From NCBI RefSeq assembly GCF_014203045.1, contig NZ_JACHIF010000010.1, forward strand, positions 186,001-250,000: DNA of 64,000 nucleotides, in the 5' to 3' direction. Of this stretch, positions 1-64,000 are shown one piece after another. Position numbers and translations under genes: made by a program. The stretch's first letter is position 1, and each line of letters starts with the position of its first letter. The stretch comes from Prosthecobacter dejongeii (GTDB taxonomy: Bacteria > Verrucomicrobiota > Verrucomicrobiia > Verrucomicrobiales > Verrucomicrobiaceae). The notes beneath the pieces were generated by a model. The model saw only the letters and a program-made list of their open reading frames with translations, searched no databases and was not told the DNA's origin.

Positions 1-2
1 GG

Positions 3-209
3 CTCCAAAAGGAAGGCGATGGCTGGGTTTATTTAGCGAAGACAGAACCTGACGCCGCACTCGATTTTAAAGCGCGTTTGGCCATCGCCGAAGGTTATCT
101 GGAGTTGGGGCTGGCAAAGGAAGCACTGGACCATCTGAACATGCTGAGTGCTGAGGAGCAAAAAAATCCACAGGTGAAGGCCGTGCGCCAGCGCGCTGAA
201 AAGCTGTAA
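3..209 (+). CDS. TPR-like protein, 3' end only
   Basis: The window opens inside a reading frame with no start codon that ends at TAA 207-209. About 68 residues are visible. They form paired amphipathic helices with the pattern LAIAEGYLELGLAKEALDHL, typical of a tetratricopeptide repeat, followed by a basic C-terminal helix ending AEKL. The family role is protein-protein interaction. The specific function cannot be read from this fragment. The gene converges on purU with only 19 bases between the two stop codons and no obvious terminator hairpin. Confidence 0.7.
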   Translation, partial: LQKEGDGWVYLAKTEPDAALDFKARLAIAEGYLELGLAKEALDHLNMLSAEEQKNPQVKAVRQRAEKL

Positions 210-228
210 GCCCCCGCATACCGCCGCA

Positions 229-1089
229 TCACTCAAACACCACGGTCTTATTCTGGTAAACCAGCACCTGGTCACGCACGTGCCACCAGAGGGCCTTAGC
301 GAGCACGTTTTTTTCCAGGTCCCGACCTAGTCGTACCAGATCCTGGACGCTGTCCTCATGGCTCACCCGCATCACGTCTTGATGCACGATGGGACCTTCA
401 TCCAGATCTGCTGTCACGTAGTGACTGGTGGCTCCGATGATTTTCACGCCACGGGCATGGGCTTGGTGGTAGGGCTTGGCCCCCACAAAAGCGGGTAAGA
501 AACTGTGGTGGATATTGAGGATTTGATTCGGGAAGGCGGCGATCATCGCCGGACTGATGATCTGCATGTAGCGGGCCAGCACCACGGTATCCACACGCTC
601 CTTTTTCAGCAGTTCGATCTGGGCGGCCTCTTGCTCTTGCTTATTTTCCTTCGTGATGGGGAAATGATAAAAGGGGATGCCGAAACGATCTGCCGCCGAG
701 CGCAGGGTATCGTGATTGCCCACAATCAAAGGAATCTCGACGGGCAAGTCGCCGGACTCATGCCGAGCCAGCAGATCATAAAGACAGTGACTCTCCTTGG
801 TGACAAACAAGGCCACGCGCTTTTTCTGACTGGCGAAGTGCAGGCGGAGCTGCATGTCATGACGACGAGCCAGGGGCTGGAGCCGGGGGGCGATCTCCTC
901 CTTCTCAAGGGTGAAGTTTTCCAAGCTCCATTCCAGCCGCATGAAAAAAGCGTCCAGGGTGGGGTCAATGTGTTGCTGCAGGTCTATGATATTCCCCCGG
1001 TGCGCAAAGATGAAGCCAGTGACATCATGCACCAACCCGGGACGGTCTGGGCAATGAATGAGGAGAGTAGCGGTGTCTGCGGCAGCCAT
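229..1089 (-). CDS. purU: Formyltetrahydrofolate deformylase
   Basis: PurU hydrolyses 10-formyl-THF to formate and THF, balancing the one-carbon pool and supplying formate for purine synthesis. An N-terminal ACT domain (about residues 1-80, opening with CPDRPGLV) precedes a formyltransferase-fold catalytic domain (about 85-275). The NIHHSFLPAF stretch carries the catalytic Asn and His, and DLDEGPI carries the Asp; together these are the family signature. An upstream in-frame ATG at 1108-1110 would add seven residues. I chose 1089 because MAAADTATLLIHCPDRPG matches the usual family N-terminus, but neither start has a convincing ribosome binding site. The length is normal. The gene is divergent from gntK. 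Confidence 0.93.
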   Translation of the reverse strand: MAAADTATLLIHCPDRPGLVHDVTGFIFAHRGNIIDLQQHIDPTLDAFFMRLEWSLENFTLEKEEIAPRLQPLARRHDMQLRLHFASQKKRVALFVTKESHCLYDLLARHESGDLPVEIPLIVGNHDTLRSAADRFGIPFYHFPITKENKQEQEAAQIELLKKERVDTVVLARYMQIISPAMIAAFPNQILNIHHSFLPAFVGAKPYHQAHARGVKIIGATSHYVTADLDEGPIVHQDVMRVSHEDSVQDLVRLGRDLEKNVLAKALWWHVRDQVLVYQNKTVVFE

Positions 1090-1200
1090 GAGGTGGGGAA
1101 ACTCACGCATCCCCCCCTTGTCCGCAAAGATTTATGCGTTGTTTTCCTCTCTGGGCTTTGCGTCGGCCCCGGTTTGCGTGAAAATCAGCCCTTCATCCTC

Positions 1201-1728
1201 ATGCAGCCGACCGATCTCCCCGCCCCCCTTCCCCGCACCATCATCGTTATGGGAGTTAGTGGCTGTGGCAAAACCCTCATCGGCACCCTGTTGGCCGAGC
1301 GCTTAGGCGGCATCTGTGAAGATGCAGATGACTTTCACTCGCTGGCGAATAAGGACAAAATGCGCGCCGGCATCCCGCTGACGGATGAAGATCGCTGGCC
1401 CTGGTATGCGGCCCTGCGCGCCCGCATCGAAGAAATGCGCGGCCAGACCGCCGTTTATGTGCTGGCCTGCTCTGCCCTGAAAAACATCTATCGGGAAAAA
1501 CTGCGGAAGGGCGATGCTGAGGAAGACTTCATCTTCATTCATTTAAAAGGTTCGAAAGAGGTGATCTTTTCCCGCATGGCCAAACGCCAAGGCCACTACA
1601 TGCCCGTCAGCCTGCTAGACAGTCAGTTTGCGATCTTGGAAGAATCCCCAGATCTCTGGACGGTGTCTCTGGAGCAGTCGCCTGAAAGCATCCTGGCGGA
1701 AATCCTTCAGCGCCTGGGTCACGCTTGA
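1201..1728 (+). CDS. gntK: Gluconokinase
   Basis: This enzyme phosphorylates D-gluconate to 6-phosphogluconate with ATP, feeding the pentose phosphate or Entner-Doudoroff routes. The 175-residue protein has a P-loop GVSGCGKT near residue 18 and the family motifs DADDFHS, NKDKMRAGIPLTDEDRWPW and CSALK, all typical of the GntK/IdnK family. The open frame extends far upstream (to about 505), but that part is antisense to purU and unlike any gluconokinase. ATG 1201 gives the family-length protein. The leader is pyrimidine-rich without a Shine-Dalgarno sequence. The histidine kinase gene starts 10 bases after the stop codon, so the two may be co-transcribed. Confidence 0.93.
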   Translation: MQPTDLPAPLPRTIIVMGVSGCGKTLIGTLLAERLGGICEDADDFHSLANKDKMRAGIPLTDEDRWPWYAALRARIEEMRGQTAVYVLACSALKNIYREKLRKGDAEEDFIFIHLKGSKEVIFSRMAKRQGHYMPVSLLDSQFAILEESPDLWTVSLEQSPESILAEILQRLGHA

Positions 1729-1738
1729 TTTTTCCAGT

Positions 1739-3085
1739 ATGAATTTCTCCCGGCGCTGGCATCAGAGTCTCGCAGCGCGTTACGGCGTGGTGATGGTGGT
1801 CTTCGTTGCCATGGGGTCCTTGCTCCTAGTGGCCTGGCTGCGCTATCAGCAGCAGGAGGAAATGCAGCGGCTCTTTGTCACGGTGGCGCAAAATGACGTG
1901 GACTTTGTCATGCGACTGAATCTCCCGCGCAGTCCGAAGTTGGCCGATGATCTGAGCCAACTCCTGCGCATGAACATCCACTTTCGCAACCGTCTGGGCC
2001 AGGCGGGCCCTGGGCTAAGGCAAGAGGAAGCGCGGATGCTCATGGATGCCCCCACAAGCCTGGAAGTGCTGCAACTCCCCACAGGCCGCCAAGCTCTGGT
2101 GCTACCGGTAGATGAGCAGCATGACATGATCTTCATCCGTGATGCCCCGGCCCTGACCCTGAGCCTGTGGCACCCTGCGACCCGATACTCCTTGATCGCC
2201 TTTTGGTTATTCTCGGCCCTTTTTGCCTGGGTCATCGGGCGGCAAGTGGTGGAGCCTGTGGGGCGTCTCACCCGCAGGCTAGGCGGCTTTTTTAGCCCTC
2301 AGGCACGCGCGCTTCCGGAAACGAAACGGGCTGATGAGATCGGCGAACTGGCACGTGCACTGACCCAGACCCGAGATGACCTGCTAAGCGAACGTGAACG
2401 CCGCGCCCAGTCGGAAAGACTCGCCTTGTTAGGCCGTGTAGCCACAGGGCTGGCGCATGAAATCAAAAATCCGCTGGCCTCCATTCAACTGCACGCTCAA
2501 CTCATTGAAAGTGTGGATCTAGATGATGAATCTCAGACATCTCTACGGCATCTTCTGGCTGAGGTTCGGGTGATTGAGGGGCTCGTGAACCAATGGCTCT
2601 ATTTAGCCCGCCCAGCTTCCCCCAAAAAGCAGCCACTCTCTCTGCTACCGCTGCTGCAAGAGACGGTGCAAATGCTCCAACCTCAAGCTGAACACACCGG
2701 AACGAACATCCAACTGATCCACGAAGGTGAAGGAAACAGCACCGCGCCGGACACTCTGGGAGATCGCTTGCGCTTGCAGCAGGTGTTTCGCAACATCATC
2801 CTCAATGCCATGCAGGCGATGCCAGGAGGTGGGCGGCTGGAGATCACACTGAAAACGGATCCCTCCTGGGTGACACTGACCTTTGACGATCGGGGGCCGG
2901 GCTTTTCTGCCGCTGCCCTCGATCAAGGTGTGGAGCTGTTTTTCTCTGAAAAAGAAGGGGGGATGGGCGTGGGGCTTAACGTTGCACGAGAGATCATTTC
3001 TGCCCACGGAGGTCAAATGACGCTCAAAAATCATCCCAAAGGCGGTGCTCGAGTCGAGATCACTTTGCCGATGATCACTTTTTAG
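1739..3085 (+). CDS. Membrane sensor histidine kinase
   Basis: This is a 448-residue two-transmembrane sensor kinase. Transmembrane segments are at about 16-34 and 151-168, flanking an extracytoplasmic loop of about 115 residues with no recognised ligand fold. A HAMP-like linker (169-220) follows, then HisKA with the H-box GLAHEIKNPLASIQ (phosphorylated His about 240). The HATPase domain has an N box NIILNAMQAM and G boxes DDRGPGFS and GGMGVGLN. It resembles the NtrB/ZraS/AtoS type that partners NtrC-family regulators. The regulator gene begins 14 bases downstream, so they form a pair. The open frame begins earlier, inside gntK, but ATG 1739 directly precedes the first transmembrane segment. 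Confidence 0.88.
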   Translation: MNFSRRWHQSLAARYGVVMVVFVAMGSLLLVAWLRYQQQEEMQRLFVTVAQNDVDFVMRLNLPRSPKLADDLSQLLRMNIHFRNRLGQAGPGLRQEEARMLMDAPTSLEVLQLPTGRQALVLPVDEQHDMIFIRDAPALTLSLWHPATRYSLIAFWLFSALFAWVIGRQVVEPVGRLTRRLGGFFSPQARALPETKRADEIGELARALTQTRDDLLSERERRAQSERLALLGRVATGLAHEIKNPLASIQLHAQLIESVDLDDESQTSLRHLLAEVRVIEGLVNQWLYLARPASPKKQPLSLLPLLQETVQMLQPQAEHTGTNIQLIHEGEGNSTAPDTLGDRLRLQQVFRNIILNAMQAMPGGGRLEITLKTDPSWVTLTFDDRGPGFSAAALDQGVELFFSEKEGGMGVGLNVAREIISAHGGQMTLKNHPKGGARVEITLPMITF

Positions 3086-3098
3086 CCGTCCTTGCTGA

Positions 3099-4397
3099 AT
3101 GCCACGAGTCCTGATCATCGAAGACGAATACGCCCTAGCGGCAGCTCTTTCCACCGTGGTGCGCCGCCTGGGGGCAGAGCCCGTCGTGGCAGCGTCTGGA
3201 CTTGGCGGATTGGAAAAAGCCCAGCGTCAGAAGTTTGATGCGGTGCTGCTGGACATCGGTCTTCCAGACATGAGCGGCTTGAAGGTTCTGGCCACGCTGC
3301 GCGCCAACCCCAATCCGCCCCCAATCGTCATCATCACCGCACATGGCACCCTGGACAATGCCTTGGAAGCCCGCCGCCTGGGAGCGCATGACTACTTTCT
3401 AAAACCGCTGAACTTAGCGGAAATCCAGCCCCAACTGCGCGCCTTACTGGAGCTGCCCAGGAATGAAGCCCCGCAGACGGCAGCTTCACCTGCCCCAGCC
3501 ATCATGATCGGTGATGCACCGGATATGCAGCGTGCCTTTGCCATCATCGCTCAGGCCTGCGCCACCGCCGTCCCGGTGCTGCTGACAGGTCAGCCCGGAA
3601 CGGGAAAAACCCTCGCGGCTGAGGTGATCGCCGCCCAGAGCACTCCGCACACTCTGGTGATCTTTCGCAGTGATGAATGGCCCACGGATCAGGCGGGAAC
3701 GGTGCTGGCACAATGCTTGGAAAGGTCAAAGGGCGGCACCCTGCTGATCGAAGAAGTAGGCTCCCTTTCGCTCCCTGTTCAGGCCACACTGTGCCGCGCT
3801 CTAGCCCAGGCAGAGCAACGGATTTTAGCCACCAGTTCGCTGCCGTTGCTGGAGTTCATTTCTCAGGGCCGCTTTCGTGAAGATCTGTATTACTTGATCA
3901 GCGTCCTCCACGTGGCACTGCCACCTTTAGCAGCACGAACGGGGGACTTACCAGCCTTGGCCACGGCCATGCTCCAAAGAGCCGCCCCAGACCGAGAGCT
4001 ACCGCTGGCCCTAGAATCCCTAGCTGCCCTGAAAGGCTACGACTGGCCAGGGAACGTGAGGGAACTGGTCACCGCCATGCAGCATGTGGCCGCCGTCTGC
4101 TCCGCCGCTCCCGTGCTGCCCCGCCATCTGCCTGAGGCCATCAGTAGCCACAGCCAAGAAAGCAAGCATCTGGATGAGGCGCTGAGACGCGCCCTGATTG
4201 CCTGGGTAGATCAAAAACTGACGTGCCCGGAAGAGCTCATCCCTGACTACGACACGCTGCTGGCCGAGGTGGAAAAACCTCTGCTAGCAGAGCTGCTGCA
4301 CCGCTTTGAGGACAAGCCCACACGCCTCGCCGCAGCGCTGAACATGAACCGAGCGACCTTGCGCCGGAAACTGCGCGAGCTGCTGGGCAAAGAATAA
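3099..4397 (+). CDS. NtrC-like response regulator with degenerate AAA+ domain
   Basis: A receiver domain (1-120) has acidic residues E8/D9, phospho-acceptor D52, and the conserved Thr and Lys in IIITAHG and FLKPLN. A shortened AAA+ domain (about 130-350) and a C-terminal Fis-type helix-turn-helix (LAAALNMNRATLRRKLREL) follow. The Walker A GQPGTGKT (164-171) is intact. The GAFTGA loop that contacts sigma-54 is absent: only 47 residues separate Walker A from Walker B, against about 64 in the intact paralogue at 17666-19057. Walker B reads IEE instead of LDE, and the second arginine finger in the FREDLYYR motif is Leu. It probably binds DNA but cannot remodel sigma-54 holoenzyme by the normal mechanism. 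It is paired with the kinase just upstream. Confidence 0.88.
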   Translation: MPRVLIIEDEYALAAALSTVVRRLGAEPVVAASGLGGLEKAQRQKFDAVLLDIGLPDMSGLKVLATLRANPNPPPIVIITAHGTLDNALEARRLGAHDYFLKPLNLAEIQPQLRALLELPRNEAPQTAASPAPAIMIGDAPDMQRAFAIIAQACATAVPVLLTGQPGTGKTLAAEVIAAQSTPHTLVIFRSDEWPTDQAGTVLAQCLERSKGGTLLIEEVGSLSLPVQATLCRALAQAEQRILATSSLPLLEFISQGRFREDLYYLISVLHVALPPLAARTGDLPALATAMLQRAAPDRELPLALESLAALKGYDWPGNVRELVTAMQHVAAVCSAAPVLPRHLPEAISSHSQESKHLDEALRRALIAWVDQKLTCPEELIPDYDTLLAEVEKPLLAELLHRFEDKPTRLAAALNMNRATLRRKLRELLGKE

Positions 4398-4434
4398 AAA
4401 AGCCCTGCATCCTCAAAAATCGAAGATGCAGGGC
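4395..4434 (-). terminator. Rho-independent terminator of glgC
   Basis: A perfect 10-bp stem (GCCCTGCATC at 4402-4411 with GATGCAGGGC at 4425-4434) encloses a 13-base loop. On the minus strand it is followed by a run of T (AAAAAA at 4396-4401 on the plus strand). It lies between the convergent regulator gene and glgC and may also stop plus-strand transcription, although that side has no T run. Confidence 0.85.
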
Positions 4435-4451
4435 CGTGTGAAAAAGACTGT

Positions 4452-5750
4452 TTAGATCCAGGTTCCAGCAGGGATGACGGTGTCCTTCGGGATCACCACG
4501 ATGCCATCACGGATGTAAAACAGGTCACTATCCATATTCTCCGGCTTGCCCTCGGGGGTGATGACCACGTTGTCCCCAACGTGGACGTTCTTATCCAGGA
4601 TGACCTTTTCAATGCGGCAGTTCCGGCCGATGCCGGGTGCGGGCTTGCTTTGGTCTGTGCCCGCAGCGCCAGCATAGTAGTCAGCGCCCATGATGATGGT
4701 ATCACGGATGGTGGTGCCCGTCTCAATGATGGAGCGAAGGCCGATGACCGCCGTTTCCACATGCGCATCAGTGATGATGCAGCCATCTGAAATCAGGGCC
4801 TCGCGAATGACAGCTCCGTTAATCTTGGTGGCAGGAAGGAACCGGGCATGAGTGAAAATAGGCGCCGAAGAATCAAAGAAATCGTACTGGGGGACCAGTT
4901 TGCAGAGATCCAAGTTAGCATGGAAAAAGCTACGGATGGTGCCGATGTCTTCCCAGTAACCCTGGAAGTTAAAGGAATGAACCTTGTACTTCTTCAGCGC
5001 AGCCGGGATGATGTGCTTGCCGAAATCCATGCAATCATTATCCAAGCTCTCAATGAGGGCCTTGCGATTGAAGACATAAATGCCCATGGAGGCTTGGTAA
5101 CGAGCTTCCTCTGTAGGCAGGCCTAGCTCCTTGAGCGTTTCATCCGGCATGCGCAGGGACTCCAGCACGGCAGGGTCCTTGGGCTTTTCCACAAACTCAT
5201 GGATACGGCCTGAGGCATCCGCCTTCATGATGCCAAAACCTGTCGCATCCTCTGCATTTACAGGGAGTGTGGCGATGGTCAATTCAGCTCCGCTCATGAG
5301 GTGCTGATCCATCACTTTGCGAAAGTCCATGCGGTAAAGTTGGTCACCACTGAGGATGAGGAAATATTCATGATCCCCTTCTAGGAAGTAACGCAGGTTT
5401 TGCCGCACCGCATCAGCCGTCCCCTGATACCAGCGTTCCCCCTGTGGAGTCTGCTGAGCGGCGAGCACTTCGATGAAGCCACGACTGAATTGGTCGAACT
5501 TGTAAGTGCGAGCGATGTGCCGGTTCAGCGAGGCGCTGTTATATTGAGTCAGCACATACACTTGGCGCACGCCCGAGTTGATGCAGTTGCTGATGGGGAT
5601 GTCCACAAGACGATACTTACCAGCCAGAGGCACGGCAGGTTTTGCGCGGTCTTTAGTCAGCGGGAAAAGGCGGGTTCCCGCCCCCCCACCCATGACGATG
5701 GCCAAGGTGGAACGCCGGAGGAGAGCATCGGTTTCGATTCGTGTGGGCAT
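4452..5750 (-). CDS. glgC: Glucose-1-phosphate adenylyltransferase
   Basis: GlgC makes ADP-glucose from ATP and glucose-1-phosphate, the committed step of bacterial glycogen synthesis. The 432-residue protein has a nucleotidyltransferase domain with the GGGAGTRLFPLT pyrophosphorylase signature near the N-terminus. It also has the substrate motif FVEKPKDP, the WEDIGT signature, and a C-terminal left-handed beta-helix region of hexapeptide character. Length matches bacterial and plant GlgC. The frame is open upstream to 5843, but that would overlap the opposite-strand cytochrome gene. ATG 5748-5750 (MPTRIETDALLRRSTLAIVM) is preferred. No other glycogen gene lies beside it. Confidence 0.95.
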   Translation of the reverse strand: MPTRIETDALLRRSTLAIVMGGGAGTRLFPLTKDRAKPAVPLAGKYRLVDIPISNCINSGVRQVYVLTQYNSASLNRHIARTYKFDQFSRGFIEVLAAQQTPQGERWYQGTADAVRQNLRYFLEGDHEYFLILSGDQLYRMDFRKVMDQHLMSGAELTIATLPVNAEDATGFGIMKADASGRIHEFVEKPKDPAVLESLRMPDETLKELGLPTEEARYQASMGIYVFNRKALIESLDNDCMDFGKHIIPAALKKYKVHSFNFQGYWEDIGTIRSFFHANLDLCKLVPQYDFFDSSAPIFTHARFLPATKINGAVIREALISDGCIITDAHVETAVIGLRSIIETGTTIRDTIIMGADYYAGAAGTDQSKPAPGIGRNCRIEKVILDKNVHVGDNVVITPEGKPENMDSDLFYIRDGIVVIPKDTVIPAGTWI

Positions 5751-5873
5751 GAGGGTCAGTAAGTTGCTGTCAGTTTTCCTTGAAACAAGACGCTGAGGCA
5801 AGCGTTTCTCTCGCGCCAGATGCAGGTATTCCGCATGTTTCATCGTGCATTGAGCCCAACCACCCCAAATCGT

Positions 5874-6842
5874 ATGTCTTCCGCGACGCTTCGTTTATCC
5901 CTTTTAGCTTTCGCCGCTGCCGGTGCCACCGCTTCCCTGCCCGCAGCAGTGAACTTTGAAAAGCAGATCCTCCCCGTGCTGGAGGCTAAGTGCCTCAGCT
6001 GCCACAAGGCGGCTTTTATGGAAGATGGGAAGCTGAAGAAACCCAAAGCCGACCTCCGCCTGGATGCGGCTTGGGCCATGCTGAAAGGGGCTGAAAGTGG
6101 CCCTGCGCTGGTACCAGGAAATTTGGCCAAGAGCTACATGTATGAAGTCGTCAACCTGCCCAAAGATGATGACATGTTCATGCCCCCGAAGGGCGACCCC
6201 ATGACGCCGGATGAAATCAAGCTGCTGAAGGAGTGGATCGAAGGCGGGGCAGACTTTGGTGGCTGGAAGGGGAACATGGAAGGTGCCCCCAAAGAAGCTG
6301 AGCCTGCCAAAGCTGCGGTGACCAAAGTGCGCGAGCATGAGACCTTCTACGCCAAGCTTCAAGAAGGTGTGAAACCCGCCGAAACTGCCGCCATTGATCA
6401 AGCCAAAGCAGGCGGGGCACAGATAGCGACGCTCAAAATGGACAGCCCTTTGCTGCGTGCGGACTTCCTCACGGGAGTGTCCAAATGCACGGACGAAACC
6501 ATCACCGTTTTATTGCCTTTGAAAGAGCAGGTGGCCCAGATTGACCTTGGCCGCACAGCCATCACAGACACCGCATTGAAGACACTGGCGCAATTCCCAC
6601 GCCTAGCCTCGTTAGACCTGCGCCAGACCAAAATCACTGATGCAGGTCTGGCATCCCTCGCTGGTTTAAAGAATCTGCAAAACCTCAATCTCTTCGGCAC
6701 GGCCATCACCGATACCGGGGTCAAGCATCTCAGTGGCATCAAGTCCCTCAAAACCGTTTCCCTCTACCAAACCCAGGCCACGCCAGCAGCCGTGAAAGAG
6801 CTGACAGACGCCATCCCTGGCATCAAGGTCACCCTCAAGTAA
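5874..6842 (+). CDS. Secreted cytochrome c-like protein with leucine-rich repeats
   Basis: A 322-residue exported protein. A signal peptide (about 1-23, ending SLPA-AVNF) is followed by a planctomycete-type cytochrome c module: the haem site CLSCH sits in VLEAKCLSCHKAAF, with MPPKGDPMTPDEIKLLKEWI downstream containing candidate Met axial ligands. After a linker, three to four leucine-rich-type repeats follow (for example LASLDLRQTKITDAGLASLA). Such fusions are common in Planctomycetota and Verrucomicrobiota, but their electron partners are largely unknown. The frame is open 54 bases upstream, but ATG 5874 gives a clean signal peptide. The gene stands alone, with a terminator directly after it. 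Confidence 0.85.
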   Translation: MSSATLRLSLLAFAAAGATASLPAAVNFEKQILPVLEAKCLSCHKAAFMEDGKLKKPKADLRLDAAWAMLKGAESGPALVPGNLAKSYMYEVVNLPKDDDMFMPPKGDPMTPDEIKLLKEWIEGGADFGGWKGNMEGAPKEAEPAKAAVTKVREHETFYAKLQEGVKPAETAAIDQAKAGGAQIATLKMDSPLLRADFLTGVSKCTDETITVLLPLKEQVAQIDLGRTAITDTALKTLAQFPRLASLDLRQTKITDAGLASLAGLKNLQNLNLFGTAITDTGVKHLSGIKSLKTVSLYQTQATPAAVKELTDAIPGIKVTLK

Positions 6843-6865
6843 CCAAGCTCGCGACAAACCTTCAC

Positions 6866-6900
6866 ATCCCCTGTGTGGCTGATGCTGCCAGGGGATTTTT
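6866..6900 (+). terminator. Rho-independent terminator after the cytochrome/LRR gene
   Basis: An 8-bp stem (ATCCCCTG at 6866-6873 with CAGGGGAT at 6889-6896) encloses a 15-base loop and is followed directly by TTTTT at 6896-6900. It lies 24 bases after the stop codon. Confidence 0.8.
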
Positions 6901-6999
6901 CATGCCTGGAAGCCAACGGTTCTGACAGCCATCCTCTCTGGACAACCCCAGCCCTACACGCCACTGTTCTTTCCAATCCAATCTTTTCCCCCTACGACC

Positions 7000-7452
7000 A
7001 TGCCCATTGCCCAGCAGCTCACTGAAGACATGAAGACCGCCATGAAGGCGAAAGACACCGTGACCCTGAATGTGGTGCGCGGCCTGAAGTCGGCGATCAA
7101 GTACGCAGCAATTGAAAAGTTCGGGGCTGAAGGTGAACTGGAGGATACCGACGCCATCGCCGTCATCCGCAAAGAACTCAAAAAGCGCCAGGACTCCGTG
7201 GCCAGCTACGAAGCCGGCGGCCGCCCTGACCTTGCCGAAACCGAGAAGGCCGAAATCGCCGTGCTGGAGAAATACCTCCCCGCCGCCATGAGCGCCGACG
7301 AAATGGAAAAACTCGTCAATAGCGTGATCCTAGAACTGGGTGCCACCTCCAAAAAAGACATGGGAGCTGTGATGAAACTGCTGGGCGAACGCGCCGCTGG
7401 CCGTGCCGACAACCGCGCCCTCTCCGCCGAAGTGGCGAAGAGACTGCAGTAG
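7000..7452 (+). CDS. yqeY: GatB/YqeY domain protein
   Basis: A stand-alone YqeY protein of 150 residues, the normal length. It starts MPIAQQLTEDMKTAMKAKD and contains RGLKSAIKYAAIE, the SYEAGGRPDLAETEKAEIAVLEKYLP stretch and the terminal KLLGERAAGRADNRALSAEVAKRL, which are conserved across the family. YqeY resembles the C-terminal tRNA-binding helical domain of the GatB amidotransferase subunit; its exact role is not settled. The leader is CTTTTCCCCCTACGACC, without a Shine-Dalgarno sequence. It converges on glpK with 15 bases between the stop codons. Confidence 0.93.
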   Translation: MPIAQQLTEDMKTAMKAKDTVTLNVVRGLKSAIKYAAIEKFGAEGELEDTDAIAVIRKELKKRQDSVASYEAGGRPDLAETEKAEIAVLEKYLPAAMSADEMEKLVNSVILELGATSKKDMGAVMKLLGERAAGRADNRALSAEVAKRLQ

Positions 7453-7467
7453 TCGCTTCGTTTTCGA

Positions 7468-8946
7468 CTACGCCCCTTTGGTCCTCTCCAGTGCACGGTT
7501 CCAGCCTGAAAGGAGCTTCTTGCGCTGGGGGGCTTTCATAGCAGGTTCAAAGCGGCGTTCGGTCTGCCACTGGGTGGCGATTTCGGCCTGGTTTTTCCAG
7601 AAGCCGGTACCGAGGCCTGCGAGGTAAGCTGCGCCTAAGGCGGTGGTCTCTGTGACCACGGGGCGCACGACGGGCACGCCGAGGAGATCGGCCTGGAACT
7701 GCATCATGAGGTTGTTGTTACTGGCCCCGCCATCCACGCGCAACTCACGCAGCTTTACCCCTGCATCTGCCTGCATGGCGTGGAGAATATCCGTCACCTG
7801 ATAAGCGATGCCTTCCAGGGCCGCGCGTGCGATGTGGGCCTTCGTGGTGCCCCGGGTGATGCCGCACATGAGTCCGCGCGCATATTGATCCCAGTGGGGG
7901 GCACCGAGCCCTGCGAAGGCAGGCACGAGGTAAACACCGCCTGCATCGGGAACCTGGGCCGCCAGGGCCTCCACCTCCGAAGATTTTTTGATGATGCCCA
8001 GCCCATCGCGCAGCCATTGCACCACGGCGCCGGCGATGAAGACACTGCCTTCCACCGCATACTCCAACTCACCATCGCCCAACTGCCAGGCCACGGTGGT
8101 TAGAAGATTATTGCCGGAGGCGATGCGCTTCGTGCCGGTGTGCATGAGCATGAAACAACCCGTGCCATAGGTGTTCTTCACCATGCCAGGGGTGGTGCAC
8201 ACCTGGCCAAACAAGGCTGCCTGCTGATCCCCCGCTATGCCTGCGATGGGAATGCTACCGCCTAACAAAGAGGTCTCCCCGAAGATACCACTGGAGGGAA
8301 GCACCTCAGGCAAGGTGGAAGCAGGCACGCCAAAGAGTTTCATCAGCTCTACATCCCAGCCACCTTGGGTGATGTCATAGAGCATGGTGCGCGAGGCATT
8401 GCTGACATCCGTGGCATGCACCTGGCCGCCCGTCAGATTCCACAGCAGCCAGGAATCCACGGTGCCAAAAGCGAGGTCGCCCGCCTTGGCCAGTTCCTTG
8501 GTCTCAGGCACATGCTTGAGCATCCAGTTCATCTTCGTCGCAGAGAAGTAGGCATCCACCACGAGGCCGGTTTTATGACGGATCATGGACTCTGCCCCCT
8601 TGGCCTTCAGCTTATCACAAAAGGCGGCGGTGCGGCGGTCCTGCCAGACGATGGCCTTGCCCACCGGCTGGCCCGTTTTCTTATTCCAGGCGACGGTGGT
8701 TTCTCGCTGATTGGTGATGCCGATGGCCGCGATGTCTTTGCCTGTGGCCTTGGCCTTTTTCAAGACTTCTTTCATCGTGCGGAGCTGGGTGCTCCAGATC
8801 TCCGCCGCGTCATGCTCCACCCAGCCTGGTTGGGGGTAATGCTGGGTAAACTCCTTCTGCGCCGTGGCGATGACCTTGCCCTTCTTATCAAACAGAATGC
8901 TGCGGCTGCTGGTGGTCCCTTGATCGAGCGCGAGGATGTATTTCAT
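7468..8946 (-). CDS. glpK: Glycerol kinase
   Basis: ATP-dependent phosphorylation of glycerol to sn-glycerol-3-phosphate. The 492-residue FGGY-family kinase begins [15 protein letters not shown] (phosphate-binding motif). It carries [15 protein letters not shown], the central LLWNLTGG, the adenosine-site [13 protein letters not shown] and the FGGY C-terminal signature around [10 protein letters not shown]. An in-frame ATG at 8959-8961 would add five residues. The chosen ATG (8944-8946) has CGGGGC just upstream and matches the family start. No glycerol facilitator or glycerol-3-phosphate dehydrogenase gene is adjacent, although a glycerophosphodiester phosphodiesterase is encoded at 28335-29126. 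Confidence 0.95.
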
Positions 8947-9024
8947 GCCCCGATTGTTCATATCGGAGGCATGGGGTCAAGCCGTCAAAGACCAGGTGAG
9001 GCAAGAATATCCACCAAGTCAGGT

Positions 9025-9921
9025 CTAACCAACCGAGCAGATACCCACAGCCTGTTTCAGCGAGGCGAGTTTGTCGGCCTTTTTCGGGATGAACTCTTGG
9101 CCCAGGTAACCGGTATAACCCGTTTCCTGGATGGCCTTGATGATGGCGGAATAGTGGAGCTCCTGAGTGTCATCAATCTCGGCACGTCCGGGGACGCCGC
9201 CGGTGTGGTAATGGGCGAAGTGAGCGTGCTGCTTGCGAATGGTGGCGATGACGTCCCCCTCCATGATCTGCATGTGATAGATATCATACAGCAGCTTGAA
9301 GTGGGGTGAGCCTAACTTCTCGCACAAGGCGACGCCCCAGGCGCTGTGATCGCACATGTAGTCGGGGTGGTTCACCTTGCTGTTCAGCAACTCCATCACT
9401 AGCGTGACGCCGAGTTTTTCACACAGTGGCAGCAGGCGCTTCAGCCCGATGGCGCAGTTTTCTAGGCCTTGCTCATCGCTCATGCCATTGCGATTGCCGC
9501 TGAAGCAGATGACTTGTTTAAAACCCGCCTCAGCGCTGACTTTCAACAGAGGCTCGTAAGCTTGCACCAGGAGGTCATGGTGCTCCACACGATTAAAGCC
9601 GTGCGGGATGCTGCCGATCTTTTTGTTATCCGGCCCCATGGCTGTGGGAAAGCTGACCATGGCGCAGTGCAGGCCGTGCTTTTTCATCGTCGCAAAGTCA
9701 GGTGGGTCCAGAAGCTCGATGGACTCCAGACCGATCTCCTTGGCGGCGAGGCACATGGTCTCCAGAGGAATGTCTTTGTAGCACCACTTGCAGACCGAAT
9801 GCTTCACCTTGCCCGCTTTAGTGTCCGCCGCCCAGGCTTGATCTTTCAGCATGGCTACCACGGCGGCCACGCCAAGAGAACGATTTAAAAACTGACGACG
9901 CGGAAGTGGGGCTGGATTCAT
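9025..9921 (-). CDS. Tat-exported sugar isomerase/epimerase-like TIM-barrel protein
   Basis: A 298-residue protein of the xylose isomerase-like TIM-barrel superfamily, closest in motif content to hydroxypyruvate isomerase (Hyi). The core has VMELLNSKVNHPDYMCDHS, LLYDIYHMQIMEGD and GYLGQEFIPKK, placing metal-binding Glu, Asp and His residues at the expected strand ends. The N-terminus is a twin-arginine signal (RRQFLNRSLGVAAVVA), so the protein is probably folded in the cytoplasm and exported, unlike classical Hyi. Such Tat-exported isomerase-like proteins are frequent in Planctomycetota and Verrucomicrobiota. The true substrate cannot be read. The gene lies between glpK and a secreted sugar dehydrogenase-like gene, all on the minus strand. 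Confidence 0.82.
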   Translation of the reverse strand: MNPAPLPRRQFLNRSLGVAAVVAMLKDQAWAADTKAGKVKHSVCKWCYKDIPLETMCLAAKEIGLESIELLDPPDFATMKKHGLHCAMVSFPTAMGPDNKKIGSIPHGFNRVEHHDLLVQAYEPLLKVSAEAGFKQVICFSGNRNGMSDEQGLENCAIGLKRLLPLCEKLGVTLVMELLNSKVNHPDYMCDHSAWGVALCEKLGSPHFKLLYDIYHMQIMEGDVIATIRKQHAHFAHYHTGGVPGRAEIDDTQELHYSAIIKAIQETGYTGYLGQEFIPKKADKLASLKQAVGICSVG

Positions 9922-9967
9922 GCGCAGGATTTAACGTCGCCTGCGGAAGATTTCCAAGCAGCGAATC

Positions 9968-12505
9968 TCAAAAAGAGCGCTGCACGTGCAGACGCACGAA
10001 GCGACGTGTTTTCATCACGGGAGCCAGAGACTCCTGTACCGTCACGAGACGAATGGTGCCCGTTTGGACGACATCTGAAAGCACGCTGCCACCATTGCTG
10101 CCCAGCGCACTGGTCCCGGCAATGCTGGTGGCGATGGTGGTCCAGTTGATGAGGTCGGCACTGGTTTGGAGTTGGTAGGTCAAATCCGTGGCGGCACTGT
10201 CACGGCGGAAGGTGAGCCGGTGCAGGGTATTGCTGCCACTGCCAGGCAGGGTGCTAACAGTGAAGCCACTGTTTTCATCCGCCACCACCGGGCTGAGGCC
10301 ATAGGCATACTCGTGGCGATTGGAGATGCCATCGTTGTCCAAATCCGCCGCTTCATCGAGAAAGAAGCCGATGGGCTTATCTGGGAAGTGCGTGGCCAGC
10401 CAGGACTCGAAGTGTGTGGGGGGAATAGTGAAAGCATACTGAAGTATTAAACGCGGACGCTGCGAAGCATTCGTTGAATTTCGGCTGGTAAAACGACGCG
10501 CAACAAGCAGATCATTTTCAGGCCCTCTCAAACACCAACCCAAGTTGCTCGAGGGGTTGTTAATCCAGGACTGCACATCGACCGCAAGTTGGGCGTTGCT
10601 GAAGGTCACCGATCCCGTGCTTGAGATATTCACCGCAGCAGAAGATGTGGGAATAAAATCACCACCTGGGACACTCCAAGCTGTGCCTAGAGGCGGAGTC
10701 CCCACCGTGTTGACTTGTCGAAGCTGCCAGGTTGCGTCTCCGACAGCAGCCGCAATGCCGAACCCAGGACCGGGACTTTGAAAATCTGAATTGGAGGTAC
10801 CTTCCCCCCAACTAGCGGTGGCTTTATGGAGCGTAAAATCCCCAGCCACGGCAGATTGGGCCTGCTGATTTACATAAAGTTGTAAGCTAGCCCCTGTAAC
10901 ATAAGCACCACTAGGGAGGGTATTCGAATTCAACGCAAAAGATAGAAAGGCACGTCGAATACCTGAAGTGCTAGCCGAGCCTGCAAAAAAATGGGATCCG
11001 GAACCGTTGCTGAAATCGCTTTCTGAATAAATCGTCGTGTCTTTAATCGCGGCAGCATCACTCAAGGTCATGGTTCCGGCAGGTGGAACAAAAACAAGTT
11101 TGTAAATGCCCCCCGCAGGCAGCCCCTCGCTGAGTTGAGTTACGCCTGCTGTGATTTTTGTCCCCACGTAGATCTCGCCAGCTTCATCTTCGCCCAGACA
11201 GAGTACATGGAGGTCAAAGGGGTTGCCAGTAGTGATAGGGAGCGCCTCCACCAAGGTGAACGTGCCACTGCCAGCGGCTGTGTCCTCCAGGCCCATGAGG
11301 CGACCATTCGCGCTCCCGGAGGTAGCGCCGTAATCCCCAAAGATGTACTTGCCAGCCATGCCTGGAATGGCACTGCCACGATAGACATAACCTCCCGTGA
11401 CGGAGAGGCCGAGTTCTGGCAGAATGATGGAGGGATCTGAGCCCGGATGTTTGTATTGGGCTATTGGGTCCGTGGGACTTGCGGGGGCTATGCCGTTGGT
11501 GGACATCAGACCATCAAAGACGAAGCTACCTTCTTTATATCGCCAACCATAATTTCCCCCTTTGGTGATGAGGTTCACCTCTTCCACCTTTCCCTGCCCG
11601 ACATCCCCGCAATACATTCGGTTAGTCCCACCTGCGCGGCTATCAAAACAAAAGCGCCAGGGATTGCGAAGACCGTAGGCGTAGATCTCGCCACGCATAG
11701 GTCCATCCAGAGCATCGTTCGTAAAGTCCTGCTGCATGCCCACGAAAGGATTGTCTGCTGGGATGCCATACTGGCCGCCTGGACCGTTGGTCCCTAGTGG
11801 ATCAATGCGGAGGATCTTGCCGAGTAGGACTCGACGATCCTGGCCATTACCCAAGATGCCGTTAGGCCGTGGATTGACGCTACTGCCACCCGTATGCCCT
11901 GCGTTGTTGTCATTGGCGCTGCCGCCATCCCCACTGCCAATGTATAGCAGGCCGTCGGGACCAAACTCAATCTGACCGCCGTTGTGATTGAACTGAGGTT
12001 GTCCGTAGGTCAGCAGAATGCGCTCACTGCTAGGGTCCGCCACATTTGGATCGTTGGCAGAGACTCGGAACTCTGAGATGACGGTTACACAGTCTTGGGG
12101 CGTGCTTGGGTTATCGGTAGGCGTGCTGGGTAACGCCGTATAGTTCACATAAAAGCGGCGGTAGCCCGGAGCCAGAGGCTCGTTGAAATCCGGATGGAAA
12201 GTCATGCCTAAAAGGCCGCGCTCACTGTAAACTGTGAGATCAGCCCCAACAAAAACACGATCAAGCCCACTGTTAGAAAGATCCAAGAAAGGGGTCGGCA
12301 GCAGCATGCCACGCTGGAAAACATGAATCTTCCCTGGCTGGTCACAGATGAAGAGACGCCCAGTGCCGTCTTTAGCCGAAGTGATGTTAGTGGGAGAATG
12401 GATCTGCTGAAGACAAACCGGCTTCATGTACAAGGCCGGGAAAGCGCCGTGGCCCAGCAGGGGCAATGCAAAAAGGAGGGCGATGAGGCAGCGCAGAGCG
12501 TTCAT
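9968..12505 (-). CDS. Secreted glucose/sorbosone dehydrogenase-like protein with DNRLRE domain
   Basis: An 845-residue exported modular protein. A signal peptide (about 1-20) leads into a six-bladed propeller of the PQQ-dependent soluble glucose/sorbosone dehydrogenase family (about 25-460). Family motifs visible are GRLFICDQPGKIHVF, ERGLLGMTFHPDF, NHNGGQIEFGPDGLLYIGSG and AYGLRNPWRFCFD. A beta-sandwich of DNRLRE type follows (about 480-670: KDTTIYSE, SWGEGTSNSD, LILQYAF). Then come DLDNDGISNRHEYAYGLSP, a calcium-binding-like linker, and a verrucomicrobial TYQLQTSADLINW tail. Probable role is extracellular sugar or aldose oxidation. ATG 12503-12505 was chosen over 12595 because it begins a clean signal peptide. 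Confidence 0.85.
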   Translation of the reverse strand: MNALRCLIALLFALPLLGHGAFPALYMKPVCLQQIHSPTNITSAKDGTGRLFICDQPGKIHVFQRGMLLPTPFLDLSNSGLDRVFVGADLTVYSERGLLGMTFHPDFNEPLAPGYRRFYVNYTALPSTPTDNPSTPQDCVTVISEFRVSANDPNVADPSSERILLTYGQPQFNHNGGQIEFGPDGLLYIGSGDGGSANDNNAGHTGGSSVNPRPNGILGNGQDRRVLLGKILRIDPLGTNGPGGQYGIPADNPFVGMQQDFTNDALDGPMRGEIYAYGLRNPWRFCFDSRAGGTNRMYCGDVGQGKVEEVNLITKGGNYGWRYKEGSFVFDGLMSTNGIAPASPTDPIAQYKHPGSDPSIILPELGLSVTGGYVYRGSAIPGMAGKYIFGDYGATSGSANGRLMGLEDTAAGSGTFTLVEALPITTGNPFDLHVLCLGEDEAGEIYVGTKITAGVTQLSEGLPAGGIYKLVFVPPAGTMTLSDAAAIKDTTIYSESDFSNGSGSHFFAGSASTSGIRRAFLSFALNSNTLPSGAYVTGASLQLYVNQQAQSAVAGDFTLHKATASWGEGTSNSDFQSPGPGFGIAAAVGDATWQLRQVNTVGTPPLGTAWSVPGGDFIPTSSAAVNISSTGSVTFSNAQLAVDVQSWINNPSSNLGWCLRGPENDLLVARRFTSRNSTNASQRPRLILQYAFTIPPTHFESWLATHFPDKPIGFFLDEAADLDNDGISNRHEYAYGLSPVVADENSGFTVSTLPGSGSNTLHRLTFRRDSAATDLTYQLQTSADLINWTTIATSIAGTSALGSNGGSVLSDVVQTGTIRLVTVQESLAPVMKTRRFVRLHVQRSF

Positions 12506-12607
12506 GATCACGGACTTGGGAGCAGGCTTCATTCCATCAGAAAGCCCCCCTGAGCACAAGCAAAACTCCGTGACGGCTTCAGCCGCTTTTGGCACACAGT
12601 ACGGTGG

Positions 12608-13738
12608 TTACCGCTTCACTCGCGGAGTCAGCAGGCCCACCAAGAGACGCTCCAGCACCACTTTGTTATCCAACTGAGTGGTGACGAGTTTCACATTTGC
12701 ATCCAAACACGCGACGAGGGCAGCGTGCAGTTCTTCCAAAGTGAAACGACCCGCTTCATTGAGGGCGAGGAAAAGCGGGTAGGCATTGAAGCCGCTGCCA
12801 TCCTTCTTGCGGGGCAGGTGCGAGGTGGCGCTGCTGGGGAGGGCATCCAGGCTGGAGGTGAAGCCGCTGTAGTTGGACTTGTTCACCTTGTACTTCGTGG
12901 CCAGTTCTTTGACGATGAGCAGGCTGCGCACACGGGGAACGATGGCCCCAAGGAGGATGCCAATGGCGTTTTGTCCCTGATAAAGCAGCACGCCGAGGAG
13001 TTCCAATGCACGTTGGAGATCACGAGCACCGATGGCATTGCCGATTTCCCAAATGACGCCGGAACGGCTGAGGGAGACGAGTCCCCGGACGGTATTGATA
13101 CCGCAGCGGCGGCGTTCGCCCAGGTAGAGGTCGATTTTGACAATCTCATTTTCAAGCTGCCGCGTGTCATCCCCTGCCATCTGCACCAGAAGATCCAGAG
13201 CCCCACTTTCAAACGTGAGGCCCAGTTCACGAGCTTTCTGGCTGGCATGCGCCATGACGGCACCTTCCCAGCCAGCCTTGCTGGTATCGGGTTTATCAAA
13301 GACCTCAATGCCCGCGAGTTTGCCCAAACGTTTGTAGGCCGTGCGGCGCTTATCAATGGAATTGGCACTGAGGACAAAGCTGACATCGGGCCCGAGACCC
13401 GACTCGATGACATCAAGGATGTTTTCAAAACCCTGTACGGCCGCCTGAGATTTGCCGGTCTGGTTATCGCCCAAAAAGTTCGCGCCCTTGAGCCAAACGA
13501 TCTTGGCCCCACCAAAGAAGGGCATGGTTTGCAGGGCCATGATGACGTTGGAACAAATCTGTCCGGCGTGCTCGGCATTGTCGGCATTGCCCTCGACGAT
13601 CTCATTGGCAAACTCATCGGCCCCAGGAGGGGAGAGACGCTGCACGGTCTTCATGGCCATTTCCTTCACCCGGGCGTCGTCAGTGCCCAAGATGGCATGG
13701 ACTTGGCTGGGTGAGGCGGTCTTTTTCGGAGGAGGCAT
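12608..13738 (-). CDS. holA: DNA polymerase III delta subunit
   Basis: The delta subunit opens the beta clamp within the clamp loader. The 376-residue protein has the weakly conserved HolA architecture: an N-terminal RecA-like domain with the PFFGGAKIVWLKGANFL strand-helix typical of delta, a middle helical region (QMAGDDTRQLENEIVKIDLYLG), and the C-terminal collar with LLYQGQNAIGILLGAIVPRVRSLL. The frame extends 78 codons upstream into the sulP promoter region. ATG 13736-13738 (MPPPKKTASPSQVHAILGTDD) gives the normal length. The leader TCTCCTCCC is pyrimidine-rich. The gene is divergent from the SulP gene. Confidence 0.88.
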   Translation of the reverse strand: MPPPKKTASPSQVHAILGTDDARVKEMAMKTVQRLSPPGADEFANEIVEGNADNAEHAGQICSNVIMALQTMPFFGGAKIVWLKGANFLGDNQTGKSQAAVQGFENILDVIESGLGPDVSFVLSANSIDKRRTAYKRLGKLAGIEVFDKPDTSKAGWEGAVMAHASQKARELGLTFESGALDLLVQMAGDDTRQLENEIVKIDLYLGERRRCGINTVRGLVSLSRSGVIWEIGNAIGARDLQRALELLGVLLYQGQNAIGILLGAIVPRVRSLLIVKELATKYKVNKSNYSGFTSSLDALPSSATSHLPRKKDGSGFNAYPLFLALNEAGRFTLEELHAALVACLDANVKLVTTQLDNKVVLERLLVGLLTPRVKR

Positions 13739-13859
13739 GGGAGGAGACGTAACGGAAAGGCGTTTTTTGGGATAGGAACCCGGCCTGAGGCACTGATCAA
13801 TAACGAATAACCTGCAACCAACCACTTCCATCTTCCATCTCCACGCATTAAAGTAACGT

Positions 13860-15728
13860 ATGTCCGGCCCTTCCACGCCCTCCTGGTGGCAGATCGCGCG
13901 CAATCTCGCGCGGCAGGGCCGTTCGTGGCTGAGTGAAAATCTGGCAGATACCGGCCTGGATCCCCTGCCCATCCGGCGCTGGCTGCGTGGCTATGGCCCC
14001 CGGCGCTTTCAGGCGGATCTGAAGGCAGGCACCTCCGTGGCCCTGCTGGATATTCCACAAGGCATGGCCTATGCCGCCATCGCAGGGTTGCCTCTGCAAT
14101 TTGGCACCACGTGCTCGGCCGTGGCTGGCATCGTTGGGGCGTTATTTTTGAGCTCTCGCTACACGGTCCTCGGGCCTACGAATGCGACGGCGTTCATGAT
14201 TTTCTCCTACTTTGCGGCCGATGCGCACCTGGACCGCATCACGCTGATGCCGCTGCTGGTGTTCATGGTGGGGACGCTGCTGTTGATCGGATCCTTCATC
14301 AAGGTGGCTGAGCTGGCCCAGTACATCAGCCGGGCGGTGATGGTGGCCTACATCACGGGCGCGGCCATGCTGATCATCGCCAACCAAGCAGGAAATGTAC
14401 TGGGCATTGGCACGCGTACCATCGCTGAAGACGGGCAGGTTTTCCAACCACGCACCTTTCCGGGTATCGTCTGGCAGTTGTTACAAAACCTCTCACAGAC
14501 GCACTGGGAAAGCCTTCTGATAGCAGCCCTGACGGCGGGCATTTACTGGGGCATTCGCCGGCTGCGCCCGACGTGGCCCAGCCTGGCCATCGCACTGGTG
14601 GGAGCGTCACTCATCGGCTTGGGGATGAAAACGCTGAACATCACCATTCCCACCTTTCAAGATGCGCAATTCACTTGGTTGGATCTGCTGCCACCGTTTC
14701 CAGACTTTGCCTCGCCCAAGTTCCTTTCGGATTTCAGCCGTCTTTTTGGCCTCGCCATCGCGCTGGCTTTTTTAGCCACGCTGGAAAGCTCCACCATGGG
14801 CAAGACTCTCTCAGGCCTGAAAGGGCAGCGGGTGGACCCGAATCAGGACATGTTTGGCCTGGGCATGGCGAACTTGAGCTGCGCCTACCTGAGCGGGATG
14901 CCCTGCTCCGGCTCCATGGTTCGCAGCACGCTGAATTTTGCCAGCGGTGCCCGCACCCCCGTCGCGTCTTTGGTAAACGGCTTGGCCTGCCTCCTCGGAG
15001 CGCTAACCTTGGGCAGTCTGGTGGTCTATATTCCGAAGGCTTCCCTGGCGGTGCTGATCATCTGCGTGGCACTTTCTCTCATCAATAAACGCCATGTGCG
15101 CATCTGCCTCCAAGCCACGGGATCTGATGCGCTGACTTTTTTGGTCACTCTGGCTGCGACTCTGATGGTGCCGCTGCACGTGGCCATCTTCACCGGAGTG
15201 GGGGTGTCCCTGATGCTGTATCTGCGCAAGGCGAGCCGCCCCTCCCTCATCGAATATGAGTTTAACGAAGAGGGTAACCTAGCAGAAGCGAGCCAGCCTG
15301 GCATGAGGCAAAATCCGGCCATCTCCATCGTCCATGTGGAGGGGGAGCTATTCTTTGGCGCAGCCGAGCTCTTTCGCAGCCAAGTCCAGCAGGCCTGTGC
15401 AGACCCGAACCTGCGCATCATCATCCTGCGACTGAAAAATGCCCGCCACATGGATGCTACCTCGGTGATGGCGATGGAGGATCTGGTGCGGGCGCTGAGG
15501 GCCGATGGGCGAGATCTCCTGATCAGCGGGGTAATGAAGGATATCTACCGCGTGCTGCGGGATGCCGGCATGGTGGAGGTCATCGGTAAGGACAATCTTT
15601 TCCCCTCCAGCCCGAGCAACCCCAATGTGGCCACACGAAATGCGCTGAAGCGGGCTCAACAAATCCTGGGCACCACCGAGGCGGAAGTGAAGATCTTCTT
15701 TGACCCCGGCAAGAAAAAGGAAGCGTAG
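13860..15728 (+). CDS. SulP family anion transporter with STAS domain
   Basis: A 622-residue SulP/SLC26 permease, a family that carries sulfate, bicarbonate or other anions. The membrane domain (about 65-430) begins with the signature region [26 protein letters not shown] and includes [14 protein letters not shown] and [19 protein letters not shown]-like helices. A cytoplasmic STAS domain (about 475-590: [36 protein letters not shown]) follows. The STAS Asp-Ala-Thr motif is close to the usual Asp-Ser/Thr-Ser phosphoacceptor region. Substrate cannot be assigned from sequence alone. No sulfate assimilation genes are next to it; cysK is 27 kb away. Confidence 0.9.
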
Positions 15729-15736
15729 TTCTCCAC

Positions 15737-15892
15737 ATGCGAGGGGTGAAAAAAGAAAACTTGCCGGAGAAACTTTGTGCCGTCTGCCAGAGGCCTTTCA
15801 CTTGGCGCAAGAAATGGGAAAGAGTGTGGGACCAAGTGCTCTATTGCAGTGAAGGCTGCCGGAAGAAAAAACAAAGACGGACCCCAGACTGA
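15737..15892 (+). CDS. DUF2256 small zinc-ribbon-like protein
   Basis: A 51-residue ORF (ATG 15737, TGA 15890-15892) beginning 8 bases after the SulP stop codon. It reads [20 protein letters not shown], then [20 protein letters not shown], and ends [11 protein letters not shown]. The CxxC and CSxxC pairs and the FTWRKKW and WDxVxYCS motifs are diagnostic of DUF2256, a family of about 40-60 residues of unknown function that probably binds one zinc through four cysteines. It is very basic, so nucleic-acid contact is possible. It is likely co-transcribed with the transporter. Confidence 0.88.
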
Positions 15893-15962
15893 GTTCCATT
15901 CGCATCGAATGCTGCGCTCGTCCTATTGACTCGCCCGCCAGATTGACTGATAACCGAAAAAC

Positions 15963-16442
15963 ATGAACGATCTGGAACGACGCATCCTAGCCGCCCAAGG
16001 CTATGTCGAATTGGGTCTTCATGAAGAGGCCCAGGCAGAATTGATCCGTCTCCCCCCTTCTGCAGCGGAGCGGGTGGATGTCATCGAACTCAGCGTGCTC
16101 TGCCGCATGGGGGACCGCCAGTGGGCGGAGGCTCTGGCTCTGACGCAAAAGTTGTGCGCCCTGGAGCCCGAAGAACCCGGAGGCTATATCCACGCCGCCT
16201 ATTGCCTGCATGAGCTGGGGCGCACCACGGAGGCACTGGACCTGCTGGCACGCGGCCCTGCGGCCCTGCGAACTAAACCCGTGTATTACTACAATCTGGG
16301 CTGCTACCTGGCCTGTCTGGGCGAAGATGAAAAAGCGCTGAATTTACTGAGGCAATCTTTTGAAATGGATGGCAGTCTGCGGAGCCATGCGCGCAAGGAT
16401 CCCGACCTGGATCGACTGCGCACGCAGTTAGATAAATCCTAA
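15963..16442 (+). CDS. Tetratricopeptide repeat protein
   Basis: A soluble 159-residue protein made almost wholly of TPR helices: LAAQGYVELGLHEEAQAELIRLP, a second unit around WAEALALTQKLCALEPEEP, a third at YCLHELGRTTEALDLLARGP and a fourth at YNLGCYLACLGEDEKALNLL, ending DPDLDRLR. There is no signal peptide or membrane segment. The family acts as a binding scaffold; the partner is unknown. The serine hydrolase gene starts 3 bases after this stop codon, so the two are almost certainly translated from one mRNA. Confidence 0.88.
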   Translation: MNDLERRILAAQGYVELGLHEEAQAELIRLPPSAAERVDVIELSVLCRMGDRQWAEALALTQKLCALEPEEPGGYIHAAYCLHELGRTTEALDLLARGPAALRTKPVYYYNLGCYLACLGEDEKALNLLRQSFEMDGSLRSHARKDPDLDRLRTQLDKS

Positions 16443-16444
16443 AA

Positions 16445-17614
16445 ATGCACGCCATCACGCCCACAGCCAAAGTCGCCATCACGGAATGGTTCGAAGAAAA
16501 CTTCCGCACACGAGGAGAACTGGGAGCCTCCGTTTCCATCTGGCAACATGGCGTGGAAGTGCTGGCACTGGCGCAGGGATTTTGTGACCGCCAAAGCACC
16601 CAGCCCTGGGATGCACGAACGCTGGCCCCCGTCTTTTCTTCCACGAAAGCCCCCGCAGCAGTATGCTGCCTGATGGCACTGGAGGAGGCTGGACTGCCAC
16701 TGGACTGTGCCGTGTCTGAGGTCTGGCCCGAATTCGTTGGCGGAGGAAAAGGGGCGATGCAGTTTGCCCATTTACTCTCGCACACCGCAGGGCTGTGTGC
16801 GCTGGATGAACGCGTGCCCATCTTTAATTATGAAGCCGTCGTGGAGGCACTGGAGCATCAAACTCCGCTGTGGGAACCTGGCACACGCCAGGGCTACCAT
16901 GCGCGCACCTTCGGTTTCTTGATGGATGAAACCGTGCGCCGCATTACCGGAGTGGATTCTTTGGGTCTCTATTTCCGCGAGACCTTCGGTGAACCGATGG
17001 ATCTCGATTTCTGGATCGGCTTACCAGAAGAGCAGTGGGGCCGGGTTTCACCTGTATATCCTGGGAAAATCAGCATCGCGCATAATGACCAGCCTTTCCT
17101 CAAAGCCTACAATGCTGGCGGCACGCTGACCCAGCGAACCTTCACCAGCCCCTTCGGTCTCAATGCGGTGAGTGAATTCAACACCTCTGCACTGTGGGCA
17201 CCCGGCTTTGCCAGCATGGGCGGTGTAGGCAGCGCACGCGGGCTCGGCAAATTCTACGCCATGCTGGCCCAGGGGGGCATTTGGAATGGCAAACGCCTCG
17301 TTTCGGAATCCATTGTTAGGCAGCTCAGCCACACTTTATCTGAAGAAGAGGATAGCGTGCTCCTCACCCCCATCGCCTTTGGCGCGGGTGTGATGAAGGA
17401 CCCGATCAATCCAGATCCACGATACGATGGGGCCAAACTGCGCCAGCATTATGGACAGAGTTTGAGTGCCTTTGGCCATCCCGGGGCTGGAGGCAGCCTG
17501 TCTCTTGCGGACCCAGAAAATGGCATCGCACTGGCCTATGTGATGAATCAGATGGAAGTCGGTGCCCTGCCAGGTGCCAAAGTGCTGGGCTTGGTGGAGC
17601 GTCTGTATTGGTAA
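16445..17614 (+). CDS. Serine hydrolase, class C beta-lactamase/EstB family
   Basis: A 389-residue member of the beta-lactamase class C, carboxylesterase and D-aminopeptidase superfamily (PF00144). The catalytic SxxK tetrad is S65-S-T-K68 (VFSSTKAP). The second-motif region is GYHARTFGFLMDE, as in EstB-type esterases. The C-terminal third has HPGAGGSLSLADPENGIALAYVMNQ, in the position of the KTG motif. No signal peptide is seen, so it probably acts in the cytoplasm as an esterase or peptidase; substrate unknown. It follows the TPR gene with a 2-base gap and converges on the sigma-54 regulator gene. Confidence 0.88.
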   Translation: MHAITPTAKVAITEWFEENFRTRGELGASVSIWQHGVEVLALAQGFCDRQSTQPWDARTLAPVFSSTKAPAAVCCLMALEEAGLPLDCAVSEVWPEFVGGGKGAMQFAHLLSHTAGLCALDERVPIFNYEAVVEALEHQTPLWEPGTRQGYHARTFGFLMDETVRRITGVDSLGLYFRETFGEPMDLDFWIGLPEEQWGRVSPVYPGKISIAHNDQPFLKAYNAGGTLTQRTFTSPFGLNAVSEFNTSALWAPGFASMGGVGSARGLGKFYAMLAQGGIWNGKRLVSESIVRQLSHTLSEEEDSVLLTPIAFGAGVMKDPINPDPRYDGAKLRQHYGQSLSAFGHPGAGGSLSLADPENGIALAYVMNQMEVGALPGAKVLGLVERLYW

Positions 17615-17665
17615 CATCATCCGCATTCAGCGTGGACACCCTGCCCACGCTTCCGGGCCCTGTTG

Positions 17666-19057
17666 CTAACTGTCCAACTGGTAACGCTTGCGTTTGCGAT
17701 AGAGCGTGGCGGCATCAATGCCGAGCACTTCTGCCGCTTCCTGGAGGGAATCCGTGATAGACATCACCCGGCGGATGTGTTCGCACTCCAACTTCTCAAT
17801 GCTGACTCGCTGACCGACTTCGGCACCGTGGTCATGACCATTGAGTGTGGTGCTCCCCCCTGCTTCGGGGAGATCGCGAGGAGTGATCTCATCTCCCTCA
17901 GCCAGGATGACGGCACGCTCGATAGCATTGCGCAGTTCACGAATGTTACCAGGCCATGGATGATTGCGCAGGGCCACATAGGCCGCCGGGCTGAAGCGGC
18001 GCACCTTGCGGCGGAACTGGTCTGCAAAGAATTTCAGGAAGTTATCTGCACAGGCCACCAGGTCCTCAGGGCGTTCACGTAGCGGGGGCATGGTGGCCGA
18101 GATGACATTCAGGCGATAAAATAAATCCTCCCGAAAGCGTCCTTCGCTGGCCCACTGTTTTAGGTCTCGATTGGTCGCGGCAATCACACGTACATTCGCT
18201 TTGCGTGGAGTCGTTTCCCCCAGCCGCTCATACTCGCGCTCTTGCAGCAGGCGGAGGAGCTTTGGCTGAATTTCCAGGGGTAACTCGCCGATTTCATCGA
18301 GAAACAAAGTGCCACCTTCTGCAGCCTTCACCTTCCCCCAGGTGTCCCGCATCGCTCCCGTAAAGGAGCCTTTGACATGGCCAAAGAGATCACTTTCCAA
18401 CAGCTCTCGAGAGAGGCTAGGGCAGCTCACTGTGACGAAAGGTTTATCACGAAAAGGGCTCTGATCATGGATGGCGCGCGCGATCATGCTTTTGCCCGTA
18501 CCGCTTTCACCCAGGATGAGGATAGAAGCCTGTGTGTCCGCTGCACGAAAGAGGACCTCTATCTGACGCTGGAGCCCTGGGTTCTTCGACATCACCTGGG
18601 GTGGAGGCGTTTGTGTGCGGACCTCGGTAGTCAGTTCCTCGACTTTACGTTCCAGGGTGCGCAGAGTGGTGATGCGCTTCAGAGCTTGGCGGAGTTGGTC
18701 TGGGCTAAAGGGCTTTTCCAAAAAGTCCACTGCACCCAGACGGGTGGCTTCAATGGCATTTGGGATCGTGGCATTCGCTGTGAAGATGACCACGTGCACG
18801 CTGGGGTGTTCCCGGCGAATCGTTTCCAGAATTTGCAGGCCGCTTTCTTCGCCAAGATAAAGATCTAGCAGCACGAGATCAAAAGAAGATTCTTTGAGAC
18901 TGCGCAGAGCCACAGCTCCGTTTTCAGCGGTCTCGACATAATGGCCAGCGGCATCCAGTGCGAGACTGGTCGCGCGACGGATGCTGGCTTCGTCATCTAC
19001 GATGAGGATGTCCATAAAAGTGGGGGGGGGGTTGGTTGGTTGGGTTAATGAGGTCAT
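17666..19057 (-). CDS. Sigma-54-dependent response regulator, NtrC family, intact
   Basis: A complete enhancer-binding protein. The receiver domain ([11 protein letters not shown], phospho-Asp in [22 protein letters not shown]) leads to an AAA+ domain with Walker A GESGTGKS, the sigma-54 loop GSFTGA, Walker [12 protein letters not shown] and arginine fingers in [13 protein letters not shown] Fis-type helix-turn-helix ends the protein ([21 protein letters not shown]). The upstream ATG (19055-19057) overlaps the stop codon of the REC-kinase gene as ATGA, implying translational coupling. An internal ATG (19013-19015) matches the family start better and lies just after a run of ten G on the plus strand (C on the mRNA). 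It is the presumed output of the operon. Confidence 0.94.
19022..19031. repeat. Ten-base G/C homopolymer at the regulator start
   Basis: Ten consecutive G on the plus strand (C on the coding strand) lie 6 bases upstream of the internal start codon at 19015 and inside the frame of the upstream start at 19057. If translation starts at 19057, a one-base slip here would frameshift the protein; if it starts at 19015, it would only alter the leader. Confidence 0.7.
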
Positions 19058-20187
19058 GCCTTGGCGACGAGGGCCAAAGGCAGAGCCAGTCGGGCAATGG
19101 AGCCCTGACCGTTCGAACGATTATCAATGGTAAGTTTGGCACCCATGCGGTCGGCACCACGTTTAGCGATGGCTAAGCCAAGCCCAGTGGAGGATTCTCC
19201 CCCCGTAGGGCGTGCGCTCAGGCGCGTGTAATCTTGAAAAATGCGGGCTAAATCACTCTCACTGAAGCCGGGACCTTCGTCTTCGATGTCAATGATGAAG
19301 CGCTCCCCATCTGCATAAACGCGTGAAGTGATCTGACTGCCCAGAGGGGAAAATTTCACTGCGTTACTCATGAGGTTGTCCACGATCTGTCGCACGGTAA
19401 ATAGATCCCCACTGGCGAGCAAAGGTGTCTCAGAAAGTGTCACTGCGAGGGTCGTGTTCTTTCGTTTGGCATTGGGATACCAAGCGGTGAGCATCTCTTT
19501 AATTTGTTCGGAGGAGATATGAACGGTGGTCATGCGTTCATGCTCAGCCTCTTGAGCACGGTTGTTTAGGAACCGGTCAATGAACTTGAGCATCTGATCG
19601 CATGTAGCCACGATGTGGCCTGTGAGATCACTGGCGGTATTGATCTTTTCCGCTGGTAGCTCCAGCAGTGTCTGCGCGCTGAAGCGAATGGCACCGAGTG
19701 GGTTTTTTAAATCATGCGCCACCATGCTGACGATGTTTTCACGCTCTCTCAGCATCCGGGAGGTCGTTTCACGTGCGCGTTGGAGATCTACCTGCGTGCG
19801 CACACGAGCGAGCAGTTCAGCCTTGTTGAACGGCTTCGTAATGTAGTCCACACCACCAGCCTCCAGCCCTCTCACGATGGTCTCAGAGTCATTTGCAGCG
19901 GAAACAAAAATAACGGGCAATCCTGCCGTATCTGGATGCTCACGCAACCGTTTGCAGACGGTAAAGCCATCCACATCAGGCATCACCACATCCAGCAGAA
20001 CCAGATCCGGCAAACGTGCAGCGATACGCTGCAGGGCCTGGGCTCCGCTGGTAGCAGGGATGACTTCATACCCTTCACGCGTGAGCACCGTGCCCACGAC
20101 CTGGATATTCTGCATCTGATCATCCACCACCAGCACGACTCCACGTGCGGTGCTGGGGCTGAGGGGGGGTTGGGGTTCCACAATCAT
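19054..20187 (-). CDS. Response regulator-histidine kinase (REC-HisKA-HATPase)
   Basis: A 377-residue soluble protein with a receiver domain first (about 18-135: [11 protein letters not shown], phospho-Asp in [23 protein letters not shown]). A kinase core follows: H-box [18 protein letters not shown]-box [15 protein letters not shown]-boxes [11 protein letters not shown] and [10 protein letters not shown]. Receiver-first kinases usually relay between an upstream hybrid kinase and further targets. It overlaps the hybrid kinase gene by ATGA at 20184-20187 and the regulator gene by ATGA at 19054-19057. The three proteins are therefore probably produced stoichiometrically and act as one phosphorelay. 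The start is preceded by CCCCCC, which also encodes the last residues of the upstream protein. Confidence 0.92.
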
Positions 20188-22337
20188 GGGGGGTCTTTTT
20201 TGATGCCGGTGATGCGGCGGGAAAAAGCAGGAAAGTCACGCAGCAAGCGTTCGACGACATCCAACTCAAAAGTCTCTGCGGCCCCATAAAGCGCCGTGGC
20301 ATAACGAGCTAACGGGGGGCAATCATGACGCGCCGCCTCTTGGTGGAGTTGATGACCAAAGGTGGCGATTTCCAGCATGGGGAATGTATCCAGAAATCGG
20401 CTAACATCCCCGTCTTCCCACACTTGCAGTTGGGCAGCCAATCCCGGCCAAGCAGCCGTGGTGCTTGCATCGAAGGACTCCAGAATGCTAGTCGGTAAAT
20501 CTTCAGCATGCGGCACTTGAGGTCTCGGCGTGGTGTAACGAATGGTCGCATGCCCAAGCACACCTTCGAGCTCCCGATAAAGCTGACGCTGGTGGAAAGG
20601 CTTGCGCAGATAACCATCAAACATTTCCTGTAGCTTGGCTGACTCTTCGGGCATGGAAGAAGCTGTCTGCGCGATCACAGGAATCGCCGAGGTGCGGTTA
20701 TCCTCACGCAAAATCTGGCGCGCCCATTTGCCATCCATGCGTGGCATGCGGATGTCCATCAAGATTACGTCTGGCTTGGCTGTCCGGGCTAGTTCCAGAG
20801 CTTCCATACCATCTTGAGCAAAGAGAATTTCATGATGGGACCCATGCAAATAACCCGCGATAAGCTCACGATTTGTCGAATTGTCATCCACCACCAAAAT
20901 GGTGGCAGGGCGCAGCCGATTGAAGTCTGCGGAATGATCACTCGGAGGATCATTGGTCGCATGGCTAAGGGGAATGCCCGGCAGAATCAAAGTGAATGTG
21001 CTGCCTTTCCCAGGCTCGCTGATGAGTGAGATCTCTCCATCCATCAAGTCCACCAGACGCCGTGTGATGCTGAGACCTAACCCTGTACCCTGTGCGCCAC
21101 TGCGGCTTTGGGTGCTGATCTGCTCAAAGGCGGAAAAGATCCGCTCACGATCCTCCTCGGCGATACCAACACCTGTGTCACTCACTTTCACCTGCAAGTC
21201 ACAGGCCTCTCCAGACTTCGCTTCATTCAGTGTGCTGACGTGGATCTTTACCTTGCCCTTATGAGTAAATTTAACCGCATTACTGGTTAGGTTAAGAAGG
21301 ATCTGACGAAGTCGAAGGGAGTCCACCTCCAAGATTTTAGGGACTTGGCGCTCAATTTTTATTTCCAGAGCTAACCCTTTGTCTTCCGCTTGTTTTTTAA
21401 CGGCAAAGACCACCCCTTCAACAATCTCATGCACATTCGCAGGTTCTGGCCGCAAGGACAACTTCCCTGCCTCAATCCGGGAGATGTCCAGGATGTCATT
21501 GATGAGATCCAATAGAGAACGGCCACTACTTTGGATAGCACGTAGATAGCCGCGAGCACGTTCTTCATGCACCATTCCATTCAGCAGATCAGCAAAGCCA
21601 ATGATCGCATTCATGGGCGTGCGAATCTCATGACTCATGTTCGCAAGGAACCGAGATTTCTGAGCATCGGCCTCGATGGCACGCTCTTTTTCTGCTTCGA
21701 GTTCTGCGGTGCGTAGCGCGATGCGGTAGCTGCGCTGCAGCATGACAAAACTCACGATGCCTGTAATGACCGCCAAGATGCTACCGCCGATACCTGTAAC
21801 ATTCATCGTCTGCAATACATCGCGGAGTTGCTCCTCGCGTCCGGCATGCAGTTTACGTTCTGCTAAGATACCCTCATCAATCTTTTGCAGCATGCTATCA
21901 TTCACCCCCGCACCTTGGCTGATGATCTCCCGCAGAGGCAAATCGGCATCGCTCGAACTAGCCGTATCAGCTAGCTTTTTGAGCACGGCAAGACGCTGAT
22001 TGACCAGAATGGAAAGTTCCGTCAAAAGCGTTTGCTGAGTCGGATTATCCCGAGTCATAGCAACAAGACTTTGCAGCAGTTTTTCAGATTGTTCTGGAGC
22101 CGTGCTGAGGGGTTTCAGCAAGGGGGCCTGGCGTGTCATGGCGTAACCCCGTGTGGAGGATTCCGCCTCTGTGATCACGGTGCGGAGTTTTAAATACTCA
22201 CCAATCACCGCATCCGTGTGCGTCACTAGTTCGCTGCCCTCCTCGGCCAGTCGCCCGCTACGCACCACCGTACCCATCACCAGCAGGAGCAGGAATGTAG
22301 TAAAGATGAGGAATAAACCGTGCCAGGAACGGAGCAT
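20184..22337 (-). CDS. CHASE3-type hybrid sensor histidine kinase
   Basis: A 717-residue membrane kinase. Its N-terminal transmembrane helix (about 6-24) and second helix (about 188-208) bracket a helical CHASE3-like sensor with the typical motifs LRTVITEAESSTRGYAMT and LTELSILVNQRLAVLKKL. HisKA (FLANMSHEIRTPMNAIIGF) and HATPase (NLTSNAVKFT, DTGVGI, GTGLGLSI) follow. A receiver (TILVVDDNSTNREL, phospho-Asp in VILMDIRMPRMDG) comes next. The C-terminal helical region with FGHQLHQEAARHD resembles a divergent Hpt phosphotransfer domain. This is the first gene of a three-gene signalling operon. Only about 35 bases separate its start from the upstream terminator, so its promoter overlaps that hairpin or it relies on read-through. 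Confidence 0.92.
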   Translation of the reverse strand: MLRSWHGLFLIFTTFLLLLVMGTVVRSGRLAEEGSELVTHTDAVIGEYLKLRTVITEAESSTRGYAMTRQAPLLKPLSTAPEQSEKLLQSLVAMTRDNPTQQTLLTELSILVNQRLAVLKKLADTASSSDADLPLREIISQGAGVNDSMLQKIDEGILAERKLHAGREEQLRDVLQTMNVTGIGGSILAVITGIVSFVMLQRSYRIALRTAELEAEKERAIEADAQKSRFLANMSHEIRTPMNAIIGFADLLNGMVHEERARGYLRAIQSSGRSLLDLINDILDISRIEAGKLSLRPEPANVHEIVEGVVFAVKKQAEDKGLALEIKIERQVPKILEVDSLRLRQILLNLTSNAVKFTHKGKVKIHVSTLNEAKSGEACDLQVKVSDTGVGIAEEDRERIFSAFEQISTQSRSGAQGTGLGLSITRRLVDLMDGEISLISEPGKGSTFTLILPGIPLSHATNDPPSDHSADFNRLRPATILVVDDNSTNRELIAGYLHGSHHEILFAQDGMEALELARTAKPDVILMDIRMPRMDGKWARQILREDNRTSAIPVIAQTASSMPEESAKLQEMFDGYLRKPFHQRQLYRELEGVLGHATIRYTTPRPQVPHAEDLPTSILESFDASTTAAWPGLAAQLQVWEDGDVSRFLDTFPMLEIATFGHQLHQEAARHDCPPLARYATALYGAAETFELDVVERLLRDFPAFSRRITGIKKDPP

Positions 22338-22372
22338 GGATGGGGGGAAAAAGAAGCTGGGGGGTAAGCTCT

Positions 22373-22437
22373 AAAAAGGAGAGGCCAATGGTAAGTACCT
22401 TTTTCATCGGGAAAAGTTACCCGTTTAAAGCCTCTCC
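22373..22437 (-). terminator. Terminator between the entericidin operon and the kinase operon
   Basis: A two-part hairpin. The outer 8-bp stem is GGAGAGGC (22378-22385) with GCCTCTCC (22430-22437); the inner 5-bp stem is GGTAA (22390-22394) with TTACC (22417-22421). On the minus strand the outer stem is followed by TTTTT (plus-strand AAAAA at 22373-22377). It would end transcription of the lipoprotein operon, possibly incompletely. Confidence 0.72.
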
Positions 22438-22444
22438 CATGCGG

Positions 22445-22711
22445 CTATTTCTCGGCGGCGTCTTTAACGCTTTCTTTGACATCTTCAGCCGCCTTCTCGA
22501 CGTCTTCAGCGACATCGCGAATCTTTTCGTTAGGCCTACGATCAAGAGCATCGTCCACTTTGTCTTTGATCTTTTCTGCTGGTGTTTCCGGTTTGTCTAG
22601 AATCACATTCGAAGAGCGGTCTTTGCAACTGACCAAAGTCAAACTCAGACCAAACAGTAAAGTCAACATCGCGGCGAAAGCAGTCTGAATCTGTTTTTGA
22701 ATAGCGTTCAT
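22445..22711 (-). CDS. Small lipoprotein with charged helical tail
   Basis: An 88-residue protein. After MNAIQKQIQTAFAAML a hydrophobic segment ends in a lipobox-like LVSC, giving a lipid-modified cysteine near residue 30. The rest (KIKDKVDDALDRRPNEKIRD, then VAEDVEKAAEDVKESVKDAA) is a strongly charged amphipathic helix of the kind seen in YtxH-, CsbD- and apolipophorin-like stress proteins. No enzymatic motif is present. ATG 22709-22711 was chosen so that the signal sequence starts correctly. It is the last gene of the entericidin operon, 19 bases after the DUF3096 gene. A role in envelope stress is inferred from context. Confidence 0.78.
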   Translation of the reverse strand: MNAIQKQIQTAFAAMLTLLFGLSLTLVSCKDRSSNVILDKPETPAEKIKDKVDDALDRRPNEKIRDVAEDVEKAAEDVKESVKDAAEK

Positions 22712-22730
22712 AGGATGCGAAGGATTAAGA

Positions 22731-22859
22731 TTACTTAACGAGGGCCAAAACACCGGTAAGGATCAAATAAATCGCCACCACATAGTTAAGGAGGTGGGGG
22801 AAAATGAGGACACAAATGCCTGCAACGATAGAAACGATGGGAGTAAGATGAGGGCTCAT
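22731..22859 (-). CDS. DUF3096 small membrane protein
   Basis: A 42-residue ORF: MSPHLTPIVSIVAGICVLIF followed by PHLLNYVVAIYLILTGVLAL and VK. It has two hydrophobic helices separated by the invariant PxLLNYxVAIYLI motif of the DUF3096 family, which is almost always 40-50 residues long. Function is unknown; homologues are often found near other small stress-related membrane proteins. It lies 37 bases after the entericidin stop codon and 19 bases before the lipoprotein gene, on the same strand. Confidence 0.87.
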   Translation of the reverse strand: MSPHLTPIVSIVAGICVLIFPHLLNYVVAIYLILTGVLALVK

Positions 22860-22896
22860 AGAGATTGGTTGGCTGACTGATTGATAAGGAGATTCT

Positions 22897-23115
22897 TTAG
22901 CGACCTGATTGCACCTTCACAGCTTGCCTCTCGATGGTGCTGCCGACCTTCTGCACATCACGACCAAAACCGCGTGTGGTGTTGCAACTGCTCAAGAAAG
23001 AGAGGGTGAGGATCAGCATCCCGAGGGAGAAAATGAAAAAACTCGCGTGGCGCGCAGTCGCTTCTTCATGGTCCGCCTTGGAGGCGATTTCGTGGGAGAT
23101 GTCGGTGGTTTTCAT
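22897..23115 (-). CDS. Entericidin-like lipoprotein
   Basis: A 72-residue protein. A polar stretch of about 23 residues (MKTTDISHEIASKADHEEAT) precedes a hydrophobic segment (SFFIFSLGMLILTLSFLSSC) ending in a lipobox. The mature part is CNTTRGFGRDVQKVGSTIER, the entericidin A/B signature (CNTxxGxGxDVxxxGxxIE). Entericidins are tiny envelope lipoproteins; in enterobacteria they are toxin/antidote-like and starvation induced. The long hydrophilic N-terminus is unusual for this family. It is the first gene of the operon, and the only one with a good sigma-54 promoter sequence directly upstream. Confidence 0.85.
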   Translation of the reverse strand: MKTTDISHEIASKADHEEATARHASFFIFSLGMLILTLSFLSSCNTTRGFGRDVQKVGSTIERQAVKVQSGR

Positions 23116-23167
23116 GATGGCAAGATCAAGGAATGGATGTGACTGGTGCGTCACTCTGACATGACTA

Positions 23168-23184
23168 GTGCAAAGACTTTGCCA
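23168..23184 (-). promoter_or_regulatory. Sigma-54-type promoter of the entericidin operon
   Basis: Reading the minus strand, TGGCAAAGTCTTTGCA matches the sigma-54 consensus TGGCAC-N5-TTGCA: five of six bases at -24, all five at -12, and exactly 10 bases between the GG and GC pairs. Predicted transcription would begin near 23158, leaving a leader of about 42 bases before the entericidin ATG. An intact sigma-54 activator is encoded in the next operon downstream. Confidence 0.72.
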
Positions 23185-23294
23185 ACCGCCCCACATTGAT
23201 ATTAAAACGTTGAAAACCAACACTTTAATAAATCAAACACTGAACCTAACTTCCTTGTTTTCATGCTTTATGCATGACTCCAACACATGCGTTT

Positions 23295-23316
23295 ATTGCG
23301 CAATGCAATTCGCAAT
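23295..23316. promoter_or_regulatory. Candidate upstream activator site A (inverted repeat)
   Basis: ATTGCG (23295-23300) and CGCAAT (23311-23316) form a perfect inverted repeat with a 10-base spacer. Inside it, ATGCAATTCGCAA (23303-23315) reappears in reverse complement at 27446-27458 upstream of the second small-protein operon. The site is about 150 bp upstream of the predicted sigma-54 start, a usual distance for enhancer-binding proteins. Confidence 0.5.
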
Positions 23317-23320
23317 TTGA

Positions 23321-24427
23321 TCAGCCCGCATTCACAACTCGATCAATAAAAAAGAGTTTTTTCAGAACGGGGCCACTGCACACAAAAGGATAGGCATCCG
23401 GCTGCCCCATGCTGCGTGTGAGCTCATTCACCAAAGTGGTCAATGCCACCCAGTGGCTGACACGCTCGCAAAAAGCCTTGATTTCAGGCGTTGGTTCCTG
23501 ACCTTCGGCACAAAGCAACGTGGGATCGATTTTCGGCTGCACGATATTGCTGTGGCACTCAGCCGAATCAGCCGTTTCCAGGGTATCGCTCATGTGCAGC
23601 CAGTGAGCCCAAGTTTCAGCCCAGTCCTCCCAGGGGTGAGAAGAAGCATAGGCGCTGATGTGATTTTGATCCCACCCCGGTGGTGGCCCTTCCGAGTAGT
23701 TCCGCTGGAGCGCCAGTGAATAATCTGCCGTTTCATCGCCAAACAAACTGCGATATTCAGCCAGCCAAGGGCTGCCATCAATGAGCACATCCCAGTAATG
23801 GTGACCTGATTCATGACGAAAATGGCCTAACAAAGAACGATAAGGCTCGCGCATTTCCAATCGCGTTTTTTCACGCACATCATCATCAGCTTCCTGCACA
23901 TTCAGCGTGATGACACCCATATCATGTCCCGTCATCACGGGGGCTTGACCTGGCAAATTTTGAAGAAAATCAAAGACCATAGGAACGCTGGACTTCACTC
24001 GATTACCAGGCCCCCAAAGCCCATGATCGAGCAGCGTGAAAAGTAGCCTGCGTTTGGCGGATTCCAGCTTCGTCCAGCGTTCTGGATTGCCTGGTTGAGA
24101 AAGGTCTGGAATGACACGCGTGGTAGCACAGGAAGGACACAGGGTAGCCGGATCGGCATCCGCAGGGATCAACCAGTTGCAAGCACAGGCATTCAAGTTG
24201 GCACAGAAGCGGTAACGCTGAGGTATCACAGGTCTGGGTGCACGGCGGAAAAAGCCGCGCTTCGTCGCTACTTCCGCCAGGGCCTGCTGATGGACGCCTT
24301 CTTCCGTTAAATCCAACGTTCGCATTTCACGCGAGTCAGGGTCAAAACCCACGGCTCGCCCACAGGGAATGCAGACGCTGTTATTAAAGAAAACGGGCTG
24401 ACCGCAGACGCATAGATAAGTTCTCAT
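23321..24427 (-). CDS. Zinc-ribbon putative metallopeptidase
   Basis: A 368-residue cytoplasmic protein. The N-terminal cysteine pairs (CVCGQPVFFNNSVCIPCG) form a zinc ribbon, and more cysteines follow (CANLNACACNW, LCPSC). The C-terminal part contains GHFRHESGHHYWD, an HExGH-like zinc peptidase site, and EDWAETWAHWLHM, which could supply the third ligand. This architecture matches the zinc-ribbon plus putative metallopeptidase family often annotated DUF2248/Peptidase_Mx. Substrates are unknown. It is the last gene of the operon that includes the AI-2E transporter, 38 bases downstream of it. The start ATG (24425-24427) is preferred over 24448; the leader contains eight C in a row. Confidence 0.83.
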   Translation of the reverse strand: MRTYLCVCGQPVFFNNSVCIPCGRAVGFDPDSREMRTLDLTEEGVHQQALAEVATKRGFFRRAPRPVIPQRYRFCANLNACACNWLIPADADPATLCPSCATTRVIPDLSQPGNPERWTKLESAKRRLLFTLLDHGLWGPGNRVKSSVPMVFDFLQNLPGQAPVMTGHDMGVITLNVQEADDDVREKTRLEMREPYRSLLGHFRHESGHHYWDVLIDGSPWLAEYRSLFGDETADYSLALQRNYSEGPPPGWDQNHISAYASSHPWEDWAETWAHWLHMSDTLETADSAECHSNIVQPKIDPTLLCAEGQEPTPEIKAFCERVSHWVALTTLVNELTRSMGQPDAYPFVCSGPVLKKLFFIDRVVNAG

Positions 24428-24465
24428 GGAGACGAAGGGGGGGGACAATAATGATCTCGAACGAT

Positions 24466-26229
24466 TTAGGTCGCAGGAGCTGAAGCGGGTTCTTCCAAGC
24501 GAAGCACCGTCTGCAAGCGCTCACGGGCCTGCTCAGTCGTGGTGACCACCCAGGAGGCCCCCGTATCCGCAGGGCTTTCTGCTTTTTGAGCACCCCAGCG
24601 AGCCAGCAGAATCTTTAACTCCGGAAAACGATGACGGAGACGCTTACACAGCAGTTGGGCGGTGCTGCTAACCCCAGGGGGCATGGCGCTGATGCACACA
24701 ATGGCGGGTTGCAGCTTTTCCACTTGTGCGATGACTTCAGACACCAGAGCCGACTGGGGTATAGACTCCCATTTCAGCACCCCTGCCCCAACAGAGCGGG
24801 TGAGCCAATTCAGAGCAATGGCATCTGCAGAAGCGTCAAAGCTACGGCATAAAAGCAAGGGCCCATCGCTGTCAGCCGCAAAGACAACGGCCTCCTCCAG
24901 CGCAGTCTCACTGGAAAGAGTTGTGAGCGTATCTAGAATGCTATCACTTTCTTCTTTGCTAAGGCGACCTGCCATCATTTCGCGGCGCGCATGCACAGCA
25001 GCAGGCAGCAAGACTTGGTCGATGGTTTTTTCCTGACCGATCTCTTTGGCCGACTGCTGTGTCAGTTCCTCAGCCTCTTCCAAGTCTCCCACAAGAAGCC
25101 TTTGATAGACTAAAAAGGCTGGCTGAACCTCAGGTTTATCTCCCATTAAGATTTCGACAAATCTCAACTCTGGGATGTATTTGGAAAAGACGACAAGGCA
25201 GACGGTCAGCGGTGTCGCCAATAGCAAGCCGACAGGGCCCCAAATAAGGGTCCAGAACATGATGGCGATTAGCAGCGCAAGATCCGAAACCCCTGCACTC
25301 TGCCCATAAAGCCAAGGTTCTAAAATCATGTTTGTCAGCAACTCCAAACCGACGATCAAGGTGATCACCATTAGAGGCTGGGACCAGCCATCAAAGACGG
25401 CCAAACTCAAAGCCATGGGCAACACAGCCGCGATCCACGGACCAATGTAAGGCACAAAGCGAAACAGCGCCGCTAACGCACCCCACAGAACCACGTAGGG
25501 CAAACCGATGGCCCAAAAACCCACTGCCAAGAGCACTCCATACACGCCATTGATCAAACTTTGCATCAATAGATAGCGGCTGACACGAGAGGCCGCCTCA
25601 TCCAAGGCGCGAGTGGTGGTCGTCAGACGACTGTAACCGACCAGATGAATGACACGGTTTCGCACGTCGTTCTGCCGGAGCAGCATGAAGATCACAAACA
25701 CGACCACGACCGACGCTGTGCCCAGGCTATCTGCGAGGTAACCCAGGGCAGACATGGCCGTTTCTTGAACACGATTCGTGGACTTCTCGATGAATACGGG
25801 CGTCTCCTGCGGAGCATCTGCGCCCTGGGCACCAGATTCTTCAGAGACGTTGGAAATCTCAGCCGCAAGGCTTTGGAGCTTTTCCAGCACACCCCCCTGC
25901 CCCACTTGTTTCAGGCTAACCACCCTTTGATGAATGGTGTTCCGGTAACCGGGTAACTCTTTAACCAATTCGTGCAACTCGCCTCCAAGCACCCAGAGCA
26001 ATGCCCCCATGACGGAAAAAGAAAGCAGCGTGACGGTGATGACCGCCAGGGTGCGAGCAAAGTGCAACCGATGGTTTAAAAATGACACCACCGGCTTGAG
26101 CAAAAAAGCGAAAAGAATCGCTAGAGCGAGAGGGATGAAAAAGTCTCGCCCAGACCACAGCATCGCCACGGTGAGCATCACCGTGGCGAGCCGGATGAGC
26201 GGAGCCAGCTGAAGTTGCAAGGCTTCCAT
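24466..26229 (-). CDS. AI-2E family transporter fused to a B12-binding-like domain
   Basis: A 587-residue protein. The first 350 or so residues are an AI-2E/PerM-type membrane domain: paired N-terminal helices (FFIPLALAILFAFLLKPVVS), an amphipathic central region, then LPYVVLWGALAALFRFVPYIGPWIAAVLP and the terminal helices with WGPVGLLLATPLTVCLVVF. The family includes putative exporters and a Na+/H+ antiporter. A cytoplasmic extension of about 220 residues follows. It starts with a four-helix cap (IDQVLLPAAVHARREMMAGR) and continues into a Rossmann-like fold, as in cobalamin-binding regulators. The cobalamin-ligating DxHxxG motif is missing. Transport substrate unknown; the C-terminus may be a sensor or regulatory module. 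Confidence 0.87.
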   Translation of the reverse strand: MEALQLQLAPLIRLATVMLTVAMLWSGRDFFIPLALAILFAFLLKPVVSFLNHRLHFARTLAVITVTLLSFSVMGALLWVLGGELHELVKELPGYRNTIHQRVVSLKQVGQGGVLEKLQSLAAEISNVSEESGAQGADAPQETPVFIEKSTNRVQETAMSALGYLADSLGTASVVVVFVIFMLLRQNDVRNRVIHLVGYSRLTTTTRALDEAASRVSRYLLMQSLINGVYGVLLAVGFWAIGLPYVVLWGALAALFRFVPYIGPWIAAVLPMALSLAVFDGWSQPLMVITLIVGLELLTNMILEPWLYGQSAGVSDLALLIAIMFWTLIWGPVGLLLATPLTVCLVVFSKYIPELRFVEILMGDKPEVQPAFLVYQRLLVGDLEEAEELTQQSAKEIGQEKTIDQVLLPAAVHARREMMAGRLSKEESDSILDTLTTLSSETALEEAVVFAADSDGPLLLCRSFDASADAIALNWLTRSVGAGVLKWESIPQSALVSEVIAQVEKLQPAIVCISAMPPGVSSTAQLLCKRLRHRFPELKILLARWGAQKAESPADTGASWVVTTTEQARERLQTVLRLEEPASAPAT

Positions 26230-26276
26230 AGATAAGGTTCCGCTATTCGAGGTCTATTTGATTTTCGAACTCTTAG

Positions 26277-26591
26277 TTAGCGGCGATTGTTAGCCAGAAG
26301 GCCAAAGAGTAGACCCAGGCCGATTGCCACGCCTAGGCACTCATAAGGACGCTTGTGCACCACGGAATCCAAAGCGGAGGCTTTGTTTCGCAATTGACGC
26401 TCGATTTCGTGACTGGCTTCACCCGCATAGTCAGCGATGCCTGCTAGGCGATCTTTAACCTGACCCGTGTAGTGACTGGAATCTTTACCGATGCTATCCA
26501 GGATGCCGCGGGCTTCATCAGAGATGGTGCGCAGGCTGTGGTTGATGCGCTCGGTTGTGCTGAGAGGCTTGCGTTTGAAAAGTAGGCTCAT
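26277..26591 (-). CDS. DUF883 (ElaB/YqjD-like) membrane-anchored protein
   Basis: A 104-residue protein with a long amphipathic coiled-coil-prone region (about 10-75) and one C-terminal transmembrane segment ending in GLGLLFGLLANNRR. The element VVHKRPYECLGVAIGLGLLFG corresponds to the DUF883 consensus (V..rP..al..A.gvGfl.G.l...R). E. coli relatives ElaB and YqjD are tail-anchored, stationary-phase proteins reported to bind ribosomes. It sits 47 bases upstream of the AI-2E gene in a run of small envelope genes. Function here is inferred from family. Confidence 0.83.
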   Translation of the reverse strand: MSLLFKRKPLSTTERINHSLRTISDEARGILDSIGKDSSHYTGQVKDRLAGIADYAGEASHEIERQLRNKASALDSVVHKRPYECLGVAIGLGLLFGLLANNRR

Positions 26592-26633
26592 AGCGATTTG
26601 ATGTTTATTGTTAGGCGGAAAGGGTGAGGAAAC

Positions 26634-26783
26634 TTAGAGAGGTTTGCGTCCCTGAATGACACGAAGGAGGATGACCACAATGGCGATCACCAGCAGGATG
26701 TGGATGAAACCACTGAGGGTGTAACTGGTGACGAGACCCAGGAGCCAGAGGATGAGAAGAACGACGGCGACGGTGTAAAGCAT
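26634..26783 (-). CDS. lmo0937-type small membrane protein
   Basis: A 49-residue ORF: MLYTVAVVLLILWLLGLVTS, then YTLSGFIHILLVIAIVVILL and RVIQGRKPL. Two hydrophobic helices flank the GGFIHxLLVIAIIVxLxRxIxGRR-like motif that defines the lmo0937/DUF5670 family (about 50 residues, unknown function). The LWLLGLVTSYTLSGFIH match is nearly exact. It lies 52 bases after one DUF883 gene and 42 bases before the other. Confidence 0.88.
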   Translation of the reverse strand: MLYTVAVVLLILWLLGLVTSYTLSGFIHILLVIAIVVILLRVIQGRKPL

Positions 26784-26835
26784 AATGGTGGTGAGTTGAG
26801 GTTGAATGAAACGAGAGACTTAATGACAGGGAAGA

Positions 26836-27096
26836 TTAACGGCGCAGATACAGGCCGAGGACGACACCCCCCAATGCAGCATAGGCGAGGGCGCGGAGCG
26901 GATTCTCAACCGCGTAATCGCGCAGTTGATTCAGGTTTTGATTGGCATCCTGCACGGCCTTTTGAGTGCAGCCATCAATGCGGGTGCGGGCTTCCTCACG
27001 GAGGTTATTCAGGTCCTGCTTCACCGCAGATCCCAGATTGCGGAAATCGTTAGCGGTGTCATGCAGGACTTCTTCGGTGCGTGGCGTTGCGGTCAT
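26836..27096 (-). CDS. Second DUF883-like protein
   Basis: An 86-residue protein with the same plan as the DUF883 protein at 26277-26591: an N-terminal polar helix (LHDTANDFRNLGSAVKQDLN), a coiled-coil-like middle and a C-terminal VENPLRALAYAALGGVVLGLYLRR anchor. The ENPLRALxxAxGxGxxLG pattern is the DUF883 signature. It is distinct in sequence from its neighbour, so this is an old duplication or an independent recruitment. It begins 15 bases after the stop codon of the 59-residue gene. Confidence 0.83.
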   Translation of the reverse strand: MTATPRTEEVLHDTANDFRNLGSAVKQDLNNLREEARTRIDGCTQKAVQDANQNLNQLRDYAVENPLRALAYAALGGVVLGLYLRR

Positions 27097-27111
27097 AAGA
27101 GTATCTTTGGA

Positions 27112-27291
27112 TTAGGGTTTGAGGAAAAAACTCGCTCCAAAAGTGGTTAGAGCGATAGCTGCCACTGCCCAGGCCAACACCGTTCCACTGCCAGCCGCTC
27201 CCGTGACTGCCGCAGTTACCGCGAGAGTCGCGATAGCCACAGAAGCAACGCGGAGTTGCGGGTAGCGGGGGTTTGGATTGGTGTTGATCAT
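27112..27291 (-). CDS. Small two-helix membrane protein
   Basis: A 59-residue ORF starting MINTNPNPRYPQLRVASVAI and ending TFGASFFLKP. It has a polar Asn/Pro-rich N-terminus and two alanine-rich transmembrane segments separated by a short Gly/Ser loop. I do not recognise a family. Its placement as first gene of the operon, directly behind a sigma-54-like promoter and 15 bases before a DUF883 gene, supports it being real. The leader is CACTGCCACTCCCC, with no Shine-Dalgarno sequence. Confidence 0.65.
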   Translation of the reverse strand: MINTNPNPRYPQLRVASVAIATLAVTAAVTGAAGSGTVLAWAVAAIALTTFGASFFLKP

Positions 27292-27319
27292 GGGGAGTGG
27301 CAGTGTGGCTACCTTCTAT

Positions 27320-27336
27320 CGCACAGGCGATGCCAA
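27320..27336 (-). promoter_or_regulatory. Weak sigma-54-like promoter of the DUF883/AI-2E operon
   Basis: The minus strand reads TTGGCATCGCCTGTGCG. It keeps the GG-N10-GC spacing, five of six bases at -24 (TGGCAT) and TGC at -12. Predicted transcription would start near 27309, leaving a leader of about 18 bases. Alone it is weak; the shared 13-bp element about 140 bp upstream adds support. Confidence 0.42.
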
Positions 27337-27445
27337 GCAGAGCCGAATGAGATCAAGACCTTGATGATCAACGAATTAAATCAAAAACCTCATCCTTTCG
27401 TTGCTGGGCAAATTCGTTGTTTCGTGCAAACAACCTGAGCATTCC

Positions 27446-27458
27446 TTGCGAATTGCAT
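27446..27458. promoter_or_regulatory. Candidate upstream activator site B
   Basis: TTGCGAATTGCAT is the exact reverse complement of 13 bases within site A (23303-23315). It lies about 140 bp upstream of the predicted start of the second small-protein operon. A related, imperfect copy (GCAAATTCGTTG) lies about 35 bases nearer the promoter. Confidence 0.45.
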
Positions 27459-27475
27459 GTCGTCTATTCAGACAC

Positions 27476-27502
27476 AAAAAGAGCCGCCTAGAAAGGCGGC
27501 TC
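27476..27502 (-). terminator. Terminator of the SGNH/GDPD operon
   Basis: A perfect 8-bp GC-rich stem (GAGCCGCC 27481-27488, GGCGGCTC 27495-27502) with a 6-base loop, followed on the minus strand by TTTTT (27476-27480 read in reverse). It separates the hydrolase operon from the promoter region of the small-protein operon. Confidence 0.88.
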
Positions 27503-27549
27503 TTAAACCTCTGAAGAGGTAAAAAGAAGAATTTAGTAACGGCGGAAAA

Positions 27550-28287
27550 TCATTCCCCGAGCAGTTCCTTGATCTTGGGATCAATAGCCTCTGCCCACAT
27601 GTCATAACCTTTTTCAGAAAGATGCAACAGGTCAGGCATCACCTCGCGAGTGAGCGTGCCATCGGGCTGAAGAAAGGTCTTCCCGATGTCCAGGAAATGG
27701 ACTTGTTTGCCATCGGCCAGTTTAGCAATGATGGCATTCGTGGCCTCGTTTTGTTGGCGCATCGCATCGGAGGGTTTCTCACCACGTGGGAAGATGCCCA
27801 GCAGCAGGATTTTCGCTTCAGGAGCTTTGGTTTGGAGCTTACTCACGATGGCTTTCACGCCTTCCGCAGTCTGCTCGGCAGAGCACGCATAAATGGTACC
27901 ATTGAGCTCCTTCTGCGCCCGCCCCACATGGCCCGTGTTGTTCGTCCCGATCATGAGCACGATGAGCTTCGGTTTCAGCCCGTCAAAGTTGCCATTGTCC
28001 AACCGCCACAGCACGTGCTCGGTGCGGTCACCGCCGATGCCAAAATTGGCCGCATTGCGTTTGGCATAAAACTTCTCCCAGGTGGCTTTCCCCTTGCCTT
28101 CCCACCCCTGGGTGATGGAGTCTCCCAGAAAGACCAAGGTGGCCGTGCCTTGTTTGGAAATGGCATTGAAACTTTCATGCCGTTTCACCCAGCCACCATC
28201 ACGCGGCACAGGATTGATGGCGAGATTAGGCTCAGCCGCAAAAGCGCTGCTGATGAACAAAGCCGAAGCAATGAGGATGTTTTTCAT
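27550..28287 (-). CDS. Secreted SGNH/GDSL hydrolase
   Basis: A 245-residue exported esterase-type protein. A signal peptide (MKNILIASALFISSAFA) is followed by an SGNH fold with block I FLGDSITQGW (nucleophile Ser), block II FGIGGDRTEHVLWRL, block III MIGTNNTG and block V DLLHLSEKGYDMW (Asp and His of the triad). The closest group is the platelet-activating-factor acetylhydrolase IB-like family common in Planctomycetota and Verrucomicrobiota; the true substrate is probably an acetylated sugar or lipid. ATG 28285-28287 was chosen over 28335 for the signal peptide. It follows the GDPD gene by 47 bases. Confidence 0.9.
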   Translation of the reverse strand: MKNILIASALFISSAFAAEPNLAINPVPRDGGWVKRHESFNAISKQGTATLVFLGDSITQGWEGKGKATWEKFYAKRNAANFGIGGDRTEHVLWRLDNGNFDGLKPKLIVLMIGTNNTGHVGRAQKELNGTIYACSAEQTAEGVKAIVSKLQTKAPEAKILLLGIFPRGEKPSDAMRQQNEATNAIIAKLADGKQVHFLDIGKTFLQPDGTLTREVMPDLLHLSEKGYDMWAEAIDPKIKELLGE

Positions 28288-28334
28288 GGTTTGAGAGGAA
28301 CAGTGAAAACGATAACTGCCGACCATTGCAATCA

Positions 28335-29126
28335 TTACTTCTTCAAAGCAATGCGGACCATCACCGGATCATCCGTCGTGATACCGTCCACGCCCAGAGC
28401 AGCCAAGCGTTTCACATCCGCAGGCTTATTGACCGTCCAGACGTAAAGCTCCAGGCCCGCATCTTTCACCTGTTTGACCAAGGCTTCATTCCAAGCCCAT
28501 TTTAAACCTAGATCCAGGCCATCCAGGCCATCGGCCTTGGTATCGGCGATGAGCTGGGTAAGGTCCACGGGCTTTTTGTCCTTGGTCTTCTCGGAGGACA
28601 GGCGGTACACTTTCATCCACGGCAAGGCCTTCTTGGCTTCCTGAGCAACAGTGCGATCAAAGGCAATAATGCAAAGCTGGCCTGCGCGCGGGCGCCAGGT
28701 CTTGAGTTGTTTTGCCAGCACTGGCACGACCTCTGGACCACATTTTACTTCCAGGAAAAAACGCTTTTTACCAATAGGCATCGTTTTCAGACTTTCGATC
28801 AAAGTAGGTATCTTTTCGCCCTTGTAGCCCTTCGCTTTCCAGGAACCTGCATCCAGGGCCTGCAATTCTGCCAGGGTGCTTTCCTTGACGATCTTGGCCA
28901 CGCCCGTGGTTCGTTTCGTATCTGCATCGTGCAGGATGGCGATCTCACCATCTTTGGTTAGGTAAAGATCCAGCTCGCAGGCATCGCTCTCGTGCTCCCA
29001 GGCCAGATTGAAAGCGGCCACGGTGTTCTCCGGCGCACGTTGAGAGAATCCGCGATGGGCCACGATCTCCGTCGCAGAGACATTGGCAGAAAGAAGGGAC
29101 AGCAGGAGGAGGGATAAAACTCGCAT
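28335..29126 (-). CDS. Secreted glycerophosphodiester phosphodiesterase
   Basis: A 263-residue GDPD-family enzyme that hydrolyses glycerophosphodiesters to glycerol-3-phosphate and an alcohol. A signal peptide (MRVLSLLLLSLLSANVSA) precedes the catalytic TIM barrel: EIVAHRGFSQRAPENTVAAF (catalytic His-Arg and Glu), CELDLYLTKDGEIAILHDAD (metal Glu/Asp and second catalytic His), FLEVKCG and the C-terminal VYVWTVNKPADVKRLAALGVDGITTDDP. All key residues are present. Acting outside the cytoplasmic membrane, it would supply glycerol-3-phosphate from phospholipid debris. It is likely in one transcript with the SGNH hydrolase downstream. Confidence 0.93.
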   Translation of the reverse strand: MRVLSLLLLSLLSANVSATEIVAHRGFSQRAPENTVAAFNLAWEHESDACELDLYLTKDGEIAILHDADTKRTTGVAKIVKESTLAELQALDAGSWKAKGYKGEKIPTLIESLKTMPIGKKRFFLEVKCGPEVVPVLAKQLKTWRPRAGQLCIIAFDRTVAQEAKKALPWMKVYRLSSEKTKDKKPVDLTQLIADTKADGLDGLDLGLKWAWNEALVKQVKDAGLELYVWTVNKPADVKRLAALGVDGITTDDPVMVRIALKK

Positions 29127-29183
29127 GATCAGGGATGAAGCAAGACGCCCTTAACATGCCAAATCTTCCGTCGCAATTTTCCG

Positions 29184-29981
29184 TCACACGCGCTGTGAGC
29201 CCCGACACCGCCTGAACAGGCCCACGGCCGCTGCCAGCAGTAGCAACCCAAGACGGCTCGGCTCGGGAACAACCGCAGCGCCTATGCTAAGCCCTACATA
29301 AGCATAGTGAGCACCCCGCCCAGGCGTGATGGCGGTGGTGGTATTATCCCCCCAATAGACCCGACTCGTGCCCGTGTTATCAATCGTGCTTCCTGCGTAA
29401 TCAGAAGCCTTCAGCACTCCATCAATGAAAAAGGAGGCCAGTTGAGTCGTGGGATCCCAGCGGATGCTATAATCGTGATAACCAGAATCCACGGTGTAGG
29501 TAGCCCCTGTGGCATAGAGACGAACTAAGGTATTGCCACTGAGATCATTGCCAAAGTAGAGCCCGTAAAGATCGCGCTTGCCCGTAACGCCTTCGTCGAT
29601 CAAAAGCGTGCACCAAGCATTGTTGCCGAGAGAAGTGGCTACCAGCGGATCTGGAGGTACGAAGCGAAGGGTGGCGTCCAGTGTCCAGCCGATTTGCAGA
29701 GCCTCTGAAAGCTGCCCGGTCGTCAGCGTCTTATTGTAAGTCCCCGCATTGCTACCGCCCTGCTCATAGACCTTCCAGGCATCCACACCCGTGCCAAGAT
29801 CATTCGTGATAGCCCCAGTCTGCACAGTGCCTGAAAAAGTCCAACCTTCCGTGGTCGGATTCACCGCTCCTACATGAGAGAATAAAAGGGTGGAAGCTTG
29901 CGCTGGAGCCAGCAGAAGAACAATGAGGCAGATCAAAAACCAATGGCAGTGTTTAAGGCAATGGAGAGACAATGAAGCCAT
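29184..29981 (-). CDS. PEP-CTERM sorting domain protein
   Basis: A 265-residue exported protein. The N-terminal signal (CHWFLICLIVLLLAPAQA) is followed by a beta-rich domain of concanavalin-like or lectin-like character (YDYSIRWDP-type strand in YHDYSIRWDPTTQLASFFID). The C-terminal sorting tag is VPEPSRLGLLLLAAAVGLFR followed by a basic RCRGSQRV. PEP-CTERM tags are processed by an exosortase and typify exopolysaccharide-associated surface proteins; no exosortase gene is in this window. Ligand or structural role unknown. The start codon has no visible Shine-Dalgarno sequence. Confidence 0.87.
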   Translation of the reverse strand: MASLSLHCLKHCHWFLICLIVLLLAPAQASTLLFSHVGAVNPTTEGWTFSGTVQTGAITNDLGTGVDAWKVYEQGGSNAGTYNKTLTTGQLSEALQIGWTLDATLRFVPPDPLVATSLGNNAWCTLLIDEGVTGKRDLYGLYFGNDLSGNTLVRLYATGATYTVDSGYHDYSIRWDPTTQLASFFIDGVLKASDYAGSTIDNTGTSRVYWGDNTTTAITPGRGAHYAYVGLSIGAAVVPEPSRLGLLLLAAAVGLFRRCRGSQRV

Positions 29982-30143
29982 AGAAAGCTAATCAGCAGTC
30001 CTTAGGCCAGGGAAGCTCCAGGCAGTGACACTGGTCACATTCAGTCAAGTTTAGGTCACCGGGCCATGGATTTTGCTCGTGGTGCAGATCATAAGCTCAT
30101 CACCGTGAACCTCAGGTGCCGTGAGTGGTAGCAACTCTCGACT

Positions 30144-33100
30144 TCACTTCTTCGCCTTGGTGGCGATGGCTTTGTAGTAGCTTTCGATAGCGGCGCGGTA
30201 CTCTGGAGCTGCTTCACTGCGAGTGGCTTCGCTGAGATCCGCCGCCATTTTGCTGGGCAGGTGGCCCCAGTCGCCATTGACCAAGATGGCATCGGCTCCC
30301 AGCACACCTTCCACGATTTTCATGGACTGGTTTCCCCCTTCACCGTCCGAGGGCTGGGTGGGATCATTCGGGTTAGGTTTGTTCTGATTCTGAGCCTGCT
30401 GCTGACCTGGCTGTTGTGAGCCTGGTGTTTGCCCCTGATTGCGCTGATTAGCCATGGACTGCTGCTGGCTTTGCTGGGCATCGGCGAGGCTTTGCTGCGC
30501 TTTCTGCTGTTGATTGCCGCCCGGCTGCTGCTGCTGTCCGGATTGGGATTCCTGCTGCTGACCAGCCTGCCCTTGCTGCGGATTCAGGGTCTGGTCGAGT
30601 TGATCCAGAGCCTGGGCTAAAAGTGCGCCCTGGATGTCCTGAAAAGGATTGACCGAGGTGGCAGGTAGGGTCGCCGTCGCGGTGGCTTCAGCAGCTTTAG
30701 CAGCCTGGGCGGCGGTGGCCTGGGCCTCTGGGCCGATGGGTTTTTGCGGCTGCCCTGGTTGACCTTTGGCGACTTGAGCCTGCTGCTGGAGTTGATTGCT
30801 TGCCTGAGCTGCCTGCTGGGCGGCTTCTTTTTGACCAAGCCGCTGCTGGTGACGAGAAACACGCGCGAGATCATGAGCCGCTTTTTCCGCGGCGAGGCCG
30901 ATGTTGCTCGGCTGCTGAGCCTCTGCGGCGACGGCCTGCTCACTGGTCAAGGCGACTTGTTTGGAAAGCTCGGCCAACGACTTTTGCATGGCGGGATTTT
31001 TAGGTAGCTCCTTCTCCAGTTCAGCCAAAACCGCCGCTGGATTTTGACTCGCATCTTGAGCCATTTCCGCGAGTTCCTGGGCGCGTTTGTAGGCCTCCTC
31101 CAGAGATTCTTGCACGCCTAGGTCCTTCTCCATATTTTGCATGGCAGCCAGTTCCTGTTCGGTCAGTTTCTGCCCATCTTCTGCCTTGGCCATGTTTTGG
31201 GCCAGTTGATCCAGAGCCTGTGCGGTTTGCTGCTGCGCCTGCGCTGCCTGGTTCAAATTTTGGGCTTGTGGCTGGCTCTGTTGGGCCTGAGCAGCTTGCT
31301 TGAGATTCTGAGCGATTTGAGGAGCCTTCTGCTGCATCTGAGCCAGAGCCACATCCGCCATGCGGGCCATCTGGCGCTGTGCATCTTCTTGAAGGTTGGC
31401 GGCATTGGCCTCCTGGCGGAGGGCGGCTTGCAAGGATTCCATTTGCTCGGCATTTTCAGCCGTCTCGGCTTGTAGAGCCTGGGCAGACTGGGCCACTTCA
31501 GCCACGGGCTTGTTCGCTTCCGCTTCAGCCGCTGCCGCTTGAGTAGCCTCCTGAGTGGCTTTTAAATCCTGGGCCACGGCTTTCATCATATCACTCACGT
31601 CTGGGGTGAGCTGAGCCAGCGTCTCGCGTGCGTCGGCAGTCTGGGCCTGAAGCTGCTGGGCGAACTGTGATACTTTTTGTTCGGCCTCCGCTGAGATCCG
31701 CTGCGCGGCCTCTACATTCAAAGGTTGGTTAGGCTGCTGCGCCGACTGGCGAGCAAGAGCCTGGAGCAGATCGGCTGCTTGGCGACTCGTATCTGAGGCT
31801 TGTTGCGCTGTGTTGGCCATGGGTTGATCCGGCACTTTCAGACGGCGGAGCATGTCAGGCACTTGCCGGAGCGCCTCACTGGCTGCGCGGGCGTCATCCG
31901 TCGCTTGAGTGGGGCTGGCTGCTTGCGAAGGATCTGGATTTGCAGCCGCTTCAGCGATGGCCTCCACAGCGGTTTGAGTGAGAGCATCCGCCTCTAACAT
32001 GCGACTGAGCTGCGTCAACTGATCCACTTTTTGCTGAGCCGCGGCAATGACAGCGGCATCTTTGGGCAATGTGGCGGTTTCACGAGCAAGCTGGCCCGCA
32101 GCACGGCTGGCACGATTTGCATCCAGCGCAGCTTCGGTATTTGTGCGCTGGTTTTGCTCACGCAAAACGGCTTGGTCTTCCAGTTGCTTCGCCGCCTGGC
32201 CCAGCTCCTTTTCAGCCCGCTGCGTGGCCGTTTCATTTTCCCTGCTCAGCTTCTGTCGCCCCTTGGGATCTTTCGCCTCTGCGGTGGCTTGGGAAAGAGC
32301 ATCCCGGGCTTCATTCAGTGCGATAATGGCGGGATTTTCCTGTCGTGCGAGCTGTTCACGCAATTGGTTAGCGCGATGGCCTGCATTTTCAGCCATGGCA
32401 CGCATGGCTTCCGCGGAGCGACTGAGACGCTGCCGATGATTGTCCGCAGCTCCATAGAGGTGCTCGGGGCTTTTGGTCTGGTCAGGTTTATCTAGGCTCG
32501 CGCCCAAGTCATTGGCGGTCTCGACCAACTGTTTGCGCATGTCTTCCACCTGTTTTTGCTGCCCGCCATCCAGCACGGGTTTCAGTGATTCCATTTCTTG
32601 CCGTAGGGCTTCACTAGCAGCAATGGCCGCACGCTGCTGTTCTTGCCATTTGGGGCGCTGGCTGCTATCGCGGTTGGCAGTCAGCGATTGCTCCGTGAGC
32701 AAAGCTTCCTGACGACTGAGTTGCTGCGCTGCCTGAGCGACGATCTTGGCATTGTCTTCCGTGGCAAAAGCGCGGGCAGCTTGGGCGATCGCTTCTGCAT
32801 CGCCCCCAGCTTCACTGGCTGCCCGGCGCAGTCCTTCGGTGCTTTCCAGATCCTTTTCCGTGAGGCTTTGCATTTGCGGCAGCGACTCATTCCGCAGATG
32901 CGCCAGCCGCTCCCCCAGCACCTGAACTTCCATGCTATCCAGATGTGTGGGTGCGGACTGAGCCGCCTGCTTGAGTTGGGTCCAAAGATCTTCGGCACGA
33001 TCCGTCACCTGCTGAAGTTCCGCCTGGGCGCGTGCAACGGTGGATTCAGGAGCTTCACCCGCTTTTTTACGGGCCGTTTTCTGCACCTGATCCATCGCCT

Positions 33101-34703
33101 TACGCAGCTCACGCGTCTGCTCAGAAAGCGCGGTGGCCTGCTGGGCCAGGCGGCGCATGTCCTGCGCCCATTGGCGATGTTGGGGATCCACCGTCTGCTC
33201 CAAAATGATGACCCGAACGACGGGTGATTCCGTCGTCAGCCCTTTCAGATCTGTCGCCACCAGTTTGATCAGTAGCGCATCGCCTGGCTTCACCTGTAAT
33301 GGGGCCAGGGGTAATGTAGTTTGCAGAGGGCATTCCTTGCCTGGTTTGCTCAACAGCAGACGCTGCTGCCAGTCCGCTCCATTCACAGCATGGGCGATCT
33401 GCACTGTGGCCAAACCGACATCATCACTGGCCAGCCCCTGCACCCGCACCGTTTCATCCGCCATGAGGGAAATTTGCTCCAGGGGTTCTAAGATCTGCAC
33501 CACGGGTGGTAGATCAGGAATCGTCATGATCTGCCAGGGAGAACTTTCCTCATTATTAAAGCCAGTTTCTTCAGCCGTCAGTGCACTGCGCCAGGACTCA
33601 TGTTCAGGCCGGATGGGTAGCTCCCCCGTGAGAAAACCGTCCGCGCCTTGGTTCATCGCGATCGCTTCAGGATGATCCGCATGGTCAGGATTGATCAATA
33701 ACCAAGCTTCAGACACTTTTTGGTTAGGCTTCAACTTCAACCGCACGGTACTGCCATCTAGGGCCTCCACATCCCCACGCTCTTCGGTCAGGACCATTTC
33801 CGGAAGACCTGAGTAGGCGGGAGGCACCACGGTCTTCACAAATTCTGTGACTCGTGGTCGAGACCGGGCCGAAAGCGTATGCCAGGGAGAAATAGCATCG
33901 CCCGCTAGCACGCGATAACGCAGGTCCCCTTGCCCGATGGCCACAAGGCCTGAATAGCGAGTATCGTGGCTGCGCAACAATTCCGTGCGGCGTGCAGGAC
34001 TGCCCTGCGTTTCTGTTTCGATAAGAACGGTTCCAGGCTGTGGACCCGTGATGTTCGCCACGATCTCTAGCTCTGAAGCAAAGGGCACCAGGGTGCTGGC
34101 GGGGTTGGGTTCGACAATGCTGATTTTGACGCTGGAAGGACGTTGCAGATTGGCAAAGGGGATAGCTGCCCGAGCCAGGAAACCGGGCAAATGCAGCGCC
34201 GGGATGAAACTGAGCGCGATGACGAGTACCACGGTTGCGCCCAACCCGACTAACCAGGGTTTCAGCGACCGCAGGGGCAAAACGGTTCGCAAATCTAGGC
34301 GCTCCATCTGCGCAGCCACCTCATCCTGCAACTGGGAACGAAACTCTGCCGAGCCGCTTCCCTTCCCTTCCGCTAACTCCACGGCAGCCAGCAGGCGCTC
34401 GCGCAAGTCGGGCGAGACACTTTCCAGCAAACGTGCCGTTCCTAGCGCATCCCGACCAAACGCCAGATGCCGCAAGGCCACCCACCAAGCGATGAATGCG
34501 CCCCCGAAGTAAGCCAGCAGCGTGAGCCAAGGGCGCAGGGGTTCCGGCATGAACCAGGCCCGATCCAGCAGGGCAATAGCTGTCCAGCAACCAAGTGCCA
34601 CCAAAATTAAGGCCAGCCCTGCCCGAAGGATAAGCAAACGCTGGCGACGAGCACGAAAAGCCTGGAGCGCCTGGGCGGTGGCGGGACGGAGAGAGAGATT
34701 CAT
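30144..34703 (-). CDS. Giant DUF4175-like membrane protein with Gln/Ala-rich coiled coil
   Basis: A 1519-residue protein. Two N-terminal transmembrane helices (about 24-46, 57-82) and a third (about 150-170) anchor it. The periplasmic part (about 190-510) is beta-rich, with Ig-like segments such as FVKTVVPPAYSGLPEMVL and SPWQIMTIPDLPPVVQILEP. From about 515 to 1440 it is almost entirely Ala/Gln/Glu-rich predicted coiled coil, then low-complexity Gln/Asn/Gly (QQQPGGNQQQK). The end, AAPEYRAAIESYYKAIA, is the conserved C-terminal motif of DUF4175-type proteins in Planctomycetota and Verrucomicrobiota. These usually sit near MoxR/BatA genes, but none are next to it. It may act as a periplasm-spanning scaffold. 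It is divergent from the prenyltransferase-repeat gene. Confidence 0.85.
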   Translation of the reverse strand: MNLSLRPATAQALQAFRARRQRLLILRAGLALILVALGCWTAIALLDRAWFMPEPLRPWLTLLAYFGGAFIAWWVALRHLAFGRDALGTARLLESVSPDLRERLLAAVELAEGKGSGSAEFRSQLQDEVAAQMERLDLRTVLPLRSLKPWLVGLGATVVLVIALSFIPALHLPGFLARAAIPFANLQRPSSVKISIVEPNPASTLVPFASELEIVANITGPQPGTVLIETETQGSPARRTELLRSHDTRYSGLVAIGQGDLRYRVLAGDAISPWHTLSARSRPRVTEFVKTVVPPAYSGLPEMVLTEERGDVEALDGSTVRLKLKPNQKVSEAWLLINPDHADHPEAIAMNQGADGFLTGELPIRPEHESWRSALTAEETGFNNEESSPWQIMTIPDLPPVVQILEPLEQISLMADETVRVQGLASDDVGLATVQIAHAVNGADWQQRLLLSKPGKECPLQTTLPLAPLQVKPGDALLIKLVATDLKGLTTESPVVRVIILEQTVDPQHRQWAQDMRRLAQQATALSEQTRELRKAMDQVQKTARKKAGEAPESTVARAQAELQQVTDRAEDLWTQLKQAAQSAPTHLDSMEVQVLGERLAHLRNESLPQMQSLTEKDLESTEGLRRAASEAGGDAEAIAQAARAFATEDNAKIVAQAAQQLSRQEALLTEQSLTANRDSSQRPKWQEQQRAAIAASEALRQEMESLKPVLDGGQQKQVEDMRKQLVETANDLGASLDKPDQTKSPEHLYGAADNHRQRLSRSAEAMRAMAENAGHRANQLREQLARQENPAIIALNEARDALSQATAEAKDPKGRQKLSRENETATQRAEKELGQAAKQLEDQAVLREQNQRTNTEAALDANRASRAAGQLARETATLPKDAAVIAAAQQKVDQLTQLSRMLEADALTQTAVEAIAEAAANPDPSQAASPTQATDDARAASEALRQVPDMLRRLKVPDQPMANTAQQASDTSRQAADLLQALARQSAQQPNQPLNVEAAQRISAEAEQKVSQFAQQLQAQTADARETLAQLTPDVSDMMKAVAQDLKATQEATQAAAAEAEANKPVAEVAQSAQALQAETAENAEQMESLQAALRQEANAANLQEDAQRQMARMADVALAQMQQKAPQIAQNLKQAAQAQQSQPQAQNLNQAAQAQQQTAQALDQLAQNMAKAEDGQKLTEQELAAMQNMEKDLGVQESLEEAYKRAQELAEMAQDASQNPAAVLAELEKELPKNPAMQKSLAELSKQVALTSEQAVAAEAQQPSNIGLAAEKAAHDLARVSRHQQRLGQKEAAQQAAQASNQLQQQAQVAKGQPGQPQKPIGPEAQATAAQAAKAAEATATATLPATSVNPFQDIQGALLAQALDQLDQTLNPQQGQAGQQQESQSGQQQQPGGNQQQKAQQSLADAQQSQQQSMANQRNQGQTPGSQQPGQQQAQNQNKPNPNDPTQPSDGEGGNQSMKIVEGVLGADAILVNGDWGHLPSKMAADLSEATRSEAAPEYRAAIESYYKAIATKAKK

Positions 34704-34914
34704 TAGGAAAGAGGCAGGCAGTAAACGCTGGTAGCAGCCCCGTTTTTCGGGACGCTTTGGACCATTTTAAAGAAAGAGTCCGCTACAGATTAGCACTTTT
34801 CGTTCTCTCAACTCCAAGAATCGGCGTGCTGACACGTCTCTTTGCGAAGGCGAATACTCTTGCTTCAAGAGAATTTTCCCGGTTATCCTGCACCCGAACG
34901 TATTTTATCCCCTC

Positions 34915-36771
34915 ATGGACCCTAACCAGCCACCTTCTGGCCAACCTGCCCCAGATGCTTTTGTGCCCCCGCCTCCTGGCGGCACCCAGCCATTAGGCCA
35001 TCCTCCAGGATATCCGACCTCTGGGAATCTAGGCTATCCTGTGCAAGGAAACAACCTGGGCTACCCCGTCCAGCCCGGCATGATGCCGCCGCCACCTGCG
35101 GGATACCCCGCGCCTTCGGCCACCTCAGGCCCCGTGCCTGTGGCCGCTGTGGAAGAAGATCAAGCCGTGGCCCTCCATGCAGCCCCAGGCGAAATGTATC
35201 ACCCGCCGGCGCTCAACCATTTTGAAACCGTGAAACCACCCAATGCTCTGGTTAAAGCCTGGCGCAAGGTAGGCGGTGGCTCTTTGACCCTCAGCTTGGC
35301 CATTCACGCGGGTATCCTCATCGTGGGCGGTGCTATCGTGGTCAGCACGCAGATGATTCAGAAGCAGGTGGACTTCCTGCCTGGTGGCGGCACGCAGCAG
35401 GGAGCGCAGGCCTCTGCAGAGATGCAGCACAAGGTGCAGCAGAAGAAGCGGACATCGCTGAACAAGACGATGCCGATGAAGAAGATCGTGAGCACGAGCC
35501 AGAACTCGGCCGTGACGCTGCCAGATGCGCCGCCAGATCTGCTGGATGTGCCGGATGTGAGCTCGATGCTGGGAGGCGGAAGCCTGGGCAGTGGAGGTTT
35601 TGGCAAAGCAGGAGCTGGTGGTGGCTTTGGCACTGGGATGGGCATGGGCGGGATGCAGGGCTTTGTGACTTTGCCACCTTCCATGCGCAGTCGCTGCTCC
35701 CCGCAGGAGCGTTTGAAAAAACTGGCTGACAGCGGTGGCAGTCCCGAGTGTGAACGTGCGGTTTCCGCCTCCCTGGAATGGCTGAAGCAGAAACAGGGGC
35801 CTGATGGTGCCTGGAATGGCATGGGCAGCAAGTCCGCCATGACCGGCCTTGCCCTCCTTTGCTACTTAGGCCGCTGTGAAACACCGGATTCTCCCTTCTA
35901 TGGAGACACGGTAATGAAGGGCATTCTCTTCCTGATCGAGACTAGCAAAAAGAATCCCCACGGGATGATCTGTGAAGACATCTACAACAACGGCTCCACC
36001 TACGCTCACGGCATCGCCACTTACGCCTTGGGTGAAATGTACACCTTGGCACGTTTGGGCAGCAAGGAGCTGCCAGGCATGCGTGAAGCTTTTGAAAAAG
36101 GCGTGAAGTTGATCATCGACAATCAAAATGAGCGGGGCTCATGGACCTACGGCGGCAAGGACGCAGGCATGACCACGGCCTACACGAAAAACAGCAAAGG
36201 AGAAGACCTCTCTGTGGCAGGCTGGCAATTCCAGGCGCTGAAAGCCGCCAAGAACTCGGGCCTCAAAATTCAAGGCCTCGACTCTGCCATCAAGAAATGC
36301 ACGGAGTATGTGCTGGCCAAGCAGACCAAAGACGGCGGTTTTGGCAATCCTGACCGTGACAAACACTACAATCAATGGAGCCTCACGGGAGCCGGCTCTC
36401 TGGCTCTGCAAACCATGTCCAAAGGCCACACCGCGCCACTGAAAAAGGCCATCGGTTTCCTCCGGGAGTTCCTCGAAGCAGAGCCTCTGGACTGGAATAA
36501 AAACTGCAACCCTTACTGCTGGTATTACTACACCCAGACCTTCTTCCAGGCTGGGGGCGATGACTGGAAATTTTACAATCAACAATTCCTGCCACAGATC
36601 CTGGCCGCGCAGCAGCCCGATGGCAGCTTTAAAAAAGGTCGCCCAAACTGGCCTGCTGGCGATGCTACCGATCCCGTTTACCGCCAAGCTCTCTGCACCC
36701 TCATGCTGGAGGTCTATTACCGTTACCTGAAAGTGGCGGATCGCGACGAAGAAAGCTTCTTTGATCGTTAG
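34915..36771 (+). CDS. Membrane-anchored prenyltransferase/squalene cyclase-repeat protein
   Basis: A 618-residue protein. The N-terminal 80 residues are Pro/Gly/Tyr-rich (YP repeats), a transmembrane helix lies at about 124-146 (LTLSLAIHAGILIVGGAIVV), and a Gly-rich linker at about 218-248. The C-terminal domain (about 275-618) contains alpha-toroid repeats typical of terpene cyclases, such as ASLEWLKQKQGPDGAWNGMG, TYALGEMYTLARLG, NQNERGSWTYGGKD, YVLAKQTKDGGFGNPDRD and KPDGSFKKG-like units. The DxDD or DCTAE catalytic motifs of true squalene or oxidosqualene cyclases are not visible, so it is more likely a surface or binding protein with the toroid fold. Start ATG follows TTTTATCCCCTC. Confidence 0.86.
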   Translation: MDPNQPPSGQPAPDAFVPPPPGGTQPLGHPPGYPTSGNLGYPVQGNNLGYPVQPGMMPPPPAGYPAPSATSGPVPVAAVEEDQAVALHAAPGEMYHPPALNHFETVKPPNALVKAWRKVGGGSLTLSLAIHAGILIVGGAIVVSTQMIQKQVDFLPGGGTQQGAQASAEMQHKVQQKKRTSLNKTMPMKKIVSTSQNSAVTLPDAPPDLLDVPDVSSMLGGGSLGSGGFGKAGAGGGFGTGMGMGGMQGFVTLPPSMRSRCSPQERLKKLADSGGSPECERAVSASLEWLKQKQGPDGAWNGMGSKSAMTGLALLCYLGRCETPDSPFYGDTVMKGILFLIETSKKNPHGMICEDIYNNGSTYAHGIATYALGEMYTLARLGSKELPGMREAFEKGVKLIIDNQNERGSWTYGGKDAGMTTAYTKNSKGEDLSVAGWQFQALKAAKNSGLKIQGLDSAIKKCTEYVLAKQTKDGGFGNPDRDKHYNQWSLTGAGSLALQTMSKGHTAPLKKAIGFLREFLEAEPLDWNKNCNPYCWYYYTQTFFQAGGDDWKFYNQQFLPQILAAQQPDGSFKKGRPNWPAGDATDPVYRQALCTLMLEVYYRYLKVADRDEESFFDR

Positions 36772-36834
36772 TCTTCATCCTTGCCAGTGCAGATTCTGGA
36801 TGCAGATCCCTTATGCCTCCGCCAGCATGGGGGC

Positions 36835-38265
36835 ATGAGTACAGATGCCTCCTCACCCTCTCATTTTGATTTCATTGTCATCGGCGGTGGCAGTGGCGGC
36901 TACGCAGCGGCACGCACGGCCCATTCGTTAGGCCTCAGCGTCGCCGTGGTGGATGGGGCCGCAGAGCTGGGGGGCCTGTGCATCCTACGGGGTTGCATGC
37001 CGAGCAAAACGCTGATCGAATCTGCAGATCGCAACCTTAGCATTCGCCGAGCTTCCGAATTTGGTCTTCATGCGCAATCTCAGGGGGTTGACATCCGGGC
37101 CATCCGGGAGCGCAAACGCACCCTCATCGCCGACTTCGCCGGTTACCGCCAGCAACAGCTCCAAGACGGGCGTTTCACACTGTATCGTGCCCACGCATCT
37201 TTCACGGATGCACACACGGTGGAACTGCAGCCGCAAGATGGCTCGGCCTCCTTTCAACTGACCGGCAAGACTTTCTGCATCGCCACAGGCTCCGTCCCCA
37301 GCGTCCCCCCGATTCCAGGTCTTGCGGAGTCCGGTTACTGGACCAGTGATGAAGTGCTGGATGCTGAGGCCCTGCCGGAATCCTTTGCCGTTCTGGGTGG
37401 TGGTGCCATCGCTCTGGAAATGGCACATTACCTGGAAGGGGTAGGCCGCAAGGTCACCCTCATCCAGCGCGGTCCCCAGTTCCTCACCGGACTGGACGCG
37501 GAATGCAGTGCCGTTTTGGAACAAGCCTACGCTCACCGTGGCATCACCTGCCACCTTGGCACCAGCATCCACAAAGTCACGACTGCCCATGGTCGTCGGC
37601 ACATTGAGTATCAGCACGAGGGCAAAGAAAAGAGCATCACAGTGGATCAAATCCTGGTGGCTATGGGGCGTAGCCCAGCCACCGATGGCTTGAATCTAGA
37701 GGCCGCCAAAGTCAGCCTCACCCAAAAGAAGATCGCGGTAAAGCCAACGATGCAAAGCACCCAGCCGCACATCTTTGCAGCCGGGGATGTGTGCAGCCCT
37801 CTAGATGTGGTGCATGTGGCCATCCAACAGGGAGAAATCGCCGCACGCAATGCCCACCGTCTCATTCAGGGACAACCTGTGGAGGAAGAAACCGACTATC
37901 GCCTGCTACTCTTTGGGGTCTTTTCCCATCCGCAGGTCGCTGCCGTCGGTGCAGGCGCAGCGGATTTGGAAAAAGCAGGCACACCTTTCGTTTCTGCCAG
38001 TTATCCCTTCAATGATCATGGCAAGTCCATGTGCATGGGTGAGACGGAAGGATTTGTCAAAATGCATGCGCACCGCGAAACGGGCGAAATCCTCGGTGCA
38101 ACCTGCGTGGGCCCTCACGCAACCGAACTGATTCACGAGGTCGTCATCGCCATGCATTACCGATCCAAGGTGCAGGACTTCCTGGCCATCCCTCACTATC
38201 ACCCGACCCTGAGTGAAATCTGGACCTACCCCGCAGAGGAATGTGCGGATCAACTTGAAGCCTGA
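36835..38265 (+). CDS. Pyridine nucleotide-disulfide oxidoreductase, dihydrolipoyl dehydrogenase-like
   Basis: A 476-residue flavoprotein of the class I disulfide reductase family. The FAD Rossmann motif is IVIGGGSGGYAAARTAHSLG. The redox-active pair is in LCILRGCMPSKT (C-x4-C); the NAD motif is AVLGGGAIALEMAHYLEGVG. ATG-type IFAAGDVCSP binds the flavin, and the C-terminal interface carries AIPHYHPTLSEIW, where His and Glu form the active-site base. The classic GGTCLNxGC sequence is altered to LGGLCILRGC, so dihydrolipoamide, mercuric, thiol or quinone substrates remain possible. No 2-oxoacid dehydrogenase gene is nearby. ATG 36835 is chosen over a TTG at 36781. Confidence 0.88.
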   Translation: MSTDASSPSHFDFIVIGGGSGGYAAARTAHSLGLSVAVVDGAAELGGLCILRGCMPSKTLIESADRNLSIRRASEFGLHAQSQGVDIRAIRERKRTLIADFAGYRQQQLQDGRFTLYRAHASFTDAHTVELQPQDGSASFQLTGKTFCIATGSVPSVPPIPGLAESGYWTSDEVLDAEALPESFAVLGGGAIALEMAHYLEGVGRKVTLIQRGPQFLTGLDAECSAVLEQAYAHRGITCHLGTSIHKVTTAHGRRHIEYQHEGKEKSITVDQILVAMGRSPATDGLNLEAAKVSLTQKKIAVKPTMQSTQPHIFAAGDVCSPLDVVHVAIQQGEIAARNAHRLIQGQPVEEETDYRLLLFGVFSHPQVAAVGAGAADLEKAGTPFVSASYPFNDHGKSMCMGETEGFVKMHAHRETGEILGATCVGPHATELIHEVVIAMHYRSKVQDFLAIPHYHPTLSEIWTYPAEECADQLEA

Positions 38266-38334
38266 AATCACACTCATGCCATTCCGGCATGACACTCATT
38301 CCCAAAGACTATTTTAATTATAGATTATGGATTC

Positions 38335-38351
38335 TATGCTGAATCAGCATA
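38335..38351. promoter_or_regulatory. Perfect palindrome at the porin start
   Basis: TATGCTGA-A-TCAGCATA is a perfect 8-bp inverted repeat with a 1-base centre, ending 4 bases before the porin ATG and downstream of a very AT-rich stretch (38311-38330) that could hold the -10 region. It could be a repressor operator or a hairpin blocking the ribosome. Confidence 0.5.
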
Positions 38352-38355
38352 ATCC

Positions 38356-39693
38356 ATGAAATGCCCGATCAAATTCTTTCTTTATTTGCTGTTAGGCACT
38401 TCAGGCCTTGCCCTCAGAGCTTTGGCAGGAGATCAAACACCCGAAGCCATTCTTCTCCCAGAAAAAGACCCTTTAGTCTTTAACTTTCAGGCACGTGTGC
38501 GCGGAGAATGGCGGGAAAACGTTTTTGACTTTAATAACAGCGCCAACGCTGCCACCGATGACACTTGGCTCCTGCATCGTATCCGAGTCGGCATGGAATG
38601 GCAGGTCCTGCCCTGGCTTAAAATCTCCATCCAAGGACAGGATGTCCGTGAATCTTTCTCGGACCGAGCAGATGTGCCTAACCAAATGGGTGCTGAAGGA
38701 GACGACGCTTTTGACCTACGCCTCGGGAATCTCGAAATCGGTGACCCTAAACATCTCTCGCTCAAACTGGGGCGTCAGGTGCTTGCTTATGGAGATGAGC
38801 GTCTTGTGGGCCCGCTGGAATGGCTGAATTTCAGCCGCACTTTTGATGCGGTGAAGCTGCACTATCAGGAGAAAGACTGGTGGCTGGATGCCTTTACCTC
38901 CAGCGTGGTGCGCATCCACGAATCTCACTTCAATACCTCCGACTGGCTGGATGGGGAAAACATGCGAGACCAATTCTTCAGCGGTCTTTATTTCAGCACC
39001 ACCGCCATCCGTGTGCAGACTACCGATGTTTATGCCTTCCACCTGCACGAAGAAGGATTGGCCGGTGGCACCGATTTCATCACCTTAGGGACTCGCTTGA
39101 AAGGAGATCCCCTCAAACTCGCAGGGTGGGACTACACCGTCGAAGTCGTCGGCCAAGCAGGCCAGGTTCGTGGCCAGGACTTGCGTGCCTTCGCCTCTCA
39201 TTTAGAAGCAGGCTACAATTGGCTGCAAACGCCTTGGAAGCCCCGCGTCGGCCTGGAATACAGCTATGGCAGTGGTGATGGCGATGCGACCGATGGCCAA
39301 TCTCATACTTTCCAAAACCTCTTCCCCACGAATCATCCGCCTTATGGGTTTATGGACACCATGTCCTGGCAGAACATGCACAACATCGTTCTGCGCCTAG
39401 CTGCCCAACCTCACCCCAAACTGAAGACGACGCTCGACCTCCATGGCTTTTGGTTAGACGATACAGCAGACGCTTGGTACCGAGCCAATGGCACAACGCA
39501 AGTCCGCCCCATCAAAGGCTCTGCCAGCAATCAAGCAGGAGCGGAAGTGGACTTTACCATCAGTTCAAAGCTGACCCAACACCTGGATATGCTCGTCGGT
39601 TATAGCCATTTCTTTGCAGGAAGTTACCTCGACGACACGGGCGCAGGTGATGATGCCCACTTTGCTTACATCATGCTGACGCTGAACTACTGA
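38356..39693 (+). CDS. Alginate-export-type outer membrane porin
   Basis: A 445-residue exported outer-membrane beta-barrel. The signal peptide is MKCPIKFFLYLLLGTSGLAL, cleaved near RALAG. The mature part is built of alternating strands rich in Trp/Tyr, with the family-like opening FNFQARVRGEWRENVFDFNN, the strand pair SLKLGRQVLAYGDERLVGPLEW and the terminal DDAHFAYIMLTLNY ending in an aromatic residue. The alginate export (AlgE-like) domain family is used for various sugars or aromatic compounds; specificity cannot be inferred. It is preceded by an operator-like palindrome and followed 50 bases later by a cation/proton antiporter gene. Confidence 0.87.
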   Translation: MKCPIKFFLYLLLGTSGLALRALAGDQTPEAILLPEKDPLVFNFQARVRGEWRENVFDFNNSANAATDDTWLLHRIRVGMEWQVLPWLKISIQGQDVRESFSDRADVPNQMGAEGDDAFDLRLGNLEIGDPKHLSLKLGRQVLAYGDERLVGPLEWLNFSRTFDAVKLHYQEKDWWLDAFTSSVVRIHESHFNTSDWLDGENMRDQFFSGLYFSTTAIRVQTTDVYAFHLHEEGLAGGTDFITLGTRLKGDPLKLAGWDYTVEVVGQAGQVRGQDLRAFASHLEAGYNWLQTPWKPRVGLEYSYGSGDGDATDGQSHTFQNLFPTNHPPYGFMDTMSWQNMHNIVLRLAAQPHPKLKTTLDLHGFWLDDTADAWYRANGTTQVRPIKGSASNQAGAEVDFTISSKLTQHLDMLVGYSHFFAGSYLDDTGAGDDAHFAYIMLTLNY

Positions 39694-39742
39694 GCCATTC
39701 AATTCCCCATCACTCCTCAATTTCAAATGACTCCACACTCCC

Positions 39743-41041
39743 ATGAATAACCTCCATCTCGCCGTTCAGTTTTTCCTTCAAATCGCCGTTATTCTTTTGG
39801 CCTGTCGCATCGTCGGCATGATCGCCGCCCGCTTTGGCCAGCCGCAGGTGGTGGCAGAGATGATTACGGGTGTCATGCTTGGTCCCTCCCTCTTTGGAGA
39901 GCTGGCACCAGAATGGCAAAAATGGCTCTTCCCTTGGGATGCAAAACAGATGACGCGTGATACTTCGTGTTATCTCTTCCCTGCATCCCAGCTTGGCTTG
40001 GCGCTCTACATGTTCATCGTCGGGATGGAGTTTCGCATGGATATCGTGAAAAAGCGGCTGAAGAGCTCGGTCGCCGTTTCTTTGGCCGGCATGATCACGC
40101 CCTTTTTGTTAGGCGCTGGCTTGGCGTGGGTCTTATTTCATTACACTGAGCTGTTCCCAGAAAAAACCTCGCTGAGAGAGGCCATGCTTTTCCTGGGTGC
40201 CTCCATGTGCATCACGGCCTTCCCCATGCTGGCACGCATCATCCACTTCAAAGGCCTCGCGGGGACTACCATGGGTACCGTGGCGATTGGTGCAGGAGCC
40301 ATTGATGATGCCATGGCCTGGATCCTCTTAGCCGTCGTGCTGGCCAGCTTTGAAGGCAATGTTAGCAACTCTCTTTACAACATCGGTGGGGCGATCGGCT
40401 ATGTGACCGTCACCCTGATGCTGATTCGCCCTCTTTTGGCAGCCACCTCACACCTCATGATCAAAGATGGCAAACTGACCGATGGTGGGCTGGTCATTGG
40501 CATCGCCATGATGTCCCTCGGTGCTTGGTTCACGGACAAAATCGGTCTGCATGCCGTCTTTGGAGCTTTCATCATGGGAGCTGCGATGCCACGTGGAGTC
40601 ATTGTGAAGGATCTCATGGGGCGCATTCAGCCCCTGGCCGTGGCGCTTCTGCTGCCGCTGTTTTTCACTTACTCAGGTCTAAATACCAAGATCGGCCTCA
40701 TCAATAGCTGGTTCCTCTGGGGAATGTGTGCCGCTGTTTTAGCAGCCGCCGTGCTGGGTAAATGGGCCGCATGTACCCTGGCCGCGCGTGCCACAGGAAT
40801 CTCGAGTCGTGAAGCCATGGGCATCGGCATTCTGATGAATGCACGTGGCCTCATGGAGCTCATCATTATCAACATCGGCCTGCAGCGTGGCATCATCTCT
40901 GAAGGGCTTTTTGCCACGCTCGTCATCATGGCCATCGTCACCACGCTCATGGCCTCCCCCATCTTTGAATACTTCGTGGGCAGCGGTACTCAAAAGCCGG
41001 AGCCAGATGCAGATGCCGACACACTGCCAGCTGCGATGTAA
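39743..41041 (+). CDS. Cation/proton antiporter, CPA2 family
   Basis: A 432-residue integral membrane protein with about 12 hydrophobic segments. Motifs of the Na+/H+ exchanger family (PF00999) are visible: VGMIAARFGQPQVVAEMITGVMLGPS near the N-terminus, the ITAFPMLARIIHFKGLAG helix, and the ion-binding AGAIDDAMAWILLAVVL with the paired acidic residues (D-D). MNARGLMELIIINIGLQRGI closes the family signature. It belongs to the CPA2 (KefB/YbaL-like) branch without the C-terminal RCK/TrkA domain. It exchanges K+ or Na+ for protons. It probably shares a transcript with the porin upstream. Confidence 0.9.
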   Translation: MNNLHLAVQFFLQIAVILLACRIVGMIAARFGQPQVVAEMITGVMLGPSLFGELAPEWQKWLFPWDAKQMTRDTSCYLFPASQLGLALYMFIVGMEFRMDIVKKRLKSSVAVSLAGMITPFLLGAGLAWVLFHYTELFPEKTSLREAMLFLGASMCITAFPMLARIIHFKGLAGTTMGTVAIGAGAIDDAMAWILLAVVLASFEGNVSNSLYNIGGAIGYVTVTLMLIRPLLAATSHLMIKDGKLTDGGLVIGIAMMSLGAWFTDKIGLHAVFGAFIMGAAMPRGVIVKDLMGRIQPLAVALLLPLFFTYSGLNTKIGLINSWFLWGMCAAVLAAAVLGKWAACTLAARATGISSREAMGIGILMNARGLMELIIINIGLQRGIISEGLFATLVIMAIVTTLMASPIFEYFVGSGTQKPEPDADADTLPAAM

Positions 41042-41063
41042 GACGACCTGATTTCTTTCTCCA

Positions 41064-41096
41064 AGGGGCTTCGCTGATTCTATCAGGGAAGCCCCT
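41064..41096. terminator. Hairpin between convergent antiporter and PhyH genes
   Basis: AGGGGCTTC (41064-41072) pairs with GAAGCCCCT (41088-41096), a 9-bp stem, with a short inner CTGA/TCAG helix. It overlaps the PhyH stop codon. No long T run follows on either strand, so it may be a weak or Rho-assisted bidirectional terminator. Confidence 0.42.
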
Positions 41097-41784
41097 CTTG
41101 CCATTCAAGCCCGGCAGGCAGATCAAACGCAGCATACTCTAGGTGCAATACCCGGCGGTGACGCGGGCTTTGAGAACGACCCGAAGCATGCAAGAGCAGT
41201 GGCCGCATCAAAAGCGCATCTCCAGCAGAGGCGCTGCAGGTCACTTCTGGCACGTCCTCCCGCCATTGTCGTATTTGTTCGGCAGACAGTCGGCCTACAG
41301 CCTGTGACCCAGGCAAGACCCGCAAGGCACCGTTGGTTTCATCTGCATCGTCTAAATGCAGACGCACCGTGATCATTCGCTGAAGACATTCCACCGGTGG
41401 CTGCACATGAGGAACCCCTTCTTTGATGCTCCAAGGACCAAAGCCAGGGGTTTCACGGCGTTCGCGCACCGACAAAGTCAGGTCTTGATGCCAAGCGACC
41501 AGCCAATTGGTATCTGGCGATTTATCAAAGAATATAGCCCGTACTGGCCTAGGTGGATCTGGCAACCAGGGACGCGTCAATTCCATCAACTTGGGTGAAT
41601 GAGCTAACCGTGCAATTTCTGGCAACGCGAGTAACCCGCGCCGGCCTGCACTGACAATAGGCCCCAGCTCCTCGATAACCGCAGTGCAATGCGCCACACT
41701 CAGCACTGCTGGGCAAATACAGAAGCCGTGAGATTCAAGGTTATAATCCGCCAGGGCTGCGCACGTCATGCCCACGTCATCCAC
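41083..41784 (-). CDS. Phytanoyl-CoA dioxygenase (PhyH) family oxygenase
   Basis: A 233-residue Fe(II)/2-oxoglutarate-dependent dioxygenase. The iron-binding HxD is in VAWHQDLTLSV; the distal His is in LLMRPLLLHASGRSQS; the 2-oxoglutarate-binding Arg is in RRVLHLEYA. The central LDDADETNGALRVLPGSQ is typical of PhyH proteins. The family hydroxylates CoA thioesters, amino acids, ectoine or secondary metabolites; no substrate can be read here. Its neighbours do not form an obvious pathway. Another ATG five codons downstream could serve equally well as start. Confidence 0.87.
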   Translation of the reverse strand: MDDVGMTCAALADYNLESHGFCICPAVLSVAHCTAVIEELGPIVSAGRRGLLALPEIARLAHSPKLMELTRPWLPDPPRPVRAIFFDKSPDTNWLVAWHQDLTLSVRERRETPGFGPWSIKEGVPHVQPPVECLQRMITVRLHLDDADETNGALRVLPGSQAVGRLSAEQIRQWREDVPEVTCSASAGDALLMRPLLLHASGRSQSPRHRRVLHLEYAAFDLPAGLEWQEGLP

Positions 41785-41830
41785 ACATTCCAGAGCGAGG
41801 CAAATTCATTTTGAATCCCACCGAAACCAT

Positions 41831-41863
41831 AAAAAAACGCTGACCAGTTTCCCAGTCAGCGTT
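41831..41863 (-). terminator. Rho-independent terminator of the cysK operon
   Basis: AACGCTGAC (41836-41844) pairs with GTCAGCGTT (41855-41863), a 9-bp stem with 10-base loop. On the minus strand it is followed by TTTTTT (plus-strand A run at 41831-41837). It lies 25 bases beyond the TPR membrane protein gene. Confidence 0.87.
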
Positions 41864-41888
41864 ATGGAATTCAAAAAAACGTCGGCCT

Positions 41889-42935
41889 TTAGGATGCCTT
41901 CGCAGGAACCGCTGGAGCCGGGGTCTCAGGCTGTGCCGGGGCAGGCACGGGAGCTGGGGTGGGCGCTGGCGCAGGGGCTGGAACTGCCGGGGCAGGCTTC
42001 ACTTCGATCTTGGGTGCTTCAGGAGCTGGCGTCGCAGGGACTGCGGGCGCGGCTGGGACAGCAGGCACTTCGATTTTCGGTGCAGCGGGCATAACAGGTG
42101 CAGGGGCAGCGGATGGCGTCACCTGGATCTGAGGGGCACTCGGAGCGACGGGGGAAACCTGGATCTGAGGTGCTGCGCCGGCTGGCATCAAGGTAGGATT
42201 GAGACTGGTGGAGTCCAGCTTCAACTGGGGAGCGCCCGGGGCAGGAGCTTCCACTTTAGGTTTCGGCGGTCCATCCACTTCCTTCGTCGGCAACTTGGCT
42301 GCGATCCACTTCAGGCGGCCTTCGCTCTGGTCGAGGAAAGCAGGATCTGCGGTGATGAACTTGGCAGGCACGGCTTCGTATGCAGCTTTAGCTTCCTCTT
42401 CTTTGCCAGCAGCCCAGAGCAAATCCCCGAGACGAAGCTGAGCCAAAGCAGCAGCATCACTGCTCGCAAATTCAGAAACCACACGCTCAAACAAAGGTTT
42501 GGCTTCGTCAGCCTTACCCATGACTTCCAGCTTGGTCGCCAGAGCAAGGATAACTTCCGGCAGGAGAGGATGGTCTGAGTGCTTGGTGGTGAACTCACGA
42601 AGAGCTGCCACAGAAGCGTCCTTCTTATCCTGGATCCACAAGAAATCGGCCTTCAGGACGAGTGCATTCCCAGCAGCAGTGGTGCCAGGATGATTGCTGA
42701 TGACGAGGTCACAATCTTCCACCGTTTTGGCAGCGGCAAAAGCCTCACCAGCCGCTACAGCATTGGCTTTGTTGGTGTAACTGATGATGCCGTAAACGAC
42801 TGCCGCCAGGGCGATCGCTGCACTGAGCAGGACGAGTTTTTTGAAGTTCGCTTCCAAGAACTGTTCCATCGGGGAGGAGGGAACGAGTGTATCGAGAGCA
42901 GGTGCCGGTGAGGCGGGAGGAGTCGCTTTGGACAT
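41889..42935 (-). CDS. Membrane TPR protein with Pro/Ala-rich tail
   Basis: A 348-residue protein. A cytoplasmic N-terminus (Pro-rich) leads to one transmembrane helix (about 32-52, LVLLSAAIALAAVVYGIISY). A YfgM-like tetratricopeptide domain follows (about 60-200: ALVLKADFLWIQDKKDASVAALREF, LLPEVILALATKLEVMGKADEAKPLFERV, ALAQLRLGDLLWAAGKEEEAKAAYE). The last 130 residues are Pro/Ala/Val repeats (APKIEVPAVPAAPAVP-like) that may span the periplasm. YfgM-type proteins assist periplasmic folding or the Sec translocon; the role here is inferred. It is 31 bases downstream of cysK, in the same transcript. Confidence 0.83.
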   Translation of the reverse strand: MSKATPPASPAPALDTLVPSSPMEQFLEANFKKLVLLSAAIALAAVVYGIISYTNKANAVAAGEAFAAAKTVEDCDLVISNHPGTTAAGNALVLKADFLWIQDKKDASVAALREFTTKHSDHPLLPEVILALATKLEVMGKADEAKPLFERVVSEFASSDAAALAQLRLGDLLWAAGKEEEAKAAYEAVPAKFITADPAFLDQSEGRLKWIAAKLPTKEVDGPPKPKVEAPAPGAPQLKLDSTSLNPTLMPAGAAPQIQVSPVAPSAPQIQVTPSAAPAPVMPAAPKIEVPAVPAAPAVPATPAPEAPKIEVKPAPAVPAPAPAPTPAPVPAPAQPETPAPAVPAKAS

Positions 42936-42966
42936 GAGCCGTTTTTTCTAAAATTCTGACAGAGGA

Positions 42967-43950
42967 TTAAGCCCCCACTTTGGCACGGGCCTCATCCGCC
43001 AGAGCGGTGGAGAGGTAACGTTCACCTGTGGAGCAGGCGACGGTAACAATCAGTTTGCCTTTGTTTTCAGGGCGCTGCGCGACCTGAATAGCGGCGACGA
43101 CGTTAGCCCCGGTGCTGATACCGACCAGCAGGCCTTCTTCTTTAGCCAGGCGACGAGCCATGGCGAACGCATCGTCATTGCTGACTTTGATGCACTCGAC
43201 AATCTGGGCATTACCCGCGCTGTCTTTCAGGTGCAGGTTCTTTGGCACAAAACCAGCGCCTGTTCCCTGGATCTTGTGTGGGCCCGGCTGCACAGGTTCG
43301 CCTGCGAGGGTCTGATTGATGACCGGAGAGGCTTCTGGCTCCACTGCGATGGCCTGGAAGCTTGGCTTGCGAGGTTTGATAACCTCACAGGTACCGGTGA
43401 TGGTGCCACCGGTGCCGACTGCGGCCACAAAAATATCCACCTTGCCATCCGTATCCGCCCAGATTTCCTCTGCGGTGGTCTTCATGTGGATGGCTGGGTT
43501 AGCCGGGTTTTCGAACTGCTGGGGGATCCACGCATTGGGTGTTTCCTTGAGCAGCTCTTCTGCTTTGGCAATCGCGCCTTTCATGCCCTGCGGTCCAGGA
43601 GTCAGCACCAACTCAGCACCCAGGAGAGCCAGCAGCGTGCGGCGCTCCAGGCTCATGGTTTCTGGCATCGTCAAAATCAGCTTGTAACCTTTAGCCGCAG
43701 CCACAAAGGCCAGAGCGATCCCGGTGTTACCACTGGTTGGCTCAATGATGACCGTATCCTTGGTCAAAATGCCACGGGCCTCAGCGTCCTCAATCATGGC
43801 CATGCCAATACGGTCTTTCACACTGCCGAGCGGATTAAAAAACTCGCACTTCAGAGCGATGGTGGCATCCAGGCCAGCCGTCACTTTGTTCAGTTTGACC
43901 AGCGGCGTCTTGCCGACGGTTTCGACGATGTTATTGTAGATATGGCCCAT
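42967..43950 (-). CDS. cysK: Cysteine synthase A
   Basis: O-acetylserine sulfhydrylase: O-acetyl-L-serine plus sulfide gives L-cysteine. The 327-residue PLP enzyme has [15 protein letters not shown] at the start and the catalytic Lys in [17 protein letters not shown]. It also has the substrate loop [16 protein letters not shown], the phosphate-binding GTGGTITG and the SAGANxAAA-like [12 protein letters not shown]. The frame extends 45 codons upstream, but ATG 43948-43950 gives the standard start. The leader is CCCTGCCTCCGCC. A serine O-acetyltransferase-like gene lies at 57249-57848, but it appears part of another cassette. Confidence 0.95.
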
Positions 43951-44081
43951 GGCGGAGGCAGGGTTGGGGGATTTGAAAAGCAATGCCAAGGGGCCAAACG
44001 GCAGCCCTAAGCGGTGAGGGTGCAGTTTATAGGAGTGGCCCGGCAGGCTTGCAAAGGAAAAAACCGCAGCGCAGCGCCTCC

Positions 44082-47000
44082 TCAAGGAGACTCCATCCGC
44101 ATTTGCCCAGATAAAACAGGGGTGTTTAAAGCCGGCTGCGACGGTGTTTCAGGCAGAGTGGGAAGCAGGAAGTACCCCAGCCCTTTGAGCCCCTCCGGGC
44201 CAGGGAAGATCAAGCCTTCGAAAACGCTTTTCCTTTGAATGGAGCCTGCACCGCCCGAGGGCCCTGGATCTAGCAAAAGAAAAGAACCGCTGATCTGCCC
44301 TGTTTTGACATTCAGTTTCAGCGTCACCTTCCCAGGATTTTTCGCCGTGCCTGCTTGATGCAGCAGCCATTTGTGACCTGAGGTGATCTGAAAAACGGTG
44401 TCTGGCGATGTCTCTGATTCCTCAATCCTGGCTCCGCTAAATCGCAACTTGGCGTTGTCAGGACCGTCTGTGAGTCCCAGAATCAGATTCGGGCTGACAG
44501 GAGGTAGATATCTCTGCCCCACGACCGAGAGGGTAAGGGGCCCAAACCCACGCGGATAAATCCGCCCACTCATGACGGGCCGGGACCAAGAAAGCCCACC
44601 CCCGATAGGGTTGTCCCGGTCAGCTTCTGGATCGGCACCCGTTTGGATCTGCAGAGTCCCCAAGAGAGAACCTTTCGAGGGTGCGGCATACAGCGTCTGG
44701 TAAACCAAAACCTGCCCCTGTGGCCCCAGGAAAGTGCTGCCCAGAATGGTTTCACCATCCGCCGTTTTACCGGCGAGTTTTGCTGAACCGGCCTTGCTGA
44801 TGGTGACGGAAGCAAAGCCTGTTCCTCCAGGAGTTTCGCCATCAGTCACTTCTTCCTCCAAAGGGATCAATCCTAAATTGTAAAGACCATCGAAGGCATC
44901 TGCTAAGTTTTCGCGCGAGTTCCAGGTGCTTTTCCAGCCTTCAAAAACGAGAGGCTCACCACCATCCGTCAGTGTGGCGGTCATCCGTGAATTTTCTGGA
45001 TTCATGACCAGGCCAAGCTGCAATGCTGGCAGCGGTGAGAGTTGAGACAAAGATACGCTCCCCATGGGTGTGCGACCTGGTAACAGGGACATGGAAAGTA
45101 ACCCGCCTTTGAAAAGAATCGGCTTCCGAGATCCCAGAGTCAGCTTCCCACTGAAACTCCCCGAAAGAGTGGTGACCAGATCCAATCGCCCGCCTAAGCC
45201 ACCGTTCGACACATGGCGTGGGATTGGTGCGACAAAGGTGCCGATACTGCCCTCTGGCAAGGGGCTAACCAAAAGAGTGACATTCACCACATCACTTCCC
45301 AGGAGATTTTTAGCCGTGATTTTAACTTGATAGGGAGTGATTTTGGAGGCTGTCACTCGTCCCGAAATGAGGCCTGTGAGCGCATCTATCTTTAATCCTG
45401 GTGGTAAGCCTGAAGCGGTAAAAGATGCCGGAGGTAAATGCTCATCTTCACTCACAGGAACCTCAAATTCATAGTCCTCTCCAACAATCGCCGGTGGCAA
45501 TGCATCTCCTGAAGCCAGCGGTGTGATGTCAGGTGGACCACTGACAACCACTAGATCCTGCGGGCCAATGACCACCTCGCCACCAGGGCCAGAAACCATG
45601 CAGACATAGCGCCCAGCCGCATCAGGTTCAGCCTCTGAGATAGAGAGCCTTTTGCCATCAGCAGAAAGCACTACCCTAGGGTTTCCAAGCACTGGCTCGC
45701 CATCGTGACTCCACGTCAACGCAAGGTTTTCGCCGGCGGTCTTCACGGACCAGGATGCCTTGCCCCCTTCTGCGATGATGATTTTTTGAATCAAATTTTC
45801 CGCCACGCCGATCTGGGCTTCTTCACTGAGGCTGGACTCAGTCGCTGCCACGGCCACCGAGTAGGCTCCAGCTTGGGCAAGTTGCACGGCAGGTAAGCGT
45901 AGGACAGCCTGCGTAGCCCCTCGGATCGCTTTGCCATCCTTCTGCCATTGATAACGCAGGGGTGGCTTTCCCATCGCCTGAACACTCATCACCACCTCAG
46001 AGCCCATGAAGGCCAACTGATGCTGGGGCTGCATCAGGATCTCCGGCTTCCCTCCCACCACAGTCAGTTCGGCGACTTGAGATAAAACCGTCTCCACCGG
46101 GTTTGTCACCCGCACTTGGTAAAAGCCCGCCTGGGCAGGAGTAAGACCAGACAAAACCAACACGGGGCCTGTTTGATTCACTAGGGGCTCCTCATCCTTC
46201 AGCCATTGGTAGCTGATCTCGTCAGAGCCCGTCACCTCGACTTCAAAAGTGGCGCTTTCGGTTTCGTTGATCTTTTTCGACAAGGGCTGCCGGATGAAGG
46301 TGATGCCCACAGGAGAAACCTGGATGGAAACTGTGGCGACCAAGGAACTGAGCTCCCCGTCACTGACTACAAAGGTAAAGTTATCTGGACCAGAATACCC
46401 TTGGGTGGATGTGTAAACCAACCCCGGCGGACTGCCTGCCAGCTTGCCATGTGCGGGAGGGCCAACTAAGGTAAATTCCAGAGCTGCGGTCTCCACATCC
46501 TGACCAGTCAGAGAGATGGTTACAGGAACGTGGTCGGGCGTGGTCACGGTCTGTGCCGAGGCCACTGGCTTATCGTTCACTGAGGTCACGCTTAGCGTGA
46601 CAGTGGCCGTATTTGAGTCCACTAACCCGTCATTGACTTTGAAGGAAAAATGGTCGCCTCCAAAATAGTTTGCCTCAGGAGTATAACTAAAAGATCCGGT
46701 GTCAGGATTGAAGTTGAGCGCACCATGATCAGGCCCCGAAACCAGGGAGTAAGACAAGGGTGTGTTCTCTGCATCCGCAGCCTGCGCAGTGCCCTGGATC
46801 ATCACATCTTCATTTTCGGTGAAGCTACCCGCCTGGGCAATCGGGGTTGTGTTAAAGGCAGTGATCTCCAGTTCCACCTCACCTGCGGAAACGGTATCAC
46901 TTCCAGCCTGCGAGGCACGCACGACCACAGTGCCATCCCGCGTAAAGCTCAACTGATTGCCATTTAACACGCCCGGCCCGCTAGCCACAGCCAATAGAAT

Positions 47001-50000
47001 GGGAGTCAACCCACGGCTTGAAACTGCATTCAAGGTCACTGTCGAAGTGTAAGGTAAAGACGCAGGAACTTGCCCGCTGAAGGCAAGGGTCTGCTCGGCT
47101 TTCACCACCGCGAACGTGCGGCTGACGGGATCTGCCGCAGCAAAGTCTGCACTGCCAGCCTGGCTAGCCTGGATCGTCACCGTGCCCACTGCGCTGAAGC
47201 TAACGGTGTTGCCATTCATCGTCGCAATATTTGCTCCAGAGGTGATGGTATAGCTCACTGGCAAACCACTGCTTGTCGTGGCATTCAGGATCAGTGGTGT
47301 GAGGCAAGTCTGCTGTGCGATGACAGGAAAGGTGATGGCCTGAGTGGTGACGGAGAATTGTGTGGGAAGTGCCGCATTCCAGGCCGTTTCATCGCCCCGC
47401 TGCCAGGCCAGGATCACCGCCGTGCTGCCGACGGGCCCCGTGTGCGTAAACACATCTCCTGACACACTGCCGTTTCCAGATGTGATCTCTAGCTCCACTG
47501 GCAAACCGCTGCTGGAAAGGATGCGCCCAGAACGAAAACCGGTGGGAGGAGGCAAGATAGTCTGCGGCTGCAATGCAGGCAAAATCGGTGCCTGAACAAA
47601 GGCCGAACGCCCACCCGCAGAGGTCAGCCGAAAAGACCCAGCCGAACCTGCCGTCCACAAAGAACCATCGGCACGCATGGCCACGATGTGCAGATTTCCC
47701 GCCTGCACCGCCACCCATCCCGTGCTGTTGCCAACCCGGCGAGGGGAAGAGACGGATCCCACCGTGGTCACCCCCTGCTGGAAAGCTAAATTATCTCCCC
47801 AAGTCCACAGAGAGCCATCTTGTTTCACCGCCGCAGTCCAGTTGACATTGCAGGCCACCTGCTTCCAATCCGTATCCGTTCCGACACGAACAGGAACATT
47901 CCTGTTGGTCGTATTACCCAGTCCTAACTGGCCACTGCTATTGCTGCCCCAAGCCCATAAGCTACCGTCTGTTTTGATGGCAAATGAAGCCGCCGCACCG
48001 GAGGAAGGCGAAACCCCGATTTGCGCCCAATCAGTGTCCGTTCCCACACGAGTGAATGATGTGCGTTGAACCGCATTCCCCAGCCCAAGTTGCCCCGAAG
48101 TGTTTAAACCTGTGGACCATAAAGAGCCGTCCGATTTTAGAGCTAGCGAATAAAAATTACCACAGGCCACTTTAGCCCAGATGTTTTCACTACCGATCTG
48201 GTTTGGACTGCTTCGACTTGTGGTTCCTCCATCTCCAAACTCCCCATTTGAATTGCTCCCCCATGCCCACAAAGTACCATCATTCCGAATGGCCAAGTTA
48301 TGAAAAGATCCGAGCGAGAATTCACGCCAACTACTCCCCACGGCCACAGCCGTGGGAGTAAGTCGAGGTACAGTTGAACTGTCACCGATCTGGCCCTGTG
48401 TATTCGCTCCCCACATCCACAGCGAACCATCTTGTTGAAGTCCGCCTGAGTGAGCTTGACCAGCTTCGACTGATTGCCAGTTAGTTAGGCTTCCGATTCG
48501 AATGAGATCTTGTGAAATGTAGGTATTGTTTCCAATCTGACCATTGAGCGACGAACCAAACGCCCAAAGCGAACCATCTCCACGTGTTATAAACGTGTGA
48601 CTAGTACGAGAACTGACTCGGCTGACAGCACCAGGTCCGATGGCACGCACAAGCTGACGCCCACTTTTGCCGGAATAGTCGCTGCCATCTCCCCACGCGA
48701 TCAGACTGCCATCAGCCTGCATAGCCAAACTATGAGAGGAACCTGCATGAATCTGGCGCCAGTCCTCGCCCGGCTGATTGATTCGCAAAGGAAACGATTC
48801 GTTCGCCAAGTTACTGTTACCTATTTGCGCTTCGAGGTTTCTGCCCCAAGCCCAGGCGGAACCGTCCCGTCGAATGGCAACACTGTGATTGCTGGACGCA
48901 TCTACATACACCCAGTCTGTCCCCACGCCAATCTGTACTGGGACATTTCTGGATGTGAAGGTTCCATAACCTAACTGCCCATTGCCATTTCCACCCCACG
49001 ACCAAAGTGTGCCATCCCGCCGAATTGCAAGACTGTGAAATGCACCCACAGTGACCTGCTTCCAATTCGTCGCAGAGCCGACTTGAACAGGACTGTTCGA
49101 GCTAACATTGCTCCCTAGACCTAATTGACCGCTTGTGCCCAATCCCCAAGCCCACAAAGTTCCATCCCTTTTGATTCCGAGGCTGTGACTAGTTCCAGTT
49201 GAAACGGACTGCCAGTCCGTAGCTAAGCCAATCTGAGTCAAACTCGTTCGGCTCGCGGTGCTGCCATCCCCCAACTGACCCGAGCTATTCGATCCGGTCC
49301 CCCACAATGTTCCATCCTCCTTCACCGCCAGGGAATGAGTGCTTCCGCCCGCAATGCTAACCCAACGACCGGATGAAATCTGAATCGGACTGTATTTTAG
49401 TATCGTCGTGCCATCCCCCAACTGACCTGATGTATTGCTCCCCCAGGCCCAAAGACTTCCATTCTTTTTAATTCCTAGCGAGTGGTTTCCACCTGCTTCC
49501 ACATCTGCCCAATCGAGCGCTGTTCCGGCAGTCTGAGGTACATACGATGTCGATGAACCACCCATTCCCAACTGCCCGATCCCTCCAAATCCCCAAGCCC
49601 ACAAACGACCATCCAAGCCGATGGCAAGTGTGTGTGAGCCCATGCTAGAAACACTCACCTTCGCAAACTGGAATGGCTGGTCGGTTAGGACAAACGTCAC
49701 AGTGACGGGAGTCGCGGCAACATACTGGCCATTCCCAGGCTGGGAGATTTGGAGGGTCACGGCCCCTGTGCCGTTGGGCGTGACGAGCCCGTCCGCATTG
49801 ACGGTCGCGGGCCCCGCGATCAGCGTGTAGGTCAAAGGCAGCCCGCTCGTAGCCACGGCAGGCAACCGGAAAGGGCCTGCACTCGTTGCCCTGGAGGAAA
49901 CCCTGCCCACTGAAATCGTCTGGGCAGGACCGGCTGCCGCCGTTGCCGTGGCGCTCAGGGAAACCGTGAATGGATCATCATCGGGATCATTGCTAGCGAT

Positions 50001-52652
50001 GCTGAGGGTGGCTGTATGGGAGCCCGTTCTGCGGGGGCTAAACCGGACCAAAAAGGGCAGGTCACTTGAGCTGGTCACCACAGCTCCCAGTGGCGATGAC
50101 ACCAGGGAAAAGGCGTCTGCATCCGCGCCAGAAACGGTGATGCCTTCCACCGTCAGCGACGTTCCAGGCACGCTGTTCCCCAGCTTCATCACGGAATCTG
50201 CCGGATTTCCCCCCAAAGGAATACTGCCAAAGCTAACGGTGCCGCTGCCATTAACCAGCACCTGATCCGACGCGTTTTTCACCACCAGTCCAGGAGCTAA
50301 CCCTGCAACTTGAAGACTTACCTGCCGAGTGTGTACCTGAGTGTTGACGGTGTCTGTGAATGAAATTTCGGCTGCATAATTTCCCATCTGCAGCCCTGCG
50401 GCGGCAGAGTTGAAACTCACCGTCACACTCACGCTCTGACCCGCGGCGAGAGTGCCCGATGCTGGAGATGCCTGCAACCAGGGCTGGTTGACCCCTGCAG
50501 TCCAAGAGACGGACTGGGGCGAGGTATTGCTCAACTGGTAGCTTTTAGAAGCGGGGCTGAATGGGCCACCTTGCGAACCTGCTGCGGCAAACACTTCCTC
50601 GGGCGTCACCGTTAAAGCTTGCGGCCAGACCGCTCCACTGATGATCAACGAGTAGCCCTGCGAGCCAAAGGTGAGACTACCGGTATGATCTACCGTAACG
50701 ACGTACTCCCCGGCCTGGGCCGGAGCAGACACCAGCACTTGCTCGACATTGTCCACGGTATTGATCCCCGTCGTCGCGACCGCCGTCAGTTGGGCGTTCG
50801 TCCAATCACCGACATAGGGCATGATAAAAGGACGATGAACCCCACCGGTAGGAGAGGTCAGCTTGAGATTGAGATCGTTGGTGAGGTCACGGGTACGATT
50901 GTCATGGGTCAAAAACGCAGCACCGGCGGGGTCCGTCCAGCAGAGAGTCACGCGAATGGGGCTCACGCCATCCCAGGTGAAGCGGTGGGTATCTGCACCT
51001 CCTTGCGCCAGCACCTGCTCAGTGATCTGCTGCATGCGCACGTTATCCGCTTCGGCTTTGATCAAATCCGCCGCAGCTTTGACGTTGATTAAGCCCCAGC
51101 CATACTCGTAATCGGGACCAGCACGGCCAATGTCGTTGGCCGTGTGAATCAGCAGTCCCTTGAGCGTGCTGGCCCGCATGGATTGGCCAGGAAAACGCTG
51201 CTGGAAATAATCCACCAGCAGCAGAGCGGAGCCGCTGGCATTCGGGGCCGCCATACTCGTCCCACTCATCGTACCGTATGCGCTGTCTCCGGTAGATATG
51301 GCTGAAGTAAGGCTGGCCCCATTCACTACGATGTCTGGTTTGATACGGCCATCGTCAGCGGGACCTGTGGAACTAAAGGCCGTAATTGTCCCATTGGCCG
51401 CATTCCTCACCCCTGCACTCACGGCATCATTCACGGCCCCGATGGTAATGACGTTTTTACAGGTCTTTTCATTGTCCAACACATCATACCCCAACTTGTA
51501 AACCCCATCACTGGCGGGGTGTTGAGCCGGATCATAAGCACGCGTCGTCCCTCCCGGCCCTTGCGCCCAGGTTCCACCCGTAGCTGGTGGGTCATCATTC
51601 CGATCATTGCCCGAAGACATGAACGATAAGAAATACGGCAGATTAAAGAGCAGTCCGTCCAAGGCCACACTGGTGGGGTCATAGCGGCCGAATCGAGTTT
51701 CGACATCGTTGGCAGGGTTTCCGTCATCCGTGAATGAGCCGTACCAAGTGGCCGTTTCAGGCCGCCAACCACTGATGAAACCATACGAATGGTTCGAGAT
51801 ATAGATCTTACCCGCCTCTGCTGGTGCCGCAGCGCCGGCCGCCACCATTTCAGAATTATCATTGGTCGAGTCATAGGCTGCAATGACGGCACCCGGGGCC
51901 ATCCCCAGTGCGGAGGCTGAGGAACCCCGTGCGATGATGGTGCCAGCCACATGGCTGGCATGATCTGACAAAGTGGTACTGCCATCCGCAATGGTGATAC
52001 GCACACCTGGGCCAAACTCTTGGTGGCTCACCCGGGGGATGCCACCAGCCTCCCAAAGGCCCAATTTGAGACCGCTGCCACTCACATTGTAGGGGGCTAT
52101 GGAACGAATTAAATTAGCACCCGAGCTAATGGCGGCATTCACGTTATGATCTGCCCGATAGAGCGGTCGATCTCCCTCAAAACCCACTAAAATGGCCTTG
52201 GTTCCGCCGGGTTCATGAACGACCAAAGGAATCCCTAACCGCTCTGCCTTGAGACGCGTGCTTGCCTGCTGAGAGTCTTCTATCTGGCGCAACTGCTTCA
52301 CCAATTGCTGACGTTTGACTGGATCTGTCAGATCAATCTTCTGTGACAATAAGGCCGCCGCAGGAGACAGAGCGGCGCTGGTTTCTTGAGCTACCTTGGC
52401 TGGCACCTCGACCTGCACTTTCGTCCCGTCTGGGGTAAAACTCTGTGCCACGGCACCTGCCTGCGGAGCTTCCTGGAGATGCTGAATAACACGGGAGGAG
52501 GTTTCTTCTGAAACCTGCTTATCCAAAGCTTTTTCAGCATTCACGGCAGTCGCCGGGGTGATGGGCGGAGCCTCTTTCGAGAAATTCCTCCAGACCGCTA
52601 GAGTCAAAACGATGACCACTAACAGAAAGAAGAGACGCGACTGATTTTGCAC
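44082..52652 (-). CDS. Giant secreted subtilase with RCC1 propellers and Ig/cadherin-like domains
   Basis: A 2856-residue exported protein with a GTG start. A signal/anchor helix (about 5-22) precedes a prodomain-like region and an S8 peptidase domain (about 190-520). Visible catalytic residues are His231 ([12 protein letters not shown]), oxyanion Asn349 and Ser466 ([11 protein letters not shown]); the Asp position holds Glu201 (LGLWEAGG). Beta-sandwich modules, including a choice-of-anchor/ASH-like unit, follow. Next come 14 RCC1 repeats with the unit [15 protein letters not shown], enough for two seven-bladed propellers. Then several MBG-, cadherin- and Ig-like domains and a He_PIG-like unit. 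The C-terminal beta-rich region ends [14 protein letters not shown]. It is probably a surface or secreted protease-adhesin; no close partner gene is seen. Confidence 0.9.
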
Positions 52653-52743
52653 GTCATCTTTTATAAAAACCCCGATTTAAGAACAAGGCAAAACACCTTA
52701 GTCATTAAAGAAAAACCTGATCTACGCGAGACTTTGCATAAGC

Positions 52744-52773
52744 AAAAAGGGGCAGGTCAAGATGACCTGCCCC
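52744..52773 (-). terminator. Rho-independent terminator of aspC
   Basis: A perfect 11-bp stem (GGGGCAGGTCA 52749-52759, TGACCTGCCCC 52763-52773) with a 3-base loop. On the minus strand it is followed by TTTTT (plus-strand AAAAA at 52744-52748). It lies 30 bases past the aminotransferase stop codon. Confidence 0.93.
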
Positions 52774-52802
52774 CAAAATCATACGAAGTTGGAACTCTTC
52801 GA

Positions 52803-53969
52803 TTAATGCTGACCGCAGAACTCTTCGAAGCGGTCCATGCCGGCGTTGATGACATCCAGACCTGTCGCGTAGCTGAAGCGCACGGTATATTCGGCACCGA
52901 AAGCGACCCCTGGAACAGCGGCCACTTTGCCCTTGCTCAGCAGCTTCTCGCAGAAGTTGATGGACTTGATGCCGATAGGCTCAATGCCAACCAGGAAGTA
53001 GAAAGCGCCCTGGGGCTCGATCACCTTAACGTTCTTGATCGCCTGCAGGCGGCTCAGCATATACTGGCGACGCACGTCGAACTCATCGCGCATGTCAGCG
53101 ACGATCTGCTGATCTCCCTGAAGGGCGGCGATGGCACCATACTGCGCGAACGAAGTCGGGTTGCTGGTGGTGTGGCTCTGAATGGTGTCAATCGCGTCGG
53201 CGATCTTCTTGGGAGCAGCGGTGTAACCCAGGCGCCAGCCAGTCATCGCGTAGGCTTTGGAGAAGCCATTGATCGTGATGGTGTGATCAAAAATATCTTT
53301 GCTGATGCTGGCGATGCTGACGTGCTTGTTGTCGCCATAGACCAGCTTCTCGTAAATTTCGTCCGACAGGATGAGGATGTCTTCGGCAGCGGCGATTTCA
53401 CCCAGGGCCTGAAGCTCTTCTTTGCTGTAAACAGAACCGGTAGGGTTGCCTGGGCTGTTGATGATGATCATCTTGGTCATCGGGGACATGGCGTCCTCGA
53501 ACTCTTCCGGAGTGATCTTCCAGTCATTTTCCAGCTTGGTTTCCACCACCACGGGGATACCGCCCACAAGCTTCACCATTTCAGGATAGCTGGTCCAGTA
53601 AGGAGCAGGGATGATGACTTCATCGCCAGGATTCACGCAGGCGGCGATGGCGTTGTAGCAGCTATGCTTGGCGCCGCAGTTCACGCTGATCTGGGAGGGG
53701 TCATACTGGATGCCGTTATCAATCAGCAGCTTGGCAGCCAGAGCTTCGCGCAGTTCGACGAGGCCAGAGCTCTCCGTGTAACGTGTCTTGCCGGTGTTCA
53801 GGGCCTCAATGGCTGCCGCCGTGATGTGCGCGGGGGTATCAAAGTCAGGCTCGCCTGCGCCAAAGCTCAAGACGTCCACACCCTGCTTCTTCAGAGCCTT
53901 CGCCTGGCTGGTGATGGCTAGGGTCATGGAGGGCGAAAGTTCGGCGATGTTTTTGGCAATGAAGTCCAT
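52803..53969 (-). CDS. aspC: Aspartate aminotransferase (class I PLP)
   Basis: Transfers the amino group between aspartate and 2-oxoglutarate. A 388-residue fold-type I aminotransferase of the Igamma (Thermus-like) group: SFGAGEPDFDTPAHI at the N-terminus, the substrate loop GKTRYTESSGLVELREALAA, SPGNPTGSVYSKEEL, and the PLP-lysine in TINGFSKAYAMTGWRLGY. The C-terminal Arg that binds the side-chain carboxylate is in VRFSYATG. ATG 53967-53969 was chosen over 54014 because it yields the family-length N-terminus. The leader is CCTTTTCCCATT. It is unlinked in sequence to the FkbH cassette, but neighbours it. Confidence 0.92.
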   Translation of the reverse strand: MDFIAKNIAELSPSMTLAITSQAKALKKQGVDVLSFGAGEPDFDTPAHITAAAIEALNTGKTRYTESSGLVELREALAAKLLIDNGIQYDPSQISVNCGAKHSCYNAIAACVNPGDEVIIPAPYWTSYPEMVKLVGGIPVVVETKLENDWKITPEEFEDAMSPMTKMIIINSPGNPTGSVYSKEELQALGEIAAAEDILILSDEIYEKLVYGDNKHVSIASISKDIFDHTITINGFSKAYAMTGWRLGYTAAPKKIADAIDTIQSHTTSNPTSFAQYGAIAALQGDQQIVADMRDEFDVRRQYMLSRLQAIKNVKVIEPQGAFYFLVGIEPIGIKSINFCEKLLSKGKVAAVPGVAFGAEYTVRFSYATGLDVINAGMDRFEEFCGQH

Positions 53970-54180
53970 AATGGGAAAAGGTGCGGATCTAAGTGGTTGT
54001 GCGGGGGGCCCCACGGGAAGGGCTGGCTAAAAAGGAGCGGTGAGCGGGTTTGTCAACGCCGGGGGTAGCGAAGAGACGCGGAGATGTCACCCGTTTTTTG
54101 TTCTTTGACGAAGCAAAACGCACCGCACCTAAGGACGTCCCCCTTTGTGATAACGGTCAAAAAAACCGCCTGACTTGATT

Positions 54181-54933
54181 TCAGTAAGTCGCGCGTCCCC
54201 CCGAAAGATCAAAAACAGCACCGGTGGTGAATGAACATTCCTCCGAGCACAGCCAAGCCACCAAAGCCGCTGCCTCATGCTTTTGGCCAAATCGGCCCAT
54301 GGGGATCTTCGAAAGCATGTAATCAATGTGAGCCTGCGTCATTTGCTGCAGGATGTCTGTTTCGATCACCGCTGGGGTGATGCAATTGACCAGGATGTTC
54401 GAGGTGGCCAGTTCCTTCCCCAAGCTCTTCGTCAGGGTGATCACCCCCGCCTTGGAGGCACTGTAATGGGCAGCATTGGGATTCCCCTCCTTCCCTGCCA
54501 CGGAGGCGACATTGACGATTCGACCATAGCCATTCGCCAGCAGATGCGGGATGACGGCCCGACAGCAGAGGAATGTCCCCGTGAGGTTGATGTCCATGAC
54601 CCGCCGCCAGTCCTCAGGACGCAGTTCCCAAGTCTTTGCATTGTTTCCCGCGATGCCAGCGTTGTTCACGAGGAGATCCACCTTGCCAAAGACAGCTAAA
54701 GTTTTCTGAGCAGCAGCTTCCGTGGATTCCGCGCTGGTAATGTCCACCTGGGCCGTAGTTACCTCACCTGAAGCCGAAAGCGACCTCTGCGCCTGCTCCA
54801 ACGCAGTGGCATCCACATCCCAAAGACAAACGGCCGCCCCGGACTGCAGCAGCCGTTCAGCGATGGCATACCCGATACCCCGGGCACTGCCGGTGACGAT
54901 GGCCTTTCGGCCAGAAAGAGAGAGAACGTTCAT
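54181..54933 (-). CDS. SDR-family oxidoreductase, FabG-like
   Basis: A 250-residue classical short-chain dehydrogenase/reductase with all core motifs: cofactor TGSARGIGYA (about 14-23), NNAG (90-93), catalytic Ser144, Tyr157 and Lys161 (YSASK) and the PG-type loop ITPAVIETDI. The acidic residue after strand 2 (WDVD) suggests NAD rather than NADP. It could be a 3-oxoacyl-ACP reductase or a sugar/alcohol dehydrogenase. It is transcribed divergently from the FkbH-ACP genes, sharing a 175-base region, which suggests the same biosynthetic role and common control. Confidence 0.88.
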   Translation of the reverse strand: MNVLSLSGRKAIVTGSARGIGYAIAERLLQSGAAVCLWDVDATALEQAQRSLSASGEVTTAQVDITSAESTEAAAQKTLAVFGKVDLLVNNAGIAGNNAKTWELRPEDWRRVMDINLTGTFLCCRAVIPHLLANGYGRIVNVASVAGKEGNPNAAHYSASKAGVITLTKSLGKELATSNILVNCITPAVIETDILQQMTQAHIDYMLSKIPMGRFGQKHEAAALVAWLCSEECSFTTGAVFDLSGGRATY

Positions 54934-55108
54934 GAAGAGCTTCCAACTACGAAAGTCCCCCTGCAGATCTTCAGAGGGAAAGTGGACGGAGGTTGCGTTT
55001 CCCCTTCAGATTTGCCCTCCAGCTCACCCTGCACCGCATTCATCCCTTGTGTTAAGCCACATGTTATCCTACTCACGACGCCAAGCCTCTTAAATCCTTT
55101 TTTAACCA

Positions 55109-56911
55109 GTGTCCTCGACGGTGACTCCAGCACGCAAGCCCTCAGCCGCCCTGACTCGGACGGAGTTCGTCCAGCAGTCTCAGGCCATCTTGGCTGAGGC
55201 AGATCCGAATTTGATCAAGAAAAGCATCGCTGTGCTTTCCACCTTCACGGTGGACTTGATGAAACCCTGCTTGGTCGTTGAAGCGGCCGCGCAAGGATTC
55301 TTGCTGGATCTATGGCTAGCTCCGTTTGGCCAGATCGAGCAACAAGCCTGCGATCCCTCCAGCCTGCTTTATCAGGCCCAGCCAGACGTGGTACTCATCC
55401 TGCCACGGATTGAAGATTGGGTCCCTGAAGCGGGGTATCATTTCATCAGCCTTTCACCCGAGGATCAAGAGGCACTGAAGACACGTGCCATTTCCAGGCT
55501 CCAACAGGTTGCAGAAGAGATCCGCTCGCGGACACAAGCCACCGTGCTGATGGCGAACTTCGCCCCCCTGCCCTGGCTGGCCGCTGGCATGGCAGACTCC
55601 ACTTTGGCCACGTCCCAGATCAGCTTCATTCAAAGCCTGAATGATGCCCTCGCCGCAGTCTGCGGCCGCCTTCCCGGCACGGCGATCCTGGATGCCGCAC
55701 GAGCAGCAGCGGAGGTGGGGATGCGCCACTGGAATGATGAGCGCATGACTTACCTGGCCAAGGCCCCGCTGAGCCTGGAAGCCATGAGCGCCCTAGCTGC
55801 GGCTTTTGCGCGCAGGCTACGCTCCCTCACGGTCACTCCGAAAAAATGCCTGGTGCTAGATTTAGACAACACCCTCTGGGGAGGCGTGCTGGGAGAGGCG
55901 GGACTGGAGGGGATCGCCTTAGGACCTGACTATCCAGGCAATGTGTTTGTGGATTTCCATAAACGCATCCTGGCCCTTCGCGACGCAGGCGTGTTACTGG
56001 CCGTTGCCAGCAAGAACAATGAGGTGGATGCCGTCCAAGCACTGGATCACCACCCGGCCTCCCTACTGCGTCGGCGGCACTTTTCAGCCTTTGAGGCTCA
56101 CTGGGAAGACAAGGCCACTAGCCTGCGACGCATCGCCAGTCACCTTAACATTGGCACAGACGCCCTCGTCTTTTTCGATGACAACCCGACCGAACGAGAA
56201 TGGGTGCGGGGGCAATTGCCCGAGGTCACCGTCATTGAGGCCCCAGCAAGCCCGCTCGGTTATGCCAAAGCGCTGGCTGAATGCGGCTGCTTTGACTTTG
56301 CCGCCCTGGTGAAGGAAGACCTCCTGCGCGCAGGATTGTATGAGCAGGAAGCTCTACGCAAGGAAATGCATACCCAAGCCACCTCCTTGGACGACTTCCT
56401 AGCCGGGCTCGAAATGAAAATGACCGCTGGGCTGGCCGATGAAACCGTGCTGCCCCGCATCGTCCAACTGCTCGGCAAAACGAATCAGTTTAACCTGACC
56501 ACCCGCCGCCACTCAGCCGCAGATCTGCAAGCGATGATGGATGGCGGGGCCCAAGTCCTCTGGTTCCGCGTGCAGGACAAATTCGGTGACAATGGCGTCG
56601 TTGGCATCCTCATCGCCACACCATCAGAAGAAAGTGGTGCTTGGTATCTGGATACCTTCCTCATGAGCTGTCGCGTCATTGGGCGAAAGGTGGAAACTGC
56701 CATGCTGGCCATCCTGGAAAAGCTACTCGCCAGCAAAGGCGCAACCACCTTGACCGCAGATTTTTTCCCTACGGCCAAAAACCAACCTGCGGCACTGTTT
56801 CTTCCTAACCACGGGTTTGAAAACAATGGCAAACAATGGATTTTACCGTTGGCAAAGCCGCGTCCTCTCCCTGACTGTCTTTCTCCTGAAGGTATTTTCA
56901 CCCAGTTATGA
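55109..56911 (+). CDS. FkbH-like HAD-IIIC family protein
   Basis: A 600-residue protein of the FkbH family, which dephosphorylates 1,3-bisphosphoglycerate and loads the glyceryl group on an acyl carrier protein thiol. The N-terminal half (about 50-230) is a GDSL/SGNH-like domain (DVVLILPRIEDW). The HAD phosphatase core begins at about 250 with the nucleophile motif VLDLDNTLWGGVLGE and ends with FFDDNPTEREWV. A C-terminal acetyltransferase-like domain (FRVQDKFGDNGVVGIL, LMSCRVIGRKVETAML) completes the usual FkbH layout. Start is GTG at 55109. Its stop codon overlaps the ACP start as ATGA, indicating coupled synthesis. Confidence 0.92.
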   Translation: MSSTVTPARKPSAALTRTEFVQQSQAILAEADPNLIKKSIAVLSTFTVDLMKPCLVVEAAAQGFLLDLWLAPFGQIEQQACDPSSLLYQAQPDVVLILPRIEDWVPEAGYHFISLSPEDQEALKTRAISRLQQVAEEIRSRTQATVLMANFAPLPWLAAGMADSTLATSQISFIQSLNDALAAVCGRLPGTAILDAARAAAEVGMRHWNDERMTYLAKAPLSLEAMSALAAAFARRLRSLTVTPKKCLVLDLDNTLWGGVLGEAGLEGIALGPDYPGNVFVDFHKRILALRDAGVLLAVASKNNEVDAVQALDHHPASLLRRRHFSAFEAHWEDKATSLRRIASHLNIGTDALVFFDDNPTEREWVRGQLPEVTVIEAPASPLGYAKALAECGCFDFAALVKEDLLRAGLYEQEALRKEMHTQATSLDDFLAGLEMKMTAGLADETVLPRIVQLLGKTNQFNLTTRRHSAADLQAMMDGGAQVLWFRVQDKFGDNGVVGILIATPSEESGAWYLDTFLMSCRVIGRKVETAMLAILEKLLASKGATTLTADFFPTAKNQPAALFLPNHGFENNGKQWILPLAKPRPLPDCLSPEGIFTQL

Positions 56912-57147
56912 CTCCCGAACAGACTCAAAAACTCCACTCCGTACTCTCCGCCTTGCTCAATGTTCCCGCGAGCGAAATCAACGATGACCTCAGCCCCGAC
57001 GTCCTGCCCGCTTGGGATTCTGTGACCCACCTGAGCCTCGTCATGGCGGTGGAAGAGACCTTCAATGTCTCCTTTACTCCCGAAGAGACGCTGGACATGA
57101 CCTCAGTGAAACTCATTCGCCTCATGCTTGAAGAAAAGGGCATCTAA
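56908..57147 (+). CDS. Acyl carrier protein
   Basis: A 79-residue four-helix carrier. The phosphopantetheine-attachment serine is Ser38 in PAWDSVTHLSLVMAVEETF; the length and flanking acidic helix II fit type II ACPs. The WDS motif rather than DSL of fatty-acid ACPs is common in carriers that work with FkbH. It starts inside the FkbH stop codon (ATGA overlap), so it is the likely acceptor of the glyceryl group. No dedicated phosphopantetheinyl transferase is in the window. It is followed by a 101-base gap before the acyltransferase gene. Confidence 0.93.
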   Translation: MTPEQTQKLHSVLSALLNVPASEINDDLSPDVLPAWDSVTHLSLVMAVEETFNVSFTPEETLDMTSVKLIRLMLEEKGI

Positions 57148-57248
57148 GCTGTCAGTTTAGACATTTTTCGACAAAACCGTTTGTGGAATGATGTTGCAAA
57201 GCGCAGGGAATCGTCGCTCAAAATGCTTACCCCTTTCTCAGCGGCCTC

Positions 57249-57848
57249 ATGAACGACCAGGATCTGTCTCTCGCTAAAACACTAGGAGAACTGCGCACGC
57301 TTTTATTCTGCGATCTCTTCCGCCAGGATGGAAAGGGCGGATGGGGCCACTTCATGTTCCATTTTTTCCGAAACCCAGGCTACCGTTACGTTGCTTTGTT
57401 TCGGATTTGTCAGTTCCTGCGTCAGTCGAAACTGCGCAAGTTTACGCTCTACTTCCCGATGCTCTACTGGTTTCAGCGCGTGAGCACCATCTATGGAGTG
57501 CGCGTGCCACTGACTTGCCGCATTGGCCCAGGGTTTTACTTGGCGCACTGGGGCTGTATATGGGTGAATCCTGGGGTCACGGTGGGCAAAAATTTGACAC
57601 TGACGCAAGGCGTAACATTGGGCCGGGCCAGCCGTGGTCCCACCTCAGGGGTGCCTACCCTGGGCGACAATGTTTATGTCGGTCCTGGGGCCTGCGTTTC
57701 TGGCACCGTCAAGATTGGCAATCATGCTTTGATTTCCGCCAACTCTGTCGTTCTCCAGGATGTTCCTGAAAATGGCGTGGTTATCGGGGTGCCCGCCCGC
57801 TTATTTTCCACCAGCGGCTCAGAGAGCTACGTTACCAACACTATCTAG
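57249..57848 (+). CDS. Hexapeptide-repeat acyltransferase, serine acetyltransferase-like
   Basis: A 199-residue left-handed beta-helix acyltransferase. Hexapeptide turns are visible from about residue 85: IGPGFYLAHWGCIWVNPGVTVGKN, LTLTQGVTLG, LGDNVYVGPGACVSGTVKIGNHALISANSVVLQDVPENGVVIGVPA. The catalytic His is in FYLAHWG, as in CysE. The helical N-terminal domain (about 20-75) contains HFFRNPGYRYVALFRICQFL, typical of this subgroup. Serine acetyltransferase activity is possible, but the context (FkbH, ACP, MaoC/SDR) suggests acylation of a sugar or the pathway product. It follows the ACP gene by 101 bases. Confidence 0.88.
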   Translation: MNDQDLSLAKTLGELRTLLFCDLFRQDGKGGWGHFMFHFFRNPGYRYVALFRICQFLRQSKLRKFTLYFPMLYWFQRVSTIYGVRVPLTCRIGPGFYLAHWGCIWVNPGVTVGKNLTLTQGVTLGRASRGPTSGVPTLGDNVYVGPGACVSGTVKIGNHALISANSVVLQDVPENGVVIGVPARLFSTSGSESYVTNTI

Positions 57849-57916
57849 ACCGGAGACAGGATTGTGCTTTGTTTGCAGCCACACCTGAGTCCCTAAAAAA
57901 TCGCTCACTTTCCCCT

Positions 57917-59092
57917 ATGATCGAGGCTTTCAAGCAAGGAATGGTTTTCAGTGAAGAGGTCCACCTCTCTCCTGAATTTGTGGAACGCTTTGCCGAGTTT
58001 TCAGGGGATCGCAATCCAGTCCACCTCAAGACGGATGCTGCACGCGGTTTTGGTTACGCGCGCCCGATCGCTCACGGGGCGATCCAGACGGCCATCGTTT
58101 CCCGCCTCATTGGTATGAAGGTCCCCGGCCCAGGCGCGGTGTGGATGAGCCAGTCCATGGAGTGGACCAAGCCGATTTTCGTCGGTGAAACCGTGCGGAT
58201 CGAGGCAGAGATCATGGAAGTCTCCACAGGTGCCTCCGTGCTGCATCTGGCGCTTCGCGGTTTTAATAAACAGTCTGAGCCTGTGATGACAGGCCAAGCC
58301 AAGGTCAAAATGGCCACCAGTCTCGCGGTGGTAGAGGCTACGCCCAAACAAACAGAGACGCGCGTGGCTCTGGTCACGGGTGGTTCACGTGGTATCGGGG
58401 CTGCCACCGCTATCGCTCTGGCTGAGGCAGGCTTTCACGTGGCCATCAGCTACCATTCCAATCAGGCCGCCGCCGAGGAAATTTCTCACAGCATTCGAGA
58501 GAAAGAAGTGCGCTGCCAAGCTTACAGCATTGACCTCTCCAAAGAAGACGCAGCAGAAGAACTCACGAAGAGAGTCATTCGCGATTTCGGGAGTGTGGAT
58601 GTCATTGTCCACTGCGCCAGCCAGCCGCTGAAAAACCTCAGTGTACAAGAACTTTCCCCCACTGATTATCGCGACTGCTGGCGGGTGCATGTGGGGGCTG
58701 CGACAGCCTTGGTGAAAGCGGCGGCCCCGGGCATGATCGAGCGCCGATTTGGTCGCTTCATCTTCCTTGGCACCTCTTACCTCTTTGGCCCACCGCCGGC
58801 GAAACTGGCCGCTTATGTCAGTGCCAAGCAGGCGCTGTGGGGAGCGGTGCGCTGCATGGCCCAGGAACTCGGGCCGCAACAGATCACCACAAACATGATC
58901 TCCCCCGGCATGACAGTCACGGAACTGACGGACAATGTCCCTGCGCGTCTGAAAGAGGCCGAGGCCCGCAAGGTGCCGCTGCGTCGCTTGGCCGTGCCGG
59001 AAGACGTTGCCTCCGTAGTCGCCTTTCTCGCCAGCGATGCTTCCGCCTACATGAACGGCCAAAACATCCCGCTAACGGGTGGACCAGTTTAA
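57917..59092 (+). CDS. MaoC-like hydratase fused to SDR
   Basis: A 391-residue fusion. The N-terminal hot-dog domain (about 1-150) has the MaoC/R-hydratase active site FSGDRNPVHLKTDAARGFG (Asp31 and His36) and APIAHGAIQTA-like helix. The C-terminal SDR (about 165-391) has VTGGSRGIGAATAIAL, the VHCAS variant of NNAG, SYLFGPPPAKLAAYVSAKQAL with Tyr and Lys, and the terminal NGQNIPLTGG. Together they would hydrate an enoyl-thioester and reduce or oxidise at C3. ATG 57917 is chosen over the TTG at 57869; the leader is TTTCCCCT. It probably acts on the ACP-bound product of the cassette. Confidence 0.88.
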   Translation: MIEAFKQGMVFSEEVHLSPEFVERFAEFSGDRNPVHLKTDAARGFGYARPIAHGAIQTAIVSRLIGMKVPGPGAVWMSQSMEWTKPIFVGETVRIEAEIMEVSTGASVLHLALRGFNKQSEPVMTGQAKVKMATSLAVVEATPKQTETRVALVTGGSRGIGAATAIALAEAGFHVAISYHSNQAAAEEISHSIREKEVRCQAYSIDLSKEDAAEELTKRVIRDFGSVDVIVHCASQPLKNLSVQELSPTDYRDCWRVHVGAATALVKAAAPGMIERRFGRFIFLGTSYLFGPPPAKLAAYVSAKQALWGAVRCMAQELGPQQITTNMISPGMTVTELTDNVPARLKEAEARKVPLRRLAVPEDVASVVAFLASDASAYMNGQNIPLTGGPV

Positions 59093-59124
59093 AAGGCCTC
59101 AGACGCTCATCCGAAGCCTGACAC

Positions 59125-59159
59125 AAAAAAACCTCAAACACGCGAACGTGTTTGAGGTT
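59125..59159. terminator. Bidirectional terminator between the SDR fusion and hpf
   Basis: A 13-bp stem (AACCTCAAACACG 59130-59142, CGTGTTTGAGGTT 59147-59159) with a CGAA tetraloop. On the minus strand it is followed by TTTTTT (plus-strand A run at 59125-59131), so it serves hpf well. It also lies 38 bases beyond the MaoC/SDR stop codon. Confidence 0.9.
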
Positions 59160-59183
59160 CTGGGAAAGACTCAATCGTGAAGA

Positions 59184-59780
59184 TTAAGCAGCCGCAGCAG
59201 CCTTGTCTTCAGGCTCGATCAGGCCGTATTCACCATCCTTACGGCGGAACATGATGGCCAGTTTGTGAGTCGTCTGGTTGTGGAAGACCACGAACGGACG
59301 ATCATTGATTTCGAGGTCCATGATGGCTTCATCTGGGTAGAGCGGGCGCACCTTGTACTGCTCCTGGTGAACGTAGGCGTGCTCGACGGTTTCGACTTCG
59401 CTGTGAAGGTCGTCGGCGTGGAAAACCTTCTGCTCCAGGTGACGGATGCTGCCATCCTTGCGAGGGCGGTGACTCTTCAGGAGGCGAGTCTTAAACTTGC
59501 GCATCCGGCGCGCGATCTTGGAGATGGACTCGTCGATCGAGGCATAGATGTCTTCTGTGGTGCTCTTGACTTCGATATGGATGTGGTCAGCGCAGAACAG
59601 GATGATTTCAGCGATCTGACGGTGGTGCTCCACATCCAGAATGATTTTCGCTTCAATGATTCGCGGGTAGTCCAAGTGGAGGCTCTCGATCTTCTTATGA
59701 GAGTATTCACGGATGGCATCTGTGATCTCGATATGACGGCCAGTGATGACGATCGGCAGGTTCACGTTATGTTTTTGCAT
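59184..59780 (-). CDS. hpf: Ribosome hibernation promoting factor, long form
   Basis: Binds the 30S decoding centre and dimerises ribosomes into inactive 100S particles. The 198-residue protein has the N-terminal RaiA/HPF fold (VITGRHIEITDAIREYSHKK, YASIDESISKIARRMRKFK) and the C-terminal dimerisation domain of long HPF (VRPLYPDEAIMDLEINDRPF, VFHNQTTHKLAIMFRRKDGE). It has an unusually good ribosome binding site for this window (AGGAGG, 9 bases from ATG). It is the last gene of the kdsA-lptC-lptA-lptB run, 53 bases after lptB, echoing the position of hpf in the enterobacterial lpt-rpoN cluster. Confidence 0.94.
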   Translation of the reverse strand: MQKHNVNLPIVITGRHIEITDAIREYSHKKIESLHLDYPRIIEAKIILDVEHHRQIAEIILFCADHIHIEVKSTTEDIYASIDESISKIARRMRKFKTRLLKSHRPRKDGSIRHLEQKVFHADDLHSEVETVEHAYVHQEQYKVRPLYPDEAIMDLEINDRPFVVFHNQTTHKLAIMFRRKDGEYGLIEPEDKAAAAA

Positions 59781-59789
59781 GGTATGTAT

Positions 59790-59795
59790 CCTCCT
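59790..59795 (-). promoter_or_regulatory. Strong Shine-Dalgarno of hpf
   Basis: AGGAGG on the minus strand, 9 bases upstream of the hpf ATG. It stands out because nearly every other gene in the window lacks a Shine-Dalgarno sequence. Confidence 0.85.
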
Positions 59796-59833
59796 GTATT
59801 GGGGTTGGTTGAAATAGCTTGGGGGAAAGGGTA

Positions 59834-60670
59834 TTACATCGTGAAGTCTTCGCCCAAATAAAGGCGGCGGGCTTCAGGATCGTTGACGAGGAAGTCTTTG
59901 GTTCCATGGCGTCTCACTTGACCTTCGTAAATGAGGTACGCACGGTCCACAATGTTCAGCGTTTCGCGTACATTGTGATCGGTGATCAGGATGGCTAGGC
60001 CTGCACGACGAAGCATGCGGATGATGTCCTGGATCTCGCTGACGGCGATGGGGTCCACGCCGCTGAAAGGCTCATCCAGCATGAGCAACTTCGGCTCTGT
60101 GACGAGGCTGCGGGCGATGGTAAGACGGCGTTTTTCACCCCCGGAAAGGGTGAGGGCCAAATTGTCTGCCACATGGTCAATGCCGAACTTTTCCATGAGC
60201 TGCTGGCACTGCTCTTCGCGCTCTTTTTTCGTGTAACTCTGCGTCTCCATCACCGCCAGGATGTTTTCCTTTACGGTGAGACGACGAAAGATGGACTCCT
60301 CCTGCGGCAGGTAACCCATGCCGAGACGCGCGCGCTTAAACATCGGCTGTTCCGTGGCATCATTGCCATCGAACATGACCTTCCCGCCGTTCGGACGAAC
60401 GAGGCCGACGATCATGTAGAACGTGGTGGTCTTGCCAGCCCCGTTCGGGCCCAAGAGGCCGACGATTTCTCCGGCTTTCACTTCGATGTCCACGCCGTTG
60501 ACCACAGCGCGGCCATCATAGACTTTTTTCAGGCCTTCGGTGTGAAGAAGGATGCTGCTTTCATCCTTACCGGCAGCGGAATCCGCGCGGGATTGAGCCG
60601 TCGGTTCGCCCTCCCAGATGGGGGCCGAGTCGGCGGAAGTGCGTGGACGCTTGGTGCGTGCGGCTGACAT
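59834..60670 (-). CDS. lptB: LPS export ABC transporter ATP-binding protein LptB
   Basis: ATPase that powers LPS extraction from the inner membrane with LptFG. A 278-residue ABC protein with Walker A GLLGPNGAGKTTTFYMIVG, Q-loop GMGYLPQEESIF, signature LTLSGGEKRRLTIARSL, Walker B LLMLDEPFSGVDP and H-loop ITDHNVRETL; these match LptB rather than other ABC subunits. About 40 N-terminal residues (basic, Ser/Ala-rich) precede the usual start and are family-atypical. It is part of the kdsA-lptC-lptA-lptB-hpf operon, 17 bases downstream of lptA. LptF/G/D are not in the window. Confidence 0.95.
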   Translation of the reverse strand: MSAARTKRPRTSADSAPIWEGEPTAQSRADSAAGKDESSILLHTEGLKKVYDGRAVVNGVDIEVKAGEIVGLLGPNGAGKTTTFYMIVGLVRPNGGKVMFDGNDATEQPMFKRARLGMGYLPQEESIFRRLTVKENILAVMETQSYTKKEREEQCQQLMEKFGIDHVADNLALTLSGGEKRRLTIARSLVTEPKLLMLDEPFSGVDPIAVSEIQDIIRMLRRAGLAILITDHNVRETLNIVDRAYLIYEGQVRRHGTKDFLVNDPEARRLYLGEDFTM

Positions 60671-60687
60671 GCCAGTGAAGGAAAAAA

Positions 60688-61671
60688 TTACAGGTTATTG
60701 CGTGACGCACCCGCGCCTTCTTCTTCGGACAGGATCACTGTCCGCGTGCGGCGGTTGGAGTTAAAGTTCCCCTTCTCATCGAAGGTCATCACGGTGTCTG
60801 GGGTGATCGCGGTCTGCATCACGTTATCGGTCTGCACTTGCGGGTTGTCGCGCATGGTGATGATGCCCGTCGTGCCATCATAGACGGCATTGCGGCAAAA
60901 GGCGCGCTGGAGTTTGCCTTCAGGATCGGCTTTTTCGATGCGCACCATGGGCCCCGTAGCGATGGCCTTTTTCACTGGGTTATCTTTGCCTGCACCGCCC
61001 CCTTTGGCCAAGATGGCGTCGGATTTCACGGCGGGCTTGGGTTTCGTTTTGTCATCCTTCGCCTGATTCAGGTGCACGGTGAGCTCTTCACACTCGATGT
61101 AAAACTGTGGATGCCGAGCGCGGACATTGCCCGTGTAGATCAGGATGCCTGTCTCGGGATTGAAGACCGAGCTATCGGCCTCAATCACAGCCATGGGGTT
61201 TCGGCCAGCGGCATTGGCCGGTGCTTGATTCAGAGGCTGCAAAAGTTGTGGAACGGGACCTTGAGGAGCCGCAGGGGGTTGATCCGCCGCAGGCACAGCC
61301 GCCGCAGCGGCGGGAGGGGCATCCGTGGCGGGTAAATCACCAGGTGCACCCATCATTTTCTGGGCTTCTGGCAGCAGGGTCTTCGCCGCTGCTTTGGCCG
61401 CTTCCGCTGCCTGGGCTTTCACTTCGGGGGATTGCAGGGCTGCTTTGGCCGCATCGGTGAGATTGCTGGGCAGCTTTCCCATCAGCCCCTTGGCGGTTTC
61501 TTTGGCCTTGTCCAGCTCGCCATTGGACTGGGCTGCGCGCAGCTTTTCGGCGGCGGCTTGGAGCTGCTTTTTCTGATCGCTGGAGGGCGTGGTGAGACGC
61601 GATGCGCCCTGCCCACTGGCAAACTGAACCAGGCCGAGGGCGGCTAGGGCGATGGTGGTGATCGTTCTCAT
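60688..61671 (-). CDS. lptA: LptA/OstA-domain periplasmic protein
   Basis: A 327-residue exported protein. Signal peptide (MRTITTIALAALGLVQFASG) is followed by an Ala/Lys-rich helical region (about 30-110) and a Pro/Ala-rich linker (about 110-160). The C-terminal OstA/LptA beta-jellyroll (about 165-300) includes SVFNPETGILIYTGNVRARHPQFYIECEELTV, and AVYDGTTGIITMRDNPQVQ. The OstA domain bridges LPS across the periplasm. It is nearly twice the length of E. coli LptA because of the long N-terminal insertion. It is the third gene of the LPS operon, beginning 4 bases after the lptC-like stop codon. Confidence 0.85.
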   Translation of the reverse strand: MRTITTIALAALGLVQFASGQGASRLTTPSSDQKKQLQAAAEKLRAAQSNGELDKAKETAKGLMGKLPSNLTDAAKAALQSPEVKAQAAEAAKAAAKTLLPEAQKMMGAPGDLPATDAPPAAAAAVPAADQPPAAPQGPVPQLLQPLNQAPANAAGRNPMAVIEADSSVFNPETGILIYTGNVRARHPQFYIECEELTVHLNQAKDDKTKPKPAVKSDAILAKGGGAGKDNPVKKAIATGPMVRIEKADPEGKLQRAFCRNAVYDGTTGIITMRDNPQVQTDNVMQTAITPDTVMTFDEKGNFNSNRRTRTVILSEEEGAGASRNNL

Positions 61672-61675
61672 AAAA

Positions 61676-62191
61676 TCAGTTGGATGGTTGGCTCCCCTCC
61701 GATTTGCCAGAGACCGCGCCCGTGTCAAAGATCAATGTGCGCACGCGGCCTTTCATGCTGCCGATGGATTGCGTGGTGTCGAAGACCATGCTGTCCCCCT
61801 CCATTTCGAAATCTGTCCGGGCCACCCGGCTGCGCTCGCCACTGCGGAGGATCTTTTCATCCATGTGATAGACGGCGCTTTTCAGGTCCACCCGCATATT
61901 TTCTGCGGGGGTCTTGCCATAAATCTCCACCACCACGCCCTCAGCCCCCAGGCGAGACTCATCCAGGCGGGTCAGTGTTTTCGCGGTTAAAAGCGAGGAT
62001 GCACGCCCCTCATTAAAGGAAGGCACCGTGACGTTTTCATTCACAAATCCCAGCGGGATCATTTTGCCAAAGGCGCTCATGCCGCCTTCAGCGGGGGCCT
62101 CCGTGGTCTGTGCCAGGGCCACTGCTGCGAGGGTCAGCAATCCCAGCCCCACCCAAGGGCGCAGCGTTCTCAGAGTATTGCCTGACCTCAT
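61676..62191 (-). CDS. lptC: LptC-like periplasmic protein
   Basis: A 171-residue exported protein: signal-like LRPWVGLGLLTLAAVALAQ, then a beta-rich domain with VVVEIYGKTPAENMRVDLKSAVYHMDEKILRSGERSRVARTDFEMEGDSMVFDTTQ, matching the LptC/OstA-like fold in which a fragment of jellyroll passes LPS from LptFG to LptA. The assignment rests on fold-like motifs and position between kdsA and lptA, since LptC sequences are poorly conserved. Its start overlaps almost with the kdsA stop (1-base gap) and it has GGAGG 9 bases before the ATG. Confidence 0.72.
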   Translation of the reverse strand: MRSGNTLRTLRPWVGLGLLTLAAVALAQTTEAPAEGGMSAFGKMIPLGFVNENVTVPSFNEGRASSLLTAKTLTRLDESRLGAEGVVVEIYGKTPAENMRVDLKSAVYHMDEKILRSGERSRVARTDFEMEGDSMVFDTTQSIGSMKGRVRTLIFDTGAVSGKSEGSQPSN

Positions 62192-62192
62192 G

Positions 62193-63023
62193 TTAAGAAT
62201 CCTCCGTCACCAGACTGTGAATCCGCCGCAGTTTCTCCACCACATGGGCGATGTCTGACATGGGCACCTGATTCGGCCCATCGGACAGCGCCTTGGCCGG
62301 ATTTGGATGCGTTTCCATGAAAACACCGTCGCAACCTGCCGCTACGGCTGCCCGGGCTAAAACCGGGGCTAGCTTGCCATCGCCACCCGTGGTGGTACCA
62401 AGCCCACCCGGACGTTGGACGGAATGAGTCGCGTCAAAAATGACCCGATAGCCCAGCTCCCGCATCCAGTATAGCGACCTCATATCCGTTACCAAGTTTT
62501 GATAACCAAAGGTCGTGCCGCGTTCAGTAAAAAGAAAGTTTTCGCAGCCCACGCTGACGAGTTTTTCAGCGATGTTTTTCACATCCCAGGGGGCCATGAA
62601 CTGGCCCTTCTTCACATTCACCGCGCGCCCGGTCTCACCGGCGGTGAGGATGAGGTCCGTCTGGCGACTGAGAAAGGCCGGAATTTGCAGCAGATCAATG
62701 TGCTCGGCGGCGATCTTTGCCTCCTCAGGCGAATGCACGTCTGTGGTCACAGGCACGCCCAGCTTTGCGCCGATCTCGGCCAGGATGCGGCAGCCTTTTT
62801 CCACGCCCAGACCACGATACGAACTGATGGCGCTGCGATTCGCCTTGTCATAGGAGGCCTTAAAGACCCATTTCAGGCGCAGGCTGTTGGCGATGGCCCC
62901 CAGCTTCTCGGCCACATCCCAAATGAATTCCTCACTCTCGATGACACAGGGACCGAGAATGAACAACGGCTGCGTGCCATCCACCGGCACGGAACCCACC
63001 TTAACAACAGGGAGAGAGAGCAT
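62193..63023 (-). CDS. kdsA: 3-deoxy-8-phosphooctulonate synthase
   Basis: KDO-8-phosphate synthase condenses phosphoenolpyruvate with arabinose-5-phosphate, feeding the KDO of LPS inner core. A 276-residue TIM-barrel with the family motifs FILGPCVIESEE, FKASYDKANRSAISSYRGLG, TDVHSPEEA, FLSRQTDLI, NVKKGQFMAPWD, FGYQNLVTDMRSL, FDATHSVQRPGGLG and DGVFMETHPNP. The metal/Cys11-type site is LGPCVIES, where the cysteine indicates the metallo form. It heads the LPS operon and is followed by lptC with a 1-base gap. The promoter is probably in 63024-63351. Confidence 0.96.
   Translation of the reverse strand: MLSLPVVKVGSVPVDGTQPLFILGPCVIESEEFIWDVAEKLGAIANSLRLKWVFKASYDKANRSAISSYRGLGVEKGCRILAEIGAKLGVPVTTDVHSPEEAKIAAEHIDLLQIPAFLSRQTDLILTAGETGRAVNVKKGQFMAPWDVKNIAEKLVSVGCENFLFTERGTTFGYQNLVTDMRSLYWMRELGYRVIFDATHSVQRPGGLGTTTGGDGKLAPVLARAAVAAGCDGVFMETHPNPAKALSDGPNQVPMSDIAHVVEKLRRIHSLVTEDS
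62201..62205 (-). promoter_or_regulatory. Ribosome binding site of lptC inside kdsA
   Basis: GGAGG on the minus strand, overlapping the last codons of kdsA and 9 bases before the lptC ATG; it supports the chosen start and translational coupling. Confidence 0.75.
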
Positions 63024-63351
63024 GAGAGATCAAAAAAAGCCGCCCAGCAGCAGTACACCGCCGCGCGATGACCAGGATAGCGAGGCCCGCCAGTTCTGAC
63101 AACAAGCAAGTGCAGCAAGTGTGAAGGGCAGGCCTAGGATCTATTTCTGATCGCTCCCTTGCTGTTTCCCATGCAGGCTGGTTGCATGTCACCTTATTAT
63201 CAGACTCTGCGGAGAGCGTTGGGGCAGGAGCTTTTAATGAAGGAACAAGACTCTTGAACACATGGGTGTTCATAGGACTATACGGTCACGGCACCTCATG
63301 CGTTTGAATACCGTGGAACAGCAAGGCTAGTCGTTGTTGCTAACGCTTATT
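63024..63351. other. Gene-free region upstream of kdsA
   Basis: No gene is supported here. A 90-codon open frame on the minus strand (63001-63273) overlaps the kdsA start and shows no family motifs. No clear terminator or promoter motif was found, although the kdsA operon promoter must lie here. Confidence 0.5.
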
Positions 63352-63555
63352 CTACTTAGTCTTTTGATGGGTTTCTGACTTGAGCAGATGAGCATCAGAC
63401 GCAGCATCTAGCGATTCCGCAAAAAGGAAAATCATCCCCTTAAATTTTTCTCCTAACTGCTTCGAAACAGACAGCCAAGCAAATGCAGCTAAAAATGCAA
63501 TCACTGTAAATGTGACTAACAGGATCATGAACGGGCTATCTTTGATTCTTTTCAT
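63352..63555 (-). CDS. Hypothetical small single-pass membrane protein
   Basis: A 67-residue ORF beginning MKRIKDSPFMILLVTFTVIA, with one long transmembrane segment (about 8-31), then a polar tail (KQLGEKFKGMIF, DAASDAHLLKSETHQ). No family recognised. ATG at 63553-63555 is preferred over a longer start 9 bases upstream because of the basic leader MKRIKDS. Base composition becomes AT-rich here compared with the lptB-kdsA region. It is moderately likely to be real, on ORF length, charge pattern and neighbouring gene direction. Confidence 0.55.
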   Translation of the reverse strand: MKRIKDSPFMILLVTFTVIAFLAAFAWLSVSKQLGEKFKGMIFLFAESLDAASDAHLLKSETHQKTK

Positions 63556-63559
63556 TGTT

Positions 63560-63598
63560 AGCACTTGGTGCCACGCTTAAATGGCATACGCAAGTGCT
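63560..63598. other. Imperfect hairpin between the two right-edge ORFs
   Basis: AGCACTTG (63560-63567) pairs with CAAGTGCT (63591-63598); inner TGCCA (63569-63573) pairs with TGGCA (63582-63586). It ends 4 bases before the start codon of the small ORF at 63555 and has no adjoining T run. It could be a structured leader or a weak terminator. Confidence 0.45.
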
Positions 63599-63606
63599 GC
63601 CCTCCA

Positions 63607-63999
63607 TCACGGTCGAGGGATTGAATTTTGTATGAGGACTTCGCTCATGCCTTTTTCCCACCTCACAACTAGCTTCCCCGGAATTGGTTTCGAGAAAAGT
63701 TTGAAACTATGTTTAGGCTCATATGACAATTGAAATTTATCTGCATCAAGATCAATAAAATTGAACTTAATACCCTGAGTGTCACAAAATAATCCCATTT
63801 CGTCAAAATCCTTCACCAATTGAACAGGCAGTCTCTCGTTCAATTGGTGATACTCTTTGAGAGCATTCGCCAGGACAACAACCCTTTTCTGACCAAACCC
63901 GGCTTCGTATCGTCTGACGATATCAATGAAGCTACTGATGGATACACTAACAATGAGTAAGGTTATAAAAAGCACTCCAACTTTTATCCGTTTTATCTT
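63607..63999 (-). CDS. Hypothetical membrane-anchored protein, 5' end beyond the window
   Basis: The frame stays open to the window edge, so the start is not seen; a GTG at 63973-63975 is only one possibility. The visible part starts KIKRIKVGVLFITLLIVSVS, a basic and hydrophobic anchor, then about 100 soluble residues with VVVLANALKEYHQLNERLPV and LFSKPIPGKLVVRW. I recognise no family. One cysteine is present. Being AT-rich and with an anchor plus a small soluble domain, it could be a periplasmic or surface factor acquired by transfer. Confidence 0.55.
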   Translation of the reverse strand, partial: KIKRIKVGVLFITLLIVSVSISSFIDIVRRYEAGFGQKRVVVLANALKEYHQLNERLPVQLVKDFDEMGLFCDTQGIKFNFIDLDADKFQLSYEPKHSFKLFSKPIPGKLVVRWEKGMSEVLIQNSIPRP

Positions 64000-64000
64000 C

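Follow-up and report, generated by a model that had tools for sequence, protein, structure and literature searches.

The cassette examined here, from Prosthecobacter dejongeii, raises the question of what an FkbH-type enzyme and a discrete acyl carrier protein (ACP) could supply where no ketosynthase is at hand. It lies in the window, i.e. the whole stretch of 64,000 nucleotides that was analysed. Checks of open reading frames and family profiles demonstrated that the five genes named in the initial annotation are found at the positions and belong to the families given there (Table 1), including the hexapeptide acyltransferase followed by the fused MaoC/SDR protein. FkbH, ACP, the acyltransferase and the MaoC/FabG fusion all share one direction, and the overlap of four bases noted previously corresponds to ATGA at 56908–56911, common to the FkbH stop codon and the ACP start codon. 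The local lack of a ketosynthase, an AT-domain protein and a thioesterase was confirmed, none being present among the eight annotated proteins between 52803 and 60670. The earlier interpretation, in which the hexapeptide enzyme may pass the thioester to a sugar, is partly supported overall; it left the MaoC/SDR protein without a role. We propose, with a probability of roughly 0.58, that the module makes lactoyl-ACP (or glyceryl-ACP) from glycolysis and that the hexapeptide enzyme acylates a surface amino sugar.

Table 1. Coordinates of the cassette and of adjacent features in the window.
Feature	Position	Strand	Description
Divergent FabG-like SDR	54181–54933	-	Neighbour of the cassette, not a member
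FkbH-type glyceryl transferase/phosphatase	55109–56911	+	600 aa; FkbH N-terminal domain, HAD-IIIC domain, GNAT-like C-terminal part
Acyl carrier protein (ACP)	56908–57147	+	79 aa; PF00550
Hexapeptide acyltransferase	57249–57848	+	199 aa; CysE/EpsC/WcaB-like; PF00132
MaoC-type (R)-hydratase/dehydratase fused to FabG-like reductase	57917–59092	+	391 aa; PF01575, PF13561
Hairpin, 15 pairs	59128–59161	-	T tail on hpf strand only; terminator-consensus match only

The frame listed for the MaoC/SDR fusion starts with TTG at 57869 (407 aa), an alternative being ATG at 57917 (391 aa). Sequence comparison makes the latter the more likely start, since the copy from the same genus (L028) has 391 aa and five of the seven other fused relatives begin at about this position; in the same comparison, the fused proteins of L066 and L072 were seen to carry N-terminal extensions of their own. 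The hairpin separates the cassette from the convergent gene hpf and has no T tail on the cassette strand; the pattern scan for terminator-like sites found 10 in the region with 4.4 expected. With regard to the divergent SDR, its position and family were borne out but its membership of the cassette was not: it was rejected as a fifth member, as the genomes G046 (88%) and G014 (80%), in neither of which an FkbH match was present, have it immediately upstream of the same aminotransferase. An LPS target suggested by the nearby lptB and kdsA genes was rejected as well. Every one of the 30 hpf loci fetched from the same genus (45 genomes have hpf) contains the hpf–lptB pair, and 28 of them have no cassette gene in a flank of up to 1.5 kb; adjacency to LPS genes is therefore no evidence for such a target.

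FkbH matches the family TIGR01686 with 305 bits (cut-off 146.65) as well as the FkbH_N domain. The residues Asp251 and Asp253 of its HAD motif DxDNT and Cys521 of the SCRV-GR motif, presumably a catalytic residue, are invariant in alignments of 16 and of 24 sequences. The predicted structure (mean pLDDT 90) is nearest to 3slr (28% identity), followed by MDP-1 HAD and GNAT chains. The genome has one further FkbH match, at C7:196172, with 22.9 bits, which is below the cut-off; no NCBIfam family was assigned to it at an E-value of 1e-10. The ACP matches the PP-binding profile with 21.9 bits (cut-off 20.8); its phosphopantetheine serine is Ser38 within AWDSVTH, and Trp36, Asp37 and Ser38 are invariant in 14 linked ACPs. 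The single ACPS gene match in the genome is a candidate for modifying the ACP.

The hexapeptide acyltransferase is of the EpsC/CysE type, scoring below the equivalog cut-offs, and its alignment with serine acetyltransferases of solved structure extends to the histidine of their LDH motif, which we take to be catalytic. It is linked to the core in L028 and L030, but adjoins it in only two of the nine short-fusion loci fetched from the family, which counts against its role in the module. In the fusion protein (407-aa numbering), Asp47 and His52 of the MaoC motif GDRNPVH (D-x-N-P-x-H) and Tyr316 and Lys320 of the YxxxK motif in the SDR part are invariant in eight fused proteins, the SDR part also possessing the cofactor motif TGGSRGIG. 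The nearest solved relatives of the MaoC part are the (R)-specific enoyl-CoA hydratases 5cpg and 1iq6, and the SDR part is nearest to FabG, also in fold. Among 29 loci having both partners, 25 yielded the MaoC motif, and the remaining four have the aspartate and histidine. A tblastn search of plasmids with the MaoC/SDR protein (E 1e-25) yielded three records, aligned over the SDR part only.

The four genes from 55109 to 59092 may constitute a free-standing acyl-donor module, for which we infer substrates, products, order of steps and acceptor as follows. FkbH would take D-glyceryl from 1,3-bisphosphoglycerate, free the phosphate and load the glyceryl group on the ACP. The MaoC domain would strip off the 3-hydroxyl group and the C2 proton, giving 2-hydroxyacryloyl-ACP, which would tautomerise to pyruvoyl-ACP, and the FabG-like domain would reduce the 2-oxo group to yield lactoyl-ACP. 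The hexapeptide enzyme would finally move the lactoyl group to the amino group of a nucleotide sugar for a surface glycan; were dehydration skipped, it would transfer glyceryl instead. The gene types for FkbH, ACP, dehydratase and reductase are all present and linked, and the regiochemistry given for the MaoC and SDR domains is a prediction.

That the genes are linked in relatives, one of the points on which the initial annotation would have its reading judged, is clear from the genome G013, where the block is conserved with identities of 80% (FkbH), 84% (ACP), 73% (acyltransferase), 79% (MaoC) and 81% (SDR), and from more distant organisms. FkbH, ACP and MaoC/SDR occur together in nine of the 20 regions around FkbH that were fetched within the family (25 FkbH matches, with no wide region for the window's own locus, G047:C120, G064, G038 and G001:C525), and the set recurs, fused or separate, in many phyla and in one archaeal metagenome contig. 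These 20 regions were joined with 80 named loci, the best by similarity of at least 560 and hence a non-random sample. Of the resulting 100 loci, 96 were kept: L047, carrying a MaoC/SDR-like neighbour of 396 aa, fell under the FkbH threshold, and L060, L062 and L065 are the same contigs as L029, L036 and L037. Using MaoC and SDR profiles built from members of the same locus set, both partners were found within 3 kb of FkbH in 37 of the 96 loci (14 short fusions, 9 separate pairs and 14 long fusions), the sequence beside FkbH being shorter than 3 kb on one or both sides in 31 of the 96. MaoC matches are packed near FkbH, with 38 within 1.5 kb versus three in the remaining 1,146 kb of flanking sequence. 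Two gene orders exist, FkbH-ACP-MaoC-SDR and MaoC-SDR-FkbH-ACP, and the starred branches of the FkbH tree (drawn without L032, the contig of which ends right after FkbH) require that the set was gained or lost at least 10 times; the linkage thus looks maintained by function. Apart from the ACP, no partners accompany this FkbH clade as steadily as MaoC and SDR (12 of 13 rows in its starred set), which suggests that the glyceryl group is altered before transfer, most likely to lactoyl. The proteins UnkX/UnkY upstream of FkbH in L033 gave chance-level matches only, even at an E-value of 1.

Among 58 annotated neighbours in these relatives, which were hand-picked and not random (60 were scanned; the proteins of L137 and L097 count as partners and were excluded), 24 are glycosyltransferases, sugar-nucleotide enzymes, deacetylases, flippases or acyltransferases, the latter changing in type between hexapeptide, Acyl_transf_3, GNAT and AAC(3)-like. 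Fifteen neighbours have no family and ten are unrelated or unclear (e.g. FG-GAP in L061 and CysS in L119). With the catalytic residues kept, no ketosynthase nearby and the core often located among glycan genes, acyl transfer to a sugar, as initially suggested, is the best reading.

The group transferred could also be glyceryl itself, passed on unchanged by the hexapeptide enzyme, the MaoC/SDR protein acting elsewhere on a sugar or another thioester. Passages in the literature describe glyceric acid amides of Qui4N (PMC9912281), di-O-methylglyceryl-Pse (PMC3068675) and an FkbH-domain gene, cj1302, in the Campylobacter flagellar locus (PMC7099621), and several methyltransferases accompany the Pse genes of the organism itself. 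Furthermore, 57 of the 96 FkbH loci in the above sample lack MaoC within 3 kb and two more have MaoC without SDR; in 22 of the 57 the flank on one or both sides is shorter than 3 kb, and the remainder indicate that many FkbH/ACP pairs work without MaoC/SDR. Such a route, however, needs neither of the two proteins that are the steadiest partners of the clade and that have kept their active sites, and we regard it as unlikely.

A starter unit elongated by a ketosynthase encoded elsewhere, with MaoC/SDR processing the beta-keto product, seems less probable still. Ketosynthases could act in trans, the genome containing six PF00109 matches, one of them a frame of 2583 aa that matches both KS and PP-binding; yet glycan clusters lacking a ketosynthase repeatedly contain the module, and probes (one FabF, one FabH) match only two of the 96 FkbH loci, L136 and L030. 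The L030 ketosynthase is a FabH on the opposite strand, about 4 kb from FkbH, and is itself the source of the FabH probe. A polyketide cluster was thus rejected. A hydroxymalonyl-type route, with the C3 hydroxyl of glyceryl-ACP oxidised by dehydrogenases to an acidic C3 unit, would fit known FkbH-ACP-dehydrogenase operons (PMC7489565) and the SDR of the cassette, but the cassette genes include neither an acyl-CoA-dehydrogenase-like enzyme nor a second dehydrogenase and MaoC would be without a task, which makes this route very improbable. That the genes are chance neighbours with unrelated tasks is scarcely credible, for although the locus in the window is a junction produced by rearrangement (among the loci compared, only G000 and G013 have the aminotransferase and hpf a few kb apart), the conserved block of G013 and the recurrence in other phyla contradict it.

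For the lactoyl module proposed here, the leading candidate acceptor would be an amino sugar of the pseudaminic acid (Pse) pathway, an assignment that is tentative. PseB, PseC, PseI and PseF scored over the cut-off in the genome and PseG weakly; the profile search found no match for PseH. The Pse genes reside on contigs C4 and C7 and the cassette on C10. In a genome of the same genus (G016), the matching Pse cluster contains ACP, FkbH and an AAC(3)-like acyltransferase together with the same PseB-methyltransferase-PseC block, its FkbH being only distantly related and lacking MaoC/SDR. FkbH occurs in three of three genomes with this block versus three of 15 without it (Fisher p 0.025), an association that is suggestive only, since two of the three block genomes are closely related and contig ends truncate some of the 20 PseC loci. 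A missing PseH is no proof of the acceptor, since at least one Pse-bearing relative (G017) has neither a recognised PseH near PseC nor FkbH. PseH sets N7 of Pse. In Psychrobacter marincola, the (R)-lactoyl group on Pse is at N5 (PMC7281560), a point against this assignment.

Bacterial polysaccharides contain N-lactyl groups on Rha4N, Fuc3N and Pse and N-glyceryl groups on Qui4N (PMC9912281). Such N-lactoyl sugars are already known, as is lactoyl/pyruvoyl chemistry for polyketide starters; our literature search found no work joining lactoyl-ACP starter chemistry to N-lactoyl sugars and none on the biosynthesis of N-lactoyl or N-glyceryl sugars. It is possible, at a little under even odds, that a portable FkbH-ACP-MaoC-SDR module draws on glycolysis directly, turning 1,3-bisphosphoglycerate into lactoyl-ACP with which surface sugars are N-acylated, without CoA thioesters or fatty-acid/polyketide extension, and that it accounts for the rare N-lactoyl groups whose source has been missing, in this organism probably those on pseudaminic acid. 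If the module does make lactoyl-ACP outside a polyketide line, N-lactoyl and N-glyceryl decorations would gain a gene signature, antibiotic starter-unit chemistry would be tied to cell-surface glycans, and glycan structure would become predictable from sequence.

Among known systems, a Niveispirillum plasmid (HAD-IIIC phosphatase, ACP, WcbI-family enzyme, SDR) has the same row of FkbH, ACP, acyltransferase and MaoC+SDR fusion, but the fusion is long (482 aa) and a WcbI-type enzyme replaces the hexapeptide one. FkbI, the acyl-CoA-dehydrogenase-like enzyme of methoxymalonyl-ACP operons (FK520 type), has no counterpart in the cassette or its annotated flanks, nor is an O-methyltransferase found there, MaoC being present instead. 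Those operons resemble the cassette in FkbH, a discrete ACP and an oxidoreductase (PMC7489565). The glycerate-utilisation operon for tetronates described for tetromadurin (FkbH, ACP, FabH-like, Agg4, Agg5) likewise has a stand-alone FkbH and an ACP proposed to form glyceryl-ACP (PMC7489565), whereas the cassette lacks a FabH-like enzyme and no equivalents of Agg4 or Agg5 were recognised in it. Campylobacter flagellin glycosylation combines an FkbH-domain gene in a glycan locus with a three-carbon hydroxyacyl group on Pse, but the relevant passages (PMC7099621, PMC3068675) neither assign cj1302 to that group nor mention MaoC/SDR. The closest chemistry is that of lankacidin, for which a passage of PMC6162330 names pyruvoyl-ACP and lactoyl-ACP as possible starters, each derived from 1,3-bisphosphoglycerate; He et al. 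2014, as listed in its references, concerns a glycerate dehydratase and a ketoreductase acting on the alpha-ketone, i.e. the same proposed chain. As far as these sources go, the lankacidin starter route feeds a polyketide synthase, whereas the cassette has no ketosynthase near it, its relatives reside largely in the context of glycan synthesis, and its dehydratase is, unlike theirs, one MaoC domain joined to a FabG-like reductase in the same protein.

The window lies at C10:186001–250000 of a 6.0-Mb genome of 22 contigs, and the ORF check bore out its earlier description. FkbH carries the HAD motif of its family and a conserved cysteine, and its overlap with the ACP gene is real, the bases ATGA being common to both; a hexapeptide acyltransferase (CysE/EpsC-like) follows, and then a protein that joins a MaoC domain to a FabG-like SDR. 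The divergent SDR, initially counted as a member, has to be placed outside the unit, since it adjoins the aminotransferase in two relatives without an FkbH match (G046 and G014). On the other side, lptB adjoins hpf in 30/30 hpf loci fetched, and 28 of them show no cassette gene in the adjoining sequence (up to 1.5 kb); a hairpin lies 3' of the cassette, with its T tail on the hpf strand. With a G+C content of 0.54–0.59, the cassette genes differ little from the window as a whole (0.56), so that composition shows no sign of recent import. The same-genus relative G013 has the entire block at the same junction, but its cassette identities (FkbH 80%, ACP 84%, acyltransferase 73%, MaoC 79%, reductase 81%) are below those of the flanks (aminotransferase 99%, SDR 93%, hpf 97%, lptB 92%), indicating that the cassette evolves faster than its surroundings. 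Elsewhere in the window, a 2856-aa ORF shows by eye a subtilisin-like stretch, RCC1-like repeats and Ig-like repeats.

An FkbH match was present in 22 of 68 family genomes, and FkbH, ACP and a MaoC/SDR fusion occur together in nine of 20 regions fetched from the family. The hexapeptide enzyme adjoins the core in two of these nine (L028, L030), and in a tenth region (L047) a MaoC/SDR-like protein adjoins a more distant FkbH. To these were added 80 named loci, spread over many phyla, that ranked best by similarity among at least 560 matches. Among the resulting 96 distinct loci, picked by similarity, many of them from metagenome bins and searched with profiles built from the same set, the partners form a short MaoC/SDR fusion in 14, separate MaoC and SDR genes in nine and a long fusion (about 470–550 aa, its middle stretch unannotated) in 14; MaoC occurs without SDR in two and no partner is seen in 57, although 22 of these 57 belong to the 31 loci with less than 3 kb of sequence to one or both sides. 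The partner is on the opposite strand in 4/37 loci (L038, L075, L109, L111). MaoC matches are concentrated near FkbH, with 38 within 1.5 kb versus three in the 1,146 kb of flank beyond. Loci from clostridia and Nitrospinota (L083, L118, L119, L085, L132) run MaoC-SDR-FkbH; elsewhere FkbH leads. In 77/96 loci, the ACP profile finds a match no more than 1.5 kb from FkbH. The 355-aa protein of a Lindowbacteria bin (L137) matches the ACP profile; Pfam assigns it an SDR domain at 112–352 but no PP-binding match. FkbH was also matched in 40 Sinorhizobium plasmid records.

In a quick maximum-likelihood tree of the 96 FkbH proteins, a stricter partner label (same strand and E limits), carried by 30 rows with the window among them, needed 14 changes, at least 10 of them forced by starred branches, versus 25.8 in shuffles. 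The partner set is thus clustered on the FkbH tree, yet it has been repeatedly gained or lost. In the window's own starred set, 12 of 13 members have partners.

The expected catalytic residues are retained. Asp251, Asp253 and Cys521 of FkbH are invariant across 24 proteins, the phosphopantetheine Ser38 of the ACP in 14, and Asp47 and His52 of MaoC with Tyr316 and Lys320 of the SDR in eight fused proteins. Over its N-terminal and HAD regions, the FkbH model (mean pLDDT 90) resembles 3slr (BF1531); its remainder resembles GNAT chains. Of 29 loci with both partners, 25 show the MaoC motif, while the other four (L066, L107, L124, L132) retain its Asp and His and differ in the residues between. Nearest to this MaoC are (R)-specific enoyl-CoA hydratases, which take short acyl chains. 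The group removed by the dehydratase would be the C3 hydroxyl of glyceryl-ACP; this would leave pyruvoyl-ACP in its enol form, a product that could be reduced on C2 by a FabG-like enzyme to give lactoyl-ACP.

Glycan genes are frequent near the core. When 60 selected proteins around it in relatives were scanned (Pfam, E 0.001) and two partners left out, 24 of the 58 counted were glycosyltransferases, sugar-nucleotide enzymes, deacetylases, flippases or acyltransferases; nine were methyltransferases, 15 had no family and 10 were other or unclear. CysS (L119) and an AMP-binding enzyme (L063) do not fit this context, nor does one FG-GAP protein. Ketosynthase probes matched in only two of the 96 loci, L136 and L030, the match in L030 being a FabH encoded some 4 kb away on the other strand, itself the source of the probe. 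The acyltransferase type varies among relatives while FkbH-ACP-MaoC-SDR stays, as would be expected if one donor served differing acceptors.

An amino sugar of the pseudaminic acid (Pse) pathway may be the acceptor here, with a chance of about one in three. PseB, PseC, PseI and PseF are above the cut-off in the window's own genome (G000) and PseG is weak; the pathway is split over two contigs. No match to PseH, the usual acetyltransferase, was found in this genome by profile search (E 0.001), and none above the cut-off in 48 same-genus genomes. The PseH model is an unspecific detector, as it gave weak matches in 35 of these 48 and matched 13 of 14 control genomes, only one above the cut-off. 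In the same-genus genome G016, ACP, FkbH and an AAC(3)-like acyltransferase are encoded on one strand of the matching Pse cluster and are separated from PseI by two ORFs on the opposite strand. Among 18 genomes with PseC above the cut-off, the PseB-methyltransferase-PseC block occurs only in G000, G013 and G016; FkbH is present in all three, versus 3/15 without the block. A counter-example to any simple rule is G017, which has Pse genes and a short PseG without FkbH.

Features of the cassette, its relatives and the Pse loci (L, locus; C, contig; positions without a handle refer to the window)
Feature	Location	Remark
Cassette extent	55109–59092	+ strand
2856-aa ORF	44082–52652	− strand
Long MaoC-SDR fusion	L079, L086, L097, L121, L123, L125 and others	occurs with FkbH
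Long MaoC-SDR fusion, Niveispirillum plasmid	L201:11814–13262	WcbI-type enzyme between ACP and fusion
355-aa protein, apparent ACP-reductase fusion	L137:7448–8515	directly 3' of FkbH
PseB-methyltransferase-PseC	G000 C7, L212:9750–12913	
PseI, HMGL-like protein, methyltransferase, amidohydrolase, ATP-grasp-like protein, weak PseG, PseF, NanM	G000 C4, L214:9037–18727	
G016 ACP, FkbH, 740-aa protein (AAC(3)-like acyltransferase + DUF4910 domains)	L046:6572–10917	inside Pse cluster
UDP-GlcNAc 2-epimerase, UDP-sugar dehydrogenase, glycosyltransferase, methyltransferases, Acyl_transf_3	L033 and L036	pooled over the two loci
Two familyless proteins, about 313–331 and 368–372 aa (L032–L036)	L033:6279–8387, L036:10732–12798 and relatives	between UDP-GlcNAc 2-epimerase and FkbH; second split in L035
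Two glycosyltransferases, methyltransferases, asparagine-synthase-like protein	L030	
RmlD, GT2, deacetylase	L090	
AAC(3)-like acyltransferase, methyltransferase, hexapeptide, GT2	L107	
GDP-mannose-dehydratase-like protein	L083	beside MotA/MotB
PIG-L deacetylase, GT2	L132	
GT2	L085	
Double GNAT, FG-GAP protein	L061	FG-GAP not fitting glycan context
Flippases	L066, L095	
MBOAT protein, ACP, FkbH-type HAD hydrolase, Sinorhizobium meliloti pSymB	L200:5636–10671	capsular polysaccharide genes some 5 kb away

No description of such a module for glycans was found among the open-access papers listed on FkbH, HAD-IIIC/MaoC, lactoyl-ACP and N-lactoyl sugars, which is weak evidence of absence. A review lists lactyl in amide linkage as a rare substituent, recorded on Rha4N, Fuc3N and Pse, alongside glyceryl on Qui4N, and N-lactoyl is present in polysaccharide of S. 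litorea, presumably Simiduia litorea (PMC9912281); the pseudaminic acid of the Psychrobacter marincola capsule bears (R)-lactoyl (PMC7281560). The FkbH-domain gene cj1302 has already been mentioned in a glycan locus (PMC7099621), and di-O-methylglyceryl-Pse is reported to depend on Cj1295 (PMC3068675). Each enzyme and the chemistry are already known, and what is new is their free-standing, glycan-linked combination.
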